Origin: a virus | Length of the DNA stretch: 64,000 bases | IMG/VR virus record: IMGVR_UViG_3300023179_000011 | Location: 124,001-188,000 of that record | Reading direction: 5' to 3' (one strand) | Shown here: positions 1-64,000 of the stretch, piece after piece | Layout: every line of letters starts with the position of its first letter | Position numbering within the stretch: position 1 is the stretch's first letter | Notes under the pieces: model-generated | The model's database searches: none | The model's input: the letters and a program-made list of their open reading frames with translations, nothing else | What the model was told of the DNA's origin: nothing | Translations under genes and position numbers: made by a program

Positions 1-106
1 CTTCAACCTGCGCCTTTTCGGCGGCGGCGGCTTTGGTCATCGCCGCATCGGAATAACCGATGTAGTCGATGATCTTATGTACGAGCGCGTTATTTTCGGT
101 AGACAT
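1..106 (-). CDS. N-terminal end of a hypothetical protein, cut by the window edge
   Basis: Thirty-five codons are visible, starting at an ATG whose first base is position 106. A clear GGAGG ribosome binding site lies 7 nt upstream (plus-strand cctcc at 112-116). The peptide begins MSTENNALVHKIIDYIGY and becomes Ala/Lys/Glu-rich. It follows the 445-aa acidic gene in the same direction, so it is probably in the same operon. Function unknown. Confidence 0.7.
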   Translation of the reverse strand, partial: MSTENNALVHKIIDYIGYSDAAMTKAAAAEKAQVE

Positions 107-122
107 TAAAACCTCCGTGTGA

Positions 123-1460
123 TCAACGATTCACGAGTTCGAGAACGTGCTGCTTCATCATGTCCCGCAGCTGGCGCGAACGCTTTGTGCGGGCTTCTTT
201 AACTTGGAACCTGCCAGCACGCTTAAAGTTTACAACAGCGCGACCGATGGCGTCTAAATCTTTAGCGGCAGCCATCTTCGGTTCTTCCATCGGCGGAGCA
301 GCTTCAGGGGCGGGAGCGCCACCAGCAGCGTCGCCGCCGTCGGCGCCAGACAGCGCCTGCAGCAGAGCTTCCGGCGGAATGCCAAGTTCTTCTAACGCCA
401 TCGCCAGCTCTTGCACGGCCTCGTCTTCCGACGGTTCGCCGCCGCCTACAGCAGCCGGGTCCATATCGCCGCCGCCTTCGGCGCCCATCATGGCTTCGAG
501 CCCGGCGGGCGCGGCGTCAGCAGCCGGCGCGTCGCTGGCGCCAGAAGCAGCGTCTTCAGGCGCGGAGTGGTCCTCGCCTTCAGCGGCCTCTTCGGTCGGA
601 TCAGCAGCCGCGGCTTTGGAATTCAGAAAACCGATGAACAGGTCAGCCATCTCGTCGGCTTCGCGAATCGTGTTAGCGCACACTTCACGAACAGACGCCT
701 CAGCGGCTTCTTTGTTTATGCCGAGCTGCGCAGCAAGCTCGTAGCCAGCCTTGAACGCGGCAGCCTTACCCTCGCGAAGAGCAGCAAGATCAGAACCCTC
801 GATCTTGCCGTTATCGTTTACGTCGAGCTTGTGCTGGTCGCCTTTGAGGTTGCTGCCGACGTGCTCGCTTCTCTCTTCAGCGGGGGTTTCTTTTTTTTCT
901 TCGGCTTTTTCTTTTAGAAAAGCCGGCATCTCGGCCGCCTTCTCGTTGTTCAGTTTGCTAGTGCCGAAGTTAATGAGGTTGGCCAGAATGTCGTTACCGA
1001 GGGTGCCGGCACGTTCGCGGGCTTCCTTGAACGTAACCGAGCTGTACTTCTCGCCGTCATTGGCCTTGACCGGCGACGACGTGCCCGGGTCATCCTTATC
1101 ACCCTTGAAATCTTTTTCATTGGCCGGATCTTCACCGGTCGCTTTGGCAGAGACACCGATGTTCGTCTGCACTTCGTCTTGACGACCTTCTTGCGACATC
1201 TCCGGTGTGTTGTCTACAGCAAGAGCGCCCTGCTGCTTCTTGATGTCAGCCTCATACTCGCTTGCGCGCGCACCAGTCGAAGCGTTCTGCACGCCATTGT
1301 CGGCGCTAGTCGTCGGGTGCGAGGAGGCGCCTTGGTATCCGCCCGGATCAGCAGGCACGGGGCCGGCAGACTTCTCAGCCGCAGTCTTTACAGGACTCTG
1401 CGCAATCTCAGCGGCAAGAGCATTAAGTTGATCGAACAGTGAACGTTGCATCCGTGCCAT
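123..1460 (-). CDS. Acidic low-complexity protein with an EF-hand-like loop
   Basis: A 445-aa protein, Ala/Glu/Gly/Pro-rich and probably largely disordered. Residues 213-224 (DVNDNGKIEGSD) fit an EF-hand or dockerin-type calcium loop, with D213, N215, N217, I220 and D224. The C-terminal third has acidic Ala/Gly-rich stretches and ends in a basic tail. The start has AAAGGAG 6-7 nt upstream. It lies just downstream of the prohead protease candidate, so a head or scaffold role is possible, but this is inferred from position only. Confidence 0.75.
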   Translation of the reverse strand: MARMQRSLFDQLNALAAEIAQSPVKTAAEKSAGPVPADPGGYQGASSHPTTSADNGVQNASTGARASEYEADIKKQQGALAVDNTPEMSQEGRQDEVQTNIGVSAKATGEDPANEKDFKGDKDDPGTSSPVKANDGEKYSSVTFKEARERAGTLGNDILANLINFGTSKLNNEKAAEMPAFLKEKAEEKKETPAEERSEHVGSNLKGDQHKLDVNDNGKIEGSDLAALREGKAAAFKAGYELAAQLGINKEAAEASVREVCANTIREADEMADLFIGFLNSKAAAADPTEEAAEGEDHSAPEDAASGASDAPAADAAPAGLEAMMGAEGGGDMDPAAVGGGEPSEDEAVQELAMALEELGIPPEALLQALSGADGGDAAGGAPAPEAAPPMEEPKMAAAKDLDAIGRAVVNFKRAGRFQVKEARTKRSRQLRDMMKQHVLELVNR

Positions 1461-1503
1461 GACTTTCTCCTTTGGGGTCTAATCGTTTCCGATTAGCTTC
1501 CGT

Positions 1504-2961
1504 TCATGTGACATAATTTTGCAATACACAGTGGTTTGCTGTCAACCAATTGTTTCCGTATTTCTCGCAGATGGCGGCATAAGCAGCGATCTTATACAAC
1601 GCGTAATGTTGCGCAAGAGCTGTTTCTGCTTTTCCACTCGCTTGCTTGTCGGACGGAAACTCAATTGCCCGCGCGTTACGAAGTGCAGCCAAGTATGCAC
1701 GCTTCTCAACGTTAACGGGTAATACGCTATGTGTGTGTGCTACCTTTTCAGCCCACACGCGCGCACTTTGCGGCGCCGCATCAGCTGGAAAGTATACGTT
1801 GTTTTCAAGTAGCGTGACGACATCCGCGTCGTTGGCTAACTTTGAAAACACGTTAGGCAGCGCATACGCAACTGCACTAACAAGTGTGGCGTTAGCTGAC
1901 TTAACTGTCAACGCTAAAAAATCTCGCAAGGGCAAGATTACTCCAGCGTCAGCCAGCCCGCGTAACACCGCAGCCATTTTAACAGACGGAGCGTTATTTG
2001 TATCAATAGGCGGTTGAACTTCGTTGGCGCTGGCCAGAGCCGCCTGCGCCCAGTTACCGCCGGCGCCTGCATCCTTTTCCGCCTGCGCAAGCTGAGTTAA
2101 AGCTTCAAGCTGCAGCTGAACACGGGCTGCCGGGGTGCGCCCTAGGTCAAAGCCGAGCGGCGCAGTAATACCAAGCTGTTCAGCGAGTTCAGCCCCGGAA
2201 ATGCAACTAGTCGAGGCGGCCTTTTGCAACTGACCAGACACGTAGGCAATGCGGTCGGCCGGGCGGAATACGTGACTGATATCAAAAAACGTCGGATTGG
2301 GGTTATCGGCATGTAGCACGTGTCCGTCTTCCAGCACCCGACCCATATTGTGCTTTAAACCGCCAGCTTTGCAGTGGCCGCCGTTCTCGATAGAGTCGCA
2401 ATACTCGGCCCGCGTTTTGGCCGAATTGCCGCACGACGAGCACTTGTCAAACGGGATCTTGCACGCCATCGAAACGGCGATTTCTTTGTCGTTGGCCAAC
2501 TTTTCAAGTTCTTTGTCGGCAATCAGGCCGCCATTTCGGTCTGCCGCTTCTTTCGAGCCGTTTAGCGCCACAACCAGCTCGATACGCTTCATGGGTTCGT
2601 GGTATGCACTGGCCTTTACAATACCGAAGCTTTTGGCCGGGTTCTTGTTGGCATGGTCACGGTAAAAGCGCGCAAATTTTTCAAACGTCTGGTGGTAGTT
2701 CCTGCAGCAATCACGCGTAAAACCGTCGCCGTTACGGTTCGGGCCGTAATCTTCCGTGGCGCCAATCGCAATCATGTGAACCGGCACTTCGTCCTTGGCA
2801 AACTTGATATTTTCAAGCTTGTGCGCAAACTCAGCCCCGGCGCGTTTCACAAGTTCTTGCTTGTCGGTGCCGATAATGCCGCGGCTCGATACTTTGATCA
2901 GCGCGGCAACCGGTTCGCTAAAGTCTTGCGAGTGCGGCTGGATAACTTTGATCATGCTCAT
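1504..2961 (-). CDS. Candidate prohead (capsid maturation) protease with Cys cluster
   Basis: A 485-aa protein. Residues 60-200 match a pattern I recognise from phage head proteases: a DYGPNRNGDGF segment, then H103 in RDHANKNP, then S164 in EIAVSMAC. I assign H103 and S164 as the likely catalytic His/Ser pair. A Cys-rich stretch follows (C167, C174, C177, C188, C197) that could bind zinc. The C-terminal half is helical, Ala-rich and of unknown role. The start overlaps the upstream stop region, with GAGAG as ribosome binding site. In the family, the enzyme cleaves scaffold and capsid precursors during head maturation. The fold call rests on motif memory, not a search. Confidence 0.6.
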   Translation of the reverse strand: MSMIKVIQPHSQDFSEPVAALIKVSSRGIIGTDKQELVKRAGAEFAHKLENIKFAKDEVPVHMIAIGATEDYGPNRNGDGFTRDCCRNYHQTFEKFARFYRDHANKNPAKSFGIVKASAYHEPMKRIELVVALNGSKEAADRNGGLIADKELEKLANDKEIAVSMACKIPFDKCSSCGNSAKTRAEYCDSIENGGHCKAGGLKHNMGRVLEDGHVLHADNPNPTFFDISHVFRPADRIAYVSGQLQKAASTSCISGAELAEQLGITAPLGFDLGRTPAARVQLQLEALTQLAQAEKDAGAGGNWAQAALASANEVQPPIDTNNAPSVKMAAVLRGLADAGVILPLRDFLALTVKSANATLVSAVAYALPNVFSKLANDADVVTLLENNVYFPADAAPQSARVWAEKVAHTHSVLPVNVEKRAYLAALRNARAIEFPSDKQASGKAETALAQHYALYKIAAYAAICEKYGNNWLTANHCVLQNYVT

Positions 2962-2963
2962 GT

Positions 2964-3947
2964 TTACTCTCTCGCAGAGGAACCGCCGAGACTGTTAAGC
3001 AGCGCCGGGACGCCAAGAGCGCCTAAAACCGGCAACCCGATTCCCGCCCAATGTCCGCCTACGCGCGGCATGTTACGGAGCGCCTGTCGCAGGCCCGTAC
3101 CGGTTAGCTTACGGCCAGCCTTACCTACGCCAGATGCGTTCTCCGCCGCAATCGCTGCTAACACGTTGGCGGCGTCGTCCGCGTTACGACCCAGCGCGCC
3201 GCCTAGAAAATTACCCCGCGCGGCGCGGGTCGCAGCATTTACGCGCCCAGTGACAGCGGCAGGCGTTGTAATACCGGCGGTTTCAAGCGGCAAACTCACG
3301 TCGCGCGGAACATAGTCGGCGCCGCGCAGGCGGCGGAGGCTATTGAGAATTTGTTTTGTCAGCGACGGGTCATTTTTTGCTTCTGGTAATTTGCGCAAAT
3401 GCTTTGTGAGATTATTTGTTACACGCGTAGGGCCGCTGTTCGCGCGAAGTTGCTCAACCGTTGGTTTTAACTGTTTTGCCGCTTCATCGCCGGAGGCTAG
3501 AAACCTATCCATCTTGCCGTACGCGTCCAGCGAATTTGCGGCCTGCCTGCCGCCGTACGCGCCGGCGCCTGCGCCAGCGATGTTCAACAGCGCATTACCA
3601 GCAGAGCCGTCTTGATTTTTTGCAGCAGCGATTGCGGGCGGCGGCGTTGTTTTGGTCAGCAACATGTTCTTTGCGGCTGTTGCGCCCAGCCCGCCGATGC
3701 CGCCCATTAGCGCGTAATCGAGCATCGCGCGGCGTTTCTTTTTACCCTGTAACGCGCCAATTAACCCGCCAGCACCGGCACCCAGCGCAGCGTTCTGAAG
3801 ATACGGGTTACTTAGAATTTGCGACAGGTCGGCCTGTTTGCCGAGTTCGGCTGTCACTGCCGCGACTTTCTCTACGGCAGGATCGGGGGTACGAGTCGCA
3901 ATCGCGGATAGACCGCGCGCAAGTTCTTGTAGATTTATTGACGACAT
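2964..3947 (-). CDS. Gly/Ala-rich membrane-like virion protein candidate
   Basis: About 327 aa from the ATG at 3947, which lies 1 nt past the stop of the upstream gene (TAATATG), implying translational coupling. An ATG seven codons further up (3968) is possible but would overlap that gene. Hydrophobic glycine-rich stretches at roughly residues 40-100 and 130-150 could be membrane-active helices. Basic KKKRR follows the first. No family recognised. Many neighbours share this Gly/Ala-rich makeup. Confidence 0.7.
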   Translation of the reverse strand: MSSINLQELARGLSAIATRTPDPAVEKVAAVTAELGKQADLSQILSNPYLQNAALGAGAGGLIGALQGKKKRRAMLDYALMGGIGGLGATAAKNMLLTKTTPPPAIAAAKNQDGSAGNALLNIAGAGAGAYGGRQAANSLDAYGKMDRFLASGDEAAKQLKPTVEQLRANSGPTRVTNNLTKHLRKLPEAKNDPSLTKQILNSLRRLRGADYVPRDVSLPLETAGITTPAAVTGRVNAATRAARGNFLGGALGRNADDAANVLAAIAAENASGVGKAGRKLTGTGLRQALRNMPRVGGHWAGIGLPVLGALGVPALLNSLGGSSARE

Positions 3948-3948
3948 A

Positions 3949-5334
3949 TTACACCAAACCGCGAGCATGAATCTGTGATTCGAGATTGTTTTTTAACGCT
4001 TCAGCGCGAATCTTTTCCATTTCAACAAGCTGCTTAATATCAAAATCAGCCAGCTGACCAGCTTCAAGACGCTTGCGCAGCAACGCCTGCATAGCAGCGC
4101 CAGATCCAGTGAAGTTCGGCGCAATCTCAGCGATTTGATTGTAAGCCGTTGCAATCTCGTGCGGATCGTAGCCGGAGATTACAGGGTCGTTCAAAATTAA
4201 ATCGTTTAGCACGCCGCGCGATTTAATCTGCTGTAGTTTGTTCTCGTGCTCGGCATCTGACATGCGCATATACGCTTTTTGTTTTTGCGCCAGCGGATTA
4301 GTAGCTTTTTCTTCGTTAGCGCCCATCTCACTTGCGATGCCCTTGGGGCTCATGAGCTTACCGAGGTGCCCCATCGTCCCGCTGTACGATGTCAGCGGCG
4401 GAGCTGATTCCGTATCTGGTTTTTTTTTATCTTTAACCGCCGCCACCTTAAGGGCGAGCGGCGCTGTTTTCGGATCATGCAGAATAGAACCGGTAACCGT
4501 CGCGGGCGCGCTCTTTTTTTCAACAGTCGGTTGGTTTAGCGCAGCCAACTTGCTCGCGGCGTCGTTGCGCAGCTCGACGGCTTTGATCACATTTTCAACA
4601 AGCGTCACGACAGGTAGAGAACCAAAAAAGTTCTCGTTTGTGGCGGCTTGTTTTGTGAAGTGCGGATAGACGGCAGCGATCTTGTTTAATGTTGAAACGC
4701 CGATGTCGCCAAGCCGTAACCCGACTTCGCGAACAGCGTCGGAAAACGACATGTTGCCGGGCACGCGAAAATATTGCGCCAACTCTTCCATGGCCGAAGC
4801 CGCTTTGTGGTGGGAAACTGTCGCCAGCCGCCGCACCTCGTCAGCCTCGCGACGCGTGGCCTGCTTTTCGCTATAAGCCCGCCGCGCCGCAGAGTGGTCG
4901 TCGCGCGGTGGCGGTACATATGTGGGCGCAGGTAGTACGCTCTTCGCGGCAGCGGCTTTGTTTAAGCTTTCATTCCGTCGGGCGATAAACCCACGCGGCG
5001 ACACAGCGTACTCAGTCGAGATGATGCTGTTATTTGTTAATTCAGCAGAGGTTTTGACGTTTTTCGGATAAAGCGCATCCATGACGACGTTAACATCGGC
5101 GAGCTGGAAATCTGCGGCTTTTTCCAGCGTTGTCTCGCCCAGTTCGCGCTGCTTGTTTGTGCGTCCGGTGTTATAGGCGTGCACCATGAGATTGATGTGC
5201 CCAGCAGGAATTCCGGCGTCACTTGCGCTTTTGATAATAGCGGCGTTTGGCGTAGACCCGTCGTTGACCAGAGTGGCCGCACGCTCAATTGCGCTCAGCA
5301 ATTTTTGCTCAGCTTCTTTACTTAATGCCCGCAT
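3949..5334 (-). CDS. Hypothetical protein of the head-gene cluster
   Basis: A 461-aa, mostly helical, charged protein with a proline-rich linker near residue 135 (APTYVPPP). I recognise no domain. GGAGA sits 9 nt before the ATG. The first 17 nt overlap the end of the HTH-containing gene upstream, so the two are co-translated. A structural role is a guess from location. Confidence 0.75.
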   Translation of the reverse strand: MRALSKEAEQKLLSAIERAATLVNDGSTPNAAIIKSASDAGIPAGHINLMVHAYNTGRTNKQRELGETTLEKAADFQLADVNVVMDALYPKNVKTSAELTNNSIISTEYAVSPRGFIARRNESLNKAAAAKSVLPAPTYVPPPRDDHSAARRAYSEKQATRREADEVRRLATVSHHKAASAMEELAQYFRVPGNMSFSDAVREVGLRLGDIGVSTLNKIAAVYPHFTKQAATNENFFGSLPVVTLVENVIKAVELRNDAASKLAALNQPTVEKKSAPATVTGSILHDPKTAPLALKVAAVKDKKKPDTESAPPLTSYSGTMGHLGKLMSPKGIASEMGANEEKATNPLAQKQKAYMRMSDAEHENKLQQIKSRGVLNDLILNDPVISGYDPHEIATAYNQIAEIAPNFTGSGAAMQALLRKRLEAGQLADFDIKQLVEMEKIRAEALKNNLESQIHARGLV

Positions 5335-6265
5335 CGGTTTTCTCCGGGTAGTGCAGTTCTTGAATCAGCCCTTGATGCTGCAAAGAACCGCCAGCCGCAA
5401 TAATCATCATTTCGTCGTTACGTAATTCTGCAGCGCCGTCATCAAAGGGTAACATTTTTATGGCTGCGGAATCTAGTTTTGTCCCCACTTTGAACGGTAA
5501 TGTCGCCAGCATCGCGCCAATGTTTTCAACAATAGTGGCCTGCGATTTAGTGGCGTTATCGCTGTTTTTCTCGATCTCTACATATTTTACAAAAGAATCG
5601 ATCAGCGGTAACTGGGTGTGGCTGTTGACGGGCACGGTAAGGCTGGCAATGGCGGCCTTGTACTTCATCAAGTTCACAGCAAAATCTTGGAAAAACCCTG
5701 ACACACCCGCGGCAGAATCAGGCTTCGGCATTTCAAGGCAACGGTTAATCGCAGCGTCGAGTACGTACTGGCCGCCGCGATATCCCAATAGTTTCCACAA
5801 CAGGTCGTAGTGGCGTTCTTGTAGTCCGCGCGTTACAGCATCTGCCATTATAACGTTAACGACATAGTCCCTGTTAACCAGCTTCTCGCGCACATCAAAA
5901 AAGGTGTTGGCGTACGCCGCAATAGTCTCAACCTCTGTGCCGAGCTTATCCGCAATTTCTTGGTCAGACTCGCCGGCAAGAATGCGCGCTTCGATAGCCC
6001 ACCGCGTTGGTTGCTTGTCGGCCGCCCATATAGAGTGCGCCCAGAACATGGCGCTGTCGCGAAGCAACGCGCCGTACAACGCGTTGGGGTCGTTATTCGC
6101 CTGCTCAAAGTGTCGCTTTAATCGCAGCGCGCGGCGAATCCACACAAAACCTTCTGCGCCGTCTAGCGCGCGCGACGCTTTACGCCCGCCGCTATCAATC
6201 TGAACAGCGCGCAACCAGCGCCAATTTGGCGGGCGCAGCGGGTTAGTGCGGAACGCGTTCAACAT
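5318..6265 (-). CDS. HTH-containing protein, terminase-small-subunit-like candidate
   Basis: A 315-aa protein. Residues ~85-120 (AIEARILAGESDQEIADKL, then a second helix) read as a helix-turn-helix of the kind that decides where DNA is bound. The rest is helical with no motif I know. The start codon overlaps the stop of the small beta protein upstream (TAATG). DNA packaging is one possibility given the head-gene context; a transcription factor is another. Confidence 0.6.
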   Translation of the reverse strand: MLNAFRTNPLRPPNWRWLRAVQIDSGGRKASRALDGAEGFVWIRRALRLKRHFEQANNDPNALYGALLRDSAMFWAHSIWAADKQPTRWAIEARILAGESDQEIADKLGTEVETIAAYANTFFDVREKLVNRDYVVNVIMADAVTRGLQERHYDLLWKLLGYRGGQYVLDAAINRCLEMPKPDSAAGVSGFFQDFAVNLMKYKAAIASLTVPVNSHTQLPLIDSFVKYVEIEKNSDNATKSQATIVENIGAMLATLPFKVGTKLDSAAIKMLPFDDGAAELRNDEMMIIAAGGSLQHQGLIQELHYPEKTDAGIK

Positions 6266-6648
6266 TAGCGCAGCGTCGGCGTGTCGACGGTAACGGAAAA
6301 GACCAGCGTCTTCGTGGCGGACGGCGTAATCTTCAGATACAGATATCTTTGCGGATTTGTCGGCGTACCGTCGCGGTTCAAGTACGAAACGTCTAGGTTA
6401 TTTGTAAACGGCGTCGTCTGGTCAAACGATAAGACTTTGAACGTATCGGCTGGCAACTCGCTGTTTGGCGCCTTATCCTGCTTGCTAGAGTAAAGCGTTG
6501 CTGTGAAGTTGCCGGTCGCACCGCCCGACGCCTCAACGAGACTGTAACCCTTGAGAATGCCGCGATGCGGCATAGGCACCGCGACCGTTGTGGCCGTGCC
6601 GCTGTTGGCTGTAAATGTAACGCTACCGGACCATACTGTGCTGGGCAT
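6265..6648 (-). CDS. Small beta-rich virion protein candidate
   Basis: A 127-aa protein rich in Thr, Ser, Val and alternating hydrophobics, as in phage decoration or fibre-tip beta sandwiches. No cysteines and no membrane segment. AAGGTG lies 6 nt before the ATG. It sits between an 801-aa-class virion-type gene and the HTH gene, and its stop overlaps the next start. Assignment as structural is from composition and location. Confidence 0.7.
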   Translation of the reverse strand: MPSTVWSGSVTFTANSGTATTVAVPMPHRGILKGYSLVEASGGATGNFTATLYSSKQDKAPNSELPADTFKVLSFDQTTPFTNNLDVSYLNRDGTPTNPQRYLYLKITPSATKTLVFSVTVDTPTLR

Positions 6649-6657
6649 ATTTCACCT

Positions 6658-9039
6658 TTAGGCGTTAGCGATAGCGCCAAGATCGATATCCTGCGCGGCT
6701 TCTTCGGGATACGGCTCGATGGTCTTCTGCTTGAGGAACAGAATGACGTCGCCCAGCATTTCAAACGCATTGCGCAGCGAGTCTTCTAATTCCGGCATAT
6801 CAGCTTTGCCGTAACGTTCGGCAAACCGGTCACCGTGCCAATAGAACATAAACAAGATGCGGCCTAGTTTATCGAGGCCCTTGGTCAGCTCGCCCATGTA
6901 ACGATCGACCAGCGAGTCGTCTCGCACGGCGCGCAGCATGGCGCCCACCATTGCCGTGTCGAACACTTCGCGCTGCCCACTCTGCGCGGCGTCGATGACA
7001 GAGCGAACGTCGCGCTGATCGAGAAGCGTGTTGGGGTTGTACACGCTGCGGTCAGTTTGGCTGGCGCTCATGCCCGGCACCTGTACAGCGGTGTCGATAC
7101 CGAGCTGTGTCGGGACGCTTGTGCCCATGATGCTCTCGCCGCCCATAACCGGACCCGGATCTGTGGGCGCCGACGGGGCGCCGTTGATCATCATCGGACC
7201 GCCGTACGGATCGGCATACTTAACGCGGCACTCAAACTTGCGCTTGGCGGCCGCTTGCTTCAGGATCTCGCGCGCTGCTTCTTCGCGCAGCCCGTGATGT
7301 TCAACAAGCGTTACAAGTGCTTTGATCGGGCTGAGTCCGGCTTCTTTGTTAATAGTTACCGATGTGCCGTTGTGGTAAACGGTTAGCGCGGCGGTTTTTT
7401 GCATAAGTGCCAGCTGTGCGTCGACGAGGTTACCGGGCTGCAGGGCTGGCGGATCACTCTCGCCGCATCCACAAGCGCCTTGATCTTCGGCCGCCTCGGC
7501 GTCGTCTTCGCCCTTGGTGACCTTGAGCAGCTTGAAACCTTCTGGCACAAAGATGTCGCCCATGCTCGCGCGCAGGCTGGCGCCCTTCTTGCCGTTCAAG
7601 TGAATACGCACGCCGTCGCGCCATTTGTCGTAGTTCAACGGGTCGGTGTAGCAGCACGCGCCAATCGAACCCTTGGGCGGATACTTCGAATGGTCTTCAA
7701 GATGCACCTCATAGACTGTGCTGCCGTTGCTGTCGCCATACTCTTTGATCACGCGAAACGGCGCTGTCGTGTCGCCACGTTTGCTGAGCGCAATGTATCG
7801 CGCGTCTTTGCTCGGCACACTATTGGCTTCTGGCAAGCCGTCGAACCACTTGTCAAATTCCTCGCCCCCGATTCGGGCCAGAGCAAAAACTTGGTCGGCA
7901 CGAGTGTTGAGCCAGTTACGGGCCCCATCAACGCGCACCACAGTGATAAAGTTTTCGCGTTTGGCGGCGCCTTGCGGGTGTACAGCGACGTAGCAGCGCT
8001 CGATGTTGCCCGGCTTGACGAGGATTTCGTACAAGCCGCTTTCAGTCGGGTTGAATAGCTTTTTCTCGACCTGAATGTGATACGGGATGGAGACATTGTC
8101 GCGATCGCGCTCGTCTTGAATTAGAACGCCGTCGCGCAGTAGCTTCTCCTGATCTTCTTCGCTGTAACCGACAGGAGCTTTAGTTTGCACCGTCACGTCG
8201 TACGTAATTACTTTAAGGCCCTTTGCCGCAGCGGGTTCTTTCGGGGCTTCGGATAGCACACTGGCAATTTTTGTGTTGGCCGCGTCTTCACGAAACTTCG
8301 CCATGACCATCGCTTCGCGCACCACGTCCAGCCCGTGAAACTCGTCGATGGCTTTGGCCAGCTGCGGCGCGTGTTGGCACGTTTTAATCAACGTGGCAAT
8401 TACTTCCAGCCCGGCTTGCTTTAAAAAGGTCGGCAGGTCTAGCGCTGCGCCGATTTCCTTAAAAGTTTGCGCGGTGTTTAGCGTGGCGCTCTTGGCGAGA
8501 GCCGGCATTGCCGCCGTCATCATTTCCTTGAGCGTGGGCTGCGCCGAACCAAACTTAGCCGGGCTGCGCGAAAGCTGCGTGAAGTCGGGCTGGCGTTGCC
8601 CCATATTCGATAGGTTGCGCTCGACGCCGCTGCCCAGAATGTTGGGTTTGCGGTTAATGAGGTAATTGATCCAATTTTCCTTGAGCGGCACGAACATGTC
8701 CTGATTTTTGATATACAGGAGTTCGTGACCCTTGAGGTCGCCGTTGAGAAAAAACACCGGCGCGTACAGCCAGTTGGAACCAACCTTGAACGCGAAAACG
8801 CCGACCGCTTTGGTGTTTTCTCGGTTGCGATCGAGCAGCTGGAAGCCGATTTCGTGATCTAGCAGCTTGGGGGCCGAATCGCGCAGGTAGGCGTGCGCCA
8901 GATTGCTAAACGACTGCTCAAAAGAGGTGTCGTCGCCCTTGCCGCCTAAATCGGCATATTTGGTCTGAGTGCGGTCATACGACTTCAGCACATTCAGCCA
9001 ATGCTTAACAGACGACTCTTTCGCTTTTTTGTTATACAC
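6658..9039 (-). CDS. Large virion-type protein, function unknown
   Basis: About 793 aa. I place the start at the GTG at 9039 because GGAGG (plus-strand cctcc 9046-9050) sits 6 nt upstream. A TTG eight codons earlier lacks a site. The protein is mixed alpha/beta, with a hydrophobic-aromatic N-terminal domain, a Cys motif CGCGESD near residue 520 and an acidic C-terminus. It lies just downstream of the beta-prime C-terminal gene. Portal, tail or internal virion roles are all possible. Confidence 0.7.
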   Translation of the reverse strand: MYNKKAKESSVKHWLNVLKSYDRTQTKYADLGGKGDDTSFEQSFSNLAHAYLRDSAPKLLDHEIGFQLLDRNRENTKAVGVFAFKVGSNWLYAPVFFLNGDLKGHELLYIKNQDMFVPLKENWINYLINRKPNILGSGVERNLSNMGQRQPDFTQLSRSPAKFGSAQPTLKEMMTAAMPALAKSATLNTAQTFKEIGAALDLPTFLKQAGLEVIATLIKTCQHAPQLAKAIDEFHGLDVVREAMVMAKFREDAANTKIASVLSEAPKEPAAAKGLKVITYDVTVQTKAPVGYSEEDQEKLLRDGVLIQDERDRDNVSIPYHIQVEKKLFNPTESGLYEILVKPGNIERCYVAVHPQGAAKRENFITVVRVDGARNWLNTRADQVFALARIGGEEFDKWFDGLPEANSVPSKDARYIALSKRGDTTAPFRVIKEYGDSNGSTVYEVHLEDHSKYPPKGSIGACCYTDPLNYDKWRDGVRIHLNGKKGASLRASMGDIFVPEGFKLLKVTKGEDDAEAAEDQGACGCGESDPPALQPGNLVDAQLALMQKTAALTVYHNGTSVTINKEAGLSPIKALVTLVEHHGLREEAAREILKQAAAKRKFECRVKYADPYGGPMMINGAPSAPTDPGPVMGGESIMGTSVPTQLGIDTAVQVPGMSASQTDRSVYNPNTLLDQRDVRSVIDAAQSGQREVFDTAMVGAMLRAVRDDSLVDRYMGELTKGLDKLGRILFMFYWHGDRFAERYGKADMPELEDSLRNAFEMLGDVILFLKQKTIEPYPEEAAQDIDLGAIANA

Positions 9040-9120
9040 GGCCAGCCTCCATGCTGCGCTCAAAATTGGACACAGTACTAATTTACTGCGCCGAAGTCTC
9101 TATATCCTACAAAAACGGGT

Positions 9121-11001
9121 TCAAGGCTTCCACCCGCTTGTTGAGCCTGTTACGCCAAATTGCTCTCCCTGAGCTAAAGCAGGTACATAACTGCTACCCG
9201 CGGTATCGCTGCTTAAACCACGCTGTACGCTGTTCATAAGCCCTTTTTCCTGATACGAGCCCAACATGCGGGTCATCCAGTCAGGGTCGTTTGAGATGTT
9301 TGCCATGCCGCGCACCATTTCTGGCTGGAACGGCGGCGGTTCTTTATGCGCTTGAATTGTTTTAACGCCATATTTGTTTAAGTTTGTCAGCACGTTTTTA
9401 CCGATCTTTGTGCCGATTGAATAGTGCAACACGGGTTTTTCTAAATAGTGCCCGGTTAACGTGTTTGGCGCGGCCGATACGCTACCTTCTCGCGGCGTCC
9501 AATTACGCTCAATAGCGGAGTAAGGCACTACGTCGTCAGGCACGTAATCGCCGTATTCGTCGGTCAGGCGTACATGATTTACAAGTCCGCGCGCCAGTAG
9601 TTCGATGTTGCGGCGATGGGCTGTAATACCGCTGTTACCCATGACCTGCCGCATAGCTTGCACAAAATAACGACGTCCTTCGCCTACGCCTTTGTGCCGG
9701 ACAATTTCTGCTGGATTTGGCATACCCTCCGATATAACGTCACCAGCTTCAAGCTCATCGCCCTTTTTGACCGAAAGATTTCTCTCTGTCGGAACGTAGT
9801 GGTCCTGACCGTTAATCTGCACATAGTGGCCGCCCTGCGGAGCCGGACGAACTTCCTGCACACGGCCGTCTAGCTGCGCGTGCACGGCGCCGTCTGGGTA
9901 TTTCTTCGGGACCTGTACAAGCGCGTTGAGCGCTTTAAAACCCGAAATCGCTCCCGCGCCGCCGACACCGCCAGAGTGCTTCGAGCTGATCTGGCTTTGC
10001 GTGACTGGTTCCGACAGCGCCTGTGCTGCCGCGATACCCACATAATCTCCAACAGGCGGTAAACGCCCCTTTTCCCTGTAACCCACATCTTTCGCATAAA
10101 CACCGCCGTCCCCGGGGCCGCCAACAATCGGGCTGCGAACTAAGATATCTTTGGCGCCACTTTCCTTCAGATCCCGAAGTATCTTGGGCGTCAAAATTGT
10201 GTTGCGTTTATATGGCCCGACGGCGCGCGCTAATAACGCGCCCTCGTTATCCGGGTCGTCTACGTCGGTTGGGTACCCGCGCTCTTCTAGCGCGGCGCGG
10301 CGCTCTTCGTCGGTGTCGTCGTCATCATCCGCGGTAACCAACAGCCGATGCGTCATCTGCGCCAACTGTTTACCATAGAAACCAGCGTCAGCCGTTGCGG
10401 TTTTAAGATCAATTACGCCCTTACGTGTTCCGAATGCGCCGGCAAAATACTCTACCGGCCGCAAGCCTTGGCTGTATCCGCGCAATACCGGAATTGGAAT
10501 TGGATCGCCGCGATGGTCGAGATACTGCATGTCGGCGCCAAGAATTGAGTTCAGCTGAAATTTGTTGCCGACCCCAGAGCCGGCAATCTGGTGCGCCAGC
10601 GGATTGTCCTGCCCCTCGGCCTCCTTGTACACCTTGTCGAGCAGTTCTTGTTGCGCAGCCTGCGCCAGTTCAAGCAATTTAATATTGCGCTGTTTTTCAT
10701 CGAGCCGTTTGTCGGCAAAAATGTCGCGCATTTGATTCTGTACGCGCAACTGAACGTGCCGCGCCGCTAGCGTCGGACGAATATCTTTGAGTCCAAACGA
10801 TAAACCGTTCGTCGTGTAACCGGCATCACGACCAATGTCGTGAAGCCGCTTCATCACGTCACGATATTTTTCTGGGTGGTTTTTTGCCAAATCGGTGGCG
10901 ACGTTTGACATCGTTTTTTTAGTTAATACGCGATCATAGTCGCGCATTTCGGGCGGCAACGCTTCATTAATCAAAAGTTGTCCAAGCGTCGTCTTTAGCA
11001 T
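9121..11001 (-). CDS. RNA polymerase beta-prime subunit, C-terminal part
   Basis: A 626-aa protein that continues the beta-prime chain broken off in the 1467-aa gene. Near residue 205, FAGAFGTRKGVIDLKTATAD matches the region leading into the bridge helix. Near residue 340, GIAAAQALSEPVTQ and SSKHSGG match the trigger-loop region (bacterial GxxAAQSIGEPxTQ and FHTGG). A lysine-rich acidic insertion (DDDDDTDEE) lies between. With the fused beta/beta-prime-N protein it would complete the catalytic core. It starts 2 nt after the 79-aa gene. The sequence is far from host beta-prime, consistent with a deep-branching phage enzyme. Confidence 0.92.
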   Translation of the reverse strand: MLKTTLGQLLINEALPPEMRDYDRVLTKKTMSNVATDLAKNHPEKYRDVMKRLHDIGRDAGYTTNGLSFGLKDIRPTLAARHVQLRVQNQMRDIFADKRLDEKQRNIKLLELAQAAQQELLDKVYKEAEGQDNPLAHQIAGSGVGNKFQLNSILGADMQYLDHRGDPIPIPVLRGYSQGLRPVEYFAGAFGTRKGVIDLKTATADAGFYGKQLAQMTHRLLVTADDDDDTDEERRAALEERGYPTDVDDPDNEGALLARAVGPYKRNTILTPKILRDLKESGAKDILVRSPIVGGPGDGGVYAKDVGYREKGRLPPVGDYVGIAAAQALSEPVTQSQISSKHSGGVGGAGAISGFKALNALVQVPKKYPDGAVHAQLDGRVQEVRPAPQGGHYVQINGQDHYVPTERNLSVKKGDELEAGDVISEGMPNPAEIVRHKGVGEGRRYFVQAMRQVMGNSGITAHRRNIELLARGLVNHVRLTDEYGDYVPDDVVPYSAIERNWTPREGSVSAAPNTLTGHYLEKPVLHYSIGTKIGKNVLTNLNKYGVKTIQAHKEPPPFQPEMVRGMANISNDPDWMTRMLGSYQEKGLMNSVQRGLSSDTAGSSYVPALAQGEQFGVTGSTSGWKP

Positions 11002-11002
11002 G

Positions 11003-11242
11003 TCACGGCGTCCACATTATTTTCTGCATCGACTTCGGCTGAAACTCTGACACAACAACCGTTTTGTCGACACCCAGCGCGCGTAAAAGCGAATGAAACT
11101 CCTTTTCGCCGACTGTCGCATAAACAACAGCTTCGTCAACCTGAATAGCAACAAATAGCGGATTGCCGAGATCGTCTTCGACAATCACGCTATGTGCTTT
11201 TTTTTCGGTCGGCTGCAGGCTGTGTTGCGTTTTAACCAGCAT
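11003..11242 (-). CDS. Small protein encoded between the polymerase halves
   Basis: A 79-aa alpha/beta protein with no motif I recognise. It overlaps the end of the Pro/Ala-rich gene and abuts the beta-prime C-terminal gene, so the three are one translational unit. Its position makes a polymerase accessory role (omega-like or a regulator) conceivable, but the sequence does not show this. Confidence 0.7.
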   Translation of the reverse strand: MLVKTQHSLQPTEKKAHSVIVEDDLGNPLFVAIQVDEAVVYATVGEKEFHSLLRALGVDKTVVVSEFQPKSMQKIMWTP

Positions 11243-11960
11243 TGTCCGCTATGCTCCGAATCATCGCGGCGATAGCGTTTGCTTTAATCTGCATTTGTGT
11301 CGGCGCGTTCGGATTAGAGACGCTGGGACCAAACGGCCGGCCGATTGAAGAAGCCGATTTTTCAGCGCGATCCCACCACGCGGCCTTCGACGGATCAGCC
11401 TCGGGTGGCGGAGCGTTCGGCGGCATTGGTCCGCCCGGAGGCATTGGTCCGCCCGGCGGTTGCATTCCACCCTGCGCGTTCGGGTCTTGCGGCGGCGGCG
11501 CCATCGGGCCGCCGGGAAGCGCTGTTTCAGCCGGCGGCGCGCCAGTCGTACCGGGGGGTAACACCAGAGACTCCGGCGGCACCTGAACACCCATCGCGTT
11601 CATGATGGCGGTAAGTTGCTGCTGCATGTTGTACAAACGATAGTCGAGCATTTGCATCATTTGCTCGGGTTTAAGTTTTTGCTGCGCGCCAGCAGGGGCT
11701 GCGCCCGGAGCGGCGGGTGCGGCGGGCGCTGCGGGAGGTGCAGCGGGAGGCGCCATTCCCATAGCCGCAGGATCCACTGGCGGTGCAGCTGCTGCAGCAA
11801 CAGCAGACGGATCGGCCGGCGGAACAGCCCCCATGGCGGCTGGATCAACCGGCGGAGCACCACCAGCAGCAGCGGGATCCACCGCCGCTCCGGGCACTAA
11901 TGCGGATTTTTCAAAGCGCGCCTTCGCCAGCGCAATGAGTTCGGGGTTTACCGTGAACAT
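11232..11960 (-). CDS. Pro/Ala/Met-rich repeat protein inside the polymerase locus
   Basis: A 242-aa protein. Residues ~20-90 are degenerate repeats of PPVDPAAMG type. A short helical segment (KPEQMMQMLDYRLYNMQQQ) with coiled-coil character follows, then a PPGGPMPPG repeat stretch and a helical tail ending in AAMIRSIADNAG. It is likely disordered, with two small folded or oligomerising pieces. It sits exactly where the beta-prime chain is split. Whether it binds polymerase or the virion is unknown. Confidence 0.75.
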   Translation of the reverse strand: MFTVNPELIALAKARFEKSALVPGAAVDPAAAGGAPPVDPAAMGAVPPADPSAVAAAAAPPVDPAAMGMAPPAAPPAAPAAPAAPGAAPAGAQQKLKPEQMMQMLDYRLYNMQQQLTAIMNAMGVQVPPESLVLPPGTTGAPPAETALPGGPMAPPPQDPNAQGGMQPPGGPMPPGGPMPPNAPPPEADPSKAAWWDRAEKSASSIGRPFGPSVSNPNAPTQMQIKANAIAAMIRSIADNAG

Positions 11961-11980
11961 ACAACCTCCATGTTTAACGC

Positions 11981-14900
11981 TTACGTATTATCTTCCACAA
12001 TATGAACCGGGGTGTCCACCTCTATTTCGCCGCGGCGGTATGCCTGTACAGCGTCCTGCTTGCTACGAAACACACGTGGTTTGGCTTTTTTACTAATCCG
12101 GCTAGACGCTAAGTATAACCCGGTTTGGTAGTCTTTGTTAGGAACGTAGTGCGCGCGAAACGTCGATGTCGCGAACAAATTCTTGCTCGGCAGCATTTTT
12201 TCAACGGCTTCTTTCGCGGCGTCTTCTGTGCTTGGAACGTGATACTGCATCGCATCACCGTCAAAGTCGGCGCCAAACCCTTTGGTGATTACAGGGTTCA
12301 CTTCCATGACTTTGTTTTTAGTTAACTTGGGATAGAAAGCCATCATACCGTAGCGATGAAGTACCGGGGCGCGGTTGATAACAATCGGCCGCGACGACAT
12401 CTGCTGATTTAACTCAGCAAACGCTTCTTTGTTTTTATCTTCAACGGCCTGCATAGCTTGCATGCGCGGAAGGCCGCGGCGAACAAGCCCCCGAACAACG
12501 AACGGCTTGTAAATATCCCACGCTTTCTCTTCTGGCAGCGCAACTTCATCCATATCAAGGTCGGGATTTGGTGTAATGACGGCGCGACCGACAAGGTCTA
12601 CCGTCGAACTGAGCAGCTTGCGCTGAACAGTGCCGTATTTTGGCGAGTTACCAAACACGTGGCGTAGAAAACCTTTGACGTTGCGCTCGACGTTTTTAGG
12701 CTGCTGCGGCTCACCCAATCCGGTAACAGCCTTCATCGAGTCATACATGCTCAGCCGTTCGTCGCCGTAGTCGGCTAGCGCGCCAGAAGCTTCTTTCAGC
12801 GTATCGTTAGCGTCGAGCAATTCTTTGTACAGATAATTTGCGTCGGCCACGAGCGGTAACTTTTTGCTGCCCATCGTGCTCACGGGGCGGAAGAGCGGCG
12901 GCAGAACAGGGACTTTACTAATCATCCAGTCCTGCGGATGCACACCAGTTGTTTCGGCGCTCTTTAAAAAGCCGAGCCTGCGCACGGCGGCGTCGCGAAG
13001 CGTCTTGCGGCCGGATTTGATATCTAACCGCGCCTGCTCGATAGCTTTCGGTAGATTAATGCGCTCTAGGGCCGCCTTAATCGCGCCCGGACCTGTCTTG
13101 TCGCCCAGCTGCTCGCGGCCGGCCAGCACGCCGCGAAACTGTTTTTCTGTCATGCCGAGCACGCGGCGAATAGGATCTTCCATCACCGGGTTCGGCATCG
13201 GTTCATGCAGCGTGATCTTGCTCCACCGATTACCGCCGTGGCCGCCAGTTAGCATCTCGTCAAACAAGCCGCCGGCGATAGGTTTGAGCCGCCCCTTCCA
13301 GTCGACGGTCTCGGAGCTTTTGAGTTCCCGCGGGCCGGCGAGTTCGTCCACGTCTTTGTCGGTCATAGCCATCAGGTTCGAGCGCGTCCCCTTGCGAACA
13401 ACGTTGATACCAGACGCTTTGAGTTGATTAACAAACTTTTCGTAAACGTGCGGGACTTTGGGCAGCGGCGGCGTATACCCGGCCATGAACTGCGACCAGT
13501 ACTCGGGGTTCGCTTGCCCGCGCACCATTTTGGCGTCTCGAATAACTTTGCCGGCGCCGTGAGAAAGTAACGCACCCAGATCAAGCATGCCGACGCGCTT
13601 GGCGCCTTCGCTACCGCCCTTGGCCGGCGTTCCTTCGGCCGTGTAAGCGCCCATCGCGCGCCCCTGCGCTTTGGATTCGCTTGTATGGTGCAGCTTCATA
13701 AAAAAACGTGTGCCCGTCAGTACGCCGCCAATCTTTCGACCGGTTTCAGGGTCGATTACGTCCTCGGTGTCTGACAGCCCGTGTTTAGCGAGTTCTTTCT
13801 GCGCAAACTCGATCAGGTCGTTTTTGTTATCAAAGTCCTTGAGTTTGTACGGCGAGCCAGTCTGCGCGGCTACTTTGCCCAGTGCGGCCTCAATGACCTG
13901 TGCGGGATTAATGCGGCTGATAAGGCCAAGCGGCGACACGAGTACTTCAAACGCGTTACCGTCGCGATCCTTGGGCATCTGATCGTCGGGCACTATTTCG
14001 GCCACGACGCCCTTGTCACCAAAACGCCCGGTGAGTTTATCGCCGACGTCCATGGGCGCTTGATTTTTTACAACAACGCTTACGCCTTTTTTTGTGTGCA
14101 TGACGTCGGTCACAACACCCGGCGCGTGGTGTTCCCACGTAATCGTCTCGTTGGTGAAGTTGCCGGCACGCCCCCGGTGCACTTTACCGTACACCGTGTC
14201 CTTTTTCTTGGCGACAAGCACAAGCGGATCGCCAAATTTAACTTCAGTGCCTTTTTTAATCGCGCCGTTGTCGTCGAAGTTATCAAGAAACTTTTTATCG
14301 TATTCAGTTGGAAACAAACTCACGAACGCCTTCTTGCCAACGTGAGTATTGTCGTCCCACTCGGCTTCGTGCTGATACATGTGCTCAGACGTCAGCCGCT
14401 TGGAGGCAGATTCAGAGATAACAACAGCGTCTTCGTAGTTCTTGCCGCGAAACGGCAAATACGCCGTCCGCAAGTTCAGGCCAAGAGCCGCGCTACCGTT
14501 CTGATCAGTAAAGTTGGAGCGCGCCAGCAGTTGGCCGGGCTCAACAACATCACCCGGCTTCACGAGCGGCGTCTGATGTAAAAAAGTCTTTCGGTTGTAC
14601 GGCATCTCGTTATACAAATCGATTGTCTTTTTGTTGCCGTCTTTGTCGCGCAGCACAATACCGTCTGGCGTCACATCGACGACTTGCGCGCGTTCGGTCG
14701 CGCGAGTCGCGCCCAACTTCTCGCCCATCTCGTCTTCGTGCGAAACTTTGTCGTCATCGGCTTTCGCAGACTGCAGCAGCGGCGCCTCGGCGTTTACGAG
14801 TGGCAACGCCTGCGTAAACATTCGGCTACCCATGATCACGCGATGACCTTTGATCATCGATTTGATGGGCACCATGTTGGTCAGCGCAGAGAACGTGCTA

Positions 14901-16384
14901 TCCATGTTCGGCAAACCAAATTGCGCTTCTTTTCGCGGCACATACTTCAACTTGCCGTTTACGAGCGCCGCAACGACAGGCAAACCATTGTCTTCTTCGC
15001 CGGGGAACACGAGCGGCGTGTCGGCCAGTTCCTGCGGCGTCTTGTAGATCTTGTCGCCGGTTTTCATATCAATAACCGGCGTATAAATTTTGCCGTCGGA
15101 GCCCTTCATGGCGCCGCGGGCAAAACGCATATCAACGCCCACCTTGCCAGACTCAGGTGTGCGCAGGTAGTCAATAAACCCAAGATGACTTGGTTGCACG
15201 GAACGTGATTCAGCCGGTACAGCATCAAGCGACCCGATGCCGCCTTCGCCCATACGAGTGACACGAGTCTGGTGATCAAAAATTTCGGCTGGGTTGATCT
15301 CTTCAAGACTCGATCCAAGGCCGCTGCCAATAAGCGCAGCCGAAATTGCTTTATCAAACACACCCGACGGAATGTGATCAATTGATTTCTTGGCGGTGGC
15401 TTTCCAAAGCAATTTGTTAAGCGATTGCCGATCTTTCGTGAACCGCTCGGCAATCAAATCTTCTGGCCCGACGACCGACTGATAAACCATGTTGTCTCGG
15501 TCGTCGCTTTCTGTTTCGCGCCGATTGACGGCAATGAGTTTCTTTGTGATCGCCAAAATTGTTTCGGGCGTCATGTTTTTGTATTCAGCGCCCAGTGTTC
15601 GACGCGTAACTTCTGGATCTAATTCCGTCTTGGCAAATTCAGCTGCAATAGCTTGCGCTTTCGCAATAGCGTCTGCGCCGGCAACCGGTTTGTTCACAAG
15701 TCGGGCGTAGATCTTGTCCATCGTGCCGGCGTCGCCCTTCTCCATGTTGACGGCGGTAATCTCGTTGCCCCACGCTTTGCGAATGTCTTGATCAGACACG
15801 CCCATGGATTTGAGCAGCGGCATAAGCGGTATTTGTGCCTGCCCGATGCTAATCTTGAACACGCCGGTTTTGGGGTCGAGGAAGTAACGATGTGATCGGC
15901 CTTTACCGGGTAATGTGTTTACGTGCGCTTCAATTTCGCCGTTGTCTTTTTCGCGCGTAAACACGCCGGGACGCAAACGCATCTGATGGGCAAGTGTGTA
16001 CTCGACGCCGCCGTTGACGAATGTGCCCGAGTCAGTGAGATACGGCACGTGAGCAATCGTGGCACGGCGCTGACCAACCGGCTGCCCGGTTTTGTTATCA
16101 GTAAGCGTCCACGTACCCTGCAACCGGCGGGCAAGCGTCCCTCTAGAAAGGACAGCTTTCTTCTGATCTGACCGTGTAAAACGTTCAGGCCCTGAGTACC
16201 CAACGTCTTGAAGCTGCAACGTATACAGATCGTTTTGCAGCGGCTTGAGATTTTGCGCGCTATTCAGCGCCTGATTGAAAATGTTTTCTCGCATTAAACC
16301 AACGTCGCCAAACGTGCGCATTGTCGGCGCAACTGGCGCTGGCATGGGCGTCGGCTTTAATTCGGGCAGTTCGGGGGCTGGCAT
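11981..16384 (-). CDS. RNA polymerase beta subunit fused to N-terminal beta-prime
   Basis: A 1467-aa protein. The first ~950 residues are beta-like: GKNYEDAVVISES (bacterial GYNFEDAILISE) and GDKLTGRFGDKGVVAEI (bacterial GDKMAGRHGNKGV). The rest is beta-prime N-terminal: GGHGGNRWSKI, VLPPLFRP, SRPIVINRAPVLHRYG and, near residue 1370, GADFDGD, which keeps all three catalytic aspartates of NADFDGD although Asn is Gly. The chain stops ~90 residues later. The remainder of beta-prime is the gene at 9121-11001. Bacterial beta and beta-prime are normally separate and each unbroken. This would be the core of a phage transcription machine. No alpha or sigma gene is seen in the window. Confidence 0.95.
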   Translation of the reverse strand: MPAPELPELKPTPMPAPVAPTMRTFGDVGLMRENIFNQALNSAQNLKPLQNDLYTLQLQDVGYSGPERFTRSDQKKAVLSRGTLARRLQGTWTLTDNKTGQPVGQRRATIAHVPYLTDSGTFVNGGVEYTLAHQMRLRPGVFTREKDNGEIEAHVNTLPGKGRSHRYFLDPKTGVFKISIGQAQIPLMPLLKSMGVSDQDIRKAWGNEITAVNMEKGDAGTMDKIYARLVNKPVAGADAIAKAQAIAAEFAKTELDPEVTRRTLGAEYKNMTPETILAITKKLIAVNRRETESDDRDNMVYQSVVGPEDLIAERFTKDRQSLNKLLWKATAKKSIDHIPSGVFDKAISAALIGSGLGSSLEEINPAEIFDHQTRVTRMGEGGIGSLDAVPAESRSVQPSHLGFIDYLRTPESGKVGVDMRFARGAMKGSDGKIYTPVIDMKTGDKIYKTPQELADTPLVFPGEEDNGLPVVAALVNGKLKYVPRKEAQFGLPNMDSTFSALTNMVPIKSMIKGHRVIMGSRMFTQALPLVNAEAPLLQSAKADDDKVSHEDEMGEKLGATRATERAQVVDVTPDGIVLRDKDGNKKTIDLYNEMPYNRKTFLHQTPLVKPGDVVEPGQLLARSNFTDQNGSAALGLNLRTAYLPFRGKNYEDAVVISESASKRLTSEHMYQHEAEWDDNTHVGKKAFVSLFPTEYDKKFLDNFDDNGAIKKGTEVKFGDPLVLVAKKKDTVYGKVHRGRAGNFTNETITWEHHAPGVVTDVMHTKKGVSVVVKNQAPMDVGDKLTGRFGDKGVVAEIVPDDQMPKDRDGNAFEVLVSPLGLISRINPAQVIEAALGKVAAQTGSPYKLKDFDNKNDLIEFAQKELAKHGLSDTEDVIDPETGRKIGGVLTGTRFFMKLHHTSESKAQGRAMGAYTAEGTPAKGGSEGAKRVGMLDLGALLSHGAGKVIRDAKMVRGQANPEYWSQFMAGYTPPLPKVPHVYEKFVNQLKASGINVVRKGTRSNLMAMTDKDVDELAGPRELKSSETVDWKGRLKPIAGGLFDEMLTGGHGGNRWSKITLHEPMPNPVMEDPIRRVLGMTEKQFRGVLAGREQLGDKTGPGAIKAALERINLPKAIEQARLDIKSGRKTLRDAAVRRLGFLKSAETTGVHPQDWMISKVPVLPPLFRPVSTMGSKKLPLVADANYLYKELLDANDTLKEASGALADYGDERLSMYDSMKAVTGLGEPQQPKNVERNVKGFLRHVFGNSPKYGTVQRKLLSSTVDLVGRAVITPNPDLDMDEVALPEEKAWDIYKPFVVRGLVRRGLPRMQAMQAVEDKNKEAFAELNQQMSSRPIVINRAPVLHRYGMMAFYPKLTKNKVMEVNPVITKGFGADFDGDAMQYHVPSTEDAAKEAVEKMLPSKNLFATSTFRAHYVPNKDYQTGLYLASSRISKKAKPRVFRSKQDAVQAYRRGEIEVDTPVHIVEDNT

Positions 16385-16387
16385 CGA

Positions 16388-17245
16388 TCACCCCGCCTGC
16401 GATTGCTCAACTTGTTTCTTCAGCGCGATAATCTCGTCGGGATCAACGTACGTCGGTAGAATGCCGGCGATACGGGCCTTCGACTTTGCGGCTTCTTCAA
16501 CTGCTTTTGCGCGAGAGCGGTCGCGCGCCCGATCGTACATCAGTTTGGCTGCTAAACCACCAAGGCCCAGTCCCGCAGCGACATATGTGCCGCCGAGCGC
16601 CGCGGGTACGCGCTTGGCTGTGTCGTATGCGCTCGTTAACCAGTCCAGCAACGCCTGCTTCTCGGCCGCCGCTTTTTCGCTCGCCACGTCATAAGCGTTG
16701 TCGAGCGGTTTCGCCGCGCCGCCTGTAAGCGCGTCGTAATACTCTTTTTCTGCGGCGGCAATTTGCTCTTGCTGGTCGCGTTTCTTTTTACGTTTGTGCA
16801 GCGCTTCAATCAGTTTATATCCGCCAAGTCCGCCAAGCGTCGCCGCGCCAAATGTAGCGCCAGTGCCGAACGACGAACGGATGACGTTTGGGTCATATGA
16901 GTTTTGGCTTTTATTTGTCGCGGGCGTAAAGGGGCGTAAAAAGCTGAGCACCGAATCGGGCAGCATTTTGCCGACACCCTCGGTGATGTTGTCGTACACC
17001 CCGGCTACTTTTGTCTCAGTAATCTTGGGTGTATCTTCTTCGTCTTCTTTTTCTTCTCGCGGTTTGTTTAACGCCTGAGATAGTCCGCGGGCCAGATAAT
17101 AAAGACTAGCGGCACCAGCGCCAGCGCCAAGGCTGCCAAGACCAGTGCGGATAATACGATTGCCCCAGAAACGCTGGTAATCTTGGGCTGTAGGTTGGCC
17201 AACAGCGGGCGCGGGTGGTGCAGCATTGTTTGCGAGTTTTTCCAT
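16388..17245 (-). CDS. Membrane-associated Gly/Ala-rich protein
   Basis: A 285-aa protein with three hydrophobic Gly/Ala-rich segments (about residues 33-55, 127-150 and 215-237) separated by highly charged linkers (REEKEDEEDTP; KRKKKRDQQ). This fits a multi-pass or membrane-inserting virion protein. No family recognised. It ends 4 nt before the polymerase gene begins, so it lies in the same operon. The ribosome binding site is weak. Confidence 0.7.
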   Translation of the reverse strand: MEKLANNAAPPAPAVGQPTAQDYQRFWGNRIIRTGLGSLGAGAGAASLYYLARGLSQALNKPREEKEDEEDTPKITETKVAGVYDNITEGVGKMLPDSVLSFLRPFTPATNKSQNSYDPNVIRSSFGTGATFGAATLGGLGGYKLIEALHKRKKKRDQQEQIAAAEKEYYDALTGGAAKPLDNAYDVASEKAAAEKQALLDWLTSAYDTAKRVPAALGGTYVAAGLGLGGLAAKLMYDRARDRSRAKAVEEAAKSKARIAGILPTYVDPDEIIALKKQVEQSQAG

Positions 17246-17257
17246 TGATCGTGCTCA

Positions 17258-17605
17258 CTAGTGTTTGGGCGGAATCATGCCATAAACCTGCGCCCACTCC
17301 AACCACACGCGAAAATGCTTATTCTCGTCGTCCCAGTTGTCGCTACGCTTTAACAGCCGATACCATCCGTTCACTATCTTATCATTTATGTTGTCAAATT
17401 CTGCTTTTTGAGCGGTATCCCACAGTTCAAACATCCTAGATTTAAAGTCGTACTGGATGTCGATATTTTCCAGTTCTTCTTGCTTTAAATCGGGCCGGTT
17501 ACCATTACCGATGACTGGAAATCCGTCGAGGGTTCCGGGCCAGTTTAACTGCGCGTTGTTATGCTGGGGGCCGCCGATTTCGCCGTGATATTTGCGCAGG
17601 CTCAC
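17258..17605 (-). CDS. Hypothetical protein, 115 aa
   Basis: Starts at GTG with AAAGGTG 5-6 nt upstream. Trp-rich and acidic, no cysteine, no membrane segment, probably a compact helical protein. It lies in the run of small genes upstream of the polymerase. No family recognised. Confidence 0.7.
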   Translation of the reverse strand: MSLRKYHGEIGGPQHNNAQLNWPGTLDGFPVIGNGNRPDLKQEELENIDIQYDFKSRMFELWDTAQKAEFDNINDKIVNGWYRLLKRSDNWDDENKHFRVWLEWAQVYGMIPPKH

Positions 17606-17608
17606 AAA

Positions 17609-17977
17609 TCACCTTTCTGGTCGGTAGAGACGTAACTTCCTGTTTGTCTTAGCGCGGGCGGCGTACGCCTTGTAGGCGGCGGCGAGTTCGCGAGCTTTCA
17701 AATCTTCCTCGTCGATTTCGGGCTCTGTTATCTTGCCGGCGACGTGCCCGGCGAGCCCGCCGCCGATCGTGGCGAGCATAAGCGGCGTATACGCGATATT
17801 TCCAAGCGCAGAGGCCGACGAAGAAATATCTGAAAAAGACGGTAGCTGAAACGCCGCGCTTTTTACAAATACTTCAGCTGCTTTGACACGCAGATCGAGC
17901 GCGGCACCTGTTAAATGCTCTTCGGCGCAGCGGCGAAGAAACCCGAGTTTAAAAGCTTCTTTTTCGTTGACATCCAT
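17609..17977 (-). CDS. Small membrane-associated protein
   Basis: About 122 aa from the ATG at 17977, chosen because GGAGAG lies 7 nt upstream and the previous gene stops at 17979. An earlier in-frame start at 18043 would overlap that gene. The N-terminal half is helical (NEKEAFKLGFLRRCAEE). A hydrophobic stretch near residues 70-90 (YTPLMLATIGGGLAGHVAG) could span a membrane. The tail is basic. Function unknown. Confidence 0.7.
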   Translation of the reverse strand: MDVNEKEAFKLGFLRRCAEEHLTGAALDLRVKAAEVFVKSAAFQLPSFSDISSSASALGNIAYTPLMLATIGGGLAGHVAGKITEPEIDEEDLKARELAAAYKAYAARAKTNRKLRLYRPER

Positions 17978-17978
17978 G

Positions 17979-18473
17979 TCAAAACTCTCCGGGCAAAATA
18001 AGTTTTTTGGTTGGCGCGCCAACAGTAAAGTCGGGCGTGGCATGCCTTCCGGTGTCTTTTCCTACCGGTAAAGCACCCGGCAACGCAGATGTAAAATTTG
18101 CGCCGCTGGCCAAAGATATCTTACTCTTTCTGCCCGGACGGTGTCGCCTGAACCACGCGTCAACGGCGGGGTCGTCGCGGTCGCCCTGTTCTTTTGCTTC
18201 TTTTGCCGCGGCGACCATGTTTTCAATGGCCTGCTGTAGTTCTGCGCGGTCGGCAGATAACCACGCGGCTTTTCCGGGGTTTTCAGCGGCTATATGCCGC
18301 AAACGCTTGGCCTCGTCGCTTATAGCCTGCGCCCGCTGTAAAAACTCTTTGCGGGTGAGCACAAAAAACTCACCAGTTTGCTCGTCGTGCAGGCAGATGA
18401 AACCGTTTTGTGCGTAAAATTTAAGCCCGCGATACGAATAGCATTTGCCTGTTGAGCCGTGAACAGCGGTCAT
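17979..18473 (-). CDS. Hypothetical protein, 164 aa
   Basis: The N-terminal ~40 residues look beta-rich and aromatic (GLKFYAQNGFICLHDEQTG), followed by helices and a basic, probably disordered tail. No motif recognised. It overlaps the ribosome binding site of the next gene, so the two are linked in translation. Confidence 0.65.
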   Translation of the reverse strand: MTAVHGSTGKCYSYRGLKFYAQNGFICLHDEQTGEFFVLTRKEFLQRAQAISDEAKRLRHIAAENPGKAAWLSADRAELQQAIENMVAAAKEAKEQGDRDDPAVDAWFRRHRPGRKSKISLASGANFTSALPGALPVGKDTGRHATPDFTVGAPTKKLILPGEF

Positions 18474-18481
18474 TACACACC

Positions 18482-18883
18482 TTATTTACGTGACGTACCA
18501 GACCGCAGCGTACCGTTGGTGCCGGACGCTGTTGTAGGAACTGGGCAGCCGTCCTCGTCGCAGTCGGCTTTAACAGGCGGTAACGGATTTGCCCGCAGCC
18601 GCATTGAGGGTCGCGGGCCGGTGTTTTTCATTTCACCGGCAGTATCGCCCGTATTAGGCTCGCAGTCGGGGCAGTCGGTCCAAGGATGGTTGCTGTCACC
18701 GGTCGGAATCTTGCCGGTGCCGTTGCAGCGCTTGCAGTCTTTGGTGTCGACAATCGGTTTGGCTACCGGCGTATCAGGAAGCAGAGAAGCATAAGCAGCC
18801 TCTGTAGCGACCACCCCGACAAAGTCTTTTTTGGGCGGTTCTGCATGAGTCACCGGCAGTAGCGCTAAAAGCCATTCGATCAT
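18482..18883 (-). CDS. Exported protein with a DnaJ-type zinc-finger half
   Basis: About 133 aa from the ATG at 18883 (AGGTG upstream). The start MIEWLLALLPVTHA is a short signal-peptide-like segment. Near residue 50, CKRCNGTG followed by CPDC is the CxxCxGxG...CxxC half-site known from the DnaJ cysteine-rich domain. A CDEDGC pair lies near the C-terminus. It is next to the papain-like protease gene. A zinc-binding or redox role in the periplasm is plausible but unproven. Confidence 0.65.
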   Translation of the reverse strand: MIEWLLALLPVTHAEPPKKDFVGVVATEAAYASLLPDTPVAKPIVDTKDCKRCNGTGKIPTGDSNHPWTDCPDCEPNTGDTAGEMKNTGPRPSMRLRANPLPPVKADCDEDGCPVPTTASGTNGTLRSGTSRK

Positions 18884-18913
18884 AGTGCGCACCTATTAAA
18901 GTTTACCAGTTCA

Positions 18914-19939
18914 CTAGATCCGACCGAGCGCGCCATAACTGCGAAGTTTTTTCGGAGGCCAGCCGTTCACGCCCGAGACCGCCACCATATAGCGATTTTT
19001 GATATCAGACCATCGAGCCCAGAAAGCGCCAACAGGAATATCAACGACAGTCCCAAAAACACGGCGGCTTCCACCATTCCACGCACCCCAGCTGTTTTGA
19101 ATTAACACTAACGGCTCGCCATAAAGTTTTTTAATATCGTCGCGATCGTCTACGCCGAGATAGGCCATAGCGTGGGCCCACGAGCCTTTACGTTTACTTA
19201 CGCCGTTTAAATCACGCTCGGATGAGAATCCCTCACTCCCGCAGCTACTTACGCAATAACCGTTGGCGAGGAGATCACGAAGCGCTTCGTACTCTTCGAT
19301 CTCGGTGATCGTTTGCACGAGATGTAATTTACCGATTGCGCGCCACGAGTCCGGCGGCGTTTTTGAACCGTATATGCCGGCATTGCGTGACGAATACTGC
19401 GTAAAATCAACACCGATTTCGTCATACTTTTTCCGCAACCAAAGGCCGCTGTCGTTTAACATAACACTGGCTGCTTCGGCGCAGCTCCAACCGTCACCGC
19501 CATGCCGGCGCCAGTTGTAAATTACTTCGGTTGACAACACGCCGTTGAGCCGCGCGGTGTCGCTTACTTCCGGGGCGCCTTCAAGCCGGCCGCTGTTCGG
19601 ATCGGGCAGGCCGCTTGTAATCTCGCAACACAGCGTTCCGAGCGCCGAATTTCTGCTCGACCAACTCACACAATCGCCGCGACCTTGTGCTCCACCCGGC
19701 AGGCAGTCCGGGTAGAGCTTCAAGATCTCTAACACAGGAAGACTTAACTTTCCCTTGCCTGTCTCTTCCAGTGCGTACGCCGAGCATGCCATGGCGCCGT
19801 CTGGTATGCCGCCAGCAGCTTTAATTTGATCGCGGAGCGCTTCGGCGGCTTCTGGGTTGCCATACGCCCCCACAAAACCCGTTTCATACGCTGCCACAAC
19901 GTCATAGACGTTTTCAAAAAATTGCTCAGTGTCGGCCAT
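18914..19939 (-). CDS. Papain-like (C1-type) cysteine protease
   Basis: A 341-aa protein. The catalytic set of the papain family is visible in order: Q85 and C90 in AQGRGDCVSW, H256 in GSWAHAMAYLG, N282 in LIQNSWGAW. This indicates an active thiol protease. No obvious signal peptide or prodomain: the first 60 residues are helical. AGGAG precedes the ATG. Neighbours are exported proteins, so it may process virion or envelope proteins. C1-type proteases are unusual in phages. Confidence 0.85.
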   Translation of the reverse strand: MADTEQFFENVYDVVAAYETGFVGAYGNPEAAEALRDQIKAAGGIPDGAMACSAYALEETGKGKLSLPVLEILKLYPDCLPGGAQGRGDCVSWSSRNSALGTLCCEITSGLPDPNSGRLEGAPEVSDTARLNGVLSTEVIYNWRRHGGDGWSCAEAASVMLNDSGLWLRKKYDEIGVDFTQYSSRNAGIYGSKTPPDSWRAIGKLHLVQTITEIEEYEALRDLLANGYCVSSCGSEGFSSERDLNGVSKRKGSWAHAMAYLGVDDRDDIKKLYGEPLVLIQNSWGAWNGGSRRVFGTVVDIPVGAFWARWSDIKNRYMVAVSGVNGWPPKKLRSYGALGRI

Positions 19940-19957
19940 TGTATTCTCCTGCTTAAA

Positions 19958-20284
19958 TCAGGCGGTCGGTTCTTCGCCCTTGGTTTCGCTCACAAGCGTC
20001 ACGCCGAGCGTGCCCGGCTGCGCCGGCGGCAGCGTGTCTTCCGCAACAAACGCCAGCACGGCCGGTTCGGAGCGGTTGCCGGCGTCGTCGATATCGACAA
20101 CGCGCAGTTCCACCGACGAGCCCTGCGCAACTAGCACGTCACCCAGCTCCGTTGCCGACGGCTCATAGGCGCGAACCTCACGCGCTACGTCGCTGCCGTC
20201 TACGTACACCGACAGCTCACGTGTTACTACGTCAGCGTCAACAACCGGACCAACCAAAACGCGATACGTCAAAATATCAGCCAT
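19958..20284 (-). CDS. Ig/FN3-like small protein
   Basis: About 108 aa from the ATG at 20284, preceded by AGGAG 9-10 nt upstream. The sequence is beta-rich with the feel of an Ig/FN3 sandwich (SVYVDGSDV; VELRVVDIDDAGNRS). The frame stays open upstream to 20413 or 20446 and would add a hydrophobic helix (residues like AAVLLCLVVWLLVVMAQ). A membrane-anchored longer form is therefore possible. Function likely adhesive or structural. Confidence 0.6.
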   Translation of the reverse strand: MADILTYRVLVGPVVDADVVTRELSVYVDGSDVAREVRAYEPSATELGDVLVAQGSSVELRVVDIDDAGNRSEPAVLAFVAEDTLPPAQPGTLGVTLVSETKGEEPTA

Positions 20285-20414
20285 TGTTGTATTACTCCTA
20301 ATTTGAAAAACTCTTACGTCTACTGGCGACGATGGCGCCGCAAAAAATTGCGCCATTACCACCAACAACCACACCACCAAGCACAGTAAAACGGCAGCTG
20401 TTGCGGCGCCCATG

Positions 20415-20867
20415 TTATTTAGCGACAACGACAGAACTCGCGACAATGTCGCACGCCTCTCCTAGTTTTTTTAGCGTTTCCGGGTTACCGGGCAGAACGT
20501 CGTCTGTCCCCACTGTAGTTTTAAATACGTTTTCAATTGCAACATCGAGGCCCGGGTATTTATTCACCTGATCAATCGCTAGCTCTAGCGTATGACCGTG
20601 CAGCTCTTCCCACTTCTCTGTCGTCGTGATGCGATCAGGCGCCGTGGGTCGTTGCAGCACTGTTTTTAATGACGTATACACGTCATAAATACGCGCGCGA
20701 TCGGCGGCAGTGGCGCCGGAAAGCAATTTGACAATGTCTGCGGCAACCGGCGCGTCAGCGACGACCGGACGAACTACCGCCGCATTAAAACTCGGCAGCT
20801 TTGGGCCGTTCGGAAAAACCAACGACACCAAAAGAATTAATCCGGCGACCCAAACAAGCTTTTTCAT
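20415..20867 (-). CDS. Exported hypothetical protein
   Basis: A 150-aa protein starting MKKLVWVAGLILLVSLVF, a signal peptide or membrane anchor, followed by a helical periplasmic-type domain. No catalytic motif seen. AAAGGTG lies upstream, and the ATG overlaps the stop of the 92-aa membrane gene by 4 nt. Part of the exported-protein cluster at 18-24 kb. Confidence 0.7.
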   Translation of the reverse strand: MKKLVWVAGLILLVSLVFPNGPKLPSFNAAVVRPVVADAPVAADIVKLLSGATAADRARIYDVYTSLKTVLQRPTAPDRITTTEKWEELHGHTLELAIDQVNKYPGLDVAIENVFKTTVGTDDVLPGNPETLKKLGEACDIVASSVVVAK

Positions 20868-21142
20868 ACAACACCTTTTGACGGTTGTTCGTACTCAACA
20901 ATTACGCGAAGCAGAGCCGTGCACGCGTCTACACCGCTATCACAACCTTCGGCGGCCAGCTTGTCGCGAAGTTTGGTCACGGCAAGAATGTCGTTAACCA
21001 GCGGAACGGCGATCGACTCTTGAACAGCCGGACCAGACACAACGGAAGAAGCGCCGCGCAGTTTTGCCAGAATTTCTTTTCGGTACGTCGCGAGGAGCAC
21101 CGCAACAAAAATACCTAAACTCACTAATTGAAACGTAGTCAT
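20864..21142 (-). CDS. Small N-terminally anchored membrane protein
   Basis: A 92-aa protein with one N-terminal membrane segment (QLVSLGIFVAVLLATY), a basic flank, then a soluble helical domain with two cysteines (CDSGVDAC). TGGAG upstream. It overlaps the next gene. A role in lysis or in anchoring a complex is possible. No family recognised. Confidence 0.65.
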   Translation of the reverse strand: MTTFQLVSLGIFVAVLLATYRKEILAKLRGASSVVSGPAVQESIAVPLVNDILAVTKLRDKLAAEGCDSGVDACTALLRVIVEYEQPSKGVV

Positions 21143-21177
21143 GTGTTCTCCAGTTTAAAGCAGGAAACGTTATTTTA

Positions 21178-22005
21178 TCACGCTTGCGGTACTAGTACAT
21201 ACGGACGGCCGTTAATTACCAACGTGCCGCCAATATTTATACCAGCATCTTTTGTGATAGGATACGCCGTTGTACGTTTACCGTACAGCTTAATGATTTC
21301 TGAAATGTCGCCTTCTTGCGGTTTTGTTACGTTTGGGTCGTAGTAGGGCGCCATGAGGTTGCCGGCGTTTAAATGCGGCAAACCGAGCGCATGCCCTAGT
21401 TCGTGGCAAATAACAGCCACGGCCATGTTAAAACTCCAATCTTCCGCTTCGTCAAACATTTGATCGAGCTGCACGTTTTCTGCGACGCCGCACGGAAGTT
21501 CGCTCCACGCGAGCGTACCACCTTTGTTATCTAAACCGTTTTTCTTACCGGCCCCAGAGCGCGCGTAAATATTGGCTTTTTTGTGCGTATCAACCCGCAC
21601 AGGATCAATAGCGCACACTTCAGCCCACTGAGAAAAAGCGATGTCATACGCTTCTGATACTTGCGCTGTTGTAAGCCCGGGCAGATGAATTTCGTGGTAG
21701 TACGAAATATTCGGTATCGGCCATTTACAAGGATCACTGCCCGACGCCGTGATGTTAAAGTCAGGCAGGCCGCAGCGCTTCCGGTTAATTCTATGCGCGG
21801 TCTTTGGTCCGACAGTTCCGGTCGGATTCAAACCATTGAATTCTTGAAACGAGCGAATCGCCTTTTGGAGTTCCGCGCCTTTGATTTTCTTGACTTGCGC
21901 CAGCGTTTTGTCGCCGAAATACCCCAGCACGTGGAGGCGGCGAAGGATCTCGCTAACGGGTAATACATGCGAGTCGTTCTTTTGATTTGTTGGCTTCCGT
22001 GCCAT
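21178..22005 (-). CDS. Matrix metalloprotease (M10-type) with PG-binding prodomain and cysteine switch
   Basis: A 275-aa protein with the full matrixin layout. Residues ~15-73 form a PG_binding_1-like helical domain (ALQ/FQ-type pattern AIRSFQEFNGLNPTG). R77-C78-G-L-P-D82 is the cysteine-switch motif (family PRCGxPD) that keeps these enzymes latent. HELGHALGLPH at 201-211 gives zinc ligands H201, H205 and H211 and the base E202. M218 in NLMAPYY is the Met-turn. No signal peptide is evident. It lies among exported and membrane genes. Domain order matches animal, plant and some bacterial matrixins, and transfer from such a source is likely. Confidence 0.88.
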   Translation of the reverse strand: MARKPTNQKNDSHVLPVSEILRRLHVLGYFGDKTLAQVKKIKGAELQKAIRSFQEFNGLNPTGTVGPKTAHRINRKRCGLPDFNITASGSDPCKWPIPNISYYHEIHLPGLTTAQVSEAYDIAFSQWAEVCAIDPVRVDTHKKANIYARSGAGKKNGLDNKGGTLAWSELPCGVAENVQLDQMFDEAEDWSFNMAVAVICHELGHALGLPHLNAGNLMAPYYDPNVTKPQEGDISEIIKLYGKRTTAYPITKDAGINIGGTLVINGRPYVLVPQA

Positions 22006-22025
22006 AGTGCGCGTCCTTGCAAAGG

Positions 22026-22430
22026 TTATTGCGCGGCAGCCAACTCCATTAACCCGGCGGCTGCTGCGTCGTCGATTGTATCACTCAGCGTATAGACAGC
22101 GCCAACAACAGGGTTGTCACGCGTGTATTCTACGCCTGTTTTCTCGCAGTGATCGCGCCACACGTTGTTCAGCCGGCGCCGCAGTCGCATAAGTTTGCGC
22201 GGCGGAAGCGTACGTAACTCGCGCATGCTGTTCTGAATCGCGTCCGCGGAGTTCTTTTCTCGGCAATGAATGATCACCTGCACAATGATCGAAATGATCA
22301 TGATGATGGTGATAGGATCAAACTGATACGAGTTATTACCCTGAGCGACAAGCTCGTCCGTGAGCTTGTCTCTCAGGGCTGACAGCGCAGGCGACTCGTT
22401 CACACGGCGCTGCAGTTCTTCTGTAGTCAT
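22026..22430 (-). CDS. Small single-pass membrane protein
   Basis: A 134-aa protein with one strongly hydrophobic segment at about residues 41-56 (ITIIMIISIIVQVIIHC), then a basic helical region (RKLMRLRRRLNNVW) and an acidic tail. It starts within the stop codon of the two-pass gene upstream. It lies just upstream of the matrixin and may anchor or be cleaved by it. Function not shown. Confidence 0.65.
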   Translation of the reverse strand: MTTEELQRRVNESPALSALRDKLTDELVAQGNNSYQFDPITIIMIISIIVQVIIHCREKNSADAIQNSMRELRTLPPRKLMRLRRRLNNVWRDHCEKTGVEYTRDNPVVGAVYTLSDTIDDAAAAGLMELAAAQ

Positions 22431-22801
22431 CAGTTTGCCGCCCGTTCAGCGCGCATTTTTTCGACAGCGATCGCTTCCATGTAGCGATAACGCGCGTCGA
22501 TCATCTGAGCGCGGATCTCAGTCCGACCCGCCAGATACTTCCAGATCAGCGCGCTGTTCAGCACGACAATCTGTGTCGCGCCGACAATAGCCGTGATCGC
22601 CTTGGTAAGCGTTTCGGCCTGCGACTGATCAACCCAGCCAACGAGCACAGCAACAGCAATCAGGTTCGTTACCGCGCCGACAGCCATAGTCCAAAATTCA
22701 GGCGTCAGCCAGTTGCCAGAATCGCCGCTTACATCGTCAGCCGCGGCATTTAAAACGCGCAGCTCTTCACGAACTGTTTCAACACTTTTTTTCGTAGCCA
22801 T
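22430..22801 (-). CDS. Two-pass membrane protein, holin-like
   Basis: About 123 aa from the ATG at 22801, with AGGAG 6 nt upstream. The longer frame has no site. There are two membrane helices (FWTMAVGAVTNLIAVAVLVG; TAIVGATQIVVLNSALIW), a short turn between and a charged cytoplasmic-type tail. Size and topology fit a class II holin, but a better holin candidate sits at 26029-26385. Either could be an antiholin or an unrelated membrane protein. Confidence 0.6.
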   Translation of the reverse strand: MATKKSVETVREELRVLNAAADDVSGDSGNWLTPEFWTMAVGAVTNLIAVAVLVGWVDQSQAETLTKAITAIVGATQIVVLNSALIWKYLAGRTEIRAQMIDARYRYMEAIAVEKMRAERAAN

Positions 22802-22864
22802 AACTTCTCCTAGAAAAAAGACGTGCCCGTATTGTACTAACCACAAAATTCAACGCAAGTCGGA

Positions 22865-23875
22865 TTAACGCCCAAACATACTGGGGACGATGGCGTGCAT
22901 CATGCCGCCCCATAACCCCATATCTTGTAACTTTGCCTGCCCCGCTGGTGTTAAACCGGCGAGCGCTGATAAGGCTTTTCCGGCGACCGTCGCGGTTGCC
23001 AAACCGACGCCGGCAGACGCAATACCGTTAATTACGTCTACTGGCCGAATAATAGGCGAGCGCATGTTGGTGCTGATACCGCTCATTAGCCCGGTGGCTG
23101 CGGCAGCAAACTGCGGCGGCGTATGGTTTTGAAACCCGCGGTACATTCCCATATTCACATCCTGCCACGCCGCGCTGTTGAACTGCGGCACCGACACTGT
23201 TGGAGCAAACATCGGGTCGTCTGCAAACGACTTCTTGGTCATCTTAGCTTCGTAGGGGTAGACGACCGGTGTTTTGTTATTTGTAAGAAGACCGCGCAAC
23301 ATGCTCGTACGGAGCGCGCGCGCATTGGCGTACGAATTCAACCCGGCGACGCCAACACCGCTCAGAGCGCCCATCAGGCCGAGCGTGCGGCGCAGTTTGC
23401 CGCGCTCCAGATAGCGTGCTGGAAAAACTTGCTCTGCCAGCGCGCCCGCGCCATATCCGAGGCCGCCGGCGAGCAACCCGGTCATCAGCCCGTTCGACAG
23501 CGGCGTGGGGCCGCCGAGCATGGCGTTGCCGGTGTTCCACACGGTAGGCAGGCCGGGTACAAGCGAACCGACTTTAATGATGATCTCTTCTGCCGGATCT
23601 GGCTGTGCCGGCCCGCGCGTCACAATTGCAACGTTATAACCAGCTTGCTTCATCTCGTCGGCGTACGCGGCGCTTGCTGTTTTGTTTGTCTCCGCTGGCG
23701 CATACAGCGTGACCAAACCGACGTCTGGCTCCCACGTCGCGACCGTCGTCGCCAGCAGGCCCGCGGCGAGCGCGGCGTGTTCGTGAGCGGTTTTAAGCTG
23801 AAACGCCGCCGGAAGCAGCGTTGAAACACGCTCCGGGACAGCCTGCCACTCGTAAATAGTCGCGGTTGCAGTCAT
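22865..23875 (-). CDS. Membrane-rich hypothetical protein
   Basis: A 336-aa protein. The first ~110 residues look like a soluble alpha/beta domain. The remainder has several Gly/Ala-rich hydrophobic stretches (for example LMTGLLAGGLGYGAGALAEQ and VGLATATVAGKALSALAGL). This composition recurs in the window's virion-type proteins. No motif recognised and a weak ribosome binding site. Confidence 0.65.
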   Translation of the reverse strand: MTATATIYEWQAVPERVSTLLPAAFQLKTAHEHAALAAGLLATTVATWEPDVGLVTLYAPAETNKTASAAYADEMKQAGYNVAIVTRGPAQPDPAEEIIIKVGSLVPGLPTVWNTGNAMLGGPTPLSNGLMTGLLAGGLGYGAGALAEQVFPARYLERGKLRRTLGLMGALSGVGVAGLNSYANARALRTSMLRGLLTNNKTPVVYPYEAKMTKKSFADDPMFAPTVSVPQFNSAAWQDVNMGMYRGFQNHTPPQFAAAATGLMSGISTNMRSPIIRPVDVINGIASAGVGLATATVAGKALSALAGLTPAGQAKLQDMGLWGGMMHAIVPSMFGR

Positions 23876-23881
23876 AGCGCG

Positions 23882-24151
23882 TCAGCTTAAACCAAGTAAA
23901 AAACGAACAAACACCAAAATCCACGCTAATACGCCACTGATAGCAAAAAAAACAACAACCGCGCTTAGGCTTATCACGCGCCCAAGCTGCTGAATTGGAA
24001 TGTCTTTCAACAGTCGCCACGCTTTGAGGTAATCAATCGCGCCCGGCTGCTTCGGGGGCGTGGGCGCAGGTGGAGTGTTTGGTTCCGGCGTGACGGGATC
24101 TTTTTTACGTCCGAGCAGCCCGCGCAGCCGGTCGAGTAGCGAGTCAGCCAT
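23882..24151 (-). CDS. Small tail-anchored membrane protein
   Basis: About 89 aa from the ATG at 24151 (GGGGAAAG upstream), overlapping the end of the 553-aa gene. It has a basic N-terminal helix, a proline/threonine-rich linker, and a C-terminal membrane segment of ~25 residues (VISLSAVVVFFAISGVLAW). Topology resembles a tail-anchored or spanin-like protein. Function unknown. Confidence 0.65.
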   Translation of the reverse strand: MADSLLDRLRGLLGRKKDPVTPEPNTPPAPTPPKQPGAIDYLKAWRLLKDIPIQQLGRVISLSAVVVFFAISGVLAWILVFVRFLLGLS

Positions 24152-25805
24152 GGTTCTTTCCCCAGTTTTTGATTGTGTCGAAAACATCGTTGCCGTAAAG
24201 CTGGGTTGCTTTATCGAACATGTTCATCTGCGGCAGCGTTCCAGTCGCGGCAGCTTGGGCCATTTGATAGCGATACTGCGGATCGAGCATTGACCGGTAC
24301 TGGTGCGCTTTCATTCTCGACGCCAGAATAAAGTCGCCGCGCTGTTTGGCTTTTAACAGATGATCAACCACATTTTCGTACACGGGTTTGTTGTGGTCGA
24401 ACACAAACGGTGTGCGAAAATTTAATAAATTGCCAAACTGCTGCGCATACACACTGTTCTCGGCCGCTTTGACCTGCGAACCGATGACACCGCGCGGAGC
24501 ATGAAACCGAAACTTTGTCGGCGTATGGGTGATACCCTTGTACTTTGGCTTTGGATCATCAACGTGCCAGTCCTGCGGCGATTGCGCGATTAATCGCCGC
24601 AAGATTTCATGCTTGCGGTCGTATTCGCGGCGGTCGGAGTGCGTTTTCGCGCTACGCAGCTCGTCAAGAATGCTGGGTTTCTTTTTTTCTGGCTGCGCGG
24701 CGGATGATTTGATGCCGCCGATGGTCGTATTTGAAATCGGCGGCGACGCGGGCAGGGCTGAAGAATTAACAACGGGGGTTGTTCCGCCGTTTGGTTTTGA
24801 TTGTTGCTGCATCCCGCGGCGAATCTGACCGGGCGGTGTTGTCACAATTTTAAAGGCTTTGCCGTGCCACTGATCAAAATCAATTGGATCCTGAGCACCC
24901 TTCTCTATTTCTTTGACTTTTTCGTAGTACTGCGGATCTTCGGACAGGTGATCCTTGGCAATTTCTTTGGCAACTTGATCGTTTCTTGTGTGTTCGTGCT
25001 CATGTTTAGCTCCTTCGGCTAACGAGTCAGCAGAAAATTCCCGATCGGGTAAATTATCACCTTTTCCGCCCGCTAACAGGTCTTTTTGTCCCGAGCGGGA
25101 AAAATTTGTACTTTTGGCCGCCGTATTATCCCGTACGGGAGTGTTGCTAGCGGCTTTCAGCTCTCCCCTACTGATGGGGTTACTAAACCGATGCCCTTCG
25201 TCACTTTCGGCAGGGGTTTCGTAACCCTTGGCTTTGCCGTTGTCGAGAAGAATGCCCTTGCGGCGGGCGGCTACCGTGATGTGGAACGGATGATCGTCGT
25301 TCGGGAGCGCGGATAAGCCGTAGCTCTTGCGAAGCGCCGATAAAGCCGGGCTGCTGACCTGAATCGCCCAGACTTTGCTGACGCCGTCGACGTTTTTGAC
25401 GTCAATCTCTTTCAGCCCGCCGAGCGTGTAACCAAACATGTGGCCGCGCTCGTTAATTTTGTCGGCGCCAATAGACGCAACCTCGTCCGCCGTCATCACC
25501 GATATATGCGCATTTACAATGTGCGCTTCGACGTTTGGGACGTTGAAGACGCCAGCCGTCGGAAGTTCGGTTCCGGGCTCAACCAGCGCGTCGAACACAC
25601 CACGGACAAGGGCGTTCGGTACAGATAACAAAAGCCAGCCGGACTTGGCGAGATAGAGCCGGCCGGCGAGCGGGTAACTTGTGGCCGCCTGCTTGTTGCC
25701 GCCACGATACAGCCAGCCGAGCGCGTTGCCGGCGGCGTAGGCAGGATGCTCGCGAAAGTATTGCGGGTCCCAAGCGATCGGATCGAGTGCTGAGAGGCTG
25801 TCCAT
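24144..25805 (-). CDS. Two-domain protein: 2H-phosphoesterase-like N-terminus, DUF5661-like middle
   Basis: A 553-aa protein. In the first ~180 residues two HxS/T motifs (AHISVM and FHITVA) are spaced as in 2H phosphoesterases, which act on cyclic nucleotide or RNA 2',3' ends. Near residue 270, KEIAKDHLSEDPQYY matches the short domain known as DUF5661 in phage proteins. The C-terminal third is helical and basic. It lies just downstream of tRNA-Asn. RNA end processing is a hypothesis; catalytic competence is unproven. Confidence 0.6.
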   Translation of the reverse strand: MDSLSALDPIAWDPQYFREHPAYAAGNALGWLYRGGNKQAATSYPLAGRLYLAKSGWLLLSVPNALVRGVFDALVEPGTELPTAGVFNVPNVEAHIVNAHISVMTADEVASIGADKINERGHMFGYTLGGLKEIDVKNVDGVSKVWAIQVSSPALSALRKSYGLSALPNDDHPFHITVAARRKGILLDNGKAKGYETPAESDEGHRFSNPISRGELKAASNTPVRDNTAAKSTNFSRSGQKDLLAGGKGDNLPDREFSADSLAEGAKHEHEHTRNDQVAKEIAKDHLSEDPQYYEKVKEIEKGAQDPIDFDQWHGKAFKIVTTPPGQIRRGMQQQSKPNGGTTPVVNSSALPASPPISNTTIGGIKSSAAQPEKKKPSILDELRSAKTHSDRREYDRKHEILRRLIAQSPQDWHVDDPKPKYKGITHTPTKFRFHAPRGVIGSQVKAAENSVYAQQFGNLLNFRTPFVFDHNKPVYENVVDHLLKAKQRGDFILASRMKAHQYRSMLDPQYRYQMAQAAATGTLPQMNMFDKATQLYGNDVFDTIKNWGKNHG

Positions 25806-25819
25806 AGCGCGCTTTCAAA

Positions 25820-25891
25820 CTGCCTGAGTAGGACTCGAACCTACAACCCCAGCATTAACAGTGCCGTGCACTACCATTGTGCTATCAGGCA
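25820..25891 (-). tRNA. tRNA-Asn (GTT)
   Basis: Folds as a normal cloverleaf: acceptor TGCCTGA/TCAGGCA, D stem GCAC/GTGC, anticodon arm CGGCA-CTGTTAA-TGCTG with anticodon GTT, and T stem GTAGG/CCTAC with loop TTCGAGT. The discriminator is G, as in bacterial tRNA-Asn. No CCA is encoded. It lies alone, about 32 kb from the other tRNA genes. Confidence 0.92.
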
Positions 25892-25898
25892 AGGTATG

Positions 25899-26048
25899 TC
25901 ACGGGGTCGCGCTAATACTTGGATTCGTCATACCTCCAACCGCATGATGAGAAACTGCCGCATACGCGGACACCAGCAGCAAGAGGCAAAATACGGCGGA
26001 AGCGCCCCATGCGACTACGCTTAATTGTTTACGGACGGTCATTGTCAT
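25899..26048 (-). CDS. Small membrane protein downstream of the holin candidate
   Basis: About 49 aa from the ATG at 26048 (GGAG 9 nt upstream), overlapping the end of the holin candidate. One membrane segment (VAWGASAVFCLLLLVSAYAA) and a short polar tail. Position suggests a lysis accessory such as an antiholin or spanin-type protein, but no signature is visible. Confidence 0.55.
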   Translation of the reverse strand: MTMTVRKQLSVVAWGASAVFCLLLLVSAYAAVSHHAVGGMTNPSISATP

Positions 26049-26385
26049 GCTCGTGCTCCAGTTCGCGGTCACGTTCGTGCACAATGGTTACTTTGATACC
26101 GGCACCCGACAATAACGATATTGCCAGATCCGTTAAAGTGGAACCGCCCATGCCCGCCAGCACGCAAATGCCGATCAGGCCGTAGACGTTTTCGGCTTTC
26201 CGATAGTTTTGATACCAAATCAGGGCGATGGCGAGGCCGAGAAAACCGGCGTTCAGCATCGCACTGATGATAGCTAGTTTAGACAGTTTCTTAGCAAACC
26301 GCAAAAGCGTTGCCAGCCCGGCAAACGCAGCCGCGCCAAAAGCGCTTAAAAGCACCGACAACGAATGTAATGTTTCGTCGCCCAT
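26029..26385 (-). CDS. Holin candidate (three membrane segments)
   Basis: A 118-aa protein with three hydrophobic helices (about residues 7-28, 36-58 and 68-92) and a charged His/Glu/Asp/Arg tail (HERDRELEHEHDND). Length, topology and tail match phage holins of the LydA-like type that form inner-membrane lesions at lysis. No endolysin was recognised beside it. The neighbouring small membrane gene may modulate it. Confidence 0.6.
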   Translation of the reverse strand: MGDETLHSLSVLLSAFGAAAFAGLATLLRFAKKLSKLAIISAMLNAGFLGLAIALIWYQNYRKAENVYGLIGICVLAGMGGSTLTDLAISLLSGAGIKVTIVHERDRELEHEHDNDRP

Positions 26386-26424
26386 GATTTGTAACCGCCT
26401 GTAATTACTGGTGTTATAAATGTG

Positions 26425-26458
26425 TCAAAAGCCCCTGCGATCCCCTGTCCGCAGGCCC
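26425..26458 (-). terminator. Possible factor-independent terminator
   Basis: On the minus strand a CCTGCG/CGCAGG stem with a 10-nt loop is followed by GGGCTTTTG. It lies just after the stop at 26461, between the degenerate phosphodiesterase region and the holin gene. The U-run is short, so confidence is low. Confidence 0.35.
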
Positions 26459-26460
26459 TA

Positions 26461-26751
26461 TCACGGCCGAAGCCGCGATTCTGCAGCAACTTTCAAGGAC
26501 ATAATTTCGTCCCGTGTGGCATTTGCTGCTCCTCCGCCCGTGAGCCCGACAAAATCTGACCACGGAACCTGTAACCCCCGCGGCATCCCTGCCTTAGAAG
26601 CTACGCCTAACCAGTCGACCACCACGACTAACTTTTGACACAACTCTAGTTTAACATTTTTTATCCGGCGTAAGATAACGTCGAATAAACCGCAGCGACA
26701 AATTGTCAAAGAGCGCGCCGCTAAATGTACAGCGCGGGAACATTGCTGCAC
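26461..26751 (-). CDS. Short uncertain ORF with plausible C-terminal half
   Basis: The frame is open for 96 codons, but the first ~33 look random and overlap the next gene. From about residue 37 the sequence reads like a real protein (DWLGVASKAG; LTGGGAANATRDEIM). Likely starts are a TTG at 26643 or the ATG at 26586, which has AAGG upstream. A hairpin with stem CCTGCG/CGCAGG followed by TTTT lies just downstream. Function unknown. Confidence 0.4.
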   Translation of the reverse strand: MQQCSRAVHLAARSLTICRCGLFDVILRRIKNVKLELCQKLVVVVDWLGVASKAGMPRGLQVPWSDFVGLTGGGAANATRDEIMSLKVAAESRLRP

Positions 26752-27173
26752 AGCCCGGCTGGTTCAAATTGCTCAATCCAGCCGGGAGCTGTCTCAGGAA
26801 GAAAAGCGATCGAGCGCGGCGCCAACTCGTGCGGCGCGGGCGTCCAAATAAATTGCGCGCTGGTTAGCGTAGGCGCGGTGCTATCGAAAAGGGCGTGCGC
26901 GCCCACGTTGCACAGCGCGTCGAGCGTTTCGCAGTCAAAGCAGCGCGACCAGACACGCTGCTTGGAAAAAAACCCGGGCGGGGCTGAATTAAATCCGCTG
27001 TCAAAGGGCAATAAAAAACTACCCTGATAAAACACGACGTTTGCGCACACGTGCCAGCCGGCGTCTAGCGCGGCTTTAAGATATGCCAGCCGATTTTCTT
27101 TCTCAGGCTGCGGGCCAACAGTGTTGCCAAGATTGGCAATTAAAATACCTTCAAACCGCGTGTTACGCGCCAT
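26721..27173 (-). CDS. Catalytically degenerate GDPD/PI-PLC-like protein
   Basis: A 150-aa protein. Its framework matches short phage homologues of glycerophosphodiester phosphodiesterases: GNTVGPQPEKEN, then AALDAGW, then LTSAQFIW and RSIAFLPE. The residues expected for catalysis are replaced. The usual HRGN reads NLGN, the VExDV metal ligands read VCANV, and LGHD reads LPFD. I infer a TIM-barrel pseudoenzyme used for binding. GGAAG lies before the ATG. The assignment relies on remembered family motifs. Confidence 0.6.
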   Translation of the reverse strand: MARNTRFEGILIANLGNTVGPQPEKENRLAYLKAALDAGWHVCANVVFYQGSFLLPFDSGFNSAPPGFFSKQRVWSRCFDCETLDALCNVGAHALFDSTAPTLTSAQFIWTPAPHELAPRSIAFLPETAPGWIEQFEPAGLCSNVPALYI

Positions 27174-27260
27174 GCCTGCTTCCCTGACTTGTTAATAGCC
27201 GCCACGTGTTTGTATGTGGCGTATCCTACTCGTGACTGCAACGTGTGTCCACGAGAAGAG

Positions 27261-28295
27261 TCAAAGAATCTTGGCGGCAATCAGACATCCGCGCGCAACA
27301 GCGTGCAGCGGATCTTTAGCGTGACGAACTTCTTTCACAGGAAGAGGGAAGCCGTTCTCTTCCAACTTCTTGGTGAACATTTCGACGAAGCCTTTTGCGC
27401 GCGTTGTGCCGCCGGCTACAGATATCAAAATCGGCTCTTTGAACTTTGGGAGCGCTTTGTGGTCGCGCAGCGCAGCAGCCAGCTGCTTCGTTGTATAGTC
27501 GATCAGACGCTCGTAGTACACGCTCACGGCGGCAAGAATCGCGTTGTCGCCCCCGCCCTCGCCGATGACAAACGTGCCGTGCTCTTTTTCCGCTTGCACG
27601 ACCGAATCCGGCTCGTTTGTTGCTACGGCCGTCATGCGATCGATCCAGTCGCCGGACTTCGTCGTCGAGAACAGCACTGTTGGCTCGCCGTTAAGCATCA
27701 CGCATACGTTCACCATGCCGGCGCCCCACGACAGGCCGATGCCGGTGTAATCGTCATGTTCCAGCTCTGAGTAGCACAGCGCCTCGGCTTCGTTAATAGC
27801 GCGTGCGGCGTAACCCTGCTCCGCCAGCACAGTGCGCACGACGTCTTCGTGGTACGCGACGTCAAAATCGTCGTCTTCTTGATCGACGGGCTGCGCCGGC
27901 ACGCAAAAGATCAGCTTTTCATTAGGCTGGCTCGCTGTTCCGACCACTTCCTTGAGAATAAACGCAAGTACGCGTTTCGCTTCTTTTTCCTTCGGGCTAA
28001 CCACGCCGCGAAACATAGGGCGCTTAGCCGAGTCATTGCGCTCGACGGCCTTCTCGATGGCGTCTTGGCCGAGAATGATAAAACTTCCGTCGGCGTCTTT
28101 AACGAAAACCTTGCCCTGCAGGCCCTTTTCGATCATTTTTGTGGCCACGGGTGTCGTCGGCTTGATGACGTAAAAAGCATCGCGAAAGTCTTTGTACTGC
28201 ACGTTGCCGACCACGTGAGGGTCGGTTGTAGAGTTTGCGGCGGCGTCTTGGGCCAGCACGATAAACGATGTTCCAACGTCGAGACCTTTGGCCAT
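27261..28295 (-). CDS. Actin-like ATPase (ParM/MreB superfamily)
   Basis: A 344-aa protein. The ASKHA nucleotide site is visible: phosphate-1 loop GLDVGTSFIVLAQ at the N-terminus, phosphate-2 loop GIGLSWGAGMVNV near residue 182, and adenosine motif ISVAGGTTRAKGF near residue 290. Length fits filament-forming bacterial actins. GGAAAG is a good ribosome binding site. In phages such cytoskeletal proteins place DNA or virions; phage actins are known, while phiKZ-type phages use tubulin. It is followed by a small membrane protein that may be its anchor. Confidence 0.85.
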   Translation of the reverse strand: MAKGLDVGTSFIVLAQDAAANSTTDPHVVGNVQYKDFRDAFYVIKPTTPVATKMIEKGLQGKVFVKDADGSFIILGQDAIEKAVERNDSAKRPMFRGVVSPKEKEAKRVLAFILKEVVGTASQPNEKLIFCVPAQPVDQEDDDFDVAYHEDVVRTVLAEQGYAARAINEAEALCYSELEHDDYTGIGLSWGAGMVNVCVMLNGEPTVLFSTTKSGDWIDRMTAVATNEPDSVVQAEKEHGTFVIGEGGGDNAILAAVSVYYERLIDYTTKQLAAALRDHKALPKFKEPILISVAGGTTRAKGFVEMFTKKLEENGFPLPVKEVRHAKDPLHAVARGCLIAAKIL

Positions 28296-28297
28296 GA

Positions 28298-28648
28298 TTA
28301 CTTTCCTTTCAATTGCGCGAGCTTGGACACAGACAAACTAATATCATCCTGTGTTTGAATTGTTTTGCCAAGTTCGAGTTGTTGCGTTTTTTGTAAATTG
28401 CCGGTGTTAATTTCCCCGACATATTTCCCCGTGTCAATTTCGATCTTTGTTTTGCCGGTCGCGCTGTCTTTTTCTGTCATAGCTGCGCGCAACGTATTTG
28501 CCGCGGGGGCAAACGACATCGGCGCGTGTTCGCGCGTTACGGGTACGGCAAACCGCACAATCAGCAAATCTACGCGGCCAACAACATAACCAAACGCAAA
28601 ACTGAAAAAAACACAGAGAAAAATTGTAGAGTATGTCAGTGTCAACAT
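28298..28648 (-). CDS. Membrane-anchored protein next to the actin gene
   Basis: A 116-aa protein with one N-terminal membrane helix (residues ~6-25, IFLCVFFSFAFGYVVG), a linker, then a polar beta/helix tail with repeats of TGK/TGN (EIDTGKYVGEINTGNLQ). It lies directly upstream of the actin gene, 2 nt apart, and the start overlaps the nuclease gene by 7 nt. A filament-membrane adaptor is a reasonable but untested role. Confidence 0.65.
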   Translation of the reverse strand: MLTLTYSTIFLCVFFSFAFGYVVGRVDLLIVRFAVPVTREHAPMSFAPAANTLRAAMTEKDSATGKTKIEIDTGKYVGEINTGNLQKTQQLELGKTIQTQDDISLSVSKLAQLKGK

Positions 28649-29346
28649 GTTTCAGGCTTGCGCCATCCTCGGTGTGATTTGATGCGGCCCGCGTTTACGC
28701 TACGCATATGGCAATCGCGCAGGCCGTTATGGCGGCAGAAGTCCTTGAGATTGTGAATGATAACTAAATCACCGTCAGGATTAAGGAAGTTATACGTCTT
28801 GGCGTACTTCTCGCGGATGACGTTGCGACCACGAGCACGCAGTTCTTTCATCCGCTGTTCAGGAATCGCGTGCACACCTGTTTTCATCTCGACGGATTTA
28901 GTGCCGCCAATGCTGGCCCACTTTTGGCGAGTCTTGGCGTCCATGTTAGCAAAACCGGAGCCGCCGTTGTGCGAGCGTTGTTGGGCGATTTTGCGCTGCT
29001 CCGGCGTAAGCAAAAACCGCCCCGCTGCGTTGCGATTCAGGCACAACTCCGGGCCCAGATGCTCGGTATCGGCGTGCGCTGACTTAATCAAAAGCGTTTC
29101 GGCATCTGAAAGTTCTTTGGCTGCTTTTTTCGACTCGCGGCGATATTCAGCCTTCAAGATAACTTTAAGCGCGTCGCCCTGATACTCGTCGTGTGCTGCA
29201 TCGTTGTAATGCGCGAAAGTGACAGGAGAACCAAAGTACTGGTGATCTTCATCGGGCGAGCGGTCGGTGACGCGCGAGCCGTAATAAAACTTATACCCCA
29301 GCGACGGATACAAGATCACGTACAAATAGTACCAGCGTTTACGCAT
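28642..29346 (-). CDS. GIY-YIG-type homing endonuclease candidate
   Basis: A 234-aa protein. The N-terminus YVILYPSLGYKFYYGSR resembles the GIY-YIG start. A charged middle follows, and a C-terminal DNA-binding-like segment ends SHRGWRK, as in many phage free-standing homing nucleases. These insert between genes and copy themselves into related genomes. The gene separates the actin pair from nucleotide metabolism genes. The catalytic Glu cannot be assigned securely. Confidence 0.6.
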   Translation of the reverse strand: MRKRWYYLYVILYPSLGYKFYYGSRVTDRSPDEDHQYFGSPVTFAHYNDAAHDEYQGDALKVILKAEYRRESKKAAKELSDAETLLIKSAHADTEHLGPELCLNRNAAGRFLLTPEQRKIAQQRSHNGGSGFANMDAKTRQKWASIGGTKSVEMKTGVHAIPEQRMKELRARGRNVIREKYAKTYNFLNPDGDLVIIHNLKDFCRHNGLRDCHMRSVNAGRIKSHRGWRKPETC

Positions 29347-29419
29347 ACACTGAATCCGTTCAGCGCGAGTTTTCAGCCAAATCCTTTTGACTGCCGGTGT
29401 TTTAATTACCGGGCTGGAA

Positions 29420-29569
29420 CTATTTTAACAATTTGTGCGCGATAGTCGAAACTACCGTATATGTAAGCGCGATTGCAATTAACCACAAAATAGAGATTAC
29501 AACGCGCCGCATACGCATGTTTGTATGCCAATAACGCGCCCGGATTTCGTCAGGGTCGTGCAGTTGCAT
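29420..29569 (-). CDS. Small membrane ORF, 49 aa
   Basis: The frame from ATG 29569 gives a polar N-terminus (MQLHDPDEIRARYWHTN) and one membrane helix (VVISILWLIAIALTYTVV) with a basic flank. No Shine-Dalgarno is evident. It fills the otherwise empty ~295 bp between the nuclease and the dCMP deaminase. Coherent topology is the only support. Confidence 0.4.
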   Translation of the reverse strand: MQLHDPDEIRARYWHTNMRMRRVVISILWLIAIALTYTVVSTIAHKLLK

Positions 29570-29640
29570 AAGTTGCGCGTCGAGAGCAGTTTGATCTGCG
29601 TCAGTTTGAATTACTCACGGTTCCCAAGGCATATAGAGGC

Positions 29641-30129
29641 TCACACTTCGATTTTTTTTCCGTCGCGTAACACAAAGATACCCAGCTTTTCTTCCAGTCG
29701 GCGATACACAACACCGGCCTCACGAAACATCTCGTCGCCGCGGTCGCAGCTCTCTTGCCAAGCGCCGTGCGCCGGCGGATGAGCTAGCCCGATCACTTCA
29801 GTAATCCCGGCACAGATAATTGCCCGCGCACAATCGGCGCATGCAAACCACGGGCAGTACAGCGTGGCGTGTTTTGTCGGCATTCCCAGTTTTGCCGCGT
29901 GATAAATAACATTACGCTCGGCGTGCTCGATGTAGGCGTACTTCAACGGGCGCTGCAGACGGTCATCGTTCTTTTTAACGGAGGCCGGCAAACAGTTCGC
30001 GGCGGAAACAATATCGCCGCGCGTGGTCACTAGCACCGCGCCGTTCTGCGTGTGAATATCATCAGCCTGCCTAGTTGCAACGTGGCAGGCAATACGAAGA
30101 TAAAACAAAGGATCAATGATGTTTGGCAT
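29641..30129 (-). CDS. Deoxycytidylate (dCMP) deaminase
   Basis: A 162-aa protein of the zinc-dependent deaminase family. H69-A-E71 is the catalytic motif, and C97xxC100 in CPWFACADC completes the zinc site. The family member found in phages converts dCMP to dUMP, feeding dTMP synthesis for phage DNA. Length is typical. No thymidylate synthase is seen nearby. Ordinary cytidine deaminases are the main alternative, but the CPWFxC context favours dCMP. Confidence 0.85.
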   Translation of the reverse strand: MPNIIDPLFYLRIACHVATRQADDIHTQNGAVLVTTRGDIVSAANCLPASVKKNDDRLQRPLKYAYIEHAERNVIYHAAKLGMPTKHATLYCPWFACADCARAIICAGITEVIGLAHPPAHGAWQESCDRGDEMFREAGVVYRRLEEKLGIFVLRDGKKIEV

Positions 30130-30249
30130 CGTTGTAATAAATGCGGGCTGAATACTGGCAGCAGGACCGCTCGTGTCCCGCTTGTGCTCGTGTGTCGTTG
30201 GGGCGAAGGAGGCGCTTGGAAACGTTTGAAACCCGGCAACCAGTATCCG

Positions 30250-30301
30250 GCACCACGGCTAACCAAGTGTGGTGCAAACACCGGGAGGACAACCGGTGTT
30301 T
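30250..30301 (-). terminator. Tandem hairpins after the ferritin-like gene
   Basis: Reading the minus strand after the stop at 30309, stem AACACCGG/CCGGTGTT (30277-30284 with 30293-30300) is followed directly by stem GCACCAC/GTGGTGC (30250-30256 with 30269-30275). Both are perfect. The first is flanked by A/T runs on both sides and could terminate either strand. The remaining ~120 nt to the deaminase contain another ATACTGG/CCAGTAT pair and no gene. Confidence 0.5.
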
Positions 30302-30308
30302 TGCGGCG

Positions 30309-30845
30309 TCACGTCCGGTCTGGCGCAGAACGGGCGGGAGTGACCCGCTCGCAGCGCATTCCGGCTACCATGCCGCAACTCTCCCGCGTGTATGTATCTG
30401 TTGACTTATAAGTCATCAAAATCCGCCGCATCTTTTCGCAATCTTCGTAGCTGTCTTCGAGCTGGTTTTCATAAAAGATCGTGAGGTACGCGGCAACGGT
30501 GGGATGCGCGCCAGACAACGAGTCAAGCTCGTTAATACGTTTGGCGTAGTTGTCAGCCACCTCGGTTTCCATCTGGATAGCGCGGTCCAAGATATCGCTG
30601 ATATTTGTGTACCGCGGAAAACTGTGGTCATCGGCAGTGGGCAGCTCGTAGTTCAAACCAAACAAGCGATGCGTGAATTGTAAGACATGCTCTAGCTCGC
30701 CCTTAGCCGCTTCGTGTAAAAACTCGCGATACTCTTCGGCGTGTAGGCCGGTCACAGCGCCGGCGTGGTACAAATAAAACTTCAAATGCGTCCACTCATT
30801 GCGCAAATCCGAGTTCATCTTCTCGATAAATTCTAGCAGAGTCAT
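30309..30845 (-). CDS. Ferritin-like (bacterioferritin-type) protein
   Basis: A 178-aa helical protein. Four long helices carry iron-type ligands: E17 in LRNEWTHL, ExxH patterns in EYREFLHEAAKGELEH, a Glu in QMETEVADNY and the pair in YENQLEDSYEDCEK. This is the ferritin-like diiron pattern. AAGGAG precedes the ATG. The last ~25 residues (after TYKSTDTYT) look unrelated to the fold. Phage ferritin-like proteins are uncommon. Iron storage, oxidation or oxygen protection are possible roles. Confidence 0.65.
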   Translation of the reverse strand: MTLLEFIEKMNSDLRNEWTHLKFYLYHAGAVTGLHAEEYREFLHEAAKGELEHVLQFTHRLFGLNYELPTADDHSFPRYTNISDILDRAIQMETEVADNYAKRINELDSLSGAHPTVAAYLTIFYENQLEDSYEDCEKMRRILMTYKSTDTYTRESCGMVAGMRCERVTPARSAPDRT

Positions 30846-31423
30846 AACGATTGCTCCTTCAGGTAAGCCGCAAGCCGTTCAGCCTGCGGTGTTTCTTCTT
30901 TAATGATTTGCTCGTAGCAGACCGCGCCGTACTGCCGAAAGATCTGCACGTTGTTTACAAACCAGCCCATATGGTAACCAGCCCGCATAAAGTTGACTAG
31001 ATGAATTGTCGCCTCTTCGTCATACACATAGTTGTGACAGCCGAACTTGTGCGCCCAGTATTCGCGCGGTTGGCAGTTAATATGTCCATGTCCGCCTTGG
31101 CCGGGTTGTGCTGCGCTAAAAATAATCGTAGGCGCCGTCTGCACTAACTTTTGCACAAACAGATCGGCCAGTTCGGGGTTAATGTGCTCGGCAACTTCTA
31201 AACACAAGCAGATGTCGTAACCCCGGCATGTGTCGAACTGCGGGTCGAACACGCTGAACTTGTCGTGCGGGGAGCGTGGATCTGGATCGATACCGTCGAC
31301 GATAAAGCCAGCCGCTCGGAGGGCGTCGACATAGATACCGGGGCCGCAACCGACGTCAATAATTTTCATGCCGCCGACTATACCGCGCGGTATCACGCCG
31401 CGCAATACAGCCCGCGCAAACAC
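30842..31423 (-). CDS. SAM-dependent methyltransferase
   Basis: Up to 193 aa. KIIDVGCGPGIYVDALR is motif I of Rossmann-type methyltransferases, YDICLCLEVAEHI is the post-strand-4 motif, and HGHINCQPREYW follows. Two starts are possible: GTG 31423, just past the PhoH stop, or ATG 31369 directly before motif I. Neither has a strong ribosome binding site. Substrate unknown; small molecules, DNA and protein are all possible. Confidence 0.8.
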   Translation of the reverse strand: MFARAVLRGVIPRGIVGGMKIIDVGCGPGIYVDALRAAGFIVDGIDPDPRSPHDKFSVFDPQFDTCRGYDICLCLEVAEHINPELADLFVQKLVQTAPTIIFSAAQPGQGGHGHINCQPREYWAHKFGCHNYVYDEEATIHLVNFMRAGYHMGWFVNNVQIFRQYGAVCYEQIIKEETPQAERLAAYLKEQSL

Positions 31424-31424
31424 G

Positions 31425-32132
31425 CTACAGCTTTTTTAAGATCGCTGCCACAAGCGGATGACGCACGACGTCAGAGTGGGCAAATTGCACAATATCAATG
31501 CCGGCGATGCCCTTGAGTTTCGTAACAACTTCATTCATGGGCGGCGGCGAAATCGGCAAGTCTGTTTGCTGCGGATCGCCCGTCACAATGATCTTCGAGT
31601 TCTGGCCGAAGCGCGACAAAAACAGCTTGAACTGCGTGTACGTGGCGTTCTGCGCCTCGTCAAATACGCAGATCGAATCATTGAACGTGCGGCCGCGTAG
31701 ATAACATAACGGCGCCAGCACAATAGCTTTGTTTACAAACTCGCGTTTGGGGCCAAACTTGCCCAAGAGCACGTCCATGGTGTCGTACAGCGGCTGCATG
31801 TACGGATTGACTTTCTCGCCAAACGAACCGGGGAGATAGCCAAGCTTTTCGCCGGCGTCTACGATTGGCCGGGTGAGCACGATTGAGGCGGCACGTCGGG
31901 CCAGCACCTCATTGATAGCAAAAGCCATTGCCAGAAACGTCTTGCCAGAGCCGGCGGAGCCCAGCAAGAACGTGATGTCATTATCGTTTAGTGCCTTCCA
32001 TGCACGGCGCTGTGTTTCAGTGCGCCACTCAATTTCGCAGGGCGTCAGCGGGGCTTTTGCTTTTTCTTGTTGTTCCTGTCGTTTCTTAGATTTTTTTTCG
32101 GCTCTTCGCGCATTCCGTTGCTTGGCAGCCAT
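31425..32132 (-). CDS. phoH: PhoH-like ATPase
   Basis: A 235-aa protein. It begins with a basic coiled-coil-like tail, followed by Walker A GSAGSGKT near residue 58, the PhoH signature TRPIVDAGEKLGYLPG, Walker B ICVFDEAQN and the sensor TGDPQQTD. PhoH is common in phages, probably acting as an RNA/DNA-linked ATPase. Its exact role is unsettled. It lies next to the methyltransferase gene in one transcription unit. Confidence 0.92.
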   Translation of the reverse strand: MAAKQRNARRAEKKSKKRQEQQEKAKAPLTPCEIEWRTETQRRAWKALNDNDITFLLGSAGSGKTFLAMAFAINEVLARRAASIVLTRPIVDAGEKLGYLPGSFGEKVNPYMQPLYDTMDVLLGKFGPKREFVNKAIVLAPLCYLRGRTFNDSICVFDEAQNATYTQFKLFLSRFGQNSKIIVTGDPQQTDLPISPPPMNEVVTKLKGIAGIDIVQFAHSDVVRHPLVAAILKKL

Positions 32133-32166
32133 AACGACTCGCTTTCAAGTTGTGTTGCCGACCTCG

Positions 32167-34482
32167 CTATTCGTAGTAAAAAGGATTACGAACATTTGGA
32201 ACATACGAACGCGCTGTTTGGGCAGCGTTGGTTACCCCGCGCCGCACATCATTTGCTGTATTTACGACCGCATTCCGTGCCGTACCGTATGCGGTTCCCG
32301 CGGCGTCGCCAATCGCTGCGCCGGTGTTGTGAATGCCTTGGCCGATTGCTTGCGGAACTGCCGCGGCAGCTTGCGCGGCGTTATTTACACCACGCCGCAC
32401 ATCATTGGCTGTGTTTACAACAGCGTTGCGTGCCGCGCCATATGCTGTTCCCGCGGCGTTGCCAATTGCAGCGCCGGTGTCGTGAATGCCTTGCGCGGCG
32501 GCGGCGCCTGTATTGTAAATACCGCGGCCGGCGGCCATTGGTACTGCCGCAACAGCTTCACCAACACCCGAACCGAATTGCTGCGCCGAGCTAATGTACG
32601 GATCCACGACAGGTGCTGTAGCGCGATACGCACCATACGTCGCGCCGGCAGCAATCGGCACGGCGGTCGCAGTGCGGGCGGCGTTCATCATTGTGCTGCC
32701 CGGAACCTGTGTGCCAGCCCAGCGAGCGACGTTTCCGGCGCCACGGGCAACCTGACCGGCGCCGTACATACCGGCGCCCGTTGCCGCGCGAATGCCGCCA
32801 CCGACAGCGTTACCTACGCCGCCGCGCATCATTTGTTGCGCCCCGCCGCGAGCCATCTGCGCGCCGCGATTTACGGCAGCCGAGCCCAGCTCGCCGGCCG
32901 CGGCGCCTGTCGCACGACTTATCGTGCGCGCCGTACCAGCCATGGCGCGGCCGCCCCCGCGGGCCGTCGCGCCGAGACCTTTGCCGAGAGCTTTGACACC
33001 AGCAGTAAAAAGACTGCTCTCTTTTTCACCGTGCGACTGCTGCGCGTTTGTTGCGTCTGTCGGCACAGGACTGAGCGCCGAGCGTTGCTTGTCGTCAATG
33101 ATCTTATTGCTGCCGCGCGCACTCGGCGTGCAGCTCATTTCCGTTGTGCCGCGAGGCGCACTGGAGCGCGCTTTTTTCTCTTTCTTATCTTTCTTCTTGC
33201 TGCCGACCGGGCGACACGAATCATTGCTGTAGGGCTTTTTGCCCGGCACCGGCTCATACCCTGTCCAGCACCGACCAGCTGCTTTGCCGAACTCTAGCGC
33301 CGAGCCCTGCTTGATACCCGTTGTGCTCGCGTTTTGCAGCTGCGGCATGAGCTGTTCAATGATATTTCTATTGTGGGTCAAAAAGTCGTACATCTGCCGC
33401 GCTTGTCCGCTGCTCATGTTGGGATCCCGTCCCATAAGCATCGTGGCGCCGAACTCGGGGCTCAGCTGGCTTAGAGCGTTGATTTGATCCATCGGGCCGC
33501 GGCCGCCGCCCAACATGCTGTACAAGCCGTTGGCGCCCTGACCAACCATCCGGCGTGCGCCGTCGCCAAACATGCCAGCTCCGGCGGCGCCCAGACCAGC
33601 TGCGCCAAGGCCCAGCGCGCCAAGACCCGCGCCTAAACCGGTGTTCCCGCGGCCGCCCATGAACGCGCCGGCGAGCGCCAGCGGAACACCGGCGCCAATT
33701 GCGTAACGCGCCTCGATCGGCAGGCTGTTCCACATGCCCATCAAGCCGCCGTTATTGGGATTCGCTTCGGCGTGCTGCGCAGTAGACATCTGTGTATTCA
33801 TCTGCTGCGCGCCAATATTTTCTGCCGTCGGTTCGCTGCCGATGCCCATAGCTTTGCCGGCGTAGTGCATGCCAGCTGCGCCTGCGCCCGCACCGACCGC
33901 TAAATTCAGTGGATTGCGCGCGTTTGTCATTGCGGACGAGCCGCCGCCCATCCACTCAGGAAGGTGCTTCGCGGCGGCTTGTGTGCGACCGATCGTGCGA
34001 TCGCCCCAACGTTGGCCTGCCGGCACCGCGGCGTCACTCATGAAACTAGAGACAAAATCGTCAGCACGATTCAGACCGCGGCGCATGGTATTCATCGTGC
34101 GTTGACCAAGACCGCCAACAGCGTCAACCGCTTGGCCGGCGAGTCGTCCGGGCGTGCCGTGATACAACGACGCGGCCTGCCCTTGGGCTGCGCGAGCCGC
34201 CGCGTCAAGACGGCTTGGCCCTGTCGGTTTCGCGGTGAGGGGCACAGCTTTGTAACGGTCTTTGAGCGGAATGGTCAGCGGATCGACTACGTTTTGGCGC
34301 ATGCCGCGTTGATAACCACGTGTGGCGCTCGTGCCGCGATTGACGAGTTGTTTTCCGCCGCGCACAGCGTCATCGGCAAGACCTGTTACGGCTTTGGTCC
34401 CGGCGCCAAGAATATCGCGCAGTAACTTATTTGCTTCTTTTTCGTGCCCGCCGATGTGTTGACCAAACTCATATGCGTTCAT
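32167..34482 (-). CDS. Large Gly/Ala-rich repeat protein with N-terminal FG motif
   Basis: A 771-aa protein. It begins MNAYEFGQHIGGHEKEA, the motif shared with neighbours. The middle has long Gly/Ala-rich stretches that look membrane-active or glycine-zipper-like. Near residue 400 there is a CWTGYEPVPGKKPYSNDSC motif followed by a Lys-rich run. The C-terminus has two ~43-residue repeats (units beginning IHDTGAAIGNAAG and IHNTGAAIGDAAG). GGAAGAG precedes the ATG. Probably an internal virion or tail protein; function unknown. Confidence 0.75.
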   Translation of the reverse strand: MNAYEFGQHIGGHEKEANKLLRDILGAGTKAVTGLADDAVRGGKQLVNRGTSATRGYQRGMRQNVVDPLTIPLKDRYKAVPLTAKPTGPSRLDAAARAAQGQAASLYHGTPGRLAGQAVDAVGGLGQRTMNTMRRGLNRADDFVSSFMSDAAVPAGQRWGDRTIGRTQAAAKHLPEWMGGGSSAMTNARNPLNLAVGAGAGAAGMHYAGKAMGIGSEPTAENIGAQQMNTQMSTAQHAEANPNNGGLMGMWNSLPIEARYAIGAGVPLALAGAFMGGRGNTGLGAGLGALGLGAAGLGAAGAGMFGDGARRMVGQGANGLYSMLGGGRGPMDQINALSQLSPEFGATMLMGRDPNMSSGQARQMYDFLTHNRNIIEQLMPQLQNASTTGIKQGSALEFGKAAGRCWTGYEPVPGKKPYSNDSCRPVGSKKKDKKEKKARSSAPRGTTEMSCTPSARGSNKIIDDKQRSALSPVPTDATNAQQSHGEKESSLFTAGVKALGKGLGATARGGGRAMAGTARTISRATGAAAGELGSAAVNRGAQMARGGAQQMMRGGVGNAVGGGIRAATGAGMYGAGQVARGAGNVARWAGTQVPGSTMMNAARTATAVPIAAGATYGAYRATAPVVDPYISSAQQFGSGVGEAVAAVPMAAGRGIYNTGAAAAQGIHDTGAAIGNAAGTAYGAARNAVVNTANDVRRGVNNAAQAAAAVPQAIGQGIHNTGAAIGDAAGTAYGTARNAVVNTANDVRRGVTNAAQTARSYVPNVRNPFYYE

Positions 34483-34630
34483 GAGTGTTCTCTTCCTGTT
34501 TTGTTATTTGTGTTGGCGCTGGATAACTACACCGACCGCCTTCGCAACATGTTTCCAAAATAATGTGACAGAACGGACATACCAGCTTGCCGCGAATTTC
34601 AATGCCGCGGCTTTCACACTGCGGGCACAT
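34469..34630 (-). CDS. TFIIB-like zinc-ribbon microprotein
   Basis: A 53-aa protein. MCPQC at the start and CPFC near residue 18 form a CxxC...CxxC zinc ribbon, followed by HIILETCCEGGRC with three more cysteines. The start overlaps the stop of the 210-aa gene (TAATG), and the stop overlaps the start of the 771-aa gene. It is therefore embedded in coupled translation. Zinc ribbons of this shape occur in transcription factors and polymerase subunits. A link to the phage polymerase is speculative. Confidence 0.65.
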   Translation of the reverse strand: MCPQCESRGIEIRGKLVCPFCHIILETCCEGGRCSYPAPTQITKQEENTHERI

Positions 34631-35262
34631 TACCACTCAAACTCCACCGGCTTGCGCGTCTTATAGCTGAAGTTAACATCGAGTGGCGATTGAAAGCGCA
34701 CGTTAGGTAGCGGAAGTTTGGGCGCCACGGCAGCGGTACCGCCGAGCAGTCCAGCCGCCGCAAGTGTCGGAACGCCGAGCGGAGCATCGCCTACTGCGCG
34801 CACACCCTTACCAACAGCCTGCAGCCCCTCGCCGGCTAGGTTCACCGCATGCCCGGCGCCGCGTACCGCAGAGCCGCCTAGTCTCATGCCGTGACCAAGC
34901 ACGCCGCGAATATCGCGGGTCGTGCGCGTGCTGCCGCTACCAATGTTGTTAATCATGCGCTTACCGGTCGTCTGCATGCCGCGACCTGTGCCCAATAGCA
35001 AGCCGCCAAGACCAGTCGAGTTACCAAGGCTAGTCCCGTCTTTAGGGCTGAACGTGGGCCGAGCCTTCGAGCCGACAATCTCGCCGGCGCCCTGTATGCC
35101 TCGGCCGAAACCTTTGACGACGCTCTGCGCGCCCCGATTGATCGTCTGCGCCCCACGGCCGATGCCAGACGCCGCGTTGGCAAGCCTCGCAACAATCTTT
35201 TCAAACCCGCCCGCCTGTTTTTCTAGCCGGCCGACGCTGTATCCAAACTCATACGCGTTCAT
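34630..35262 (-). CDS. Gly/Ala-rich protein with N-terminal FG motif
   Basis: A 210-aa protein opening MNAYEFGYSVGRLEKQAGG, nearly the same as the 771-aa gene. It is basic and Gly-rich (RGAQTINRGAQSV; GRGMQTTGKRM) with repeated TG/RG helical turns, and a C-terminal hydrophobic stretch (LAAAGLLGGTAAVAP). AAGGAG upstream. It belongs to the local paralogue-like set and is probably a virion component. Confidence 0.7.
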   Translation of the reverse strand: MNAYEFGYSVGRLEKQAGGFEKIVARLANAASGIGRGAQTINRGAQSVVKGFGRGIQGAGEIVGSKARPTFSPKDGTSLGNSTGLGGLLLGTGRGMQTTGKRMINNIGSGSTRTTRDIRGVLGHGMRLGGSAVRGAGHAVNLAGEGLQAVGKGVRAVGDAPLGVPTLAAAGLLGGTAAVAPKLPLPNVRFQSPLDVNFSYKTRKPVEFEW

Positions 35263-35280
35263 GCTTACTGCTCCTTGATA

Positions 35281-35967
35281 TTAAAAGCTAGCCAGCGGGG
35301 TGTTCGCCTGCCCGCCGCCGTAGATACCGGGGCCGCTGGGCTGAAACTGTTCCGCCTGCTGTCCGCCGCCGACACCCATTGCGCTCATGCCCAAACTTCC
35401 CGCCGCGCCGGCAACTGGCAGGACAAAAGGCGCCGCTTGCATCGGATTTTTAATTCCGGCGTTATAAACTTTACCCATCATGCCCGGATTTTGAACTGTT
35501 GGGAGCACTTTCTGAATGCCGCCGCTCAGTGCGCGATTCGCGTTATTGACCGCGGCGGTGCCCTTGGTCAAAAACTGTTGCGAGCCGCGCGTGAGGGCTC
35601 TGCCTGTGTTCGTGAAGCCCGCGCGCGCGAGTTGTTTTCCGCCGCCGGCAATTGCGCGCCCGACGCCCTTGGCTGCGAAACCCCAGCCGGGAATAAAGCT
35701 CAGCGCGCCGCTCAAACCAGCCATGCCGGCGTCCATAAAGCGGCCGTTGTACAAATGGCGAGATACGTCGTTAATAGCTGTCGGAACGCCGGTGAACGGA
35801 TTTGAATATAGCGCCGTGTCAGCGATCAAACCGCGTTGAGTGGGATCGCCCATCGGATTGATCTGGCTCATGGTCGAACCAGTCCCTAGTACTTTGTCAC
35901 CAAGAGCATTCTGCGCCCGTTTTTCCGTTGCCATACCAACGCGATACCCAAATTCATATGGTTGCAT
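35281..35967 (-). CDS. Gly/Ala-rich protein with N-terminal FG motif
   Basis: About 228 aa from the ATG at 35967, just after the dioxygenase stop at 35991. An earlier in-frame start would overlap that gene. It opens MQPYEFGYRVGMATEKRA. The middle has an amphipathic-hydrophobic region (MAGLSGALSFIPGWGFAAKG) reminiscent of short membrane-active domains in toxins and phage proteins. Likely virion or tail associated; function unknown. Confidence 0.7.
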   Translation of the reverse strand: MQPYEFGYRVGMATEKRAQNALGDKVLGTGSTMSQINPMGDPTQRGLIADTALYSNPFTGVPTAINDVSRHLYNGRFMDAGMAGLSGALSFIPGWGFAAKGVGRAIAGGGKQLARAGFTNTGRALTRGSQQFLTKGTAAVNNANRALSGGIQKVLPTVQNPGMMGKVYNAGIKNPMQAAPFVLPVAGAAGSLGMSAMGVGGGQQAEQFQPSGPGIYGGGQANTPLASF

Positions 35968-35990
35968 AACGAACTCGGCGTTAATGAAGT

Positions 35991-36530
35991 TTATGTCGCA
36001 GGACGGCATTCGCGGCTGCAGCGAAACACTAGTGAGTATCGCCGACCGACGACCGGAAGTATTTCATGGTTCCAATTGTAGCGAATTTCATCGCGCATTT
36101 GTACAAGACTTCTCGGCGCTAAATTCACCGAGAACGACTTTTTCTCTCGGGTAAATACCATCGTGGCCGGCGAAACAAGGCTTAATACAGTAATTACCGG
36201 GCCACCCTCGGGAAGATCGATGTGCGGTTTGATCACCTGTTTTTCTAGATACTGATTCAGAGTGATCGAGTCCGGGCGCTGGTCGACAAGGTTTTGCGCC
36301 ACAAGCCGGTTCAGCAGAAATTGAAAATGCGCTGGAATCGTATCTGACAAAATATCTTGCGGATACGGAATTGACGAACCCCAGCGCTGAATGACGTTGC
36401 GCAGTTTGGCGTGGCGGCGTGTGTGCTTGGTCGGAATGCCGTCTTCGATGTGTATAAGTAACGTCTGCGCTTCTTCCGGCGAGATAAAATCTTCAACGAG
36501 ATTGAGCGTGCCAATATCAGACGGAATCAT
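35991..36530 (-). CDS. AlkB-like 2-oxoglutarate/Fe(II) dioxygenase
   Basis: A 179-aa protein. H103 and D105 (PHID) and H155 (YNWNHEI) form the iron site, and R163/R164 with R170 in VVGRRYSLVFR fit the 2-oxoglutarate-binding arginine and AlkB tail. Family members remove alkyl groups from nucleic acids or hydroxylate proteins. Phage versions are known and might repair damage or reverse host modification. The start overlaps the HNH gene by 4 nt. Confidence 0.82.
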   Translation of the reverse strand: MIPSDIGTLNLVEDFISPEEAQTLLIHIEDGIPTKHTRRHAKLRNVIQRWGSSIPYPQDILSDTIPAHFQFLLNRLVAQNLVDQRPDSITLNQYLEKQVIKPHIDLPEGGPVITVLSLVSPATMVFTREKKSFSVNLAPRSLVQMRDEIRYNWNHEILPVVGRRYSLVFRCSRECRPAT

Positions 36531-36916
36531 GAGTTACCCGTTGTCAGCCGATTGTATTGCGAACAGCGCCGGTTGTTGCGCATTTCACGGCGAAAAGTGG
36601 CCGCTAGTTTGCGGACGTTCTTGTTGTAGCAATGATAGTTAAAAAAATGCCCAAACATGAAGTGGCAGGGTGTATCGCACAGCGTCATGAGGTTGCTTTC
36701 CACCAGCTCCAATTCCGGCGCGAGACTCACCGGAAAAACATGATGCACTGTTAAGTTATTTGTTCGCCCGCAGACTTCGCACGCCGGATGTTTCTTTAAG
36801 TGCTCGGCGCGGACTCGTCGCCACTCACCTGCGCGCTGCCGCTGCTCAAGGATGTAGCGCGGGCGCAACCAGAGCGGCAGCCAGCTGACGAGATAGTCGC
36901 GCAAATATGTGAACAT
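36527..36916 (-). CDS. HNH endonuclease
   Basis: A 129-aa protein. CEVCG near residue 47, NLTVHHVFPVSL, ESNLMTLCDTPCHFMFGH give the Cys-x2-Cys zinc site and the H-N-H catalytic pattern (HH, N, H). Free-standing HNH nucleases in phages act in packaging or homing. Its 5' end overlaps the DUF5522-like frame by 121 nt, so the true start may lie somewhat further in. Confidence 0.8.
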   Translation of the reverse strand: MFTYLRDYLVSWLPLWLRPRYILEQRQRAGEWRRVRAEHLKKHPACEVCGRTNNLTVHHVFPVSLAPELELVESNLMTLCDTPCHFMFGHFFNYHCYNKNVRKLAATFRREMRNNRRCSQYNRLTTGNS

Positions 36917-37038
36917 GGCCGGACTTTCGTGCTGCCGCGAACATACGGCGGGTCATACGGACAGTTTTTACATTTTTTGCCGCAACAGGATCGCTGCGCC
37001 AGAAGAACTTCGCGAGATAACGGCGGATACTTACTCAC
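36796..37038 (-). CDS. DUF5522-like cysteine-rich small protein
   Basis: The first ~40 residues (SREVLLAQRSCCGKKCKNCPYDPP) match the short CC-G-x-C-x-NCPY motif I associate with DUF5522. The remaining ~40 residues overlap the HNH gene in another frame and look unstructured. Either the gene truly ends late with a long overlap, or it has lost its original stop. Possibly a metal-binding protein. Confidence 0.5.
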   Translation of the reverse strand: MSKYPPLSREVLLAQRSCCGKKCKNCPYDPPYVRGSTKVRPCSHICATISSAGCRSGCARATSLSSGSAQVSGDESAPST

Positions 37039-37288
37039 ACTCGTTGTACTTCACAACCAGATACGTCCCCAGAAACGCGCCGAGCGCCAGAGGCACGACA
37101 TAGAGCGGATTCTTGGAGTACGAGATCACGCCGTAGGCCCCCAAGCTATACAAGAAAGAACTTACAATGGCGGCGTTCACGGGCTGTCGTTTGCCGACAC
37201 AGATCACATACATCGCGTACAAGATATCAATGACCACATAGGTCACAAAGATCATGCCCGCCGTAGGCCAGTGAAAATCCTGCCACAT
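37031..37288 (-). CDS. Three-pass small membrane protein
   Basis: About 85 aa from the ATG at 37288 (GAGG 5 nt upstream). A longer frame overlaps the SprT-like gene. Three hydrophobic helices (MIFVTYVVIDILYAMYVICV; AIVSSFLYSLGAYGVISY; YVVPLALGAFLGTYLVV) with short polar turns. Function unknown; similar small multi-pass proteins occur in phages and bacteria. Confidence 0.65.
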   Translation of the reverse strand: MWQDFHWPTAGMIFVTYVVIDILYAMYVICVGKRQPVNAAIVSSFLYSLGAYGVISYSKNPLYVVPLALGAFLGTYLVVKYNECE

Positions 37289-37295
37289 AGCTGCC

Positions 37296-37649
37296 TCACA
37301 TGACCGTTGTCGCGTGTGTAAACTTCTTTTCGTAGTGCGAGTAGATCTCTGCAAACGCCACGCCCCACGCAGCGTCGTGCGCTAATTTATTGAACGCCTC
37401 GTCAGTCTCGGCGTTATCTAAACGATGGTTCCACGCCCGCGCATGCGCCCACTCGTGAAGCAGCACGTCCATGGCGCGCGATTCATCCAGACTCTTGTCG
37501 ATCTGGATATGGAACTTCTTGCCCTGCTTCCAGCAGCGGCCCTCTAGTTTAGATAGCTTTACCCGCCGCACGCTCACGGGAAAAGCCGCGGGACACTCGT
37601 CTTTGAGCATCCGCAGGAGGGCCTGATAATATCTAAAACGAGCCGCCAT
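37296..37649 (-). CDS. SprT-like zinc metalloprotease
   Basis: About 117 aa from the ATG at 37649, chosen for AGGAGG 7 nt upstream. VLLHEWAHARAW supplies HExxH, and ETDEAFNKLAHDAAWG could hold the third ligand. Family members are compact zincins such as SprT and Spartan that cut DNA-bound proteins. In phages their targets are unknown. Confidence 0.75.
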   Translation of the reverse strand: MAARFRYYQALLRMLKDECPAAFPVSVRRVKLSKLEGRCWKQGKKFHIQIDKSLDESRAMDVLLHEWAHARAWNHRLDNAETDEAFNKLAHDAAWGVAFAEIYSHYEKKFTHATTVM

Positions 37650-37724
37650 GCTCCGTCCTCCTGAAGGGCGTCCTTGCCACAACAGGGTGATTATACTGGA
37701 GCCGGCGGGCTTTGGCGGCAGTGA

Positions 37725-39647
37725 TTATTTAGCGTTATTTTGCAGCTGCGCTAACACAGCCGCGGCGCTCTTTTTAACTTCTTCTTCGCCCGAGTCTTCC
37801 GACTTTTCTTCGGATTTTTCTTCTTTTTCGTCGCTTTCGGGTTTTTCTTTCTTTTTGCTGAACCCGGCGCCAATGCTCGCGCCGATGTTGCCGCCCATGT
37901 GAGCGCCAGCGCCGAGACCAGCCGCCCCACCAGCCAGCAAGCCCAGCCCAGCGCCCGGGCCGCCGCCAAGGGCTCCGCCGCCCAGTGCGCCCAGAATCCC
38001 GCCACCAGCGCCGCCGGCAAGACCGCCTAGACCGCCCCCAGCCAGCCCGCCGAGCACCGAGAGCACAGAAGCCTCTTTCTTTTCCCACGACGGCTTACCC
38101 AGCGCAGCACTGGCGCCAGCATAACCCAGCCCAGCGCCGCCGACAGCGCCAGTCGTACCGCCACGCACAATTGCATTCCGCATGTAAGCGTCCGCGTACG
38201 GCGAAATCTGCCCCGGACTACGAACCGGAATCTTCTTTCCGCCGCGTGTTATTGTTCGACCGCCGCGCTGTATAAATCGTTTGATCGCGTCGGCCAGTTG
38301 CGCCGTGCTGGGGCCAAAAAGCGTCTTACCAATACGCGGACTTGCCGCTGCAAGCGCAAGGGCGCCAAGTGCGCCGCCCACACCGCCACCAATCATACCC
38401 ACGCCGGTACTGGTGCCTTTTACAGCACCGCGACCGAGACCTTCCATGCGGTGACCAGACGGCGATGTGACGGCGCCCAGACCGGCGCCAACACCGGCCG
38501 TGACCGGCAGCGTCACGAACGCTTGTTTCTGCCTTTGTCGATTAAATGCCAAAGCAGCAGCAACTTTTGCGGCAGCAGGCGTGATCGGTGTCATCGGTTT
38601 TGGTGCGGTTGGTGCGGGCGGCGTCATCGGCAAGCTTTTTGTAGGCATTGGAAGTCCTCGTTCTGGTCCCCAGTGAGCGGGCGGTTGAAACTTTCCAGCA
38701 GGATTAGCCGCTGGCGCAAAAGGTGGTTGTGCGATTATCGGCGCTTGCGGTCGAACTGGCAGCCCCTGCTGCTGGCCCCAGCGCGAAAACAAATTTTCAT
38801 ACTCGCCTAAATCTCGATGCAGTGTTGGCTGCATCGGCTGCGGCGCGTAATTATTAATAATACTACGATACTTTGGAATATTTTTTTGCGTGACAAAATC
38901 CATTGTCTGTTGCGGCGTGCTGCCCAGCTGTCGACCCATCTCTACCGTGCGATCAAAACCACGCTGCCCAAGCGCATCAAGTTTATCTGCTACATATACA
39001 TTACGCGCAGTGGGGGATGTCGCGAGCACGTGCGAATAACCTTTGGGCGCACCGGGCGGCGGTTGCAAATACGGAATACGACTCCACGCGTCCGTGTCGT
39101 GTGTGCGAATCGCCGTACGCAACTCACGTTGACCGGCGCGATCTAAACCGCTAACGTTTCGCGCCAGTTGCTTATTTCTATTTAAAAACTGCTTGACGTA
39201 CCGCGCGCCCAACTCAGAGTGCATCAAATCTGGTCGCGCTTCCAGTACAGCCGTCGTGGTCCCCATAGATGGATTTGCTTTTAACACCCGATGCGCCTGA
39301 TCAATCTCGCTGTGACGGGCTACGTCATGTAGAAGCGCGCCCAACGTGCTGCGTTGCCGCACAGCGAGCGGCGCGTCGGCGGCAAGGCGCTGCGCGTTAC
39401 GCGTAACGTTAAACACGTGCGGCGCGCCGTGCGCAACATCGGGGCCGAGGTGCCGCGCAGCATCCGCGGCCTGCCGACCAAGAAGTTTGTAGGATGCTGT
39501 CTCGCGCAAAGCCGGCGATAAGCCTTTTACTGCGGCCATGCGTGCTTCGGGCGCCAGTCGCATTAGATATTTCATGAGCGCAGGCGCAGCTTGTTTGCTC
39601 ATTTGCGCGCCCACTTGCATTCCAAATTGCTCGGGCGTCACGCGCAT
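37725..39647 (-). CDS. HD-domain hydrolase fused to a Gly-rich membrane region
   Basis: About 640 aa from ATG 39647 (AGGGG upstream), which puts the FG motif at the N-terminus (TPEQFGMQVGAQMSKQAA). An in-frame longer version reaches 39785. Residues ~80-270 read as an HD phosphohydrolase: an upstream His in APHVFNV, LLHDVARH, HSELGARY, IRTHD and VADKLDAL. A Pro-rich linker follows, then ~200 residues of Gly/Ala-rich hydrophobic sequence and an acidic Lys/Glu tail. HD enzymes cleave nucleotides or cyclic messengers. The coupling to a membrane or virion-type tail is unusual. Confidence 0.65.
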   Translation of the reverse strand: MRVTPEQFGMQVGAQMSKQAAPALMKYLMRLAPEARMAAVKGLSPALRETASYKLLGRQAADAARHLGPDVAHGAPHVFNVTRNAQRLAADAPLAVRQRSTLGALLHDVARHSEIDQAHRVLKANPSMGTTTAVLEARPDLMHSELGARYVKQFLNRNKQLARNVSGLDRAGQRELRTAIRTHDTDAWSRIPYLQPPPGAPKGYSHVLATSPTARNVYVADKLDALGQRGFDRTVEMGRQLGSTPQQTMDFVTQKNIPKYRSIINNYAPQPMQPTLHRDLGEYENLFSRWGQQQGLPVRPQAPIIAQPPFAPAANPAGKFQPPAHWGPERGLPMPTKSLPMTPPAPTAPKPMTPITPAAAKVAAALAFNRQRQKQAFVTLPVTAGVGAGLGAVTSPSGHRMEGLGRGAVKGTSTGVGMIGGGVGGALGALALAAASPRIGKTLFGPSTAQLADAIKRFIQRGGRTITRGGKKIPVRSPGQISPYADAYMRNAIVRGGTTGAVGGAGLGYAGASAALGKPSWEKKEASVLSVLGGLAGGGLGGLAGGAGGGILGALGGGALGGGPGAGLGLLAGGAAGLGAGAHMGGNIGASIGAGFSKKKEKPESDEKEEKSEEKSEDSGEEEVKKSAAAVLAQLQNNAK

Positions 39648-39803
39648 GCGATCCCCTGTGGCTTGAATAGAGTTTTGAATCTTTCGTGTGGCAACGTGCT
39701 GAACGATTTTTTCGAATAACTTGCGGCGCGATAACGCCAGCTCGGTGAGTTTGCTTACGGGCAGGTTTGGCATAAACAACAACACGCAGAGAGCAACAAT
39801 AAT

Positions 39804-40457
39804 TTACCATGCCCTCCCGAGTTCCACGCCATCGACCCGCGCGAGCCAAATATCATTAGAAACTGCGCCGCCGGTCACGACAATATTCACCGATTTATTT
39901 ACATCATCGGCCGCGATGGTGACGCCGTAAAAAGAATCTGTTTTAACATCTGTCCCAAGCGTGCTCACCGCTCCGACCAGACTGACAGTGTTGTTGATAT
40001 TTTTAACGGCAAATTTGCGCACAAAATGCGCTATATGTCCTCCAAAAGAAACGCCAACACCGGCGGTCCGCACGCCCATAATCGTCGCTGTAGCGCACAA
40101 AATGCGCCAGTCTGGAATGGTAAGCCGTGCCGAGGAGCCGTCGAGAAATAACGTCGTGGCGGTTGTATTGATTGACGTATTGCGCAGTAAAAAACTCACG
40201 CTTTGCATGACGGAAAAGCCGCTGAAACTGCCCGCCGAGTACGCCTGCATGCCGTACCGGTCGGCTGCGGCTAAAGCGCCACCCAGAATTGCCGAATACT
40301 CGGCGCTGGCGCTATTCCCGCCAAACGACGGCTGGACGCTATTTGCGCCCGCGCCCGCCACAAGAAGCGTATCTGGCGTGGGAAACCCGCTGACTGTGTC
40401 CGGGTCTAATTGCGTGTTTTTTAATACACCGCCGCCAAGGTCGAACGTGTTTGCCAT
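39804..40457 (-). CDS. Tail-fibre/receptor-binding-type protein candidate
   Basis: A 217-aa Ser/Thr/Gly/Ala-rich beta protein. The run SASAEYSAILGGALAAADRY followed by a beta-rich C-terminus (SFYGVTIAADDVNKSVNIVV) is the style of phage fibre tips and beta-helical ends. No cysteine motif. It is too short to be a whole fibre, so it may be a tip or attached subunit. The call is from composition. Confidence 0.5.
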   Translation of the reverse strand: MANTFDLGGGVLKNTQLDPDTVSGFPTPDTLLVAGAGANSVQPSFGGNSASAEYSAILGGALAAADRYGMQAYSAGSFSGFSVMQSVSFLLRNTSINTTATTLFLDGSSARLTIPDWRILCATATIMGVRTAGVGVSFGGHIAHFVRKFAVKNINNTVSLVGAVSTLGTDVKTDSFYGVTIAADDVNKSVNIVVTGGAVSNDIWLARVDGVELGRAW

Positions 40458-40472
40458 ACGAATGCCTCACAC

Positions 40473-43400
40473 CTACTCGTCCGAGTCAAGAATGCTTTTA
40501 CTGGGCTGCGGTTTTACGTCTGGATATTTTAACAGCCGGCGCTTCTTCTTTGAAAGCGGTCGTTTTGGTGTCAGCGACAGCTCTTTAAACACGGCGCCAG
40601 TTTTCTCCTGCGCCTCGTCTTTTGTGAGTTCTCTGCGCCGCCGCTTGAGATACTTTTTTAACTCCTGCTCCTGATAGGCTTGGAGCATGGTTTTAATTCC
40701 GTCAGCGCGCGTTCGAGACACCAGCTTGGCCGGATCGATCGCCCAGTGCTGCAGCGCCCAACCGCGACGGGGCGTGGGATTAGACATAAACGGCCCGCCA
40801 TGGCGCGCTTTGAAGCTCGCCCAGCGCTTAATCTGGCGCGTATCTTCGTCGGGGATTCTGCGCCCAGAATTGTAGTTCTGGTACCACTCCAGCCAGCCTT
40901 TAGGATCGTGTTCGGTCACCCATTCGGGTTTCCATTCGCCCAAACTCGCTAGCCGCGGACCTTCTTTCTCGTAAAGCGACTTATACACGCCCATGCGATG
41001 TAACTGGCCGGGTGTAAAATCAGGCGTGAAGTTGGGGACATCGGCCGCGGATTTTTTCACTAAAAGGTCGCGAAGTTCTTGCGGCACGTCGGCGCCCGCG
41101 CGAATAGCGTCACGAATATGTTGTTTTTGAAATGCAACAACAGCGTTGTTGAATGTGCGATCGTTTAACTCAAGATTGGGGGTGTACTGCGGAGCTGGGA
41201 GCAGCTTTGCAAACGCTGGTTGTTTGTTGCCGTGGAAAAACACATAAAGTTTTTTGCCTAACTCGTTTTTAGCCGCACCAAAACTAAAATCTGGATGTGT
41301 CAATTTTTCGGTAAGCCGGTCGTATCGCTTCGCGTCGGTCAGTTGCGCTGGTTGTGTGGGCGCCGCCGATAGCGCGTCGCGCAAAATGTCATGCAAGTTG
41401 CCGCGATGATAAGTGTCGAGCGCGATACGTCGTTCCGCAAGTAACTCACGGGGCGACAAATTTTGTGCAGCTTCTTCTGGTTTGAGTTTTTTCAACCAGT
41501 TGCGATACAGTTTTGAACCGGCGCGCCAAGCTCGGGCTTCGGCCAGTAGTTGTGCGTTTCCGTATCGTTGCGCCAGATTTGCGGACTGACGCGCAGTCAT
41601 ACGCGACAAATCAATATGGTGGCCGAGTTCGTGAAAAAGGATGTCTGGGCTGTTTAACAGATTGGGCGCGCCAACAATACGCGCGCCAACGACCTGTGTG
41701 GGTTTGGCCGATTGCCCGAGAATAAAATTTTGCGCGTCTGAAAGCGAAGGATTTCCGGCTGCGTAAAACGCATTTAAACCGTCACCATACGACGGCGCAT
41801 TGATTACGCGCGGCGGATGAATAAAACGACGACTGGCCGCTGTTGAATCTTGATTTGTAGCGGCAGTTACAACCTGTCGAATTGTTTTTGGTAAACGCCA
41901 GCCGCGCACCAGACCCGGATCGTCAACCTCTAAACTCTGCGCCGTCATCATGACCGGCGCGTCTTTGGGTAGTACCGGCCGGCTTAAAAACTTTTTTTGT
42001 CTATCGGCAAAGTGTTTTGCAAAGTTATACGTTTTTGCGCCCGTATTATTTGACCAACTTGTCGCGCGCTCAATCAGTCGCGCCATACGTTCTGGACTCA
42101 ATTTGCCAGCAAACGTTTGCGTCAACCCTTTATTTAACGCGCTGGTCACAAGCCGAGAAGAGATCGCTTGCTTCTCTTGTTCTTTTTCTTCCTTGTAACG
42201 CGAACCCTCTTCTTTCAGAATCTTGCGAAACAGCTCGTTGACTTGCTCTTTCTCGGCCGTGAGATGTTCCAATACTTCGTCGCCGGTGCGCTCGCGCTGA
42301 TAACCCATGAGCTTGCCCAGAAAGCTCGGGTCTTGGCTGGCGCTTAGATATCTTTGAACTTGGACGTTCTTGAGTTCTTCAGGTAGATCCCGATGCGAGT
42401 CAAAGCGCAGACCGCGGCCACGGGCTTGCTGGCTGCGAGACTCGTGCCAATGCGGGTCTAGGAGCTGGATGAGGCTCGTGCCCTTGGTCGACAACCCTTC
42501 GGCGCCAGCAGGGCCAATTAAGAGCGCCCGCAGCTTGCCTTGGTTGTATGCGTCCACGGCAGCTTGGCGCGCCTTTGTGCTAACGCCGCCGTGGAAAAAC
42601 GCATGCGGGATCTTGGCTTTCTCTAGCCCAGCTGCATACGGGGCCAAGCCGGAGTCAATGAAGTTCGAGTAGATAATCGCCTTCTTGCGCTTGTCTTCGT
42701 TCAGTGTTTTCTGCAGATTCTGAAACGCTGTTTGTAACTTGGCGCTCTGCTGAAATGCCTTGGCCGGGTCTTTGTCAGCGCGAAACGGCTGCGTAGAAAG
42801 ACTCACTTGGCGCAGGCCAGTCAAGAAGCTATTAAGTTTAGCCAGCTCGTCTTTCGATAGGGGAAACTCTTGGTCCAGTTTCCAAAGAAACCCCGGGGGA
42901 ATCTTCGTGCGGATGGCTTTCTGAATCTTTTGCTGTTCCGCGCTCAGCGGCACTCGCACAACAGTATCATTAACATTTACGCCTTCTGGGGCTTTGCTTG
43001 GGTGATAATCCACCTTGCCGCGCAACAAGCTGCGCAATTCTTTCTCGTTCTTGACGACTGGCTTCACACCCGGTTTCACGCCGCGCAGCCAGCCAAACAA
43101 GCCCGGCCGCACGGTCTTGTAATCTATGTAGCGCTTCTCAAACTCTTCTGGCGTGATCTCTTTGTTATTCAACATGGACAACAAGTTAGCCAGATCGGTT
43201 GGCGAATTTGTGATCGGCGAGCCTGTTAATAACATCAGGCGCTTGGCTTGCGCGGCGGCTTCGGCAGCTCCGGCAGAACTGGCGCTTCCCGGATTACGAA
43301 GCCTGTGCGCCTCGTCCATGATCAGCGTGTCAGGCGGCTGCTGGAACTTCTTGCCCAGCGCCAAACCCGTGTAGCTCATGATTTCAGGGTCTGAGTTGCG

Positions 43401-43757
43401 GGTAAATTTGGCAATCTCCTTTTCAAAGTTGCCGCGCAAACTTGCTGGCACAACAATTCCATAATCTTCGCCGTAGCGCTTTTTCGCTTCTTCAGCAGCG
43501 GCCAGCGACGTAGACGATTTACCCGAACCTAAGCCGTGATACACGAGCAGGCGCGGATTTGCTCCGACAATCTGGTCTGATACCCGTGTTTGATGCGGAT
43601 AAAGTTGAATGTCGGGGTTGAGATCGGCGACCTTGAGCCACACGCTGTCGGGCAGCGCAGACTTTTTATTTGGCGGCGATGCTTGTTTTAAACGCGCAGG
43701 CGCAACGCGTAGCACCTGCGCGAGTGTGTCTGATGTGTCGCCCAAAATGCTGTTCAT
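40473..43757 (-). CDS. SNF2-type helicase fused to a zinc metalloprotease
   Basis: A 1094-aa protein. Residues ~50-480 are a superfamily 2 helicase: Walker A GLGSGKSS, Walker B MDEAH, motif III LLTGSP, motif V-like GAEGLS and motif VI QQARGRGLR. Near residue 708, ILFHELGHHIDLSR is a zincin HExxHH site, with a likely third ligand in LLAEARAWR. Near residue 955 is a conserved GWLEWYQNYNSGRR...QIKRW...ARHGG module also seen in large viruses. A remodeler tied to a protease could clear proteins from DNA or act in a virion. No single family covers this architecture. Confidence 0.8.
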   Translation of the reverse strand: MNSILGDTSDTLAQVLRVAPARLKQASPPNKKSALPDSVWLKVADLNPDIQLYPHQTRVSDQIVGANPRLLVYHGLGSGKSSTSLAAAEEAKKRYGEDYGIVVPASLRGNFEKEIAKFTRNSDPEIMSYTGLALGKKFQQPPDTLIMDEAHRLRNPGSASSAGAAEAAAQAKRLMLLTGSPITNSPTDLANLLSMLNNKEITPEEFEKRYIDYKTVRPGLFGWLRGVKPGVKPVVKNEKELRSLLRGKVDYHPSKAPEGVNVNDTVVRVPLSAEQQKIQKAIRTKIPPGFLWKLDQEFPLSKDELAKLNSFLTGLRQVSLSTQPFRADKDPAKAFQQSAKLQTAFQNLQKTLNEDKRKKAIIYSNFIDSGLAPYAAGLEKAKIPHAFFHGGVSTKARQAAVDAYNQGKLRALLIGPAGAEGLSTKGTSLIQLLDPHWHESRSQQARGRGLRFDSHRDLPEELKNVQVQRYLSASQDPSFLGKLMGYQRERTGDEVLEHLTAEKEQVNELFRKILKEEGSRYKEEKEQEKQAISSRLVTSALNKGLTQTFAGKLSPERMARLIERATSWSNNTGAKTYNFAKHFADRQKKFLSRPVLPKDAPVMMTAQSLEVDDPGLVRGWRLPKTIRQVVTAATNQDSTAASRRFIHPPRVINAPSYGDGLNAFYAAGNPSLSDAQNFILGQSAKPTQVVGARIVGAPNLLNSPDILFHELGHHIDLSRMTARQSANLAQRYGNAQLLAEARAWRAGSKLYRNWLKKLKPEEAAQNLSPRELLAERRIALDTYHRGNLHDILRDALSAAPTQPAQLTDAKRYDRLTEKLTHPDFSFGAAKNELGKKLYVFFHGNKQPAFAKLLPAPQYTPNLELNDRTFNNAVVAFQKQHIRDAIRAGADVPQELRDLLVKKSAADVPNFTPDFTPGQLHRMGVYKSLYEKEGPRLASLGEWKPEWVTEHDPKGWLEWYQNYNSGRRIPDEDTRQIKRWASFKARHGGPFMSNPTPRRGWALQHWAIDPAKLVSRTRADGIKTMLQAYQEQELKKYLKRRRRELTKDEAQEKTGAVFKELSLTPKRPLSKKKRRLLKYPDVKPQPSKSILDSDE

Positions 43758-43770
43758 AGCAGCCGCACAA

Positions 43771-44619
43771 TTATTTTGACGCGCTGATATTTAAATCAGC
43801 CACGGGGTTGGGGCCCAGCGTCGCTTTGGCCGCCAGTGCCTGCTCATACTGCTGGATCTGAGATTCTATCCAATCCACGTACAAACTCACACGGGTAAAA
43901 GCGCTGTCATCTCCGTACGTGCCGTCTGGTTTGCCGTCCGCGTGTGCTAAAAACGAACTAATCCCCGCCAGCTCATTACCGATAAACATGCCGCCCCCTG
44001 AATCTCCGGGGGCAATCATGAACTCCAGCGGTAAGCGCCCGGTTTTCCGCGGAGAACAAGCCACCACGGAGAGAAACGCCGACGATAATTTGTTGTGACC
44101 GGCGCGGCGTTTATTGTCGGATGTCTTTGCGCCGGTGACAAAATTACCCGTCGCGCCCCAGCCCGCAATAGTCACATTTTGCCCGATCTCGTCGTTTTTG
44201 CGATACAGCGGTACATAGAAGTCCAGCTTAAAATCGTTATCAACATAACACAGCGCGATGTCGTGCAGCCCAACCCGCTCTTCGTCATAATCGGCGTGCT
44301 GGATTTTATACGCGACACGATATTTTTTGTCGCCTACATGAATTGCGTCATCTTGCGCGCCATTAATAACGTGCGCGGCAGTTAAAGCCCAGCGCGGTTT
44401 AATAATGACCGCGGACGCATGCTGCTCATGGTGCTTATCGCAGTCCTTACAGTCGATGTTATTGCTGATCCGCACCACAAATGGAAACTTTTTGCCGAAC
44501 TCAATGTATTGTTCGTCTGGTGTGCTGGGGTCGATCGTGCCGGCCATTGCGACACGCGAAGAGACGACAAAAACGATCACGTAACGTAGCAGGCGGGCAA
44601 ACAGTTCTTGCGCATTCAT
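43771..44619 (-). CDS. Secreted trypsin-like (S1) serine protease
   Basis: A 282-aa protein. The N-terminal hydrophobic stretch (RYVIVFVVSSRVAMAG) is a signal peptide. The chymotrypsin-fold triad is visible: H83 in LTAAHV, D120 in HDIALC, S207 in GDSGGG. There are paired cysteines (CKDC). It would act in the periplasm or outside the cell. Trypsin-like enzymes are rare in phages. It is immediately downstream of the helicase-protease gene in genome order and shares its operon direction. Confidence 0.88.
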   Translation of the reverse strand: MNAQELFARLLRYVIVFVVSSRVAMAGTIDPSTPDEQYIEFGKKFPFVVRISNNIDCKDCDKHHEQHASAVIIKPRWALTAAHVINGAQDDAIHVGDKKYRVAYKIQHADYDEERVGLHDIALCYVDNDFKLDFYVPLYRKNDEIGQNVTIAGWGATGNFVTGAKTSDNKRRAGHNKLSSAFLSVVACSPRKTGRLPLEFMIAPGDSGGGMFIGNELAGISSFLAHADGKPDGTYGDDSAFTRVSLYVDWIESQIQQYEQALAAKATLGPNPVADLNISASK

Positions 44620-44657
44620 GGCAAGCCCCCAGTCTTAGATATGTAAGTGTTGTTATC

Positions 44658-46670
44658 TCATGCTTGTTGTTGTGGCTGTAGGAGTTTCATCGATTTGGCA
44701 AACATGTGCGGATCGAGCTTGGGCTGCGGCGGAAGTTTAGGCGAGCGCCACAGGCTCTGATTCAGACCCGTGAGGCCGTATCCCGCGGCGCCCATCAGGC
44801 CCATGGCGCCAATACCGGCGCCTACGCGGCCACGGAAACCTTTCGTGAGGTCTTTGAGCGCTTGGCCTTTATGCGTGACCAACACAGGTTCAAAAATATC
44901 ACTGAGTGCGACACGATTGGGCAGCCAAGCGTTAGGGTCGCCCTTGAACTTGCCGCCGATCAGGCGCTCATACAAGCTTGCCGGACCGCCCCCGCAGTGC
45001 GTACCGACGCAGTTTCCGCGACCAAACATACGTCGAAACGTATTCAAGCCAGCTACTTCGCCAACAGCTGTCTGCCCGGCGGCCACGCCAGCATACGGGT
45101 CGATGCCCATGCGCTTGGCGGCGTCTAAAAACTCTTTCTCGTTTTTAATTTTGGCGCGAAACTGTTCTTTAACTCGCAGCCACAAAGTCGGTTTGTGGCC
45201 CACTGGTTGATTTTTGCCGCGATAATACCCGGGCGGATTCTGACTCGAACCCTCGGTGACTGTGTGTTTATAAACATTGTCAGCGCCGTGAGGAACTAGC
45301 CGTTGGGGCCGTTCTTCTAGCTGGCGCTCAACAGTTTTAATCCAACCGCCGTCGTGTAAACCGGTATTGTCACGATAACCGTCTAGCCAGTCGCGCACAG
45401 CGTCACGAGCGCCGCGAAAGCCTTTATGCCACCAACCCTTAACGGCATCTTTAGGTAAATTTGCGCCGTGCGCCGCGATGTAATCAGCTGGTGTACTGCC
45501 AAGATTTGTAGCGCTCATGCCGCCGTGTAATAAACTAGGCACAAACGTCTCAAACTGCTTCGGTTTAAATAACTTTGACTTGGGCAACGCGGCGGGATTT
45601 CCACCAGCTGCTTCAAGAAGAGCTTCGATCGTGCGCTTTTGAGTCGGCGTCTGCGGGCCGCGTGCTTCGAGACTGCGGGCAAGATTGTCCCAACGTTCTG
45701 GCGCTGTCCGGCGAAGATTCTGAGCAATTTGCTTGAATTTAGGATTCTTCGCGGCCAGTTCGTCAAAGCGTTTGGCAAGTGCTTCTTGGCGTTCAGTGCT
45801 ACCTGTCAGTTGTGTTAATTCGCGTTCAAAGTTTTTTGCTTTTGTGTCTGGCCCGTCAAAAAACCCACCCTCAAAAGTTGGCGACCATTTTTCGCGAACA
45901 CGCCCGCTAGGGCTGGTTGTCAGTTCACCTGTTTGTGTTTTGCCTGCGTCTTCTGAGACTCGCGCCAGAAAACGCTTGAAACCTTTGACAGCTTTGGTCT
46001 TCGCGGCGACAGCTTTATTTACTTCCGCGAGATCGGGCCGCGGAACTTTTGGTGGCGTGGCAGATTTACCAGCGCGGACTGCGGCGTCGTATGTGTCCCA
46101 CGCTTTTTGTCGCGCTTGCAGCTGCGCTAATTGCCTTGTCCGACCGCGCAGGCGTTCTTTGGCGTTGCCATACGCCTCGGTGCCCTGCATGTTCTCTTTA
46201 GCGTCGGCCGCTACAGACTTGCGCCACGCTTTCGGATCGCGCATCTGGGGTGAATACAACTCGCCGCGGTCGTTGATGAGATACGGCAGCGGGGGGCCAA
46301 GTTCTCCTTTGGGTACGCCTGTTACGCTCCAGTGCGGGCGCACATACGGGCCAGCAACTTGGCCGTGGGCGCCCGGACCGCCCGACGCAGCGTGTGACCC
46401 GCGCACTAACGTGGTTGTAAATCCGTCGCCGCCGTCCTGTAAGCCAGATAGGCCGAAATCGCCCGGCTGAACTTCCTGCATGACCTTTTTTAGATCCACA
46501 AGGCCGTTGGGCAGCGTGGCGTCAGGAGCCGCTTCCAGAATCTTGCGGTACTGCGGGTACTCGCGAAAAATGTACTCCAGCAGACTTACGCCGGGCGGAA
46601 GCGCTGCAATGCCGGCGCCTACGGGGCGGTAATCAAACGGCGCTTTTGACGAAGATTCTTGTGTGGGCAT
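44658..46670 (-). CDS. Large virion-type protein with possible cysteine-peptidase site
   Basis: A 670-aa protein, basic and helical in the middle, with a C-terminal Gly-rich hydrophobic segment (RVGAGIGAMGLMGAAGYG). RGSHAASGG near residue 90 and GNCVGTHCGGGPASL near residue 560 could be a His and Cys of a permuted papain-like fold, but no full motif is present. Virion lysin or internal protein are options. Function is unresolved. Confidence 0.6.
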   Translation of the reverse strand: MPTQESSSKAPFDYRPVGAGIAALPPGVSLLEYIFREYPQYRKILEAAPDATLPNGLVDLKKVMQEVQPGDFGLSGLQDGGDGFTTTLVRGSHAASGGPGAHGQVAGPYVRPHWSVTGVPKGELGPPLPYLINDRGELYSPQMRDPKAWRKSVAADAKENMQGTEAYGNAKERLRGRTRQLAQLQARQKAWDTYDAAVRAGKSATPPKVPRPDLAEVNKAVAAKTKAVKGFKRFLARVSEDAGKTQTGELTTSPSGRVREKWSPTFEGGFFDGPDTKAKNFERELTQLTGSTERQEALAKRFDELAAKNPKFKQIAQNLRRTAPERWDNLARSLEARGPQTPTQKRTIEALLEAAGGNPAALPKSKLFKPKQFETFVPSLLHGGMSATNLGSTPADYIAAHGANLPKDAVKGWWHKGFRGARDAVRDWLDGYRDNTGLHDGGWIKTVERQLEERPQRLVPHGADNVYKHTVTEGSSQNPPGYYRGKNQPVGHKPTLWLRVKEQFRAKIKNEKEFLDAAKRMGIDPYAGVAAGQTAVGEVAGLNTFRRMFGRGNCVGTHCGGGPASLYERLIGGKFKGDPNAWLPNRVALSDIFEPVLVTHKGQALKDLTKGFRGRVGAGIGAMGLMGAAGYGLTGLNQSLWRSPKLPPQPKLDPHMFAKSMKLLQPQQQA

Positions 46671-46797
46671 AGTGCAACCGTCGCTTTTGCTAACAATATC
46701 TCGCCCATTCTACTGCGCTCTATTCTATTACAAAAGACGAGCCGGGCAGAAAACTCGTTACGGCGGCCCCAAAACAGTTACCGGAGCGCTGATAGCT

Positions 46798-46839
46798 AAA
46801 AAAACGCTTAGCAGCCGGAAGTAGTTAACTCCCGGACTG
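46798..46839 (-). terminator. Terminator of the 177-aa gene
   Basis: On the minus strand an imperfect GC-rich hairpin (46812-46839) is followed, after CTAAGCG, by seven T, then AGCTATCAGCGC. The same T-run plus AGCTAT tail recurs at the other terminators of the 46-55 kb region. Confidence 0.65.
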
Positions 46840-46876
46840 CGTCTGCGTTCTTCGGCGGAGGTTGTCGATACAACAC

Positions 46877-47410
46877 TCACGCCTCGTCATCGGCATCGTC
46901 TTCGTCTGCAGCGCCGTACAACTCTTCTTCGAGTTCACGGCGGTAGCGGGCGAAACGAGCTTTGACAACTTCGAGACCTTCGGCCGTGGTCTCCTGCACG
47001 CCCTTATTGGGGTACAGGCCGCCGTAGCGGGCCGCGCGCTCTTCGATGTCTCGCAGGTATCGAACGGCGGCGCGGTAACTGGTGAACGTGTTGTCCCAGT
47101 CGCCGTAGCCGTCGTAGTTCGTGCCTTCCGAGATGTAGAAGAAACCAGCGCGGTCCTCGACGTCGAGCGCAGCTTCGTAGCTGTCGTTCTCTCCGTCGGC
47201 CTTGGCGAGACAGTCATCGCAGTACATCACCGGCTCCCATCCGAAGGAGTCGGTTTCGCCTTGCGTGATAACCGTCGCCGCGTTTTCGCACTCGCAGTTG
47301 TAGCCCTCGCACTTGTCGAAGCTGACAACGAAAGTGCCACCGGGGCCGGCGCCGAACTGCAGAGTCTTACCAACGTCGGCAGGGATACGGGCCTTGATCG
47401 TCAGTGCCAT
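46877..47410 (-). CDS. Cys-containing acidic protein, monocistronic
   Basis: A 177-aa protein. CEGYNCECEN and MYCDDCLAK give a CxxxxCxC...CxxC arrangement that could bind zinc. The rest is aromatic and acidic, with an Asp/Glu tail. GGAGATAATC precedes the ATG. It has its own two-box promoter element (47491-47523), a stem-loop leader and a terminator. It is more GC-rich than its left-hand neighbours. Function unknown. Confidence 0.75.
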   Translation of the reverse strand: MALTIKARIPADVGKTLQFGAGPGGTFVVSFDKCEGYNCECENAATVITQGETDSFGWEPVMYCDDCLAKADGENDSYEAALDVEDRAGFFYISEGTNYDGYGDWDNTFTSYRAAVRYLRDIEERAARYGGLYPNKGVQETTAEGLEVVKARFARYRRELEEELYGAADEDDADDEA

Positions 47411-47490
47411 GATTATCTCCTTGGATGTATGGCGGTGAGACGGCTAGAGACACAACACGTGGCTTACCAGCAAAGAGCTAGGCTCCTCAC

Positions 47491-47523
47491 TAAATATACC
47501 CGGTTTTAGCCGTTTATTTAGGT
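47491..47523 (-). promoter_or_regulatory. Two-box phage promoter candidate 1
   Basis: Minus strand reads ACCTAAATA, 15 nt, GTATATTTA, then GTGAGG. It lies 81 nt upstream of the 177-aa gene and overlaps the stop region of the 798-aa gene. Seven copies in the window have exactly this 15-nt spacing. Confidence 0.65.
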
Positions 47524-47524
47524 A

Positions 47525-49921
47525 TCAGCGCCCGGGCTTGCCGGCCGTCTGTCTGGTCGCGGCGTCAGCCTTGAAGCCGCCTAACGTCTTCTTGCCGTAG
47601 TGCGCAAGCAAGGGCGCAGAGGACGCCAGCATGTACGTGGGTAGGCCGACGAACGCCGCTCGGCCGCCCTTGAGCTTCATCTGACGCATGAGCTTGGCGC
47701 CACGACGAGACGCATCAAACTCAGACGCCAACATAGGCACTGCGCCGGCTGTACCAGCGATTGCCGAGTTGCGCGAATTAGTTTCGTTGTTCGAGAGAAG
47801 CGCTCCGGCCGTGCCCAACGCAATCGACGGCCGGCCGATTCTGTTTCCATACATTAGCGCTTTGCCGCCCATGTGGTGCCCTAACTCGTGCGCTAATACG
47901 CCGGGATTTTTCACATTCCAAGCATGGCCAATCGTCGGTTTTGATATCCCAACCCCCGGATTTGCCGGCGTATAAAACGCGGGACTTTGTCGCACGCTAT
48001 CCGCAGCTGAGCGCCGCATTCTGTGCGTTATGTTATTCATGATATCGCTAAACCAGCGGCCGGTCTGTCGCGGCGGCAGTTTTGGTTCAATCATGCGCGC
48101 AACGGCAAGATTATCTGTCACATCTACGCCTTGACTAGTCGCATAATTACGGAGTTGCTGCCACGCCTGCGCGCTTTCAGGTGTCGGGGTCGCAGTCATT
48201 TCTGGCCGTGCAACACGGTTCATGTACGTGCTTAGCGGCACGCCAATCGTTGCCTGTGTCGCGGGCATGCCGCCGAGATACCAACCAACTGAGTGGCCTA
48301 AACCGGGCTTAGCGGGTTCTTTTTTTTTAACGTCATCGGCTGCGAGCTTGGCAAACTGCGCACCAAATTCCATCGCGCTGGAGCACTTGCAGTTCCATTT
48401 GCGCAGGGATTTATTAATGCGCGAATCAGGATCAGACTTGGTCTTGCTGCCGGTGTTTACCCGCTTCATGCCACACATCCGCGAGCAGAAAGAGTTCTGG
48501 CGCTTGGCCCGTTCGCCCGTGGGTTTACTCTCAGTCACGGGGGCTTTTAAGTTCCCGCCTGTCTCACGTTCGTAGCTTTTGCGCCCCTTTTCATTGAGCC
48601 CGCCTTCAGGATTCTTACCGGCCGAACGCTGCCAAGCTGGTGTGCCGGCCATCTTCTCGCCGCCTACAGAGTTAGCCGTCCCAAACGCTGCGTTACCTGT
48701 AATATCACCCGTCGAAGACAACGCGCCGTATGAATTAATGGGATTAGCGTTGGGAGATGAACCGCCGCCAACCGGGGGTAGCTGGCCAGACGGAGCAGGG
48801 GAACCCATGTTCGGGGGTTGCGCGGCCGGGGCCTGTGGTTGAGCCTGCGGCGCCTGTGCTTGCATGCCCATAGGCAGGGGCGTACCCATCGCAGGCATGG
48901 CGTAGCGCTTAATTCCGGCGTTTGCAGGCATCCGGGCGGCCTCTCGGGCCTCCATTTCAGCCTGTTCATTCTCTAGCGCCTGCATAATCGGCTGCGACAA
49001 AACAGCAGAAAGCTTCGCCATTAACGGGTTTACTTCACTTTTTGGCTTTATTTCCGAGTTACATCTTTCGCCCTTGGTTTTGACGACCTTGGGTGGATTT
49101 TCACCTGCAACCGTGGGCTTATCACTGGCCGGTTGCTCGATATACACCTCTTTGGTATCCGCTTTCTTGGATAATTTTCTGTAAATATCGAGCGCGACAG
49201 AATTTACAGCCGATTGTTTATGAGTTGTCATGGGAGATTTGTTTGCAAAGGCTGCATTAATAGGAGATTGGCTCGTGGAACCGGTTACATGCGGTAAAAA
49301 CCCGACAACTCCACCAACGCCAAGGTTCATAACACCGTTTGCGACCCCAATACCCTTTTCTAATGTCTCTGTGGGGAGTTCGCCGTGTTGTGTTACATAG
49401 CGCTGGGTCTGATTCTGAAGTTGCTGGACGTCTTTATAAGCTTTAGTAGCTTTGTCGACGGTACTTTTGTTGACGTTTGCGAAAGTCTTGGGAAGTTTTG
49501 AGTTTACAAGTTTATCAGAGAGTTCCAGTTGCCGTGCGGACAGGACAGCAGCGTTAGGTAGGCGCTTGAGCAACCTGTACGAGCGCATGGGGTTAAAAAA
49601 CAGCACGCTTTCCCTTGCTGCATTTTGGAACAACTTCTGCAGCATCGGTGAACCGACGCGTTTTGATAACATTCCGGCAGCTGCAAGGCCCGCGGTTGTG
49701 CCCAGCGTACTTAACCCGGCCGCAGCAGCAGTGTCTCGGGCAGCAGCACCGGGCGAAAAGTCTGCTTTCTTTGATTCGGGTTCTGGTTCTTTGTCTTTTT
49801 TCTCGTCAGACGCGTACATGGGGAGTTTCTTTTTCGTCGGATACTCGTGCGCCCAGCGTTTGGCGATGTCTGGATGTTCTGCCCAGAGAAATCGACGCTG
49901 TTTTTCAGAACGAAATGGCAT
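47525..49921 (-). CDS. Multidomain virion-type protein with HELGHH metalloprotease end
   Basis: A 798-aa protein. It begins MPFRSEKQRRFLWAEHPDIA, a leader I know from phage structural proteins. A Pro/Gln-rich linker follows. Residues ~425-500 (AWQRSAGKNPEGGLNEKGRK; SFCSRMCGM) resemble DUF6321. Next is an FG motif (SAMEFGAQFAKLAADD). Near residue 678, VLAHELGHHMGG plus SEFDASR gives a zincin site with a candidate third Glu ligand. The C-terminus is Gly-rich and hydrophobic. It may be a virion protease or a structural protein that matures itself. Confidence 0.7.
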   Translation of the reverse strand: MPFRSEKQRRFLWAEHPDIAKRWAHEYPTKKKLPMYASDEKKDKEPEPESKKADFSPGAAARDTAAAAGLSTLGTTAGLAAAGMLSKRVGSPMLQKLFQNAARESVLFFNPMRSYRLLKRLPNAAVLSARQLELSDKLVNSKLPKTFANVNKSTVDKATKAYKDVQQLQNQTQRYVTQHGELPTETLEKGIGVANGVMNLGVGGVVGFLPHVTGSTSQSPINAAFANKSPMTTHKQSAVNSVALDIYRKLSKKADTKEVYIEQPASDKPTVAGENPPKVVKTKGERCNSEIKPKSEVNPLMAKLSAVLSQPIMQALENEQAEMEAREAARMPANAGIKRYAMPAMGTPLPMGMQAQAPQAQPQAPAAQPPNMGSPAPSGQLPPVGGGSSPNANPINSYGALSSTGDITGNAAFGTANSVGGEKMAGTPAWQRSAGKNPEGGLNEKGRKSYERETGGNLKAPVTESKPTGERAKRQNSFCSRMCGMKRVNTGSKTKSDPDSRINKSLRKWNCKCSSAMEFGAQFAKLAADDVKKKEPAKPGLGHSVGWYLGGMPATQATIGVPLSTYMNRVARPEMTATPTPESAQAWQQLRNYATSQGVDVTDNLAVARMIEPKLPPRQTGRWFSDIMNNITHRMRRSAADSVRQSPAFYTPANPGVGISKPTIGHAWNVKNPGVLAHELGHHMGGKALMYGNRIGRPSIALGTAGALLSNNETNSRNSAIAGTAGAVPMLASEFDASRRGAKLMRQMKLKGGRAAFVGLPTYMLASSAPLLAHYGKKTLGGFKADAATRQTAGKPGR

Positions 49922-50077
49922 GGCGTAGCTCGTAGGACAATGAACTCAGAGGAAATCCCGGATAGTTGAGCTGAACTAGTCGGAAAAACCTACAAGTTGG
50001 TGCGCGCGGCTGTTCCCAAGCTGAATACGCCTCATTTTGGCAGAAGAAGGCTGAGAAGAAAAGGGTGTTTGAGCGTC

Positions 50078-50086
50078 TGGTATAGT
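50078..50086 (+). promoter_or_regulatory. Extended -10 promoter for the thioredoxin gene
   Basis: TGGTATAGT is an extended -10 box (TG, one base, TATAGT) 49 nt before the ATG. No good -35 is seen. It is the only promoter found on the plus strand and fits a host-type sigma factor. Confidence 0.5.
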
Positions 50087-50134
50087 GGAAGGTGGCTTGG
50101 GGAAGAGATTGGACGCTTGGACATGGAGGTTACT

Positions 50135-50464
50135 ATGAAAACGCTACAGATTTTGTTATTTAGCCTGTTATGCGTGATAGGGCTGGGATCCGTGCGCGCT
50201 GATTCGGTGTTAATGTTCTCGGCTGACTGGTGCAAGTACTGCCAGATGGCCAAAAAAGACATGCTGGAGAACAAAGACGAGGTTGATACGTGGGCCGTGG
50301 ATATTATTGATACCGATGTGAGCAAGGAAATCGTGAAAGAGTACCGGGTTCGGACTCTCCCGACGTTTATCTATCTAAATGACGCCGGGGAAGAGGTCGA
50401 CCGGCAGGTAGGCTACAAGGGCTACCGCCAGTTGAAGCGCTGGGTCGAAAAGAATAAGCGCTGA
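50135..50464 (+). CDS. Secreted thioredoxin-like protein
   Basis: A 109-aa protein from ATG 50135, with GGAGG 5 nt upstream. The frame further up is non-coding. MKTLQILLFSLLCVIGLGSVRA is a signal peptide. SADWCKYCQM holds the redox pair C33/C36, and RTLPTFIYL has the cis-proline. It would act in the periplasm, helping disulfides or reduction, perhaps for the cysteine-containing exported phage proteins. It is the only gene on the plus strand. Its stop is followed by TAGCTAAATA, matching one promoter box. Confidence 0.88.
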   Translation: MKTLQILLFSLLCVIGLGSVRADSVLMFSADWCKYCQMAKKDMLENKDEVDTWAVDIIDTDVSKEIVKEYRVRTLPTFIYLNDAGEEVDRQVGYKGYRQLKRWVEKNKR

Positions 50465-50512
50465 TAGCTAAATAAACAGCGCCAGCCCCGGAGGCACGAT
50501 TACCTCCGGGGC
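50465..50512 (-). terminator. Strong terminator between convergent genes
   Basis: A perfect 10-bp stem GCCCCGGAGG/CCTCCGGGGC (50485-50494 with 50503-50512) is followed on the minus strand by TTTATTTAGCTATCAGC. It ends the 131-aa gene and may also stop transcription from the thioredoxin gene, which ends at 50464. Confidence 0.75.
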
Positions 50513-50521
50513 GCGCCGCTG

Positions 50522-50917
50522 TTAGTTTTCCAGCCGGTCGAGCATGGCCAGCTGCCGCTCGAAGATCTTCTGCACGAGCGGGAGACGCTTCTTCACGATC
50601 TTCTGGACCTGCTCGTTCATCGCCACGAGCATGGCGCCGTTTTCGGCCGCCCAGCGCGCACCGACACCCGACTCGAAGAACTCGGCGACCAGCTCCAGCT
50701 CTTTCGAGGAGAAGCGCTTTGCCAGTTCCTTCTTGAACACGTCATTGAACGTGTCCACGGTGAACACCTCCATGAACGCCGTCCGCCACGCGTTCGCGAT
50801 CGTCGCCGGCATACCACCGACGTTGATCATGTTCTCCACCACCTGATCGACCTGTGTGTCGAAGATCTCGGCGGCGGCCATGGCGGTTGCGAGGCGGTCA
50901 AACAACTTCTGGTCCAT
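50522..50917 (-). CDS. DUF2059-like helical protein
   Basis: A 131-aa all-helical protein. The segment KRFSSKELELVAEFFESGVG matches the FS-x-E-L...FF-x-S-x-x-G pattern of DUF2059. No signal peptide is visible, unlike many bacterial members. GGGAG lies before the ATG. It stands alone between promoter candidate 2 and its terminator. Function of the family is unclear. Confidence 0.65.
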   Translation of the reverse strand: MDQKLFDRLATAMAAAEIFDTQVDQVVENMINVGGMPATIANAWRTAFMEVFTVDTFNDVFKKELAKRFSSKELELVAEFFESGVGARWAAENGAMLVAMNEQVQKIVKKRLPLVQKIFERQLAMLDRLEN

Positions 50918-51005
50918 CGTACTAACTCCCTATGCCAATTATCGCTGGCGCGGCAGAGTCGGCTTGATATACAACGCGCACATCAAGTAGTACCGGGCTC
51001 TACAT

Positions 51006-51038
51006 GTGATATGCCCGGATTTTGATAGATATTTAGCC
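51006..51038 (-). promoter_or_regulatory. Two-box phage promoter candidate 2
   Basis: Minus strand reads GGCTAAATA, 15 nt, GCATATCAC. It lies 89 nt before the DUF2059-like gene and just after the 51066-51099 terminator and its AGCTATCAGC tail. The leader has a CTTGAT/ATCAAG hairpin. Confidence 0.65.
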
Positions 51039-51065
51039 CGGCGCTGATAGCTAAAGGAAGCGCTC

Positions 51066-51099
51066 GCAGCCCCGGGGCTTGGGCGGCACCCGGGGCTGC
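51066..51099 (-). terminator. Terminator of the 218-aa membrane gene
   Basis: Perfect 11-bp stem GCAGCCCCGGG/CCCGGGGCTGC with a 12-nt loop, followed on the minus strand by GAGCGCTTCCTTTAGCTATC. The U-run is weak, but the hairpin is strong and well placed. Confidence 0.65.
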
Positions 51100-51141
51100 A
51101 ATACACTTCCGCGCAGCAGTGGTTACACTACTGCGCACACA

Positions 51142-51798
51142 TCAGGTCGTCGCCGTGGCGAGGGCCGTGGCGGCCTTCACGGCGCGGCGGCCCTTGCTGT
51201 TCTTGATCGCGGCGGCACGGGCCTTGGCGATCTCCTCCTTGTCCACACCCGCCGTGAAGAGGGTGTAGCAGGTCTCGGCGAGGACGCCGGCGGTGACCGC
51301 GCAGGTGAGCACGCTCACGAGCTTGGCCGTACCGACCGTAGCGCCAGCAGCGACCGCGAGGCCGCCGATGGTGCTGCCGACCAGCGCGCCGCCGGTGATG
51401 GCGACGCCGATCGCCGCGGCGCCGCACAGGATCTTGACGGCGTAGGTGTTCACCTTCAGCCAGTCCACCGACCGCGTCGAGACGAGGTTGCGGACGTAGC
51501 TGAGGGCTTCACGGACCTTGCCGCCGGCGTGACGCATCTGATCGCCGATCCACGAAAGGACGGAGGCCGCCCACTCGTAGATGGTGTTGAAGATGCGCCC
51601 CATGAACTCCCAGACCGCACGACCCACCGACAGCAGGCTGTCGAGCAGATTGTCGAGCGACTGACCGAGACCCTTGCCGGCCGTCTCGCAGAAGCCGGGC
51701 TCGCGCCGAGCGGCACGGGTGACCTTGCCCTTCTTGGCCGTCGCCTTCACGCCAGCGTGGCCACCGACAGCGGGAGCAGCAGAAACAGCGTTAACCAT
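51142..51798 (-). CDS. Membrane protein, monocistronic
   Basis: A 218-aa protein. It has a basic N-terminal tail, an amphipathic region with several Trp, then a long hydrophobic Gly/Ala-rich segment (residues ~120-180: AAAIGVAITGGALVGSTIGG and following) probably giving two membrane passes, and a basic Ala-rich tail. GAGGT precedes the ATG. It has its own promoter (51895-51927) and terminator. No family recognised. Confidence 0.7.
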   Translation of the reverse strand: MVNAVSAAPAVGGHAGVKATAKKGKVTRAARREPGFCETAGKGLGQSLDNLLDSLLSVGRAVWEFMGRIFNTIYEWAASVLSWIGDQMRHAGGKVREALSYVRNLVSTRSVDWLKVNTYAVKILCGAAAIGVAITGGALVGSTIGGLAVAAGATVGTAKLVSVLTCAVTAGVLAETCYTLFTAGVDKEEIAKARAAAIKNSKGRRAVKAATALATATT

Positions 51799-51894
51799 CG
51801 CAACCTCTTCTTTCTATAGAGAGGAGTAAAGTTACACCTTACCCGGGTAACATGCGGGGGTAATCGGCAACACGCCGATACCAGAGGGGGTCAC

Positions 51895-51927
51895 TAGATA
51901 TACCCGGTTTTTCGGGTTTATTTAGCT
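51895..51927 (-). promoter_or_regulatory. Two-box phage promoter candidate 3
   Basis: Minus strand reads AGCTAAATA, 15 nt, GTATATCTA, then GTGACC. It is 97 nt before the 218-aa gene and directly follows the stop of the amidase gene (GGC TGA TAGCTAAATA). Leader hairpin ATCGGC/GCCGAT follows. Confidence 0.7.
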
Positions 51928-51928
51928 A

Positions 51929-53071
51929 TCAGCCAATCGACCGGGTCTTGAGCACCAGCTTTTCCTGCGCGGGCCATAACAGCATCTGCTGCATGGTATC
52001 CACGCTGGTGACATCCTTAAGCAGCTTGAGAGCTACCTGCGGATTCACCTGTATTACCTCGGAAGCTGGCTTCTCCTCTTTGCACGCCCGAGATAAATCT
52101 TCATACCGTGTGTACGTATCCCACACCCAATCCTCGCCGTTCTCGGGGTTGTGCTTTTTCAGCTCCCCGGTCACGTAATGATTGGTCTGCACAAGGCCGT
52201 GTTTCCTTGTGCGGATGTAGGTATGTTCCCCGGTATGTGTTACGACCGCGTGTTCTTTACTCTGCGTACCGACCACGTGCGCGAAGAATGGCACCATGGT
52301 TTGCTGCGTACGCAGATGAAAAACAAGCTTTTCGTAACTTGGCATTTTGTCGCAGACCGCTCGGACCCGCTGTAACGCCGGCCACGCTTGGAGCAGATCT
52401 TTGACAGATGCCGCGGTGTTTGTCACGTATGCAAACATCGCAGACAACGATCCCCACCAGCCCGTGTCTGTGCCGTCCTCGTCTTCTTCGTCGACAAGAG
52501 ACTTCACAATTGGGGCTTGATTGACAACCAACGCCCACTGGGCAGACATCGCGCTGACGACGCCCACCATGCCCGCAACGCCCACCGAAGTGTAGCTTTT
52601 GCGGCCACGATGAAAGCGAAGCAGCTTGGTGTGCTTGCCAGTAGAGGGAGGCGTCACCCAGTCCATGTTGCGCACAATGACTGGGGTGGAATTCACATCG
52701 AAGCTTGCAGAACTACATCCACAACCGTACATCTCGGCAAGAGACGTAAAGTCGTAAATTAAGTTCCCCAGCAGAAGCTTGCCGACAGGGACTTCAGCGT
52801 GCCGCGCAATGCACCGAAGTTCCTGCGGATACTCAAGGTCTGTACCCGTCAGGATCCAGCCCCCAAGTCGTCCACCGCCGCTTGTCACACTCTTTACGAC
52901 ACTTTTCATGGTGTCAGAAAGGTGCGGCAAGATTTCCTCGTCGACATGGGTTTCCACGTCTTCGAGGATGGACTGGATCGCGTCGCCATTTTGACGAGCG
53001 AACCCGGCCCAGCGTTCGTCCGGTGGTTCCTCCAGATCGATGTCATGAATCTTCCCGGTGAAAAGTTTCAT
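51929..53071 (-). CDS. Acid ceramidase/NAAA-like N-terminal nucleophile hydrolase
   Basis: A 380-aa protein. The N-terminal EEPPDERWAGFARQNGD resembles the alpha-chain start of acid ceramidase and NAAA. C119 in CGCSSASFD begins the beta-chain motif, and VIVRNMDW is the conserved RNxDW-type segment. LVQTNHYV matches the later QTN motif. In the family, self-cleavage exposes the Cys nucleophile, which hydrolyses linear amides such as N-acyl lipids. It is co-translated with the upstream coiled-coil gene (4-nt overlap). Lipid or signal amide cleavage in the host is possible. Confidence 0.8.
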   Translation of the reverse strand: MKLFTGKIHDIDLEEPPDERWAGFARQNGDAIQSILEDVETHVDEEILPHLSDTMKSVVKSVTSGGGRLGGWILTGTDLEYPQELRCIARHAEVPVGKLLLGNLIYDFTSLAEMYGCGCSSASFDVNSTPVIVRNMDWVTPPSTGKHTKLLRFHRGRKSYTSVGVAGMVGVVSAMSAQWALVVNQAPIVKSLVDEEDEDGTDTGWWGSLSAMFAYVTNTAASVKDLLQAWPALQRVRAVCDKMPSYEKLVFHLRTQQTMVPFFAHVVGTQSKEHAVVTHTGEHTYIRTRKHGLVQTNHYVTGELKKHNPENGEDWVWDTYTRYEDLSRACKEEKPASEVIQVNPQVALKLLKDVTSVDTMQQMLLWPAQEKLVLKTRSIG

Positions 53072-53421
53072 GACACACCGTCTTTCTTAGACCTCGGCGA
53101 CAGACCGAAGTCGCTGTCGGCTCCCGGAAACGGCACCGGGATGTTGAGCTTGCCGCAGCACTGGGCAGCCAACGACTCCAGCCGCTCGATGTAGTCCATG
53201 CGGACACGATCGCGCGCGTCGTTCAGCTCTTTCACGCGCGCGATCGACCCCAGCAGCTTTTTGTTATCTGCTGAGACCTGCTCGATGCGCTCGAACGCCG
53301 TGTTGAGTGTGGTGGCGAGGAAGCCGACCACCTTGCCCAGCTCGGCTACTTTTTCTTCTGTGGACACCGGAGCGTCGGCGGGGAACCACTTGTTGACGTC
53401 CGTCTCAAACAGCTGACTCAT
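53068..53421 (-). CDS. Coiled-coil protein co-expressed with the amidase
   Basis: A 117-aa protein, helical at residues ~20-85 with heptad-like spacing (FERIEQVSADNKKLLGSIA), then a short CC-containing tail. AAGGAG precedes the ATG. Its stop overlaps the amidase start, so it is the first gene of a two-gene unit under promoter candidate 4. Function unknown. Confidence 0.7.
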   Translation of the reverse strand: MSQLFETDVNKWFPADAPVSTEEKVAELGKVVGFLATTLNTAFERIEQVSADNKKLLGSIARVKELNDARDRVRMDYIERLESLAAQCCGKLNIPVPFPGADSDFGLSPRSKKDGVS

Positions 53422-53492
53422 CGGTCATTCTCCTTAGCCGCGCAAAGCGGCAAAAAGACACAGAACACCCCGACACACTACCGGGGTACCAG

Positions 53493-53525
53493 TAAATATG
53501 ACACGAATTACGCGTCTATTTAGCT
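53493..53525 (-). promoter_or_regulatory. Two-box phage promoter candidate 4
   Basis: Minus strand reads AGCTAAATA, 15 nt, TCATATTTA. It sits directly after the T-run and AGCTATTAGC of the preceding terminator and 72 nt before the coiled-coil gene. The leader forms an ACCCCG/CGGGGT hairpin. Confidence 0.7.
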
Positions 53526-53540
53526 GCCGCGCTAATAGCT

Positions 53541-53581
53541 AAAAAAAGCGCCCGCAGGCGGAGGTCATACCTACGGGCGCT
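53541..53581 (-). terminator. Terminator of the 74-aa gene
   Basis: Stem AGCGCCCG/CGGGCGCT (53547-53554 with 53574-53581), extended inward by CAGG/CCT-type pairs, is followed on the minus strand by seven T and AGCTATTAGC. A classic factor-independent terminator. Confidence 0.85.
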
Positions 53582-53585
53582 TTGC

Positions 53586-53810
53586 CTACTGGGCCGAGAG
53601 GGTGGTCCACTCGCCGCTGTAGGTCTCATCCAACGGATTGATGATCCGCGGCTTGGCTGCGTGTGCGACAGGCTTGGCAACTGGGTTAGACGCCGGTACG
53701 GGCGCCGTCATCCGGTGCTGCATGTCGCGCCACGCCGGCGACGGCTGGAGCTTGTCAGAGATCCAACCAATCGCCGCCAGACCACCAAAGATCATGAGGG
53801 CCGTGGTCAT
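53586..53810 (-). CDS. Small single-pass membrane protein, monocistronic
   Basis: A 74-aa protein with one N-terminal hydrophobic helix (ALMIFGGLAAIGWI), then a Pro/Ala/Val-rich polar tail. GGAAGGA precedes the ATG. Enclosed by promoter candidate 5 and its own strong terminator. Function unknown. Confidence 0.7.
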   Translation of the reverse strand: MTTALMIFGGLAAIGWISDKLQPSPAWRDMQHRMTAPVPASNPVAKPVAHAAKPRIINPLDETYSGEWTTLSAQ

Positions 53811-53874
53811 GCTATTTCCTTCCTTTCAATCATGACGGGCAAAGCGTAATTTTTGGCTTACGCCTATCCGTCAC

Positions 53875-53907
53875 TTAATATGACAGGAAATAGCTGGGTA
53901 TTTAGCT
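53875..53907 (-). promoter_or_regulatory. Two-box phage promoter candidate 5
   Basis: Minus strand reads AGCTAAATA, 15 nt, TCATATTAA, then GTGACGG. The first box begins at the stop codon of the 27-aa ORF. It is 65 nt before the 74-aa gene. The leader has nested stems TGACGG/CCGTCA and GCGTAA/TTACGC. Confidence 0.65.
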
Positions 53908-53990
53908 CACATCCAGATGATGATGTCGAGGCCCAGATCCTCGTCTTCTTCGTCGTCTGAGGTAAAGATATCAAAGGCGGCGGCGCACAT
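53907..53990 (-). CDS. 27-aa acidic microprotein
   Basis: ATG 53990 with GGAGG 5-6 nt upstream starts MCAAAFDIFTSDDEEDED and ends IIIWM. The very good ribosome binding site, a TATAAT box 39 nt upstream and a stop flush with promoter 5 support expression. Its hydrophobic C-terminus could bind a partner. Too short for homology judgement. Confidence 0.5.
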   Translation of the reverse strand: MCAAAFDIFTSDDEEDEDLGLDIIIWM

Positions 53991-54028
53991 ATGTACCTCC
54001 AGACGACAGGTTATTAAATCGTGTCGCA

Positions 54029-54057
54029 ATTATACGATTTTGATAACACGTCCCGAA
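54029..54057 (-). promoter_or_regulatory. sigma70-like promoter for the 27-aa ORF
   Basis: Minus strand has a perfect TATAAT (54029-54034) with a weak TTCGGG 17 nt upstream. This could be a host-recognised promoter and differs from the two-box elements around it. Confidence 0.4.
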
Positions 54058-54136
54058 GCTTAAGAAGTTCGTATGCGTTTTTCTTACAGCTATTTGACGT
54101 AAATCTTTGCGCGACAATACGTTACGGCTAATAGCT

Positions 54137-54175
54137 AAAAAAAAGGCGCCCAAGACTTTCGTCGAGGGCGCCTTT
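54137..54175 (-). terminator. Terminator after the tRNA-like element
   Basis: Stem GGCGCCC/GGGCGCC, extended by AA/TT, with a ~14-nt loop, followed on the minus strand by eight T and AGCTATTAGCC. It ends the transcript carrying the 75-aa gene and the tRNA-like element. Confidence 0.85.
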
Positions 54176-54271
54176 CCCAGAGTGCACTGTGGCATGCGGT
54201 GTGATATAGGAGGCCGGTCTGAAGAGCCAAAAAACACACCGAAACACCACAGCAACCCCGTTAAGGAGAAT

Positions 54272-54364
54272 ACCTCGCTGGGAATTGCACCCAGCCTGCC
54301 GCGAGGGTTTAAGCCTCGCTGCCGCGCACCAAACGTGCGCCGCCGGCAGTGTCTCTAGTGAGGT
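54272..54364 (-). ncRNA. tRNA-like RNA element with UAA anticodon-like loop
   Basis: Minus strand: ACCTC...GAGGT acceptor-like ends; an enlarged D-side hairpin (CTGCC/GGCAG outer and GCGCAC/GTGCGC inner); anticodon-like arm GCGAGG-CTTAAAC-CCTCGC; and T-arm CTGGG-TGCAATT-CCCAG, which keeps T54, C56, A58 and C61 but has G55. Acceptor is only 5 bp. It lies in the 3' part of the 75-aa gene's transcript, between that gene and a terminator. It may be a degenerate tRNA-Leu or a structured regulatory RNA. Confidence 0.45.
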
Positions 54365-54395
54365 GCAACCGCGCGGCCGCGCGGCTTAACTAACC

Positions 54396-54623
54396 CTAGA
54401 CAGGCTCGAACTCGGCGTCGACAACCGTGTAGCTGTCGAAGTCGTCGTTCAGGATCGCCGCTTCCGCGGGGATGCACTCGCAGACGCCCAGTGCAAGGCT
54501 GCAGTGCAGGCAGCGCTCAGTGTCGACGTCCGGCGGCGCAATCGCCGCAGCCAACACAAACAGCATGTCCCGGTAGTCGTCCACATTGACCTTCACCGCC
54601 GGGTTGTTGCGCGGACCAGCCAT
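54396..54623 (-). CDS. Small Cys-motif protein
   Basis: About 75 aa from ATG 54623, with AGGAGG 8 nt upstream. The frame above is a leader RNA. CLHCSLALGVCEC gives four or five cysteines in a zinc-binding layout, and the tail is acidic. It is expressed from promoter candidate 6 through an unusually long structured leader. Function unknown. Confidence 0.65.
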   Translation of the reverse strand: MAGPRNNPAVKVNVDDYRDMLFVLAAAIAPPDVDTERCLHCSLALGVCECIPAEAAILNDDFDSYTVVDAEFEPV

Positions 54624-54734
54624 AATCTCGTCCTCCTTGAAGAGAAATAAAACAACCGCCGTCTCGTGGCGGCACAACGCTAATGGTCTCTCGCCATTAG
54701 ACGGCCCCACCTATCACCGGGCAGGGGGTACGGC

Positions 54735-54805
54735 TGAGGATTGCTTAGCTCCCACGTAAAACCAGCCCACCTAGTGACTGGCGCGGCAGGAGCTATAGGT
54801 CCTCA
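54735..54805 (-). promoter_or_regulatory. Structured 5' leader RNA of the 75-aa gene
   Basis: Three nested perfect helices on the minus strand: TGAGGA/TCCTCA (54735-54740 with 54800-54805), TAGCTCC/GGAGCTA (54746-54752 with 54789-54795) and CCAG/CTGG. They begin right after the promoter box. A further hairpin CTAATGG/CCATTAG lies nearer the gene. Could control stability or translation. Confidence 0.55.
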
Positions 54806-54806
54806 A

Positions 54807-54839
54807 TAGATATGCCGTGTTTTTGGCAGATATTTAGCT
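54807..54839 (-). promoter_or_regulatory. Two-box phage promoter candidate 6
   Basis: Minus strand reads AGCTAAATA, 15 nt, GCATATCTA, then TTGAGGA. It follows the T-run and AGCTATCTGC of the 54854-54890 terminator and lies 184 nt before the 75-aa gene. Confidence 0.7.
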
Positions 54840-54853
54840 AGGAGCAGATAGCT

Positions 54854-54890
54854 AAAAAAAAGCCGGCAGGGGAGCGCACCCCTGCCGACT
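54854..54890 (-). terminator. Terminator of the large structured RNA
   Basis: Nine-bp stem CGGCAGGGG/CCCCTGCCG with a 6-nt loop, followed on the minus strand by eight T and AGCTATCTGC. It marks the 3' end of the non-coding transcript 54854-55310. Confidence 0.88.
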
Positions 54891-55310
54891 CTTGGCGAAT
54901 TAACGAGTCGCCACCCGTGCCGAAGCGACCAACCGGTCGCCAAAAGAATCGTTAGCACAAGAAACGCTCGTGAGGACAGGTATCACTACCCGCCTACGCT
55001 CTGCAGCCGTTTGTTAGGTCACAGACAGGTTCGCGTTGTACGGACGCAAACCTTTGTTATTTAAAACTAGTCTGGCAGGTCTTTCACCTGCATCACCCGC
55101 TCCCCTAGACGTAATGTTTAGTGTAGTCGAGTGGAATCACTTGGAATAGCCAACGAGGCCCGGGCGGGGCAGCCCGCTATTCCGCCATTTACCCTAACGG
55201 TTCCTGCAAAACATTTCACGAAAACTGCTCGCCCAGCCCTCTGCATGCACCTAGAGATAGGTTCATACACATGCTTCTCACGAGCGTTTCTTGTGCCAAC
55301 GCGGGTATTG
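54854..55310 (-). ncRNA. Large structured non-coding RNA, closed by a 20-bp long-range helix
   Basis: No convincing ORF is present, yet the region is highly structured. Positions 54955-54974 and 55277-55296 are perfect 20-nt inverted repeats; a few more pairs follow past one mismatch. Inside on the minus strand are GGAATAGC/GCTATTCC, a hairpin GCAGGT-GAAAG-ACCTGC and GGTTTGCGT/ACGCGAACC. Near the 3' side is GCGACC-GGTT-GGTCGC, and the region ends in a strong terminator. Size and style recall ornate RNAs such as ROOL or GOLLD that phages carry, but I do not recognise it as either. It lacks the RNase P and tmRNA signatures I know. Confidence 0.7.
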
Positions 55311-55325
55311 TAACACCCGAATGAG

Positions 55326-55538
55326 CTACGTCAACGTGTCGATATAGTGCTGCGTCGAGCACACATAACGCGTGACGATTTCTTCGGCATCACACCCGGG
55401 GCAGCGCTGGTCTAACTCTTGGACCAGCGTGCCCATCGACCGGCGGATATTTAACAGCGCGCGCCGAAGTTGTTTTACTTCGATCTCCGCATCTGTTTTA
55501 TATCTCGTCCCGCTCTTGGTGTTTACTGTCGGCGCCAA
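55326..55538 (-). CDS. Small protein with CPGC motif
   Basis: About 70 aa from the TTG at 55538, preceded by AAGGAG 9 nt upstream. An ATG at 55613 would overlap the previous gene by 116 nt and has no site. Basic helical segment (EVKQLRRALLNIRRSM), then CPGCDAEEIVTRYVC, a possible zinc or redox motif. Function unknown. Confidence 0.55.
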   Translation of the reverse strand: MAPTVNTKSGTRYKTDAEIEVKQLRRALLNIRRSMGTLVQELDQRCPGCDAEEIVTRYVCSTQHYIDTLT

Positions 55539-55794
55539 TGCTGTCTTCTCCTTGTTTACTACTTCCGTCCACCACTGGTTGTTCCAGTTCACTGCCTTCT
55601 GACTCGCTGGCATCTTTATACGCTATCAGCAGCGCTTCCTTGAGTGTGTCAATCAGGGTGTTTGCGCACGTGTCGATCACTTTACGCTGATACTCCAGCT
55701 TGTCAATCGTCTCGCGCATCTCGTCTCTGGTTTTTACCAGCGTCTCGGCCAGCTTGAGCAGCGATTGCGCCAACGCTATCGACAGATTGTCCAC
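55498..55794 (-). CDS. Helical protein, 98 aa
   Basis: Starts at GTG 55794 with AGGAG 6 nt upstream. The first ~60 residues are strongly helical (LLKLAETLVKTRDEMRETI) and possibly coiled-coil. The tail is acidic and disordered. It overlaps the following gene's start. No family recognised. Confidence 0.65.
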   Translation of the reverse strand: MDNLSIALAQSLLKLAETLVKTRDEMRETIDKLEYQRKVIDTCANTLIDTLKEALLIAYKDASESEGSELEQPVVDGSSKQGEDSIGADSKHQERDEI

Positions 55795-55880
55795 ACAGTT
55801 CTCCTTTCACAGATAGGCTTTTTGGCCAACCAGTTCACCAACCACACACCAACAACGGGCTCTGCTGTTTCTTCGGTCAT
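55776..55880 (-). CDS. 34-aa ORF between two genes
   Basis: Starts at ATG 55880, two bases after the stop of the 204-aa gene, and overlaps the next GTG start. The peptide is MTEETAEPVVGVWLVNWLAK plus a short basic end. Coupled position is the only support; there is no clear ribosome binding site. Confidence 0.3.
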   Translation of the reverse strand: MTEETAEPVVGVWLVNWLAKKPICERRTVWTICR

Positions 55881-55881
55881 G

Positions 55882-56496
55882 TTAGTCCCACAGGGCTTGG
55901 TAGTACTTACCGAAGAGCGTCGTACCACGGCGGATACGCTCCTCGTGTGCTTTCAACCCGTCGAAATCGCACTTCACCCGCTTCATGTGCTCGGCGATGT
56001 TATCAATATCGGCCAAATCATCACGACCTTGCCAGAACTGATCGTCATGATCTGGGTCGTTCAACTGCTCGAACGCCCAGATCATCTCACCTATGATCCA
56101 CTCCCAACGCTTTTCATGGTTCTGGTCGGGCGCGCAGCAATTCTTTTCTTCTTCGGTCAACGGCGGCGCAGCGCTGGACCGAAGTTCTTCCGGGACATCT
56201 TCGTCGTCAGTTAAAGGATACCCGTGCTGGGTTTTCTTCAACTGTTTGAGCAGCGGAAGAATAATCGGCGCGAGCGTGTCGTCTACGCTCCACGTGTCGT
56301 AGTAGTGGATCTTGATCACAACTTTCCGCTTGCGGAACCGACCGTGAAACCACTCGCAGAACGGACCTAGCCACGTCTTGCTCAACCACTCGCCGATCTC
56401 GTGACAGCGATCTTCAGAGACGCCAACCCACTGAAGCAAATCAGCAATCTGATACGGACCCCACCATTTGGGCGCTTTGCCAATGTAAACTTTCAT
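55882..56496 (-). CDS. Conserved phage protein of unknown function
   Basis: About 204 aa from ATG 56496, with GGAGG upstream. KVYIGKAPKWWGPYQIADL, YDTWSVDDTLAPIILPLLKQL, DDEDVPEELRS and EWIIGEMIWAFEQ are segments I recognise from a protein family found in many tailed phages with no assigned function. It overlaps the 98-aa Cys protein by 4 nt. Trp-rich and acidic; probably cytoplasmic. Confidence 0.8.
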   Translation of the reverse strand: MKVYIGKAPKWWGPYQIADLLQWVGVSEDRCHEIGEWLSKTWLGPFCEWFHGRFRKRKVVIKIHYYDTWSVDDTLAPIILPLLKQLKKTQHGYPLTDDEDVPEELRSSAAPPLTEEEKNCCAPDQNHEKRWEWIIGEMIWAFEQLNDPDHDDQFWQGRDDLADIDNIAEHMKRVKCDFDGLKAHEERIRRGTTLFGKYYQALWD

Positions 56497-56789
56497 GAGT
56501 CCTCCTTGAACCTCTGCCACTGATGTTGACAGTCTGGGCACTCCCAATACGACACGCCGTCGTAATGCTTGGGGTGGCTGTACGGCAGTTGGACGCCGAT
56601 CAGCCTACTGAACTTGTATGGCGGCGAGTAAGACTTTTCAATGAGTTCCCGAAGTCCATCGTCCGACATAATTTTGCACCAGTCTTGCCCGCGCAAGACA
56701 GTAAAGATATCTCCAGCACACCAATCCGCGTCACACTCTGGGCAGTGGCCAAAGTGATCAAGCCGCGCCGTTTTCTCATTCAACAGCAT
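56493..56789 (-). CDS. Zinc-ribbon-type conserved phage protein
   Basis: About 98 aa from ATG 56789 (AGGAGA upstream). CPECDADWC near the start and ECPDCQHQW at the end give paired CxxC motifs. Between them, SRLIGVQLPYSHPKHYDGVS is a stretch I recall from phage proteins. Function unknown; probably metal-binding. Confidence 0.75.
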   Translation of the reverse strand: MLLNEKTARLDHFGHCPECDADWCAGDIFTVLRGQDWCKIMSDDGLRELIEKSYSPPYKFSRLIGVQLPYSHPKHYDGVSYWECPDCQHQWQRFKEDS

Positions 56790-57021
56790 TGGTTGTCTCC
56801 TGTGGCTTCCAAACGACAAACCTATCGACACCCGGCAAAACGTTTAACGTTCTACCGTTGTCCCACTTGACGCCGATTTGTTGCCAGTCCGCCGGACCAT
56901 CCAGCGAAAGATATACGATTGTCCCCTTCAATCCTGCTGGCATACCCTCTTCAACCGGAATTATTTTTGAGTTCGGGTTTGTCATGGGAGCCAGCAATTT
57001 GATGCGATCTCCGACTTTCAA
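56776..57021 (-). CDS. DUF4314-like small protein
   Basis: An 81-aa protein beginning at TTG 57021, with AAAGGT upstream. VGDRIKLLAPM, GLKGTIVYLS, VKWDNGRTLNVLPGVDRF fits the DUF4314 pattern, a small beta-barrel domain seen in phages and plasmids. Function unknown. It overlaps the zinc-ribbon gene's start by 14 nt. Confidence 0.75.
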   Translation of the reverse strand: MKVGDRIKLLAPMTNPNSKIIPVEEGMPAGLKGTIVYLSLDGPADWQQIGVKWDNGRTLNVLPGVDRFVVWKPQETTNAVE

Positions 57022-57276
57022 TGGATGTACCTTTCAAAAAAAAGAAAAACCGGGCGGGCCCTTTACGTTCCGGCCCTATAACCCAAGACGAGCTGCAGCT
57101 CTTCTTGGAAACCCTCCACGTCGAAATCCACGCCGCGAGATTCCCGCAGCGGTCTTCGATTGGTAAGGGATACCCGGTTAGACAACGGTGCGCTCAGGTA
57201 TGCTAGCTGTCGCTGAATAGAAAGCTTGGGCCGTGGGCATACCATTTTGGCCTAGTTTTTTCTACTCCCGTTGTGA
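57022..57276. other. Intergenic stretch between DUF4314-like gene and tmRNA
   Basis: I see no confident gene. A minus-strand frame ending GFQEELQLVLGYRAGT is open for 60 codons but lacks a ribosome binding site. Near 57030-57080 the minus strand has a GC-rich inverted segment followed by TTTTTCTTTTTTTT, a possible terminator of the tmRNA transcript. Confidence 0.35.
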
Positions 57277-57630
57277 TGGAGGCGGCGGGAATCGAACCCG
57301 CGTCCTGAGATGTTTCAGTTCAGACGTCTACGTGCGTATCTGGTGAATTTAGTCTCACCTGAGTGTCACCCTACCAGCGCGGTAACAGTACAGGCCAGCT
57401 CTGAACAAATTTAAACTAGCAGGACAGAGCAGTGAGCTAGGCGAGTCGGATTTGGCGACCGCTAGACAACCCTTCCGACTGGGGCTGGTTCGCGGGCTGC
57501 TGATTTTACTCAGGCAGCGATGGCAAGAGTGTTGCCGACTAACATTTGATCGAGTTTTAACGTGGCCACCCGATCAACCACGACACGCAGTCTTGAACCT
57601 CCGTCATCCAGTCGATACCAGTACGCCCCC
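57277..57630 (-). ncRNA. ssrA: Transfer-messenger RNA (tmRNA)
   Basis: The 5' end GGGGGCGTACTGGTATCGAC and 3' end GACGCGGGTTCGATTCCCGC plus CGCCTCCA pair into the tmRNA acceptor and T-arm. Acceptor is GGGGGCG/CGCCTCC. Inside, UUAGUC is followed by resume codon GGC and a reading frame of eight codons, tag GNTLAIAA then stop (57510-57536). Length is 354 nt. CCA is not encoded. It would rescue stalled ribosomes and tag nascent chains for proteolysis. Confidence 0.92.
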
Positions 57631-57753
57631 GGACTCTCGCCGCAAGGATGTGGTGGTTACACGTAAGTATACGCTCCCACGAACATTAAGGCCCTATAAC
57701 TTCCCCTTGCATTTCGCAGCGCTGTACACACGCTGCCGAGAGATTGTTTGATA

Positions 57754-57981
57754 TTACGCCGCTGGAGTTTCGTCAACGAGTGCTATTCTCCAACCGTTTC
57801 CGCCGTCTATGTGTGCGCCAGCCTGCATCATTTTGACGGCAATGTCAATGTTAATTTCGTCCACGCCGTTTGCGCGTTGTTGCGATCTGAACTCGGCTTC
57901 TGTCAGGGCAACATGTTTTATTTCGTTTTTTGGCCTGCGCATTTCATGCAAACCCTGAAGCGCAGCTGCACTAAGCAACAT
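57754..57981 (-). CDS. Small hypothetical protein, 75 aa
   Basis: Starts at ATG 57981, with AAAGGAG 8 nt upstream. The longer frame runs into tRNA-Leu. LLSAAALQGLHEMRRPK is helical and ALTEAEFRSQQRANGVDEIN follows. No family recognised. It lies between the tmRNA and tRNA-Leu(TAG). Confidence 0.65.
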   Translation of the reverse strand: MLLSAAALQGLHEMRRPKNEIKHVALTEAEFRSQQRANGVDEINIDIAVKMMQAGAHIDGGNGWRIALVDETPAA

Positions 57982-58029
57982 AATAGACTCCTTTGTTTGA
58001 TGGAAAAAACTAAACAGTAAAACTACCGA

Positions 58030-58103
58030 TAACCCGGGTGGGAGTCGAACCCACAACAAGTAGATCCTAAGTCTACCGCCTCTGCCAGTTGGGCTACCGA
58101 GTT
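58030..58103 (-). tRNA. tRNA-Leu (TAG), short variable loop
   Basis: Acceptor AACTCGG/CCGGGTT (one T-G, one A-T end), D stem GCC/GGC, anticodon arm GTAGA-CTTAGGA-TCTAC with anticodon TAG, 5-nt variable loop TTGTT, T stem GTGGG/CCCAC with TTCGACT. Bacterial Leu tRNAs normally have a long variable arm, which is missing here. No CCA encoded. Confidence 0.85.
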
Positions 58104-58223
58104 GAATGTGGTTTATTCAGGTTGCACCACCACAAGGTTTTTTATCGCACCTGACCTTTGCCTGCCGTTTATCGTAGGGCACGCGACAGGCCGTGTGCTC
58201 CCTTGAACGTGCCCTTACGGGCA

Positions 58224-58296
58224 TGACCCCACGGGGATTCGAACCCCGGTAAACGGAACGAAAATCCGTTGTCCTAGGCCACTAGACGATGGGGCC
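58224..58296 (-). tRNA. tRNA-Glu (TTC)
   Basis: Acceptor GGCCCCA/TGGGGTC, anticodon arm ACGGA-TTTTCGT-TCCGT with anticodon TTC, T stem CGGGG/CCCCG with TTCGAAT, discriminator A. A standard cloverleaf without encoded CCA. Confidence 0.93.
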
Positions 58297-58304
58297 GCCG
58301 CGAC

Positions 58305-58445
58305 CTAAGTATTGTTCGCGCATTCTTTCTTTTCAAGCTGCCGTTCTTTCTTCCAGAAAAGACGCTTGCCGAACGGCTTCATGTGCTTATTGCAGTCCAT
58401 AGTTTTTGGGCGTACGTGAAGCAGTCCGCGTTTCTTTGTGGTCAT
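58305..58445 (-). CDS. 46-aa basic microprotein
   Basis: ATG 58445 with AAAGGAG 5 nt upstream. The peptide is Lys/Arg-rich (MTTKKRGLLHVRPKTM; PFGKRLFWKKERQLEKKE) and fills the gap between tRNA-Glu and tRNA-Ile. Could bind nucleic acid. No family recognised. Confidence 0.6.
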   Translation of the reverse strand: MTTKKRGLLHVRPKTMDCNKHMKPFGKRLFWKKERQLEKKECANNT

Positions 58446-58470
58446 GTTGCTCCTTTGATAACAAAACCAA

Positions 58471-58541
58471 TGGGCCACCGGGGAGTCGAACCCCGCGTTG
58501 CGAGTTAATAAGACTCGCTTGCCAACCGGTTTCCGCGGCCC
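58471..58541 (-). tRNA. tRNA-Ile (TAT), reduced D-arm
   Basis: Acceptor GGGCCGC/GTGGCCC, anticodon arm CGAGT-CTTATTA-ACTCG with anticodon TAT reading AUA, variable CAACG, T stem CGGGG/CCCCG with TTCGACT, discriminator A. The D region (GGAAACCGGTTGGCAAG) has the GGTTGG loop but no normal 4-bp stem. Confidence 0.82.
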
Positions 58542-58546
58542 GCGTG

Positions 58547-58587
58547 GGCGGGGTGCCAGTAGCTTGGGCTACTACCAGCACCCCGCC
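58547..58587 (-). terminator. Long stable hairpin between a gene and tRNA-Ile
   Basis: Stem GGCGGGGTGC/GCACCCCGCC (10 bp), then after a short bulge AGTAGC/GCTACT closing a 4-nt loop. There is no U-run, so it may be an RNase III processing site or mRNA 3' stabiliser rather than a simple terminator. Confidence 0.5.
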
Positions 58588-58604
58588 GTCAGCGAGTCTA
58601 CGCT

Positions 58605-58973
58605 TCAGCGGTAGCGTTTGCACGCATACCACCGGCCATCCCTGCCACGCGCGACCCCTTGGTCTACAACAGCTCTGCCGCTATTGCTGTAGCAGCAGTT
58701 TCCCAACGCCTCTTCGGGCGTCGAGCCCATGCCGACGCCTTCATAGCCGGCGTTCCCGCCGTGATGTCCCATGCGGCCATTGCTGGCCTGCAGCTCTGCC
58801 ACCCCCTGCGCTGTAGCCGTATGACCAGCTCCAGCATAAGACGTAGCATATGAGTAAGACTTCACAGGAGTCGAAGCTTGAGGTGTCGTGTAGTAGCGTC
58901 GGTGTCGCGGGGCAGCATGCGCAACGCTGACAAGAAACAACGCGACGACTACACACATGAGAAAACGGAACAT
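58605..58973 (-). CDS. Secreted conserved phage protein
   Basis: About 122 aa from ATG 58973 (GGAGG 6 nt upstream). MFRFLMCVVVALFLVSVAHA is a signal peptide. The C-terminus has STPEEALGNCCYS, VVDQGVARGRDGRWYACKRY, a conserved Cys-containing module I recall from other phage genomes. A disulfide-bonded periplasmic protein is likely. Function unknown. Confidence 0.75.
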   Translation of the reverse strand: MFRFLMCVVVALFLVSVAHAAPRHRRYYTTPQASTPVKSYSYATSYAGAGHTATAQGVAELQASNGRMGHHGGNAGYEGVGMGSTPEEALGNCCYSNSGRAVVDQGVARGRDGRWYACKRYR

Positions 58974-59063
58974 AACGATCCTCCATGACCATGTCGCGGG
59001 TGTGCGCGACGTAAGAAGAAACAAACCCCACACCGGGTTACACAAAAAACGACCAGACTGCTT

Positions 59064-59438
59064 TTACGCCGCCATCAACTTGCGCCGCTTGGCGGCCGCG
59101 CGGCGAAGCTTGACAGCAGGAAGTCCGCGGGGCCGGCACAAGCTGTACTGCACCGCCGCGGCCAGCAGCGCGTTGGAATTGCGCTGCGAAAACACGTATC
59201 CGCCGTTTCGGTCATTAGCCAGAAACGGATTACCCCGCCACTTGTCGGGACTCTTCGGATACTTCTTGACGCGCTCGTCCAGCCACGCCTCAGCAGCGTG
59301 CTGCCGAACCTTGTAGAACGTGTTCATCGCCATGGCCCGGAGGCCGAGCGTTCTACGATACACGTTCACCTGCTCGTAGATCTCCCGCATGAACGACCGA
59401 CAACCGCAGCCCTTGGGGGCCACAAACTGGATCTTCAT
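59064..59438 (-). CDS. Basic hypothetical protein
   Basis: A 124-aa protein. It begins MKIQFVAPKGCGCRSFMRE and is Arg/Lys-rich with a helical middle and a strongly basic C-terminus (KLRRAAAKRRKLM). AAGGAG precedes the ATG. Nucleic-acid binding is possible. Unrecognised family. Confidence 0.7.
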   Translation of the reverse strand: MKIQFVAPKGCGCRSFMREIYEQVNVYRRTLGLRAMAMNTFYKVRQHAAEAWLDERVKKYPKSPDKWRGNPFLANDRNGGYVFSQRNSNALLAAAVQYSLCRPRGLPAVKLRRAAAKRRKLMAA

Positions 59439-59545
59439 CAGAATCTCCTTCTATCATCCCTGAACTTACAGCTGTTACGCACAGCTGTTTCCCATAGAAA
59501 TCACCGTCGCGTAAAGACGATGATTATTCGAATCGGCCGCGGGCC

Positions 59546-59878
59546 TTATTCGTCGGCAGAGAGCGCGTCGAGATCGTGAATGATTCGACGCATGTAACCG
59601 ACAGGTGGCATCGGAGCCCAGCTCTTGGCGCGCTCAGCGTCATAGGGCTGCCAATGGGGCGCATCACACGCGTCGACGAGGCCCCACTTATTGTTATGAA
59701 AAAGGTGCGGACACAGCTCGATGTCTTTGTTGCCTTTTTCACTTTTAATTGAATTGGGTGTGAAGCTGTACTTACCGATCCCGATGCCGATGTCGGGACC
59801 GAAATAATAAACTTCCTGCCCTTCCTGTGGCGGGTCTTTATGCGACGACCGCCAACCGAACCGATCTTCTTCTGCCAT
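59546..59878 (-). CDS. DUF551-like small protein
   Basis: A 110-aa protein. PQEGQEVYYFGPDIGIGIG and APHWQPYDAERAKSWAPMPP resemble the DUF551 pattern common in phage genomes (a short beta domain with a HW...P end). GGAGGT precedes the ATG. Function unknown. Confidence 0.65.
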   Translation of the reverse strand: MAEEDRFGWRSSHKDPPQEGQEVYYFGPDIGIGIGKYSFTPNSIKSEKGNKDIELCPHLFHNNKWGLVDACDAPHWQPYDAERAKSWAPMPPVGYMRRIIHDLDALSADE

Positions 59879-59894
59879 GCTACCTCCGAAACAA

Positions 59895-59968
59895 TAGCCG
59901 CAAAGGGACTCGAACCCCTAACCCCCTGCGTGTAAAGCAGGTGCTCTAACCAATTGAGCTATGCGGCT
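59895..59968 (-). tRNA. tRNA-Val (TAC)
   Basis: Acceptor AGCCGCA/TGCGGCT, D arm GCTC/GAGC with TTGGTTA, anticodon arm CCTGC-TTTACAC-GCAGG with anticodon TAC, T arm with TTCGAGT, discriminator A. A regular cloverleaf, no encoded CCA. Confidence 0.92.
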
Positions 59969-60050
59969 GTTTGCGTGGCTGGTTGAGAAGGCAACCATTT
60001 ACCCAAGCCCAACACCTTGCGAATGCGTTGGCACCACGTTTATGCAGAGT

Positions 60051-60124
60051 TAGGGCCGGTGGGACTCGAACCCACAACACAGGGATTTTAAGTCCCTTGA
60101 CTCTGCCAATTGGTCTACGACCCC
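60051..60124 (-). tRNA. tRNA-Leu (TAA), short variable loop
   Basis: Acceptor GGGGTCG/CGGCCCT, D stem GAC/GTC, anticodon arm AGGGA-CTTAAAA-TCCCT with anticodon TAA, variable loop GTGTT of only 5 nt, T stem GTGGG/CCCAC with TTCGAGT. Like tRNA-Leu(TAG) it lacks the long variable arm expected for bacterial Leu tRNAs. Confidence 0.85.
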
Positions 60125-60138
60125 GTGCGCACCAATCG

Positions 60139-60450
60139 TCAGACGGGTGCCGGATCGTTTACCTCGTCTAGCCACGCGGGCTTCGGGTTCTTGTTGGGGT
60201 GTGAGATCCAACGATACAGCTCGCGCTCTGTCGGGCTGTGCGTGCCCATAGCGTCGCGAATCACCATCGATTCCCGAAGCTGCTCGAAAACCCGCTGAAT
60301 GTCCAGAAACTCACGATATGTAAGTCCCTGTTCCAATTCACGCTCACGCGCGAGAACCGTGCGCAACTCGTTGAGATGCACGTTTATCCGCGCGTTGTAA
60401 TATCCGGCCCGCCGAGCCAGCTCGTCATCGTTGTATGCTGCTGCTGCCAT
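60139..60450 (-). CDS. Helical hypothetical protein, 103 aa
   Basis: Starts at ATG 60450 (GAGGT ~10 nt upstream). The longer frame overlaps the 78-aa gene. It is charged and helical (NELRTVLARERELEQGLTYR; DIQRVFEQLRESM), ending in a Pro-rich tail. Function unknown. Confidence 0.65.
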   Translation of the reverse strand: MAAAAYNDDELARRAGYYNARINVHLNELRTVLARERELEQGLTYREFLDIQRVFEQLRESMVIRDAMGTHSPTERELYRWISHPNKNPKPAWLDEVNDPAPV

Positions 60451-60661
60451 TCCAGACGTACCTCTTGTCACCAATTTGGCACCACCACCGCTGCCCATCG
60501 TTCCAGTAAATGGGTGTCACAGTCGGGGATGGGGGTTGCACCGCGGTCGGAGCCGGATGCGCCTTCTGATACTCTTCATAGCTCTGCCACGCTATTCCTG
60601 CAAGCATCAGCAGCGCCGTCACCAAACCGATCACGTTGCCCTTGATTTCGATACCCTTCAT
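60425..60661 (-). CDS. Small membrane protein, 78 aa
   Basis: AAGGAGG is 6-7 nt before the ATG. One membrane helix (VIGLVTALLMLAGIAW) is followed by a polar segment, a Pro/Thr linker and an aromatic tail (YWNDGQRWWCQIGDKRYVW) that may form a small beta hairpin. The end overlaps the next gene. Function unknown. Confidence 0.65.
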   Translation of the reverse strand: MKGIEIKGNVIGLVTALLMLAGIAWQSYEEYQKAHPAPTAVQPPSPTVTPIYWNDGQRWWCQIGDKRYVWNGSSSIQR

Positions 60662-60690
60662 TTCAAAACCTCCTTGTTTGGAAATGATCT

Positions 60691-61110
60691 TTAAACAACT
60701 CCTCCCAAAATCGCGGACAACTTATACGTTGCCGCCATGTGCGTGTGTTTTGTTTGATTGTTTTTTGCCGCCGTTTTGCGCAATGAAAAATTGTGTTTAG
60801 CTTGTTGTAATATTTGCGCCGGGACTGCGTATACTTCGCCATCTAAAAGGTCGTATACGCCAAAGTAATCAAACATTTTTTGGCTGTAATGTAGGCAATA
60901 ATTTGGCCCAGTTTTTTTTAGCGGAACGTGAATACAGCCGTTGGTCGGCGTAACAGCTTTGCATTGAAAACGCAACAACTTGCCGTCACGTTCCGCTATA
61001 AGATCAATTCTGGAAATGTCGCCTTCTTCGGTAAAAATTGAATAGCCTAGTTTGGCTAATGCAAGCCCGACGGCGAACTGCCCGATATTGCCTTTTCTTT
61101 TTGTGTGCAT
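60691..61110 (-). CDS. PD-(D/E)XK-type nuclease candidate
   Basis: A 139-aa protein. GQFAVGLALAKLGY then GDISRIDLIAERDGKLLRFQCKA fits the core of PD-(D/E)XK nucleases (D...D-x-F/L-Q-x-K). The tail is basic. Similar small enzymes act as intron homing nucleases or Holliday-junction-type enzymes. A sigma70-like promoter lies just upstream. Confidence 0.65.
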   Translation of the reverse strand: MHTKRKGNIGQFAVGLALAKLGYSIFTEEGDISRIDLIAERDGKLLRFQCKAVTPTNGCIHVPLKKTGPNYCLHYSQKMFDYFGVYDLLDGEVYAVPAQILQQAKHNFSLRKTAAKNNQTKHTHMAATYKLSAILGGVV

Positions 61111-61133
61111 AATGTCCTCCGTGACACTAGAAG

Positions 61134-61162
61134 ATTATAAATCTTGTAGTGTTTGCACACAA
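61134..61162 (-). promoter_or_regulatory. sigma70-like promoter for the nuclease gene
   Basis: Minus strand TTGTGT, 17 nt, TATAAT. A perfect -10 box, a half-matching -35 box and ideal spacing. It lies 24 nt before the ATG of the nuclease gene and just downstream of the tRNA-Lys-like gene. Confidence 0.6.
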
Positions 61163-61170
61163 TATAAATA

Positions 61171-61239
61171 GGGGTGACCGGTACTGCCCCGGTTTCAATA
61201 GATTAAAAGTCTATTGCATCACTGTTAATGCTTCACCCC
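61171..61239 (-). tRNA. Atypical tRNA-Lys (TTT)
   Basis: Acceptor GGGGTGA/TCACCCC, D stem GCAT/ATGC, anticodon arm ATAGA-CTTTTAA-TCTAT with anticodon TTT. The T side is CCGG-GGCAGTA-CCGG and lacks the TTC motif, and the D loop lacks GG. The D-loop/T-loop contact is therefore probably missing. Only 69 nt long. It may be degenerate or an unusual functional tRNA. Confidence 0.55.
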
Positions 61240-61248
61240 CGCGCGTTT

Positions 61249-61806
61249 TTACCGCGCCCCAACGGTCATAAGGCGGCAAGAACCGTCGTTGCAGGCCGCG
61301 GCCTCAGACGCTTCTTGCAGTTCCTCACGCGTGACTTCCTGTGGATGACTGCCCATTTCGTGGATCAGCCATTTGCCGCGGATTTTGTGCATAATCAATT
61401 TGAACTCGCACAACTCCCACGGCGGCAGCATGGCGCTGCGCTCACGAAACTCCGAATAGGGCAGTTCTTCGTCTTCTTTGCCGGCAAGTGTTTCTTGCAC
61501 GACATTGATGACGACGACCTGCCCGCGGTCATCCGCCTCGACAAAGTCAACTCGCACGACGCGCATGTAGCAGTCGACCTCGTCAAAGAACTGCTTCAAT
61601 TCCTCTGTGAACTGTTCTCTATTGGGAAAGTTCGGCGTCATTGTGTCGATTACACCCTCGACACTTTTCATGTTGCTGGCGTGAAAGTTCTGCTGCACGA
61701 CAGCTTCGATTGCCTGCATCTCTTTCCGGCCGCGAGCATTCAGCTCGCCGCCGAACGAAACTGCTGACAACAACATCAGAACCGCAGTGGTCATTATCTT
61801 TATCAT
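61249..61806 (-). CDS. Exported NTF2-like protein
   Basis: A 185-aa protein. MIKIMTTAVLMLLSAVSFGG is a signal peptide. The rest (AIEAVVQQNFHASNMKSV; VEADDRGQVVVINVV; KLIMHKIRGKWLIHEM) follows the helix-then-curved-sheet pattern of SnoaL/NTF2-like proteins. AAGGAG precedes the ATG. Function unknown; small-molecule binding or a structural role in the periplasm is possible. Confidence 0.65.
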   Translation of the reverse strand: MIKIMTTAVLMLLSAVSFGGELNARGRKEMQAIEAVVQQNFHASNMKSVEGVIDTMTPNFPNREQFTEELKQFFDEVDCYMRVVRVDFVEADDRGQVVVINVVQETLAGKEDEELPYSEFRERSAMLPPWELCEFKLIMHKIRGKWLIHEMGSHPQEVTREELQEASEAAACNDGSCRLMTVGAR

Positions 61807-61987
61807 CTCGCTGACTCCTTGTTAAGCAAATGTGCGCAAAGCCGCCAAAAAGCGACCAGCCCACAAACGCACCTGTTACCGTTACTGCTTCCCCCATCTG
61901 GAGAGACTGCGCGGCCATTAGCCCAATCGCCGCGCCAGCCACAGTACAGATAACAATCAAGATCTCACGCATAATCGGGTATGGCAT
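61619..61987 (-). CDS. Small membrane protein with a long overlapping tail
   Basis: Starts at ATG 61987 (GGGGAGGG 5 nt upstream). Two membrane helices (ILIVICTVAGAAIGLMAA; VTVTGAFVGWSLFGGFAH) are followed by ~60 residues that overlap the NTF2-like gene in another frame and look non-biological. A small frame error or lost stop is likely; a TAA lies in the adjacent frame right after the second helix. Confidence 0.5.
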   Translation of the reverse strand: MPYPIMREILIVICTVAGAAIGLMAAQSLQMGEAVTVTGAFVGWSLFGGFAHICLTRSQRDDKDNDHCGSDVVVSSFVRRRAECSRPERDAGNRSCRAAELSRQQHEKCRGCNRHNDAELSQ

Positions 61988-62053
61988 GGTATCCCTCCCC
62001 GCTGTTCCCGAACATGATGCCAGTTTCCGCAAACACGTATTTGCGGGGCACAA

Positions 62054-62086
62054 GGAATATGCCCGAATATTGCCAAAAATTTAGGC
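62054..62086 (-). promoter_or_regulatory. Two-box phage promoter candidate 7
   Basis: Minus strand reads GCCTAAATT, 15 nt, GCATATTCC. It is the most divergent copy. It lies 67 nt before the small membrane gene. The leader stem CCCCGC/GCGGGG covers part of that gene's ribosome binding site. Confidence 0.5.
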
Positions 62087-62088
62087 AG

Positions 62089-63228
62089 TCAGGCGGGGGC
62101 GCAAACAGGCCCTTCGCAGCGTTTGTGCTCGACCCAATTGGGCGGCAAAGTGTACCAGCCTTTGTCGTACAACTGGTAAATCTTTTGAAACGCTTCATCA
62201 TACATAGCGCCGCACGCTTCTAGGCTGTAGGTTTGTCTAGCGGCTTTTGCAATTGCTGCGCGATTTAGGGAGTGTACCTGTTTTAAGGCCAGCAGCCAGT
62301 CCGCGAGTGTTTTGCAGCGAAAACCGTTGAAACCTCGCTGCACTGTTTCTGTGAACGCGCCGTAATCAGTCGCGACAAGCGGCGTTCCACATAAAAGACC
62401 CTCAACGCCAGACCCGCCGAAAGGCTCGATAAAATTGGTTGGCATTAAAGAACAGATAGCGTTGCGTAAAAACTCACTTCGCGCCGTTCCGGTTAACGGC
62501 CCATTGTAGATGATATTTGGGTGAGCCCATTTTGTGTGGTCGCCTTGTCCGCTCAACACAATTTTTGGGCCGCCAGCCGGAAGATGTTTAGCAATTTCAT
62601 GCAGCGTGTCCAAACCTTTGCAGCCGTCAATACGCCCAAGAAACGCGTAATACTTTCCCGGCTTAAAACTTGGTGTCCATTCTGTGATATCAAAATAGTT
62701 TGGAATCACGAACTCATAGTGCGTACCGCCGCGGCCGTCTTTACCAGCGTGGTAGTGTCGCCACGCATAGCTTTCAAATATCTTTATCGTGCCGTCTACT
62801 AGCGTCGGATAGCCTATACCAGTTTCAACGTGAATGTTGTTTGGGAAATCTTGCAGCAGCCGAGAATGCGCGTGACCAAATGGGTGACAGATAATATCTC
62901 TTGGTTTGACACGTTGCTGCATAGCCGGAACAAGCCGTGTTTCAAACAAATTGTGCTGCGGTGTTCCTACCGCAGCGTCGTCGCCGTGAAATGATTTTTT
63001 GTCTCGCTTGCCAAGTATGTTTTCAAATTCGTCTGCCGTGAGCATTTCAACCTGCTCGTCGGCTAGGCTTTCACTGCCGGCGTTTGCATATTCAATTACA
63101 CGGTAACCGTACATGCGCATCATTTTGGAAAAGCGCAGAGCTTTTCCAGTGAACGCGCAATGCGAGTATGCAGCTGTGTGTTGCGTGTGAAAAATACCAA
63201 CAAGATGTAGCGTCGGCTTTTCTGCCAC
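62089..63228 (-). CDS. GT-B glycosyltransferase (GT4-like)
   Basis: A 379-aa protein starting at GTG 63228 with AAGGAG upstream. YYAFLGRIDGCKGLDTL and IEPFGGSGVEGLLCGTPLV are the nucleotide-sugar-binding motifs of GT4-type enzymes (E-x7-E region: EPFGGSGVE). It would transfer a sugar to a host or phage acceptor such as surface glycan, DNA base or protein. Acceptor unknown. It stands at the end of an operon before promoter 7. Confidence 0.85.
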   Translation of the reverse strand: MAEKPTLHLVGIFHTQHTAAYSHCAFTGKALRFSKMMRMYGYRVIEYANAGSESLADEQVEMLTADEFENILGKRDKKSFHGDDAAVGTPQHNLFETRLVPAMQQRVKPRDIICHPFGHAHSRLLQDFPNNIHVETGIGYPTLVDGTIKIFESYAWRHYHAGKDGRGGTHYEFVIPNYFDITEWTPSFKPGKYYAFLGRIDGCKGLDTLHEIAKHLPAGGPKIVLSGQGDHTKWAHPNIIYNGPLTGTARSEFLRNAICSLMPTNFIEPFGGSGVEGLLCGTPLVATDYGAFTETVQRGFNGFRCKTLADWLLALKQVHSLNRAAIAKAARQTYSLEACGAMYDEAFQKIYQLYDKGWYTLPPNWVEHKRCEGPVCAPA

Positions 63229-63244
63229 GGATGGCTCCTTAAAA

Positions 63245-63682
63245 CTAGGCGCAGTCAGAAAACGGTAGCCACTTTTGTTCTGGCCAATTAGGTTGAGTTT
63301 TTTTTAACTCTTCCGCTGCTTTCATAAGACTGTCAGCTAGCACGGTCCGATTTTTTTGGGTTGGTGCGGCGATAAACAAACTGTATTCATTGCGCGGACC
63401 AAACCAAATAGTCATTCCTGTTTTATCTGTTTTGGTTGTTGCATCGTCGCTCAGCTTTAGCAAATCTTTAAGGTAGTTATTTTCATTCACAATAACAGCG
63501 ATGGTTGCGGCAAGTTCATTTACGTGATCGTTTTTGAAGCCGACAAAGCGAATGCCGTTCTTTGCAATTTCCAGCAGTTTTGTAATTGCCCATGAGCTTT
63601 CCTCCAGCGCCGCTAATAACGTCGCCGAACTCGTCATCTCTTCTTTTGGCCGATCGCAGTTTTTTTTCCCGCAGCATCCCAT
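63245..63682 (-). CDS. Hypothetical protein, 145 aa
   Basis: AAGGAAACACT precedes the ATG. The N-terminus MGCCGKKNCDRP has three cysteines, perhaps metal-binding or acylated only if processed. The rest is helical with a beta patch. No family recognised. It overlaps the small membrane ORF upstream. Confidence 0.65.
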   Translation of the reverse strand: MGCCGKKNCDRPKEEMTSSATLLAALEESSWAITKLLEIAKNGIRFVGFKNDHVNELAATIAVIVNENNYLKDLLKLSDDATTKTDKTGMTIWFGPRNEYSLFIAAPTQKNRTVLADSLMKAAEELKKTQPNWPEQKWLPFSDCA

Positions 63683-63785
63683 AGTGTTTCCTTTTGTATT
63701 GGTAGGTGTCTCGGTAGGCGACGTAAAGAATCAATCCGCCCCATACCAGTATTACGCTGACAAAAATAAGCCATTTCGCAAGCAT
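63516..63785 (-). CDS. Small membrane ORF with long overlap
   Basis: The first ~45 residues are coherent: one membrane helix (KWLIFVSVILVWGGLILYVAY) then a basic helix. The remaining half overlaps the 145-aa gene. The start follows the stop of the 69-aa gene closely (TGACATG). Only the N-terminal part is convincing. Confidence 0.4.
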   Translation of the reverse strand: MLAKWLIFVSVILVWGGLILYVAYRDTYQYKRKHYGMLREKKLRSAKRRDDEFGDVISGAGGKLMGNYKTAGNCKERHSLCRLQKRSRK

Positions 63786-63786
63786 G

Positions 63787-63996
63787 TCAATCTAATCGCA
63801 TAAGTTTTCGCGCCGAACGAAACTCAGTCTGGCAAATTGCGCGGTCTGTTAGACACTTGTCGGCGACGGGAATATACACGACTTTTGTTTTATACACGTA
63901 ACGCCGCTCAGTTTCTTTGGGCGACCAGCCACGACGTATTTCAAGTGCTCGGGCTGCGATTTCTTCTGGGCTTGGCGGCGGTACACGAAGAGCCAT
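63787..63996 (-). CDS. Small conserved-type phage protein
   Basis: A 69-aa protein beginning MALRVPPPSPEEIAARALEI and RRGWSPKETERR, a helical basic start seen in short phage proteins, then KTKVVYIPV. The upstream region lies outside the window, so the ribosome binding site cannot be judged. Function unknown. Confidence 0.65.
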   Translation of the reverse strand: MALRVPPPSPEEIAARALEIRRGWSPKETERRYVYKTKVVYIPVADKCLTDRAICQTEFRSARKLMRLD

Positions 63997-64000
63997 GTTG

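Follow-up and report, generated by a model that had tools for sequence, protein, structure and literature searches.

Ornate RNAs of the size and complexity described here are, to our knowledge, few in bacteria and phages. The function of the known ornate RNAs is uncertain, though some form cages made of RNA only. ROOL is a large, multi-branched, stand-alone non-coding RNA (ncRNA) of phages and prophages, often found near tRNA genes, whose function is unknown, and GOLLD is a phage-encoded ornate RNA near tRNA islands, often over 800 nt long, the expression of which rises during lysis; both form RNA cages (PMC12286853). The ncRNA analyzed here lies on the minus strand, from about 55301 to 54854, of a 64,000-nt window (the whole stretch of DNA that was analyzed), itself a part of the 199,845-base virus record IMGVR_UViG_3300023179_000011. 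It is a real, new structured-RNA family that resembles ROOL and GOLLD in kind and setting; homology to them was tested by covariance model and was not found. The features of the locus are given below in positions of the window, where the close set denotes eight closely related sequences and L072 a distant member, both described further on.

54854..55301, minus strand: whole predicted ncRNA transcript of about 448 nt, based on the fold z-score, conservation edges at the start site and terminator, and covariation
55307..55334, minus strand: promoter-like site TTGACG-N16-TACAAT with TG ahead of the second hexamer; predicted start at about 55301
55277..55301, minus strand: 5' arm of closing helix P1, whose 25 pairs include 9 with double compensatory changes; 99.5% of alignment cells pair
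54950..54974, minus strand: closing helix P1, 3' arm; same evidence as for the 5' arm
55243..55274, minus strand: hairpin P2, which has an inner stem and a UCUC loop; 100% of cells pair, with a double change in one pair
55220..55241, minus strand: hairpin P3; double changes in 4 of 8 pairs
54996..55214, minus strand: domain P4, enclosing P5 to P8; no double change in the close set
55143..55183, minus strand: helix P5; double changes in 3 of 8 outer-stem pairs in the close set and in 6 of 8 with L072
55093..55134, minus strand: helix P6; one double-changed pair, and pairing in 98.6% of cells
55075..55091, minus strand: hairpin P7 (GCAGGUGAAAGACCUGC); nearly invariant and also kept in L072
55022..55074, minus strand: P8; double changes in 6 of 10 pairs of its terminal hairpin (55053-55027)
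54975..54994, minus strand: hairpin P9; 100% of cells paired in 9 of 9 sequences
54894..54941, minus strand: 3' domain hairpins P10 (54941-54924) and P11 (54912-54894)
54854..54893, minus strand: intrinsic terminator and U-run; 15-pair stem with 9 G-C pairs, loop of 6

The folding energy of the minus strand was -230.8 kcal/mol, compared with a mean of -167.3 for shuffled sequences (z = -10.8; none of 100 shuffles was equal), while the fold of the plus strand was weaker (z = -6.6). The core of the RNA comprises about 350 nt. The first-pass annotation had described perfect 20-nt inverted repeats 302 nt apart, several internal helices, no open reading frame (ORF) and a very strong 3' terminator. 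The repeats are real and form part of the 25-pair helix P1, in which 55301-55277 pair with 54974-54950 with one G-U pair among the 25; the internal hairpins are real as well, and the 15-pair terminator stem with its 6-nt loop, followed by a T-run, occupies 54893-54858. A comparison of the reading frames across homologues revealed no conserved ORF within the RNA, as stop codons, and indels whose length is not a multiple of three, interrupt the frames, in agreement with the annotation. These data also refine the earlier observation, in that the RNA is on the minus strand, with the transcript probably starting at about 55301 and ending at about 54854.

The predicted start corresponds to about the first base of P1 and derives from a sigma-70-like site that matches the consensus at 10 of 12 positions. 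Four promoter-like sites were found in 7.5 kb against 4.6 expected, so that a single site is no better than chance, and the promoter call therefore rests on conservation. All eight close homologues retain TTGAC at a spacing of 16 nt from TACAAT or TAGAAT (TAAACT in L037), even where the flanking sequence is only 40% identical; no promoter was recognizable in L072. The conserved site is a candidate for the RNA's own promoter. Further, identity to the window jumps at the predicted start site and drops past the terminator, the values in L037 being 0.40 immediately upstream of the start, 0.96 immediately downstream of it and 0.34 beyond the terminator.

Pattern scans and a neighboring-protein scan of IMG/VR gave eight sequence-distinct copies on phage contigs, including the window, which are 78–97% identical and represent few independent lineages. 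The long contigs with the RNA are 194–205 kb in length, and the seven long records in which it occurs have one copy of the RNA apiece. RNAalifold predicted 151 pairs from the eight-sequence alignment, 31 of them with compensatory double changes. In a cleaned structure of 140 pairs, double changes occurred in 30 pairs (63 cells) and 98.8% of the cells paired, a percentage that is favored by the derivation of the structure from the same sequences, whereas the double changes are not so explained. None of 500 shuffles reached the covariation values of the cleaned structure, and slid controls showed 35–44% pairing and no more than seven pairs with double changes. The search for covariation in relatives that the annotation had recommended thus revealed abundant compensatory changes, which, together with the lack of an Rfam match, supported its proposal of a dedicated ncRNA.

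Perfect inverted repeats are also visible in the DNA itself and might belong to a DNA-level element, such as an origin, a cruciform or a recombination site, rather than to an RNA. Among the non-Watson-Crick cells, however, G-U combinations numbered 130 and A-C combinations 6, a strand asymmetry of which DNA would show no sign, and the terminator is on the same strand. The selected molecule is therefore the minus-strand RNA, and a DNA element has next to no probability.

The distant member, L072, is a contig (203-kb record) that was reached by a protein profile of the upstream gene, at 44% identity. A covariance model built from the eight close sequences only gave 57.8 bits (E = 1.5e-17) for L072, the sole match in its record, and the RNA is located downstream of the same upstream gene, with an extra stretch in between. 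At the aligned core positions, L072 and the window are 61% identical (118/192). When folded unaided, the L072 sequence adopted the same P1–P9 plan (z = -8.3), in which a 27-bp helix closes a structure made up of two hairpins, a multi-branched domain and a final hairpin; its P1 has 27 contiguous pairs with a sequence largely different from that of the close set. This single-sequence fold is the stronger argument, because the alignment of L072 was fitted to the model. With L072 added, double changes were observed in 21 of 72 core pairs. Taken together, these comparisons indicate at the sequence level that the fold is kept by evolution through compensatory change across nine phage sequences.

Individual elements differ in how they are conserved. 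The domain P4 pairs 55214-55204 with 55006-54996 and 55198-55193 with 55018-55013, and double changes appeared in 3 of its 11 outer pairs with the addition of L072. The sequence of P2 is strongly conserved, and AUGAAC..AUCUCU.GGUGCA.GC is common to L072 as judged by eye. In the 3' domain, 87.5% of the cells of P11 are paired and 3 of its 5 pairs carry double changes. Candidate self-contacts in the close set are the palindromic GCCCGGGC and an invariant CCGUACA loop; both are absent from L072, and we therefore claim no oligomer contact. No pseudoknot with convincing covariation support was found.

In the close set, 74% of the unpaired core columns show no variation, a share as large as that among paired columns, and their invariance suggests contacts beyond pairing. 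The RNA is conserved as well as or better than the adjacent proteins, and better in the more distant members; in L037, the RNA is 84% identical and the upstream protein 53%. Such conserved unpaired positions would also fit a trans-acting decoy or inhibitor of a host factor (an RNase, a dsRNA sensor, a defense complex or a ribosome-associated factor), which would be active as a monomer by means of the long P1 duplex together with the loops conserved in sequence. P1 stays a perfect or near-perfect duplex of 25–27 bp despite sequence change, and the host-type promoter-like site suits early action. We nevertheless consider a decoy unlikely, as the multi-branched core is more elaborate than this role needs and no defense gene was detected among the eight flanking proteins tested, which gave only two weak partial PADLOC scores.

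In each of the eight copies, the same small gene (55326-55613 in the window) lies upstream of the RNA, and the gene at 54396-54710 follows it wherever that side could be checked. The latter gene is on the same strand as the RNA, with the terminator upstream of the gene, an arrangement found in most copies that is compatible with a cis-regulatory leader (a riboswitch or an attenuator) of this gene. However, the distance from the RNA start to the start of the downstream gene is 946 nt in L012, compared with about 590–660 nt elsewhere, and the L072 contig was not among the results of the scan for this gene. A search for covarying alternative (anti-terminator) pairings revealed none, and the RNA by itself is a complete unit; hence, only a very small chance is left to a leader. 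Comparison of the neighboring proteins with Pfam, PHROGs and PADLOC revealed no link to the function of the RNA. Consistent with the setting noted in the first-pass annotation for ornate phage RNAs, tRNA and tmRNA genes are located 2–5 kb from the RNA on the same strand, and also nearby in relatives.

Several observations concern the surroundings in their own right. The tmRNA at 57274-57630 (minus strand), 2 kb from the RNA, scored 149.5 bits in Rfam and was not called by ARAGORN; the tmRNAs called by ARAGORN in relatives have an odd 25-aa tag or GAYAPALAA, and in farther phage contigs (L013, 19853-20104; L015, 18483-18731) a permuted tmRNA was found that also scores as the betaproteobacterial type. 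The minus-strand ORFs 55326-55613 and 55498-55794 overlap by 116 nt in different frames, and both are conserved in 7 of 7 sequence-distinct relatives. In Pfam, a gene at 51929-53071 (minus strand), conserved in relatives, matched an acyltransferase (AAT) and, below the cutoff, NAAA-beta, and the ORF translation of 21178-22005 (minus strand) contains the zinc-metalloprotease motif HELGHALGLPH.

A second conserved, non-coding structured element was observed after the gene 54396-54710, at 54260-54391 on the minus strand, with the hairpin CTGGGTGCAATTCCCAG and a tRNA-anticodon-like loop, CTTAAAC. It has homologues in L009, L011 and L034, with a compensatory stem change from AGG/CCT to AGC/GCT in L034, showed no Rfam tRNA match, and is followed by a GGCGCC-T8 terminator near 54140. 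The motif TTTTTTAGCTAT occurs eight times with at most one mismatch, against 0.31 expected, with 7 of 8 occurrences on the minus strand (sites include 54848-54859, 54131-54142, 53535-53546 and 46792-46803). The copies at 54848 and 54131 are placed after a terminator hairpin, as likewise in L072, and TTTTTTAGCTAT may represent a shared terminator or post-terminator motif of the phage group. Past transcription-unit ends on the minus strand, 54801-54850 and 51008-51055 hold 81% identical copies of a repeat of the form AGCTAT-N8/10-GCTAAATATCT. Additional copies are present in L008, L011 and L012, and the repeat is possibly a phage promoter.

Searches of Rfam 15 with the RNA gave no family match at gathering scores or at E values up to 10, and chance matches were far below gathering. 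This outcome bears out the statement of the earlier annotation that it could match no known class. The covariance models of OLE, raiA, HEARO, RNase P, tmRNA and 6S RNA gave no match, and L072 matched no Rfam model at E values up to 5. These results bear on a possible ribozyme or an RNA with a processing function (RNase P-like, self-cleaving or intron-derived), to which the large size, the conserved internal loops and the compact multi-helix core would be suited. Neither the ribozyme nor the RNase P or intron models matched, at E values up to 10 (5 for L072), and the surroundings are without exon or ORF structure, which makes such an activity quite improbable.

Blast with the RNA detected no match in 50,697 phage records or 72,556 plasmids. 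A conserved 17-mer scan of GTDB genomes returned three matches, all rejected as chance (profile score of about 6 bits), and looser patterns in IMG/VR returned 13 further contigs, none of which fitted the covariance model. The models R1 and R2 found nothing in farther phages with the neighboring protein at 38–51% identity, most of whose contigs are partial, or in two isolated phages with a similar long polymerase protein, Salmonella phage Arash and Vibrio phage D69. Several of the records are fragments, and these searches therefore do not prove absence in more distant relatives. On present evidence, the family occurs only in a single group of phages, whose genomes are near 200 kb in size. No published description of the RNA was found in the literature searched.

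RNA polymerase genes are present on the minus strand at 9121-11001 and 11981-16384. A 1467-aa protein matches beta and contains the beta' motif DFDGD, a separate 626-aa protein is polymerase-like, and the nearest annotated relatives of the 1467-aa protein are from Salmonella phage Arash and Vibrio phages D69, D148 and D181 (about 32%). A beta/beta' polymerase encoded by the phage makes control of the host polymerase plausible, as would be exerted by a 6S-like regulator. The fold, however, is multi-branched rather than a single long hairpin with a bubble at its center, and no 6S match exists in Rfam; we thus assign a 6S-like regulator a minimal probability.

We are highly confident that the RNA is a new structured, trans-acting RNA, and a trans role is favored because the unit is self-contained. 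We infer that the host sigma-70 RNA polymerase would transcribe it, probably early, given that the phage has a beta/beta' polymerase of its own as well. Folding would follow, with P1 clamping the two core ends together, and the conserved core may act in trans as a scaffold, either as the core of a ribonucleoprotein (RNP) or, like ROOL and GOLLD, in a homo-oligomeric particle. As a first guess from the tRNA and tmRNA neighbors, this might affect translation or the handling of tRNAs or ribosomes during infection. We propose this scaffold or particle mechanism tentatively, at somewhat less than an even chance, and it is rather doubtful that an ornate RNA unrelated to ROOL and GOLLD assembles here into an RNA-only or RNP particle during infection. 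Antisense targets of at least 13 nt were absent from the window, and counts at 11–12 nt were near the shuffled level; neither partner protein nor target was found among the flanking proteins or as antisense within the window, which counts against the scaffold reading. The whole reading, a stand-alone structured ncRNA gene of a new family within one group of large phages that serves as a trans scaffold, appears reasonably probable.

With nine sequences, supporting covariation and sharp boundaries, the new family offers a compact object for cryo-EM, chemical probing and infection genetics, and it would make it possible to address whether ornate phage RNAs, though unrelated in sequence, have a common role, perhaps in translation. 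If the particle reading is true, RNAs of this type have had more than one origin in large phages. Like OLE, the RNA is large and ornate with a conserved structure, but it has no Rfam OLE match. A tmRNA gene is 2 kb away on the same strand, whereas the RNA itself shows neither a tmRNA match nor a conserved reading frame. GOLLD is likewise an ornate phage RNA near tRNA genes, although it is often over 800 nt, compared with about 450 nt here, and no Rfam match was obtained, including for L072. From ROOL the RNA differs in the lack of an Rfam ROOL match (E up to 10, and none for L072) and in that pseudoknots are unsupported here; what is known of it from sequence alone is nevertheless ROOL-like, namely a large, multi-branched, stand-alone ncRNA with a phage location near tRNA genes.
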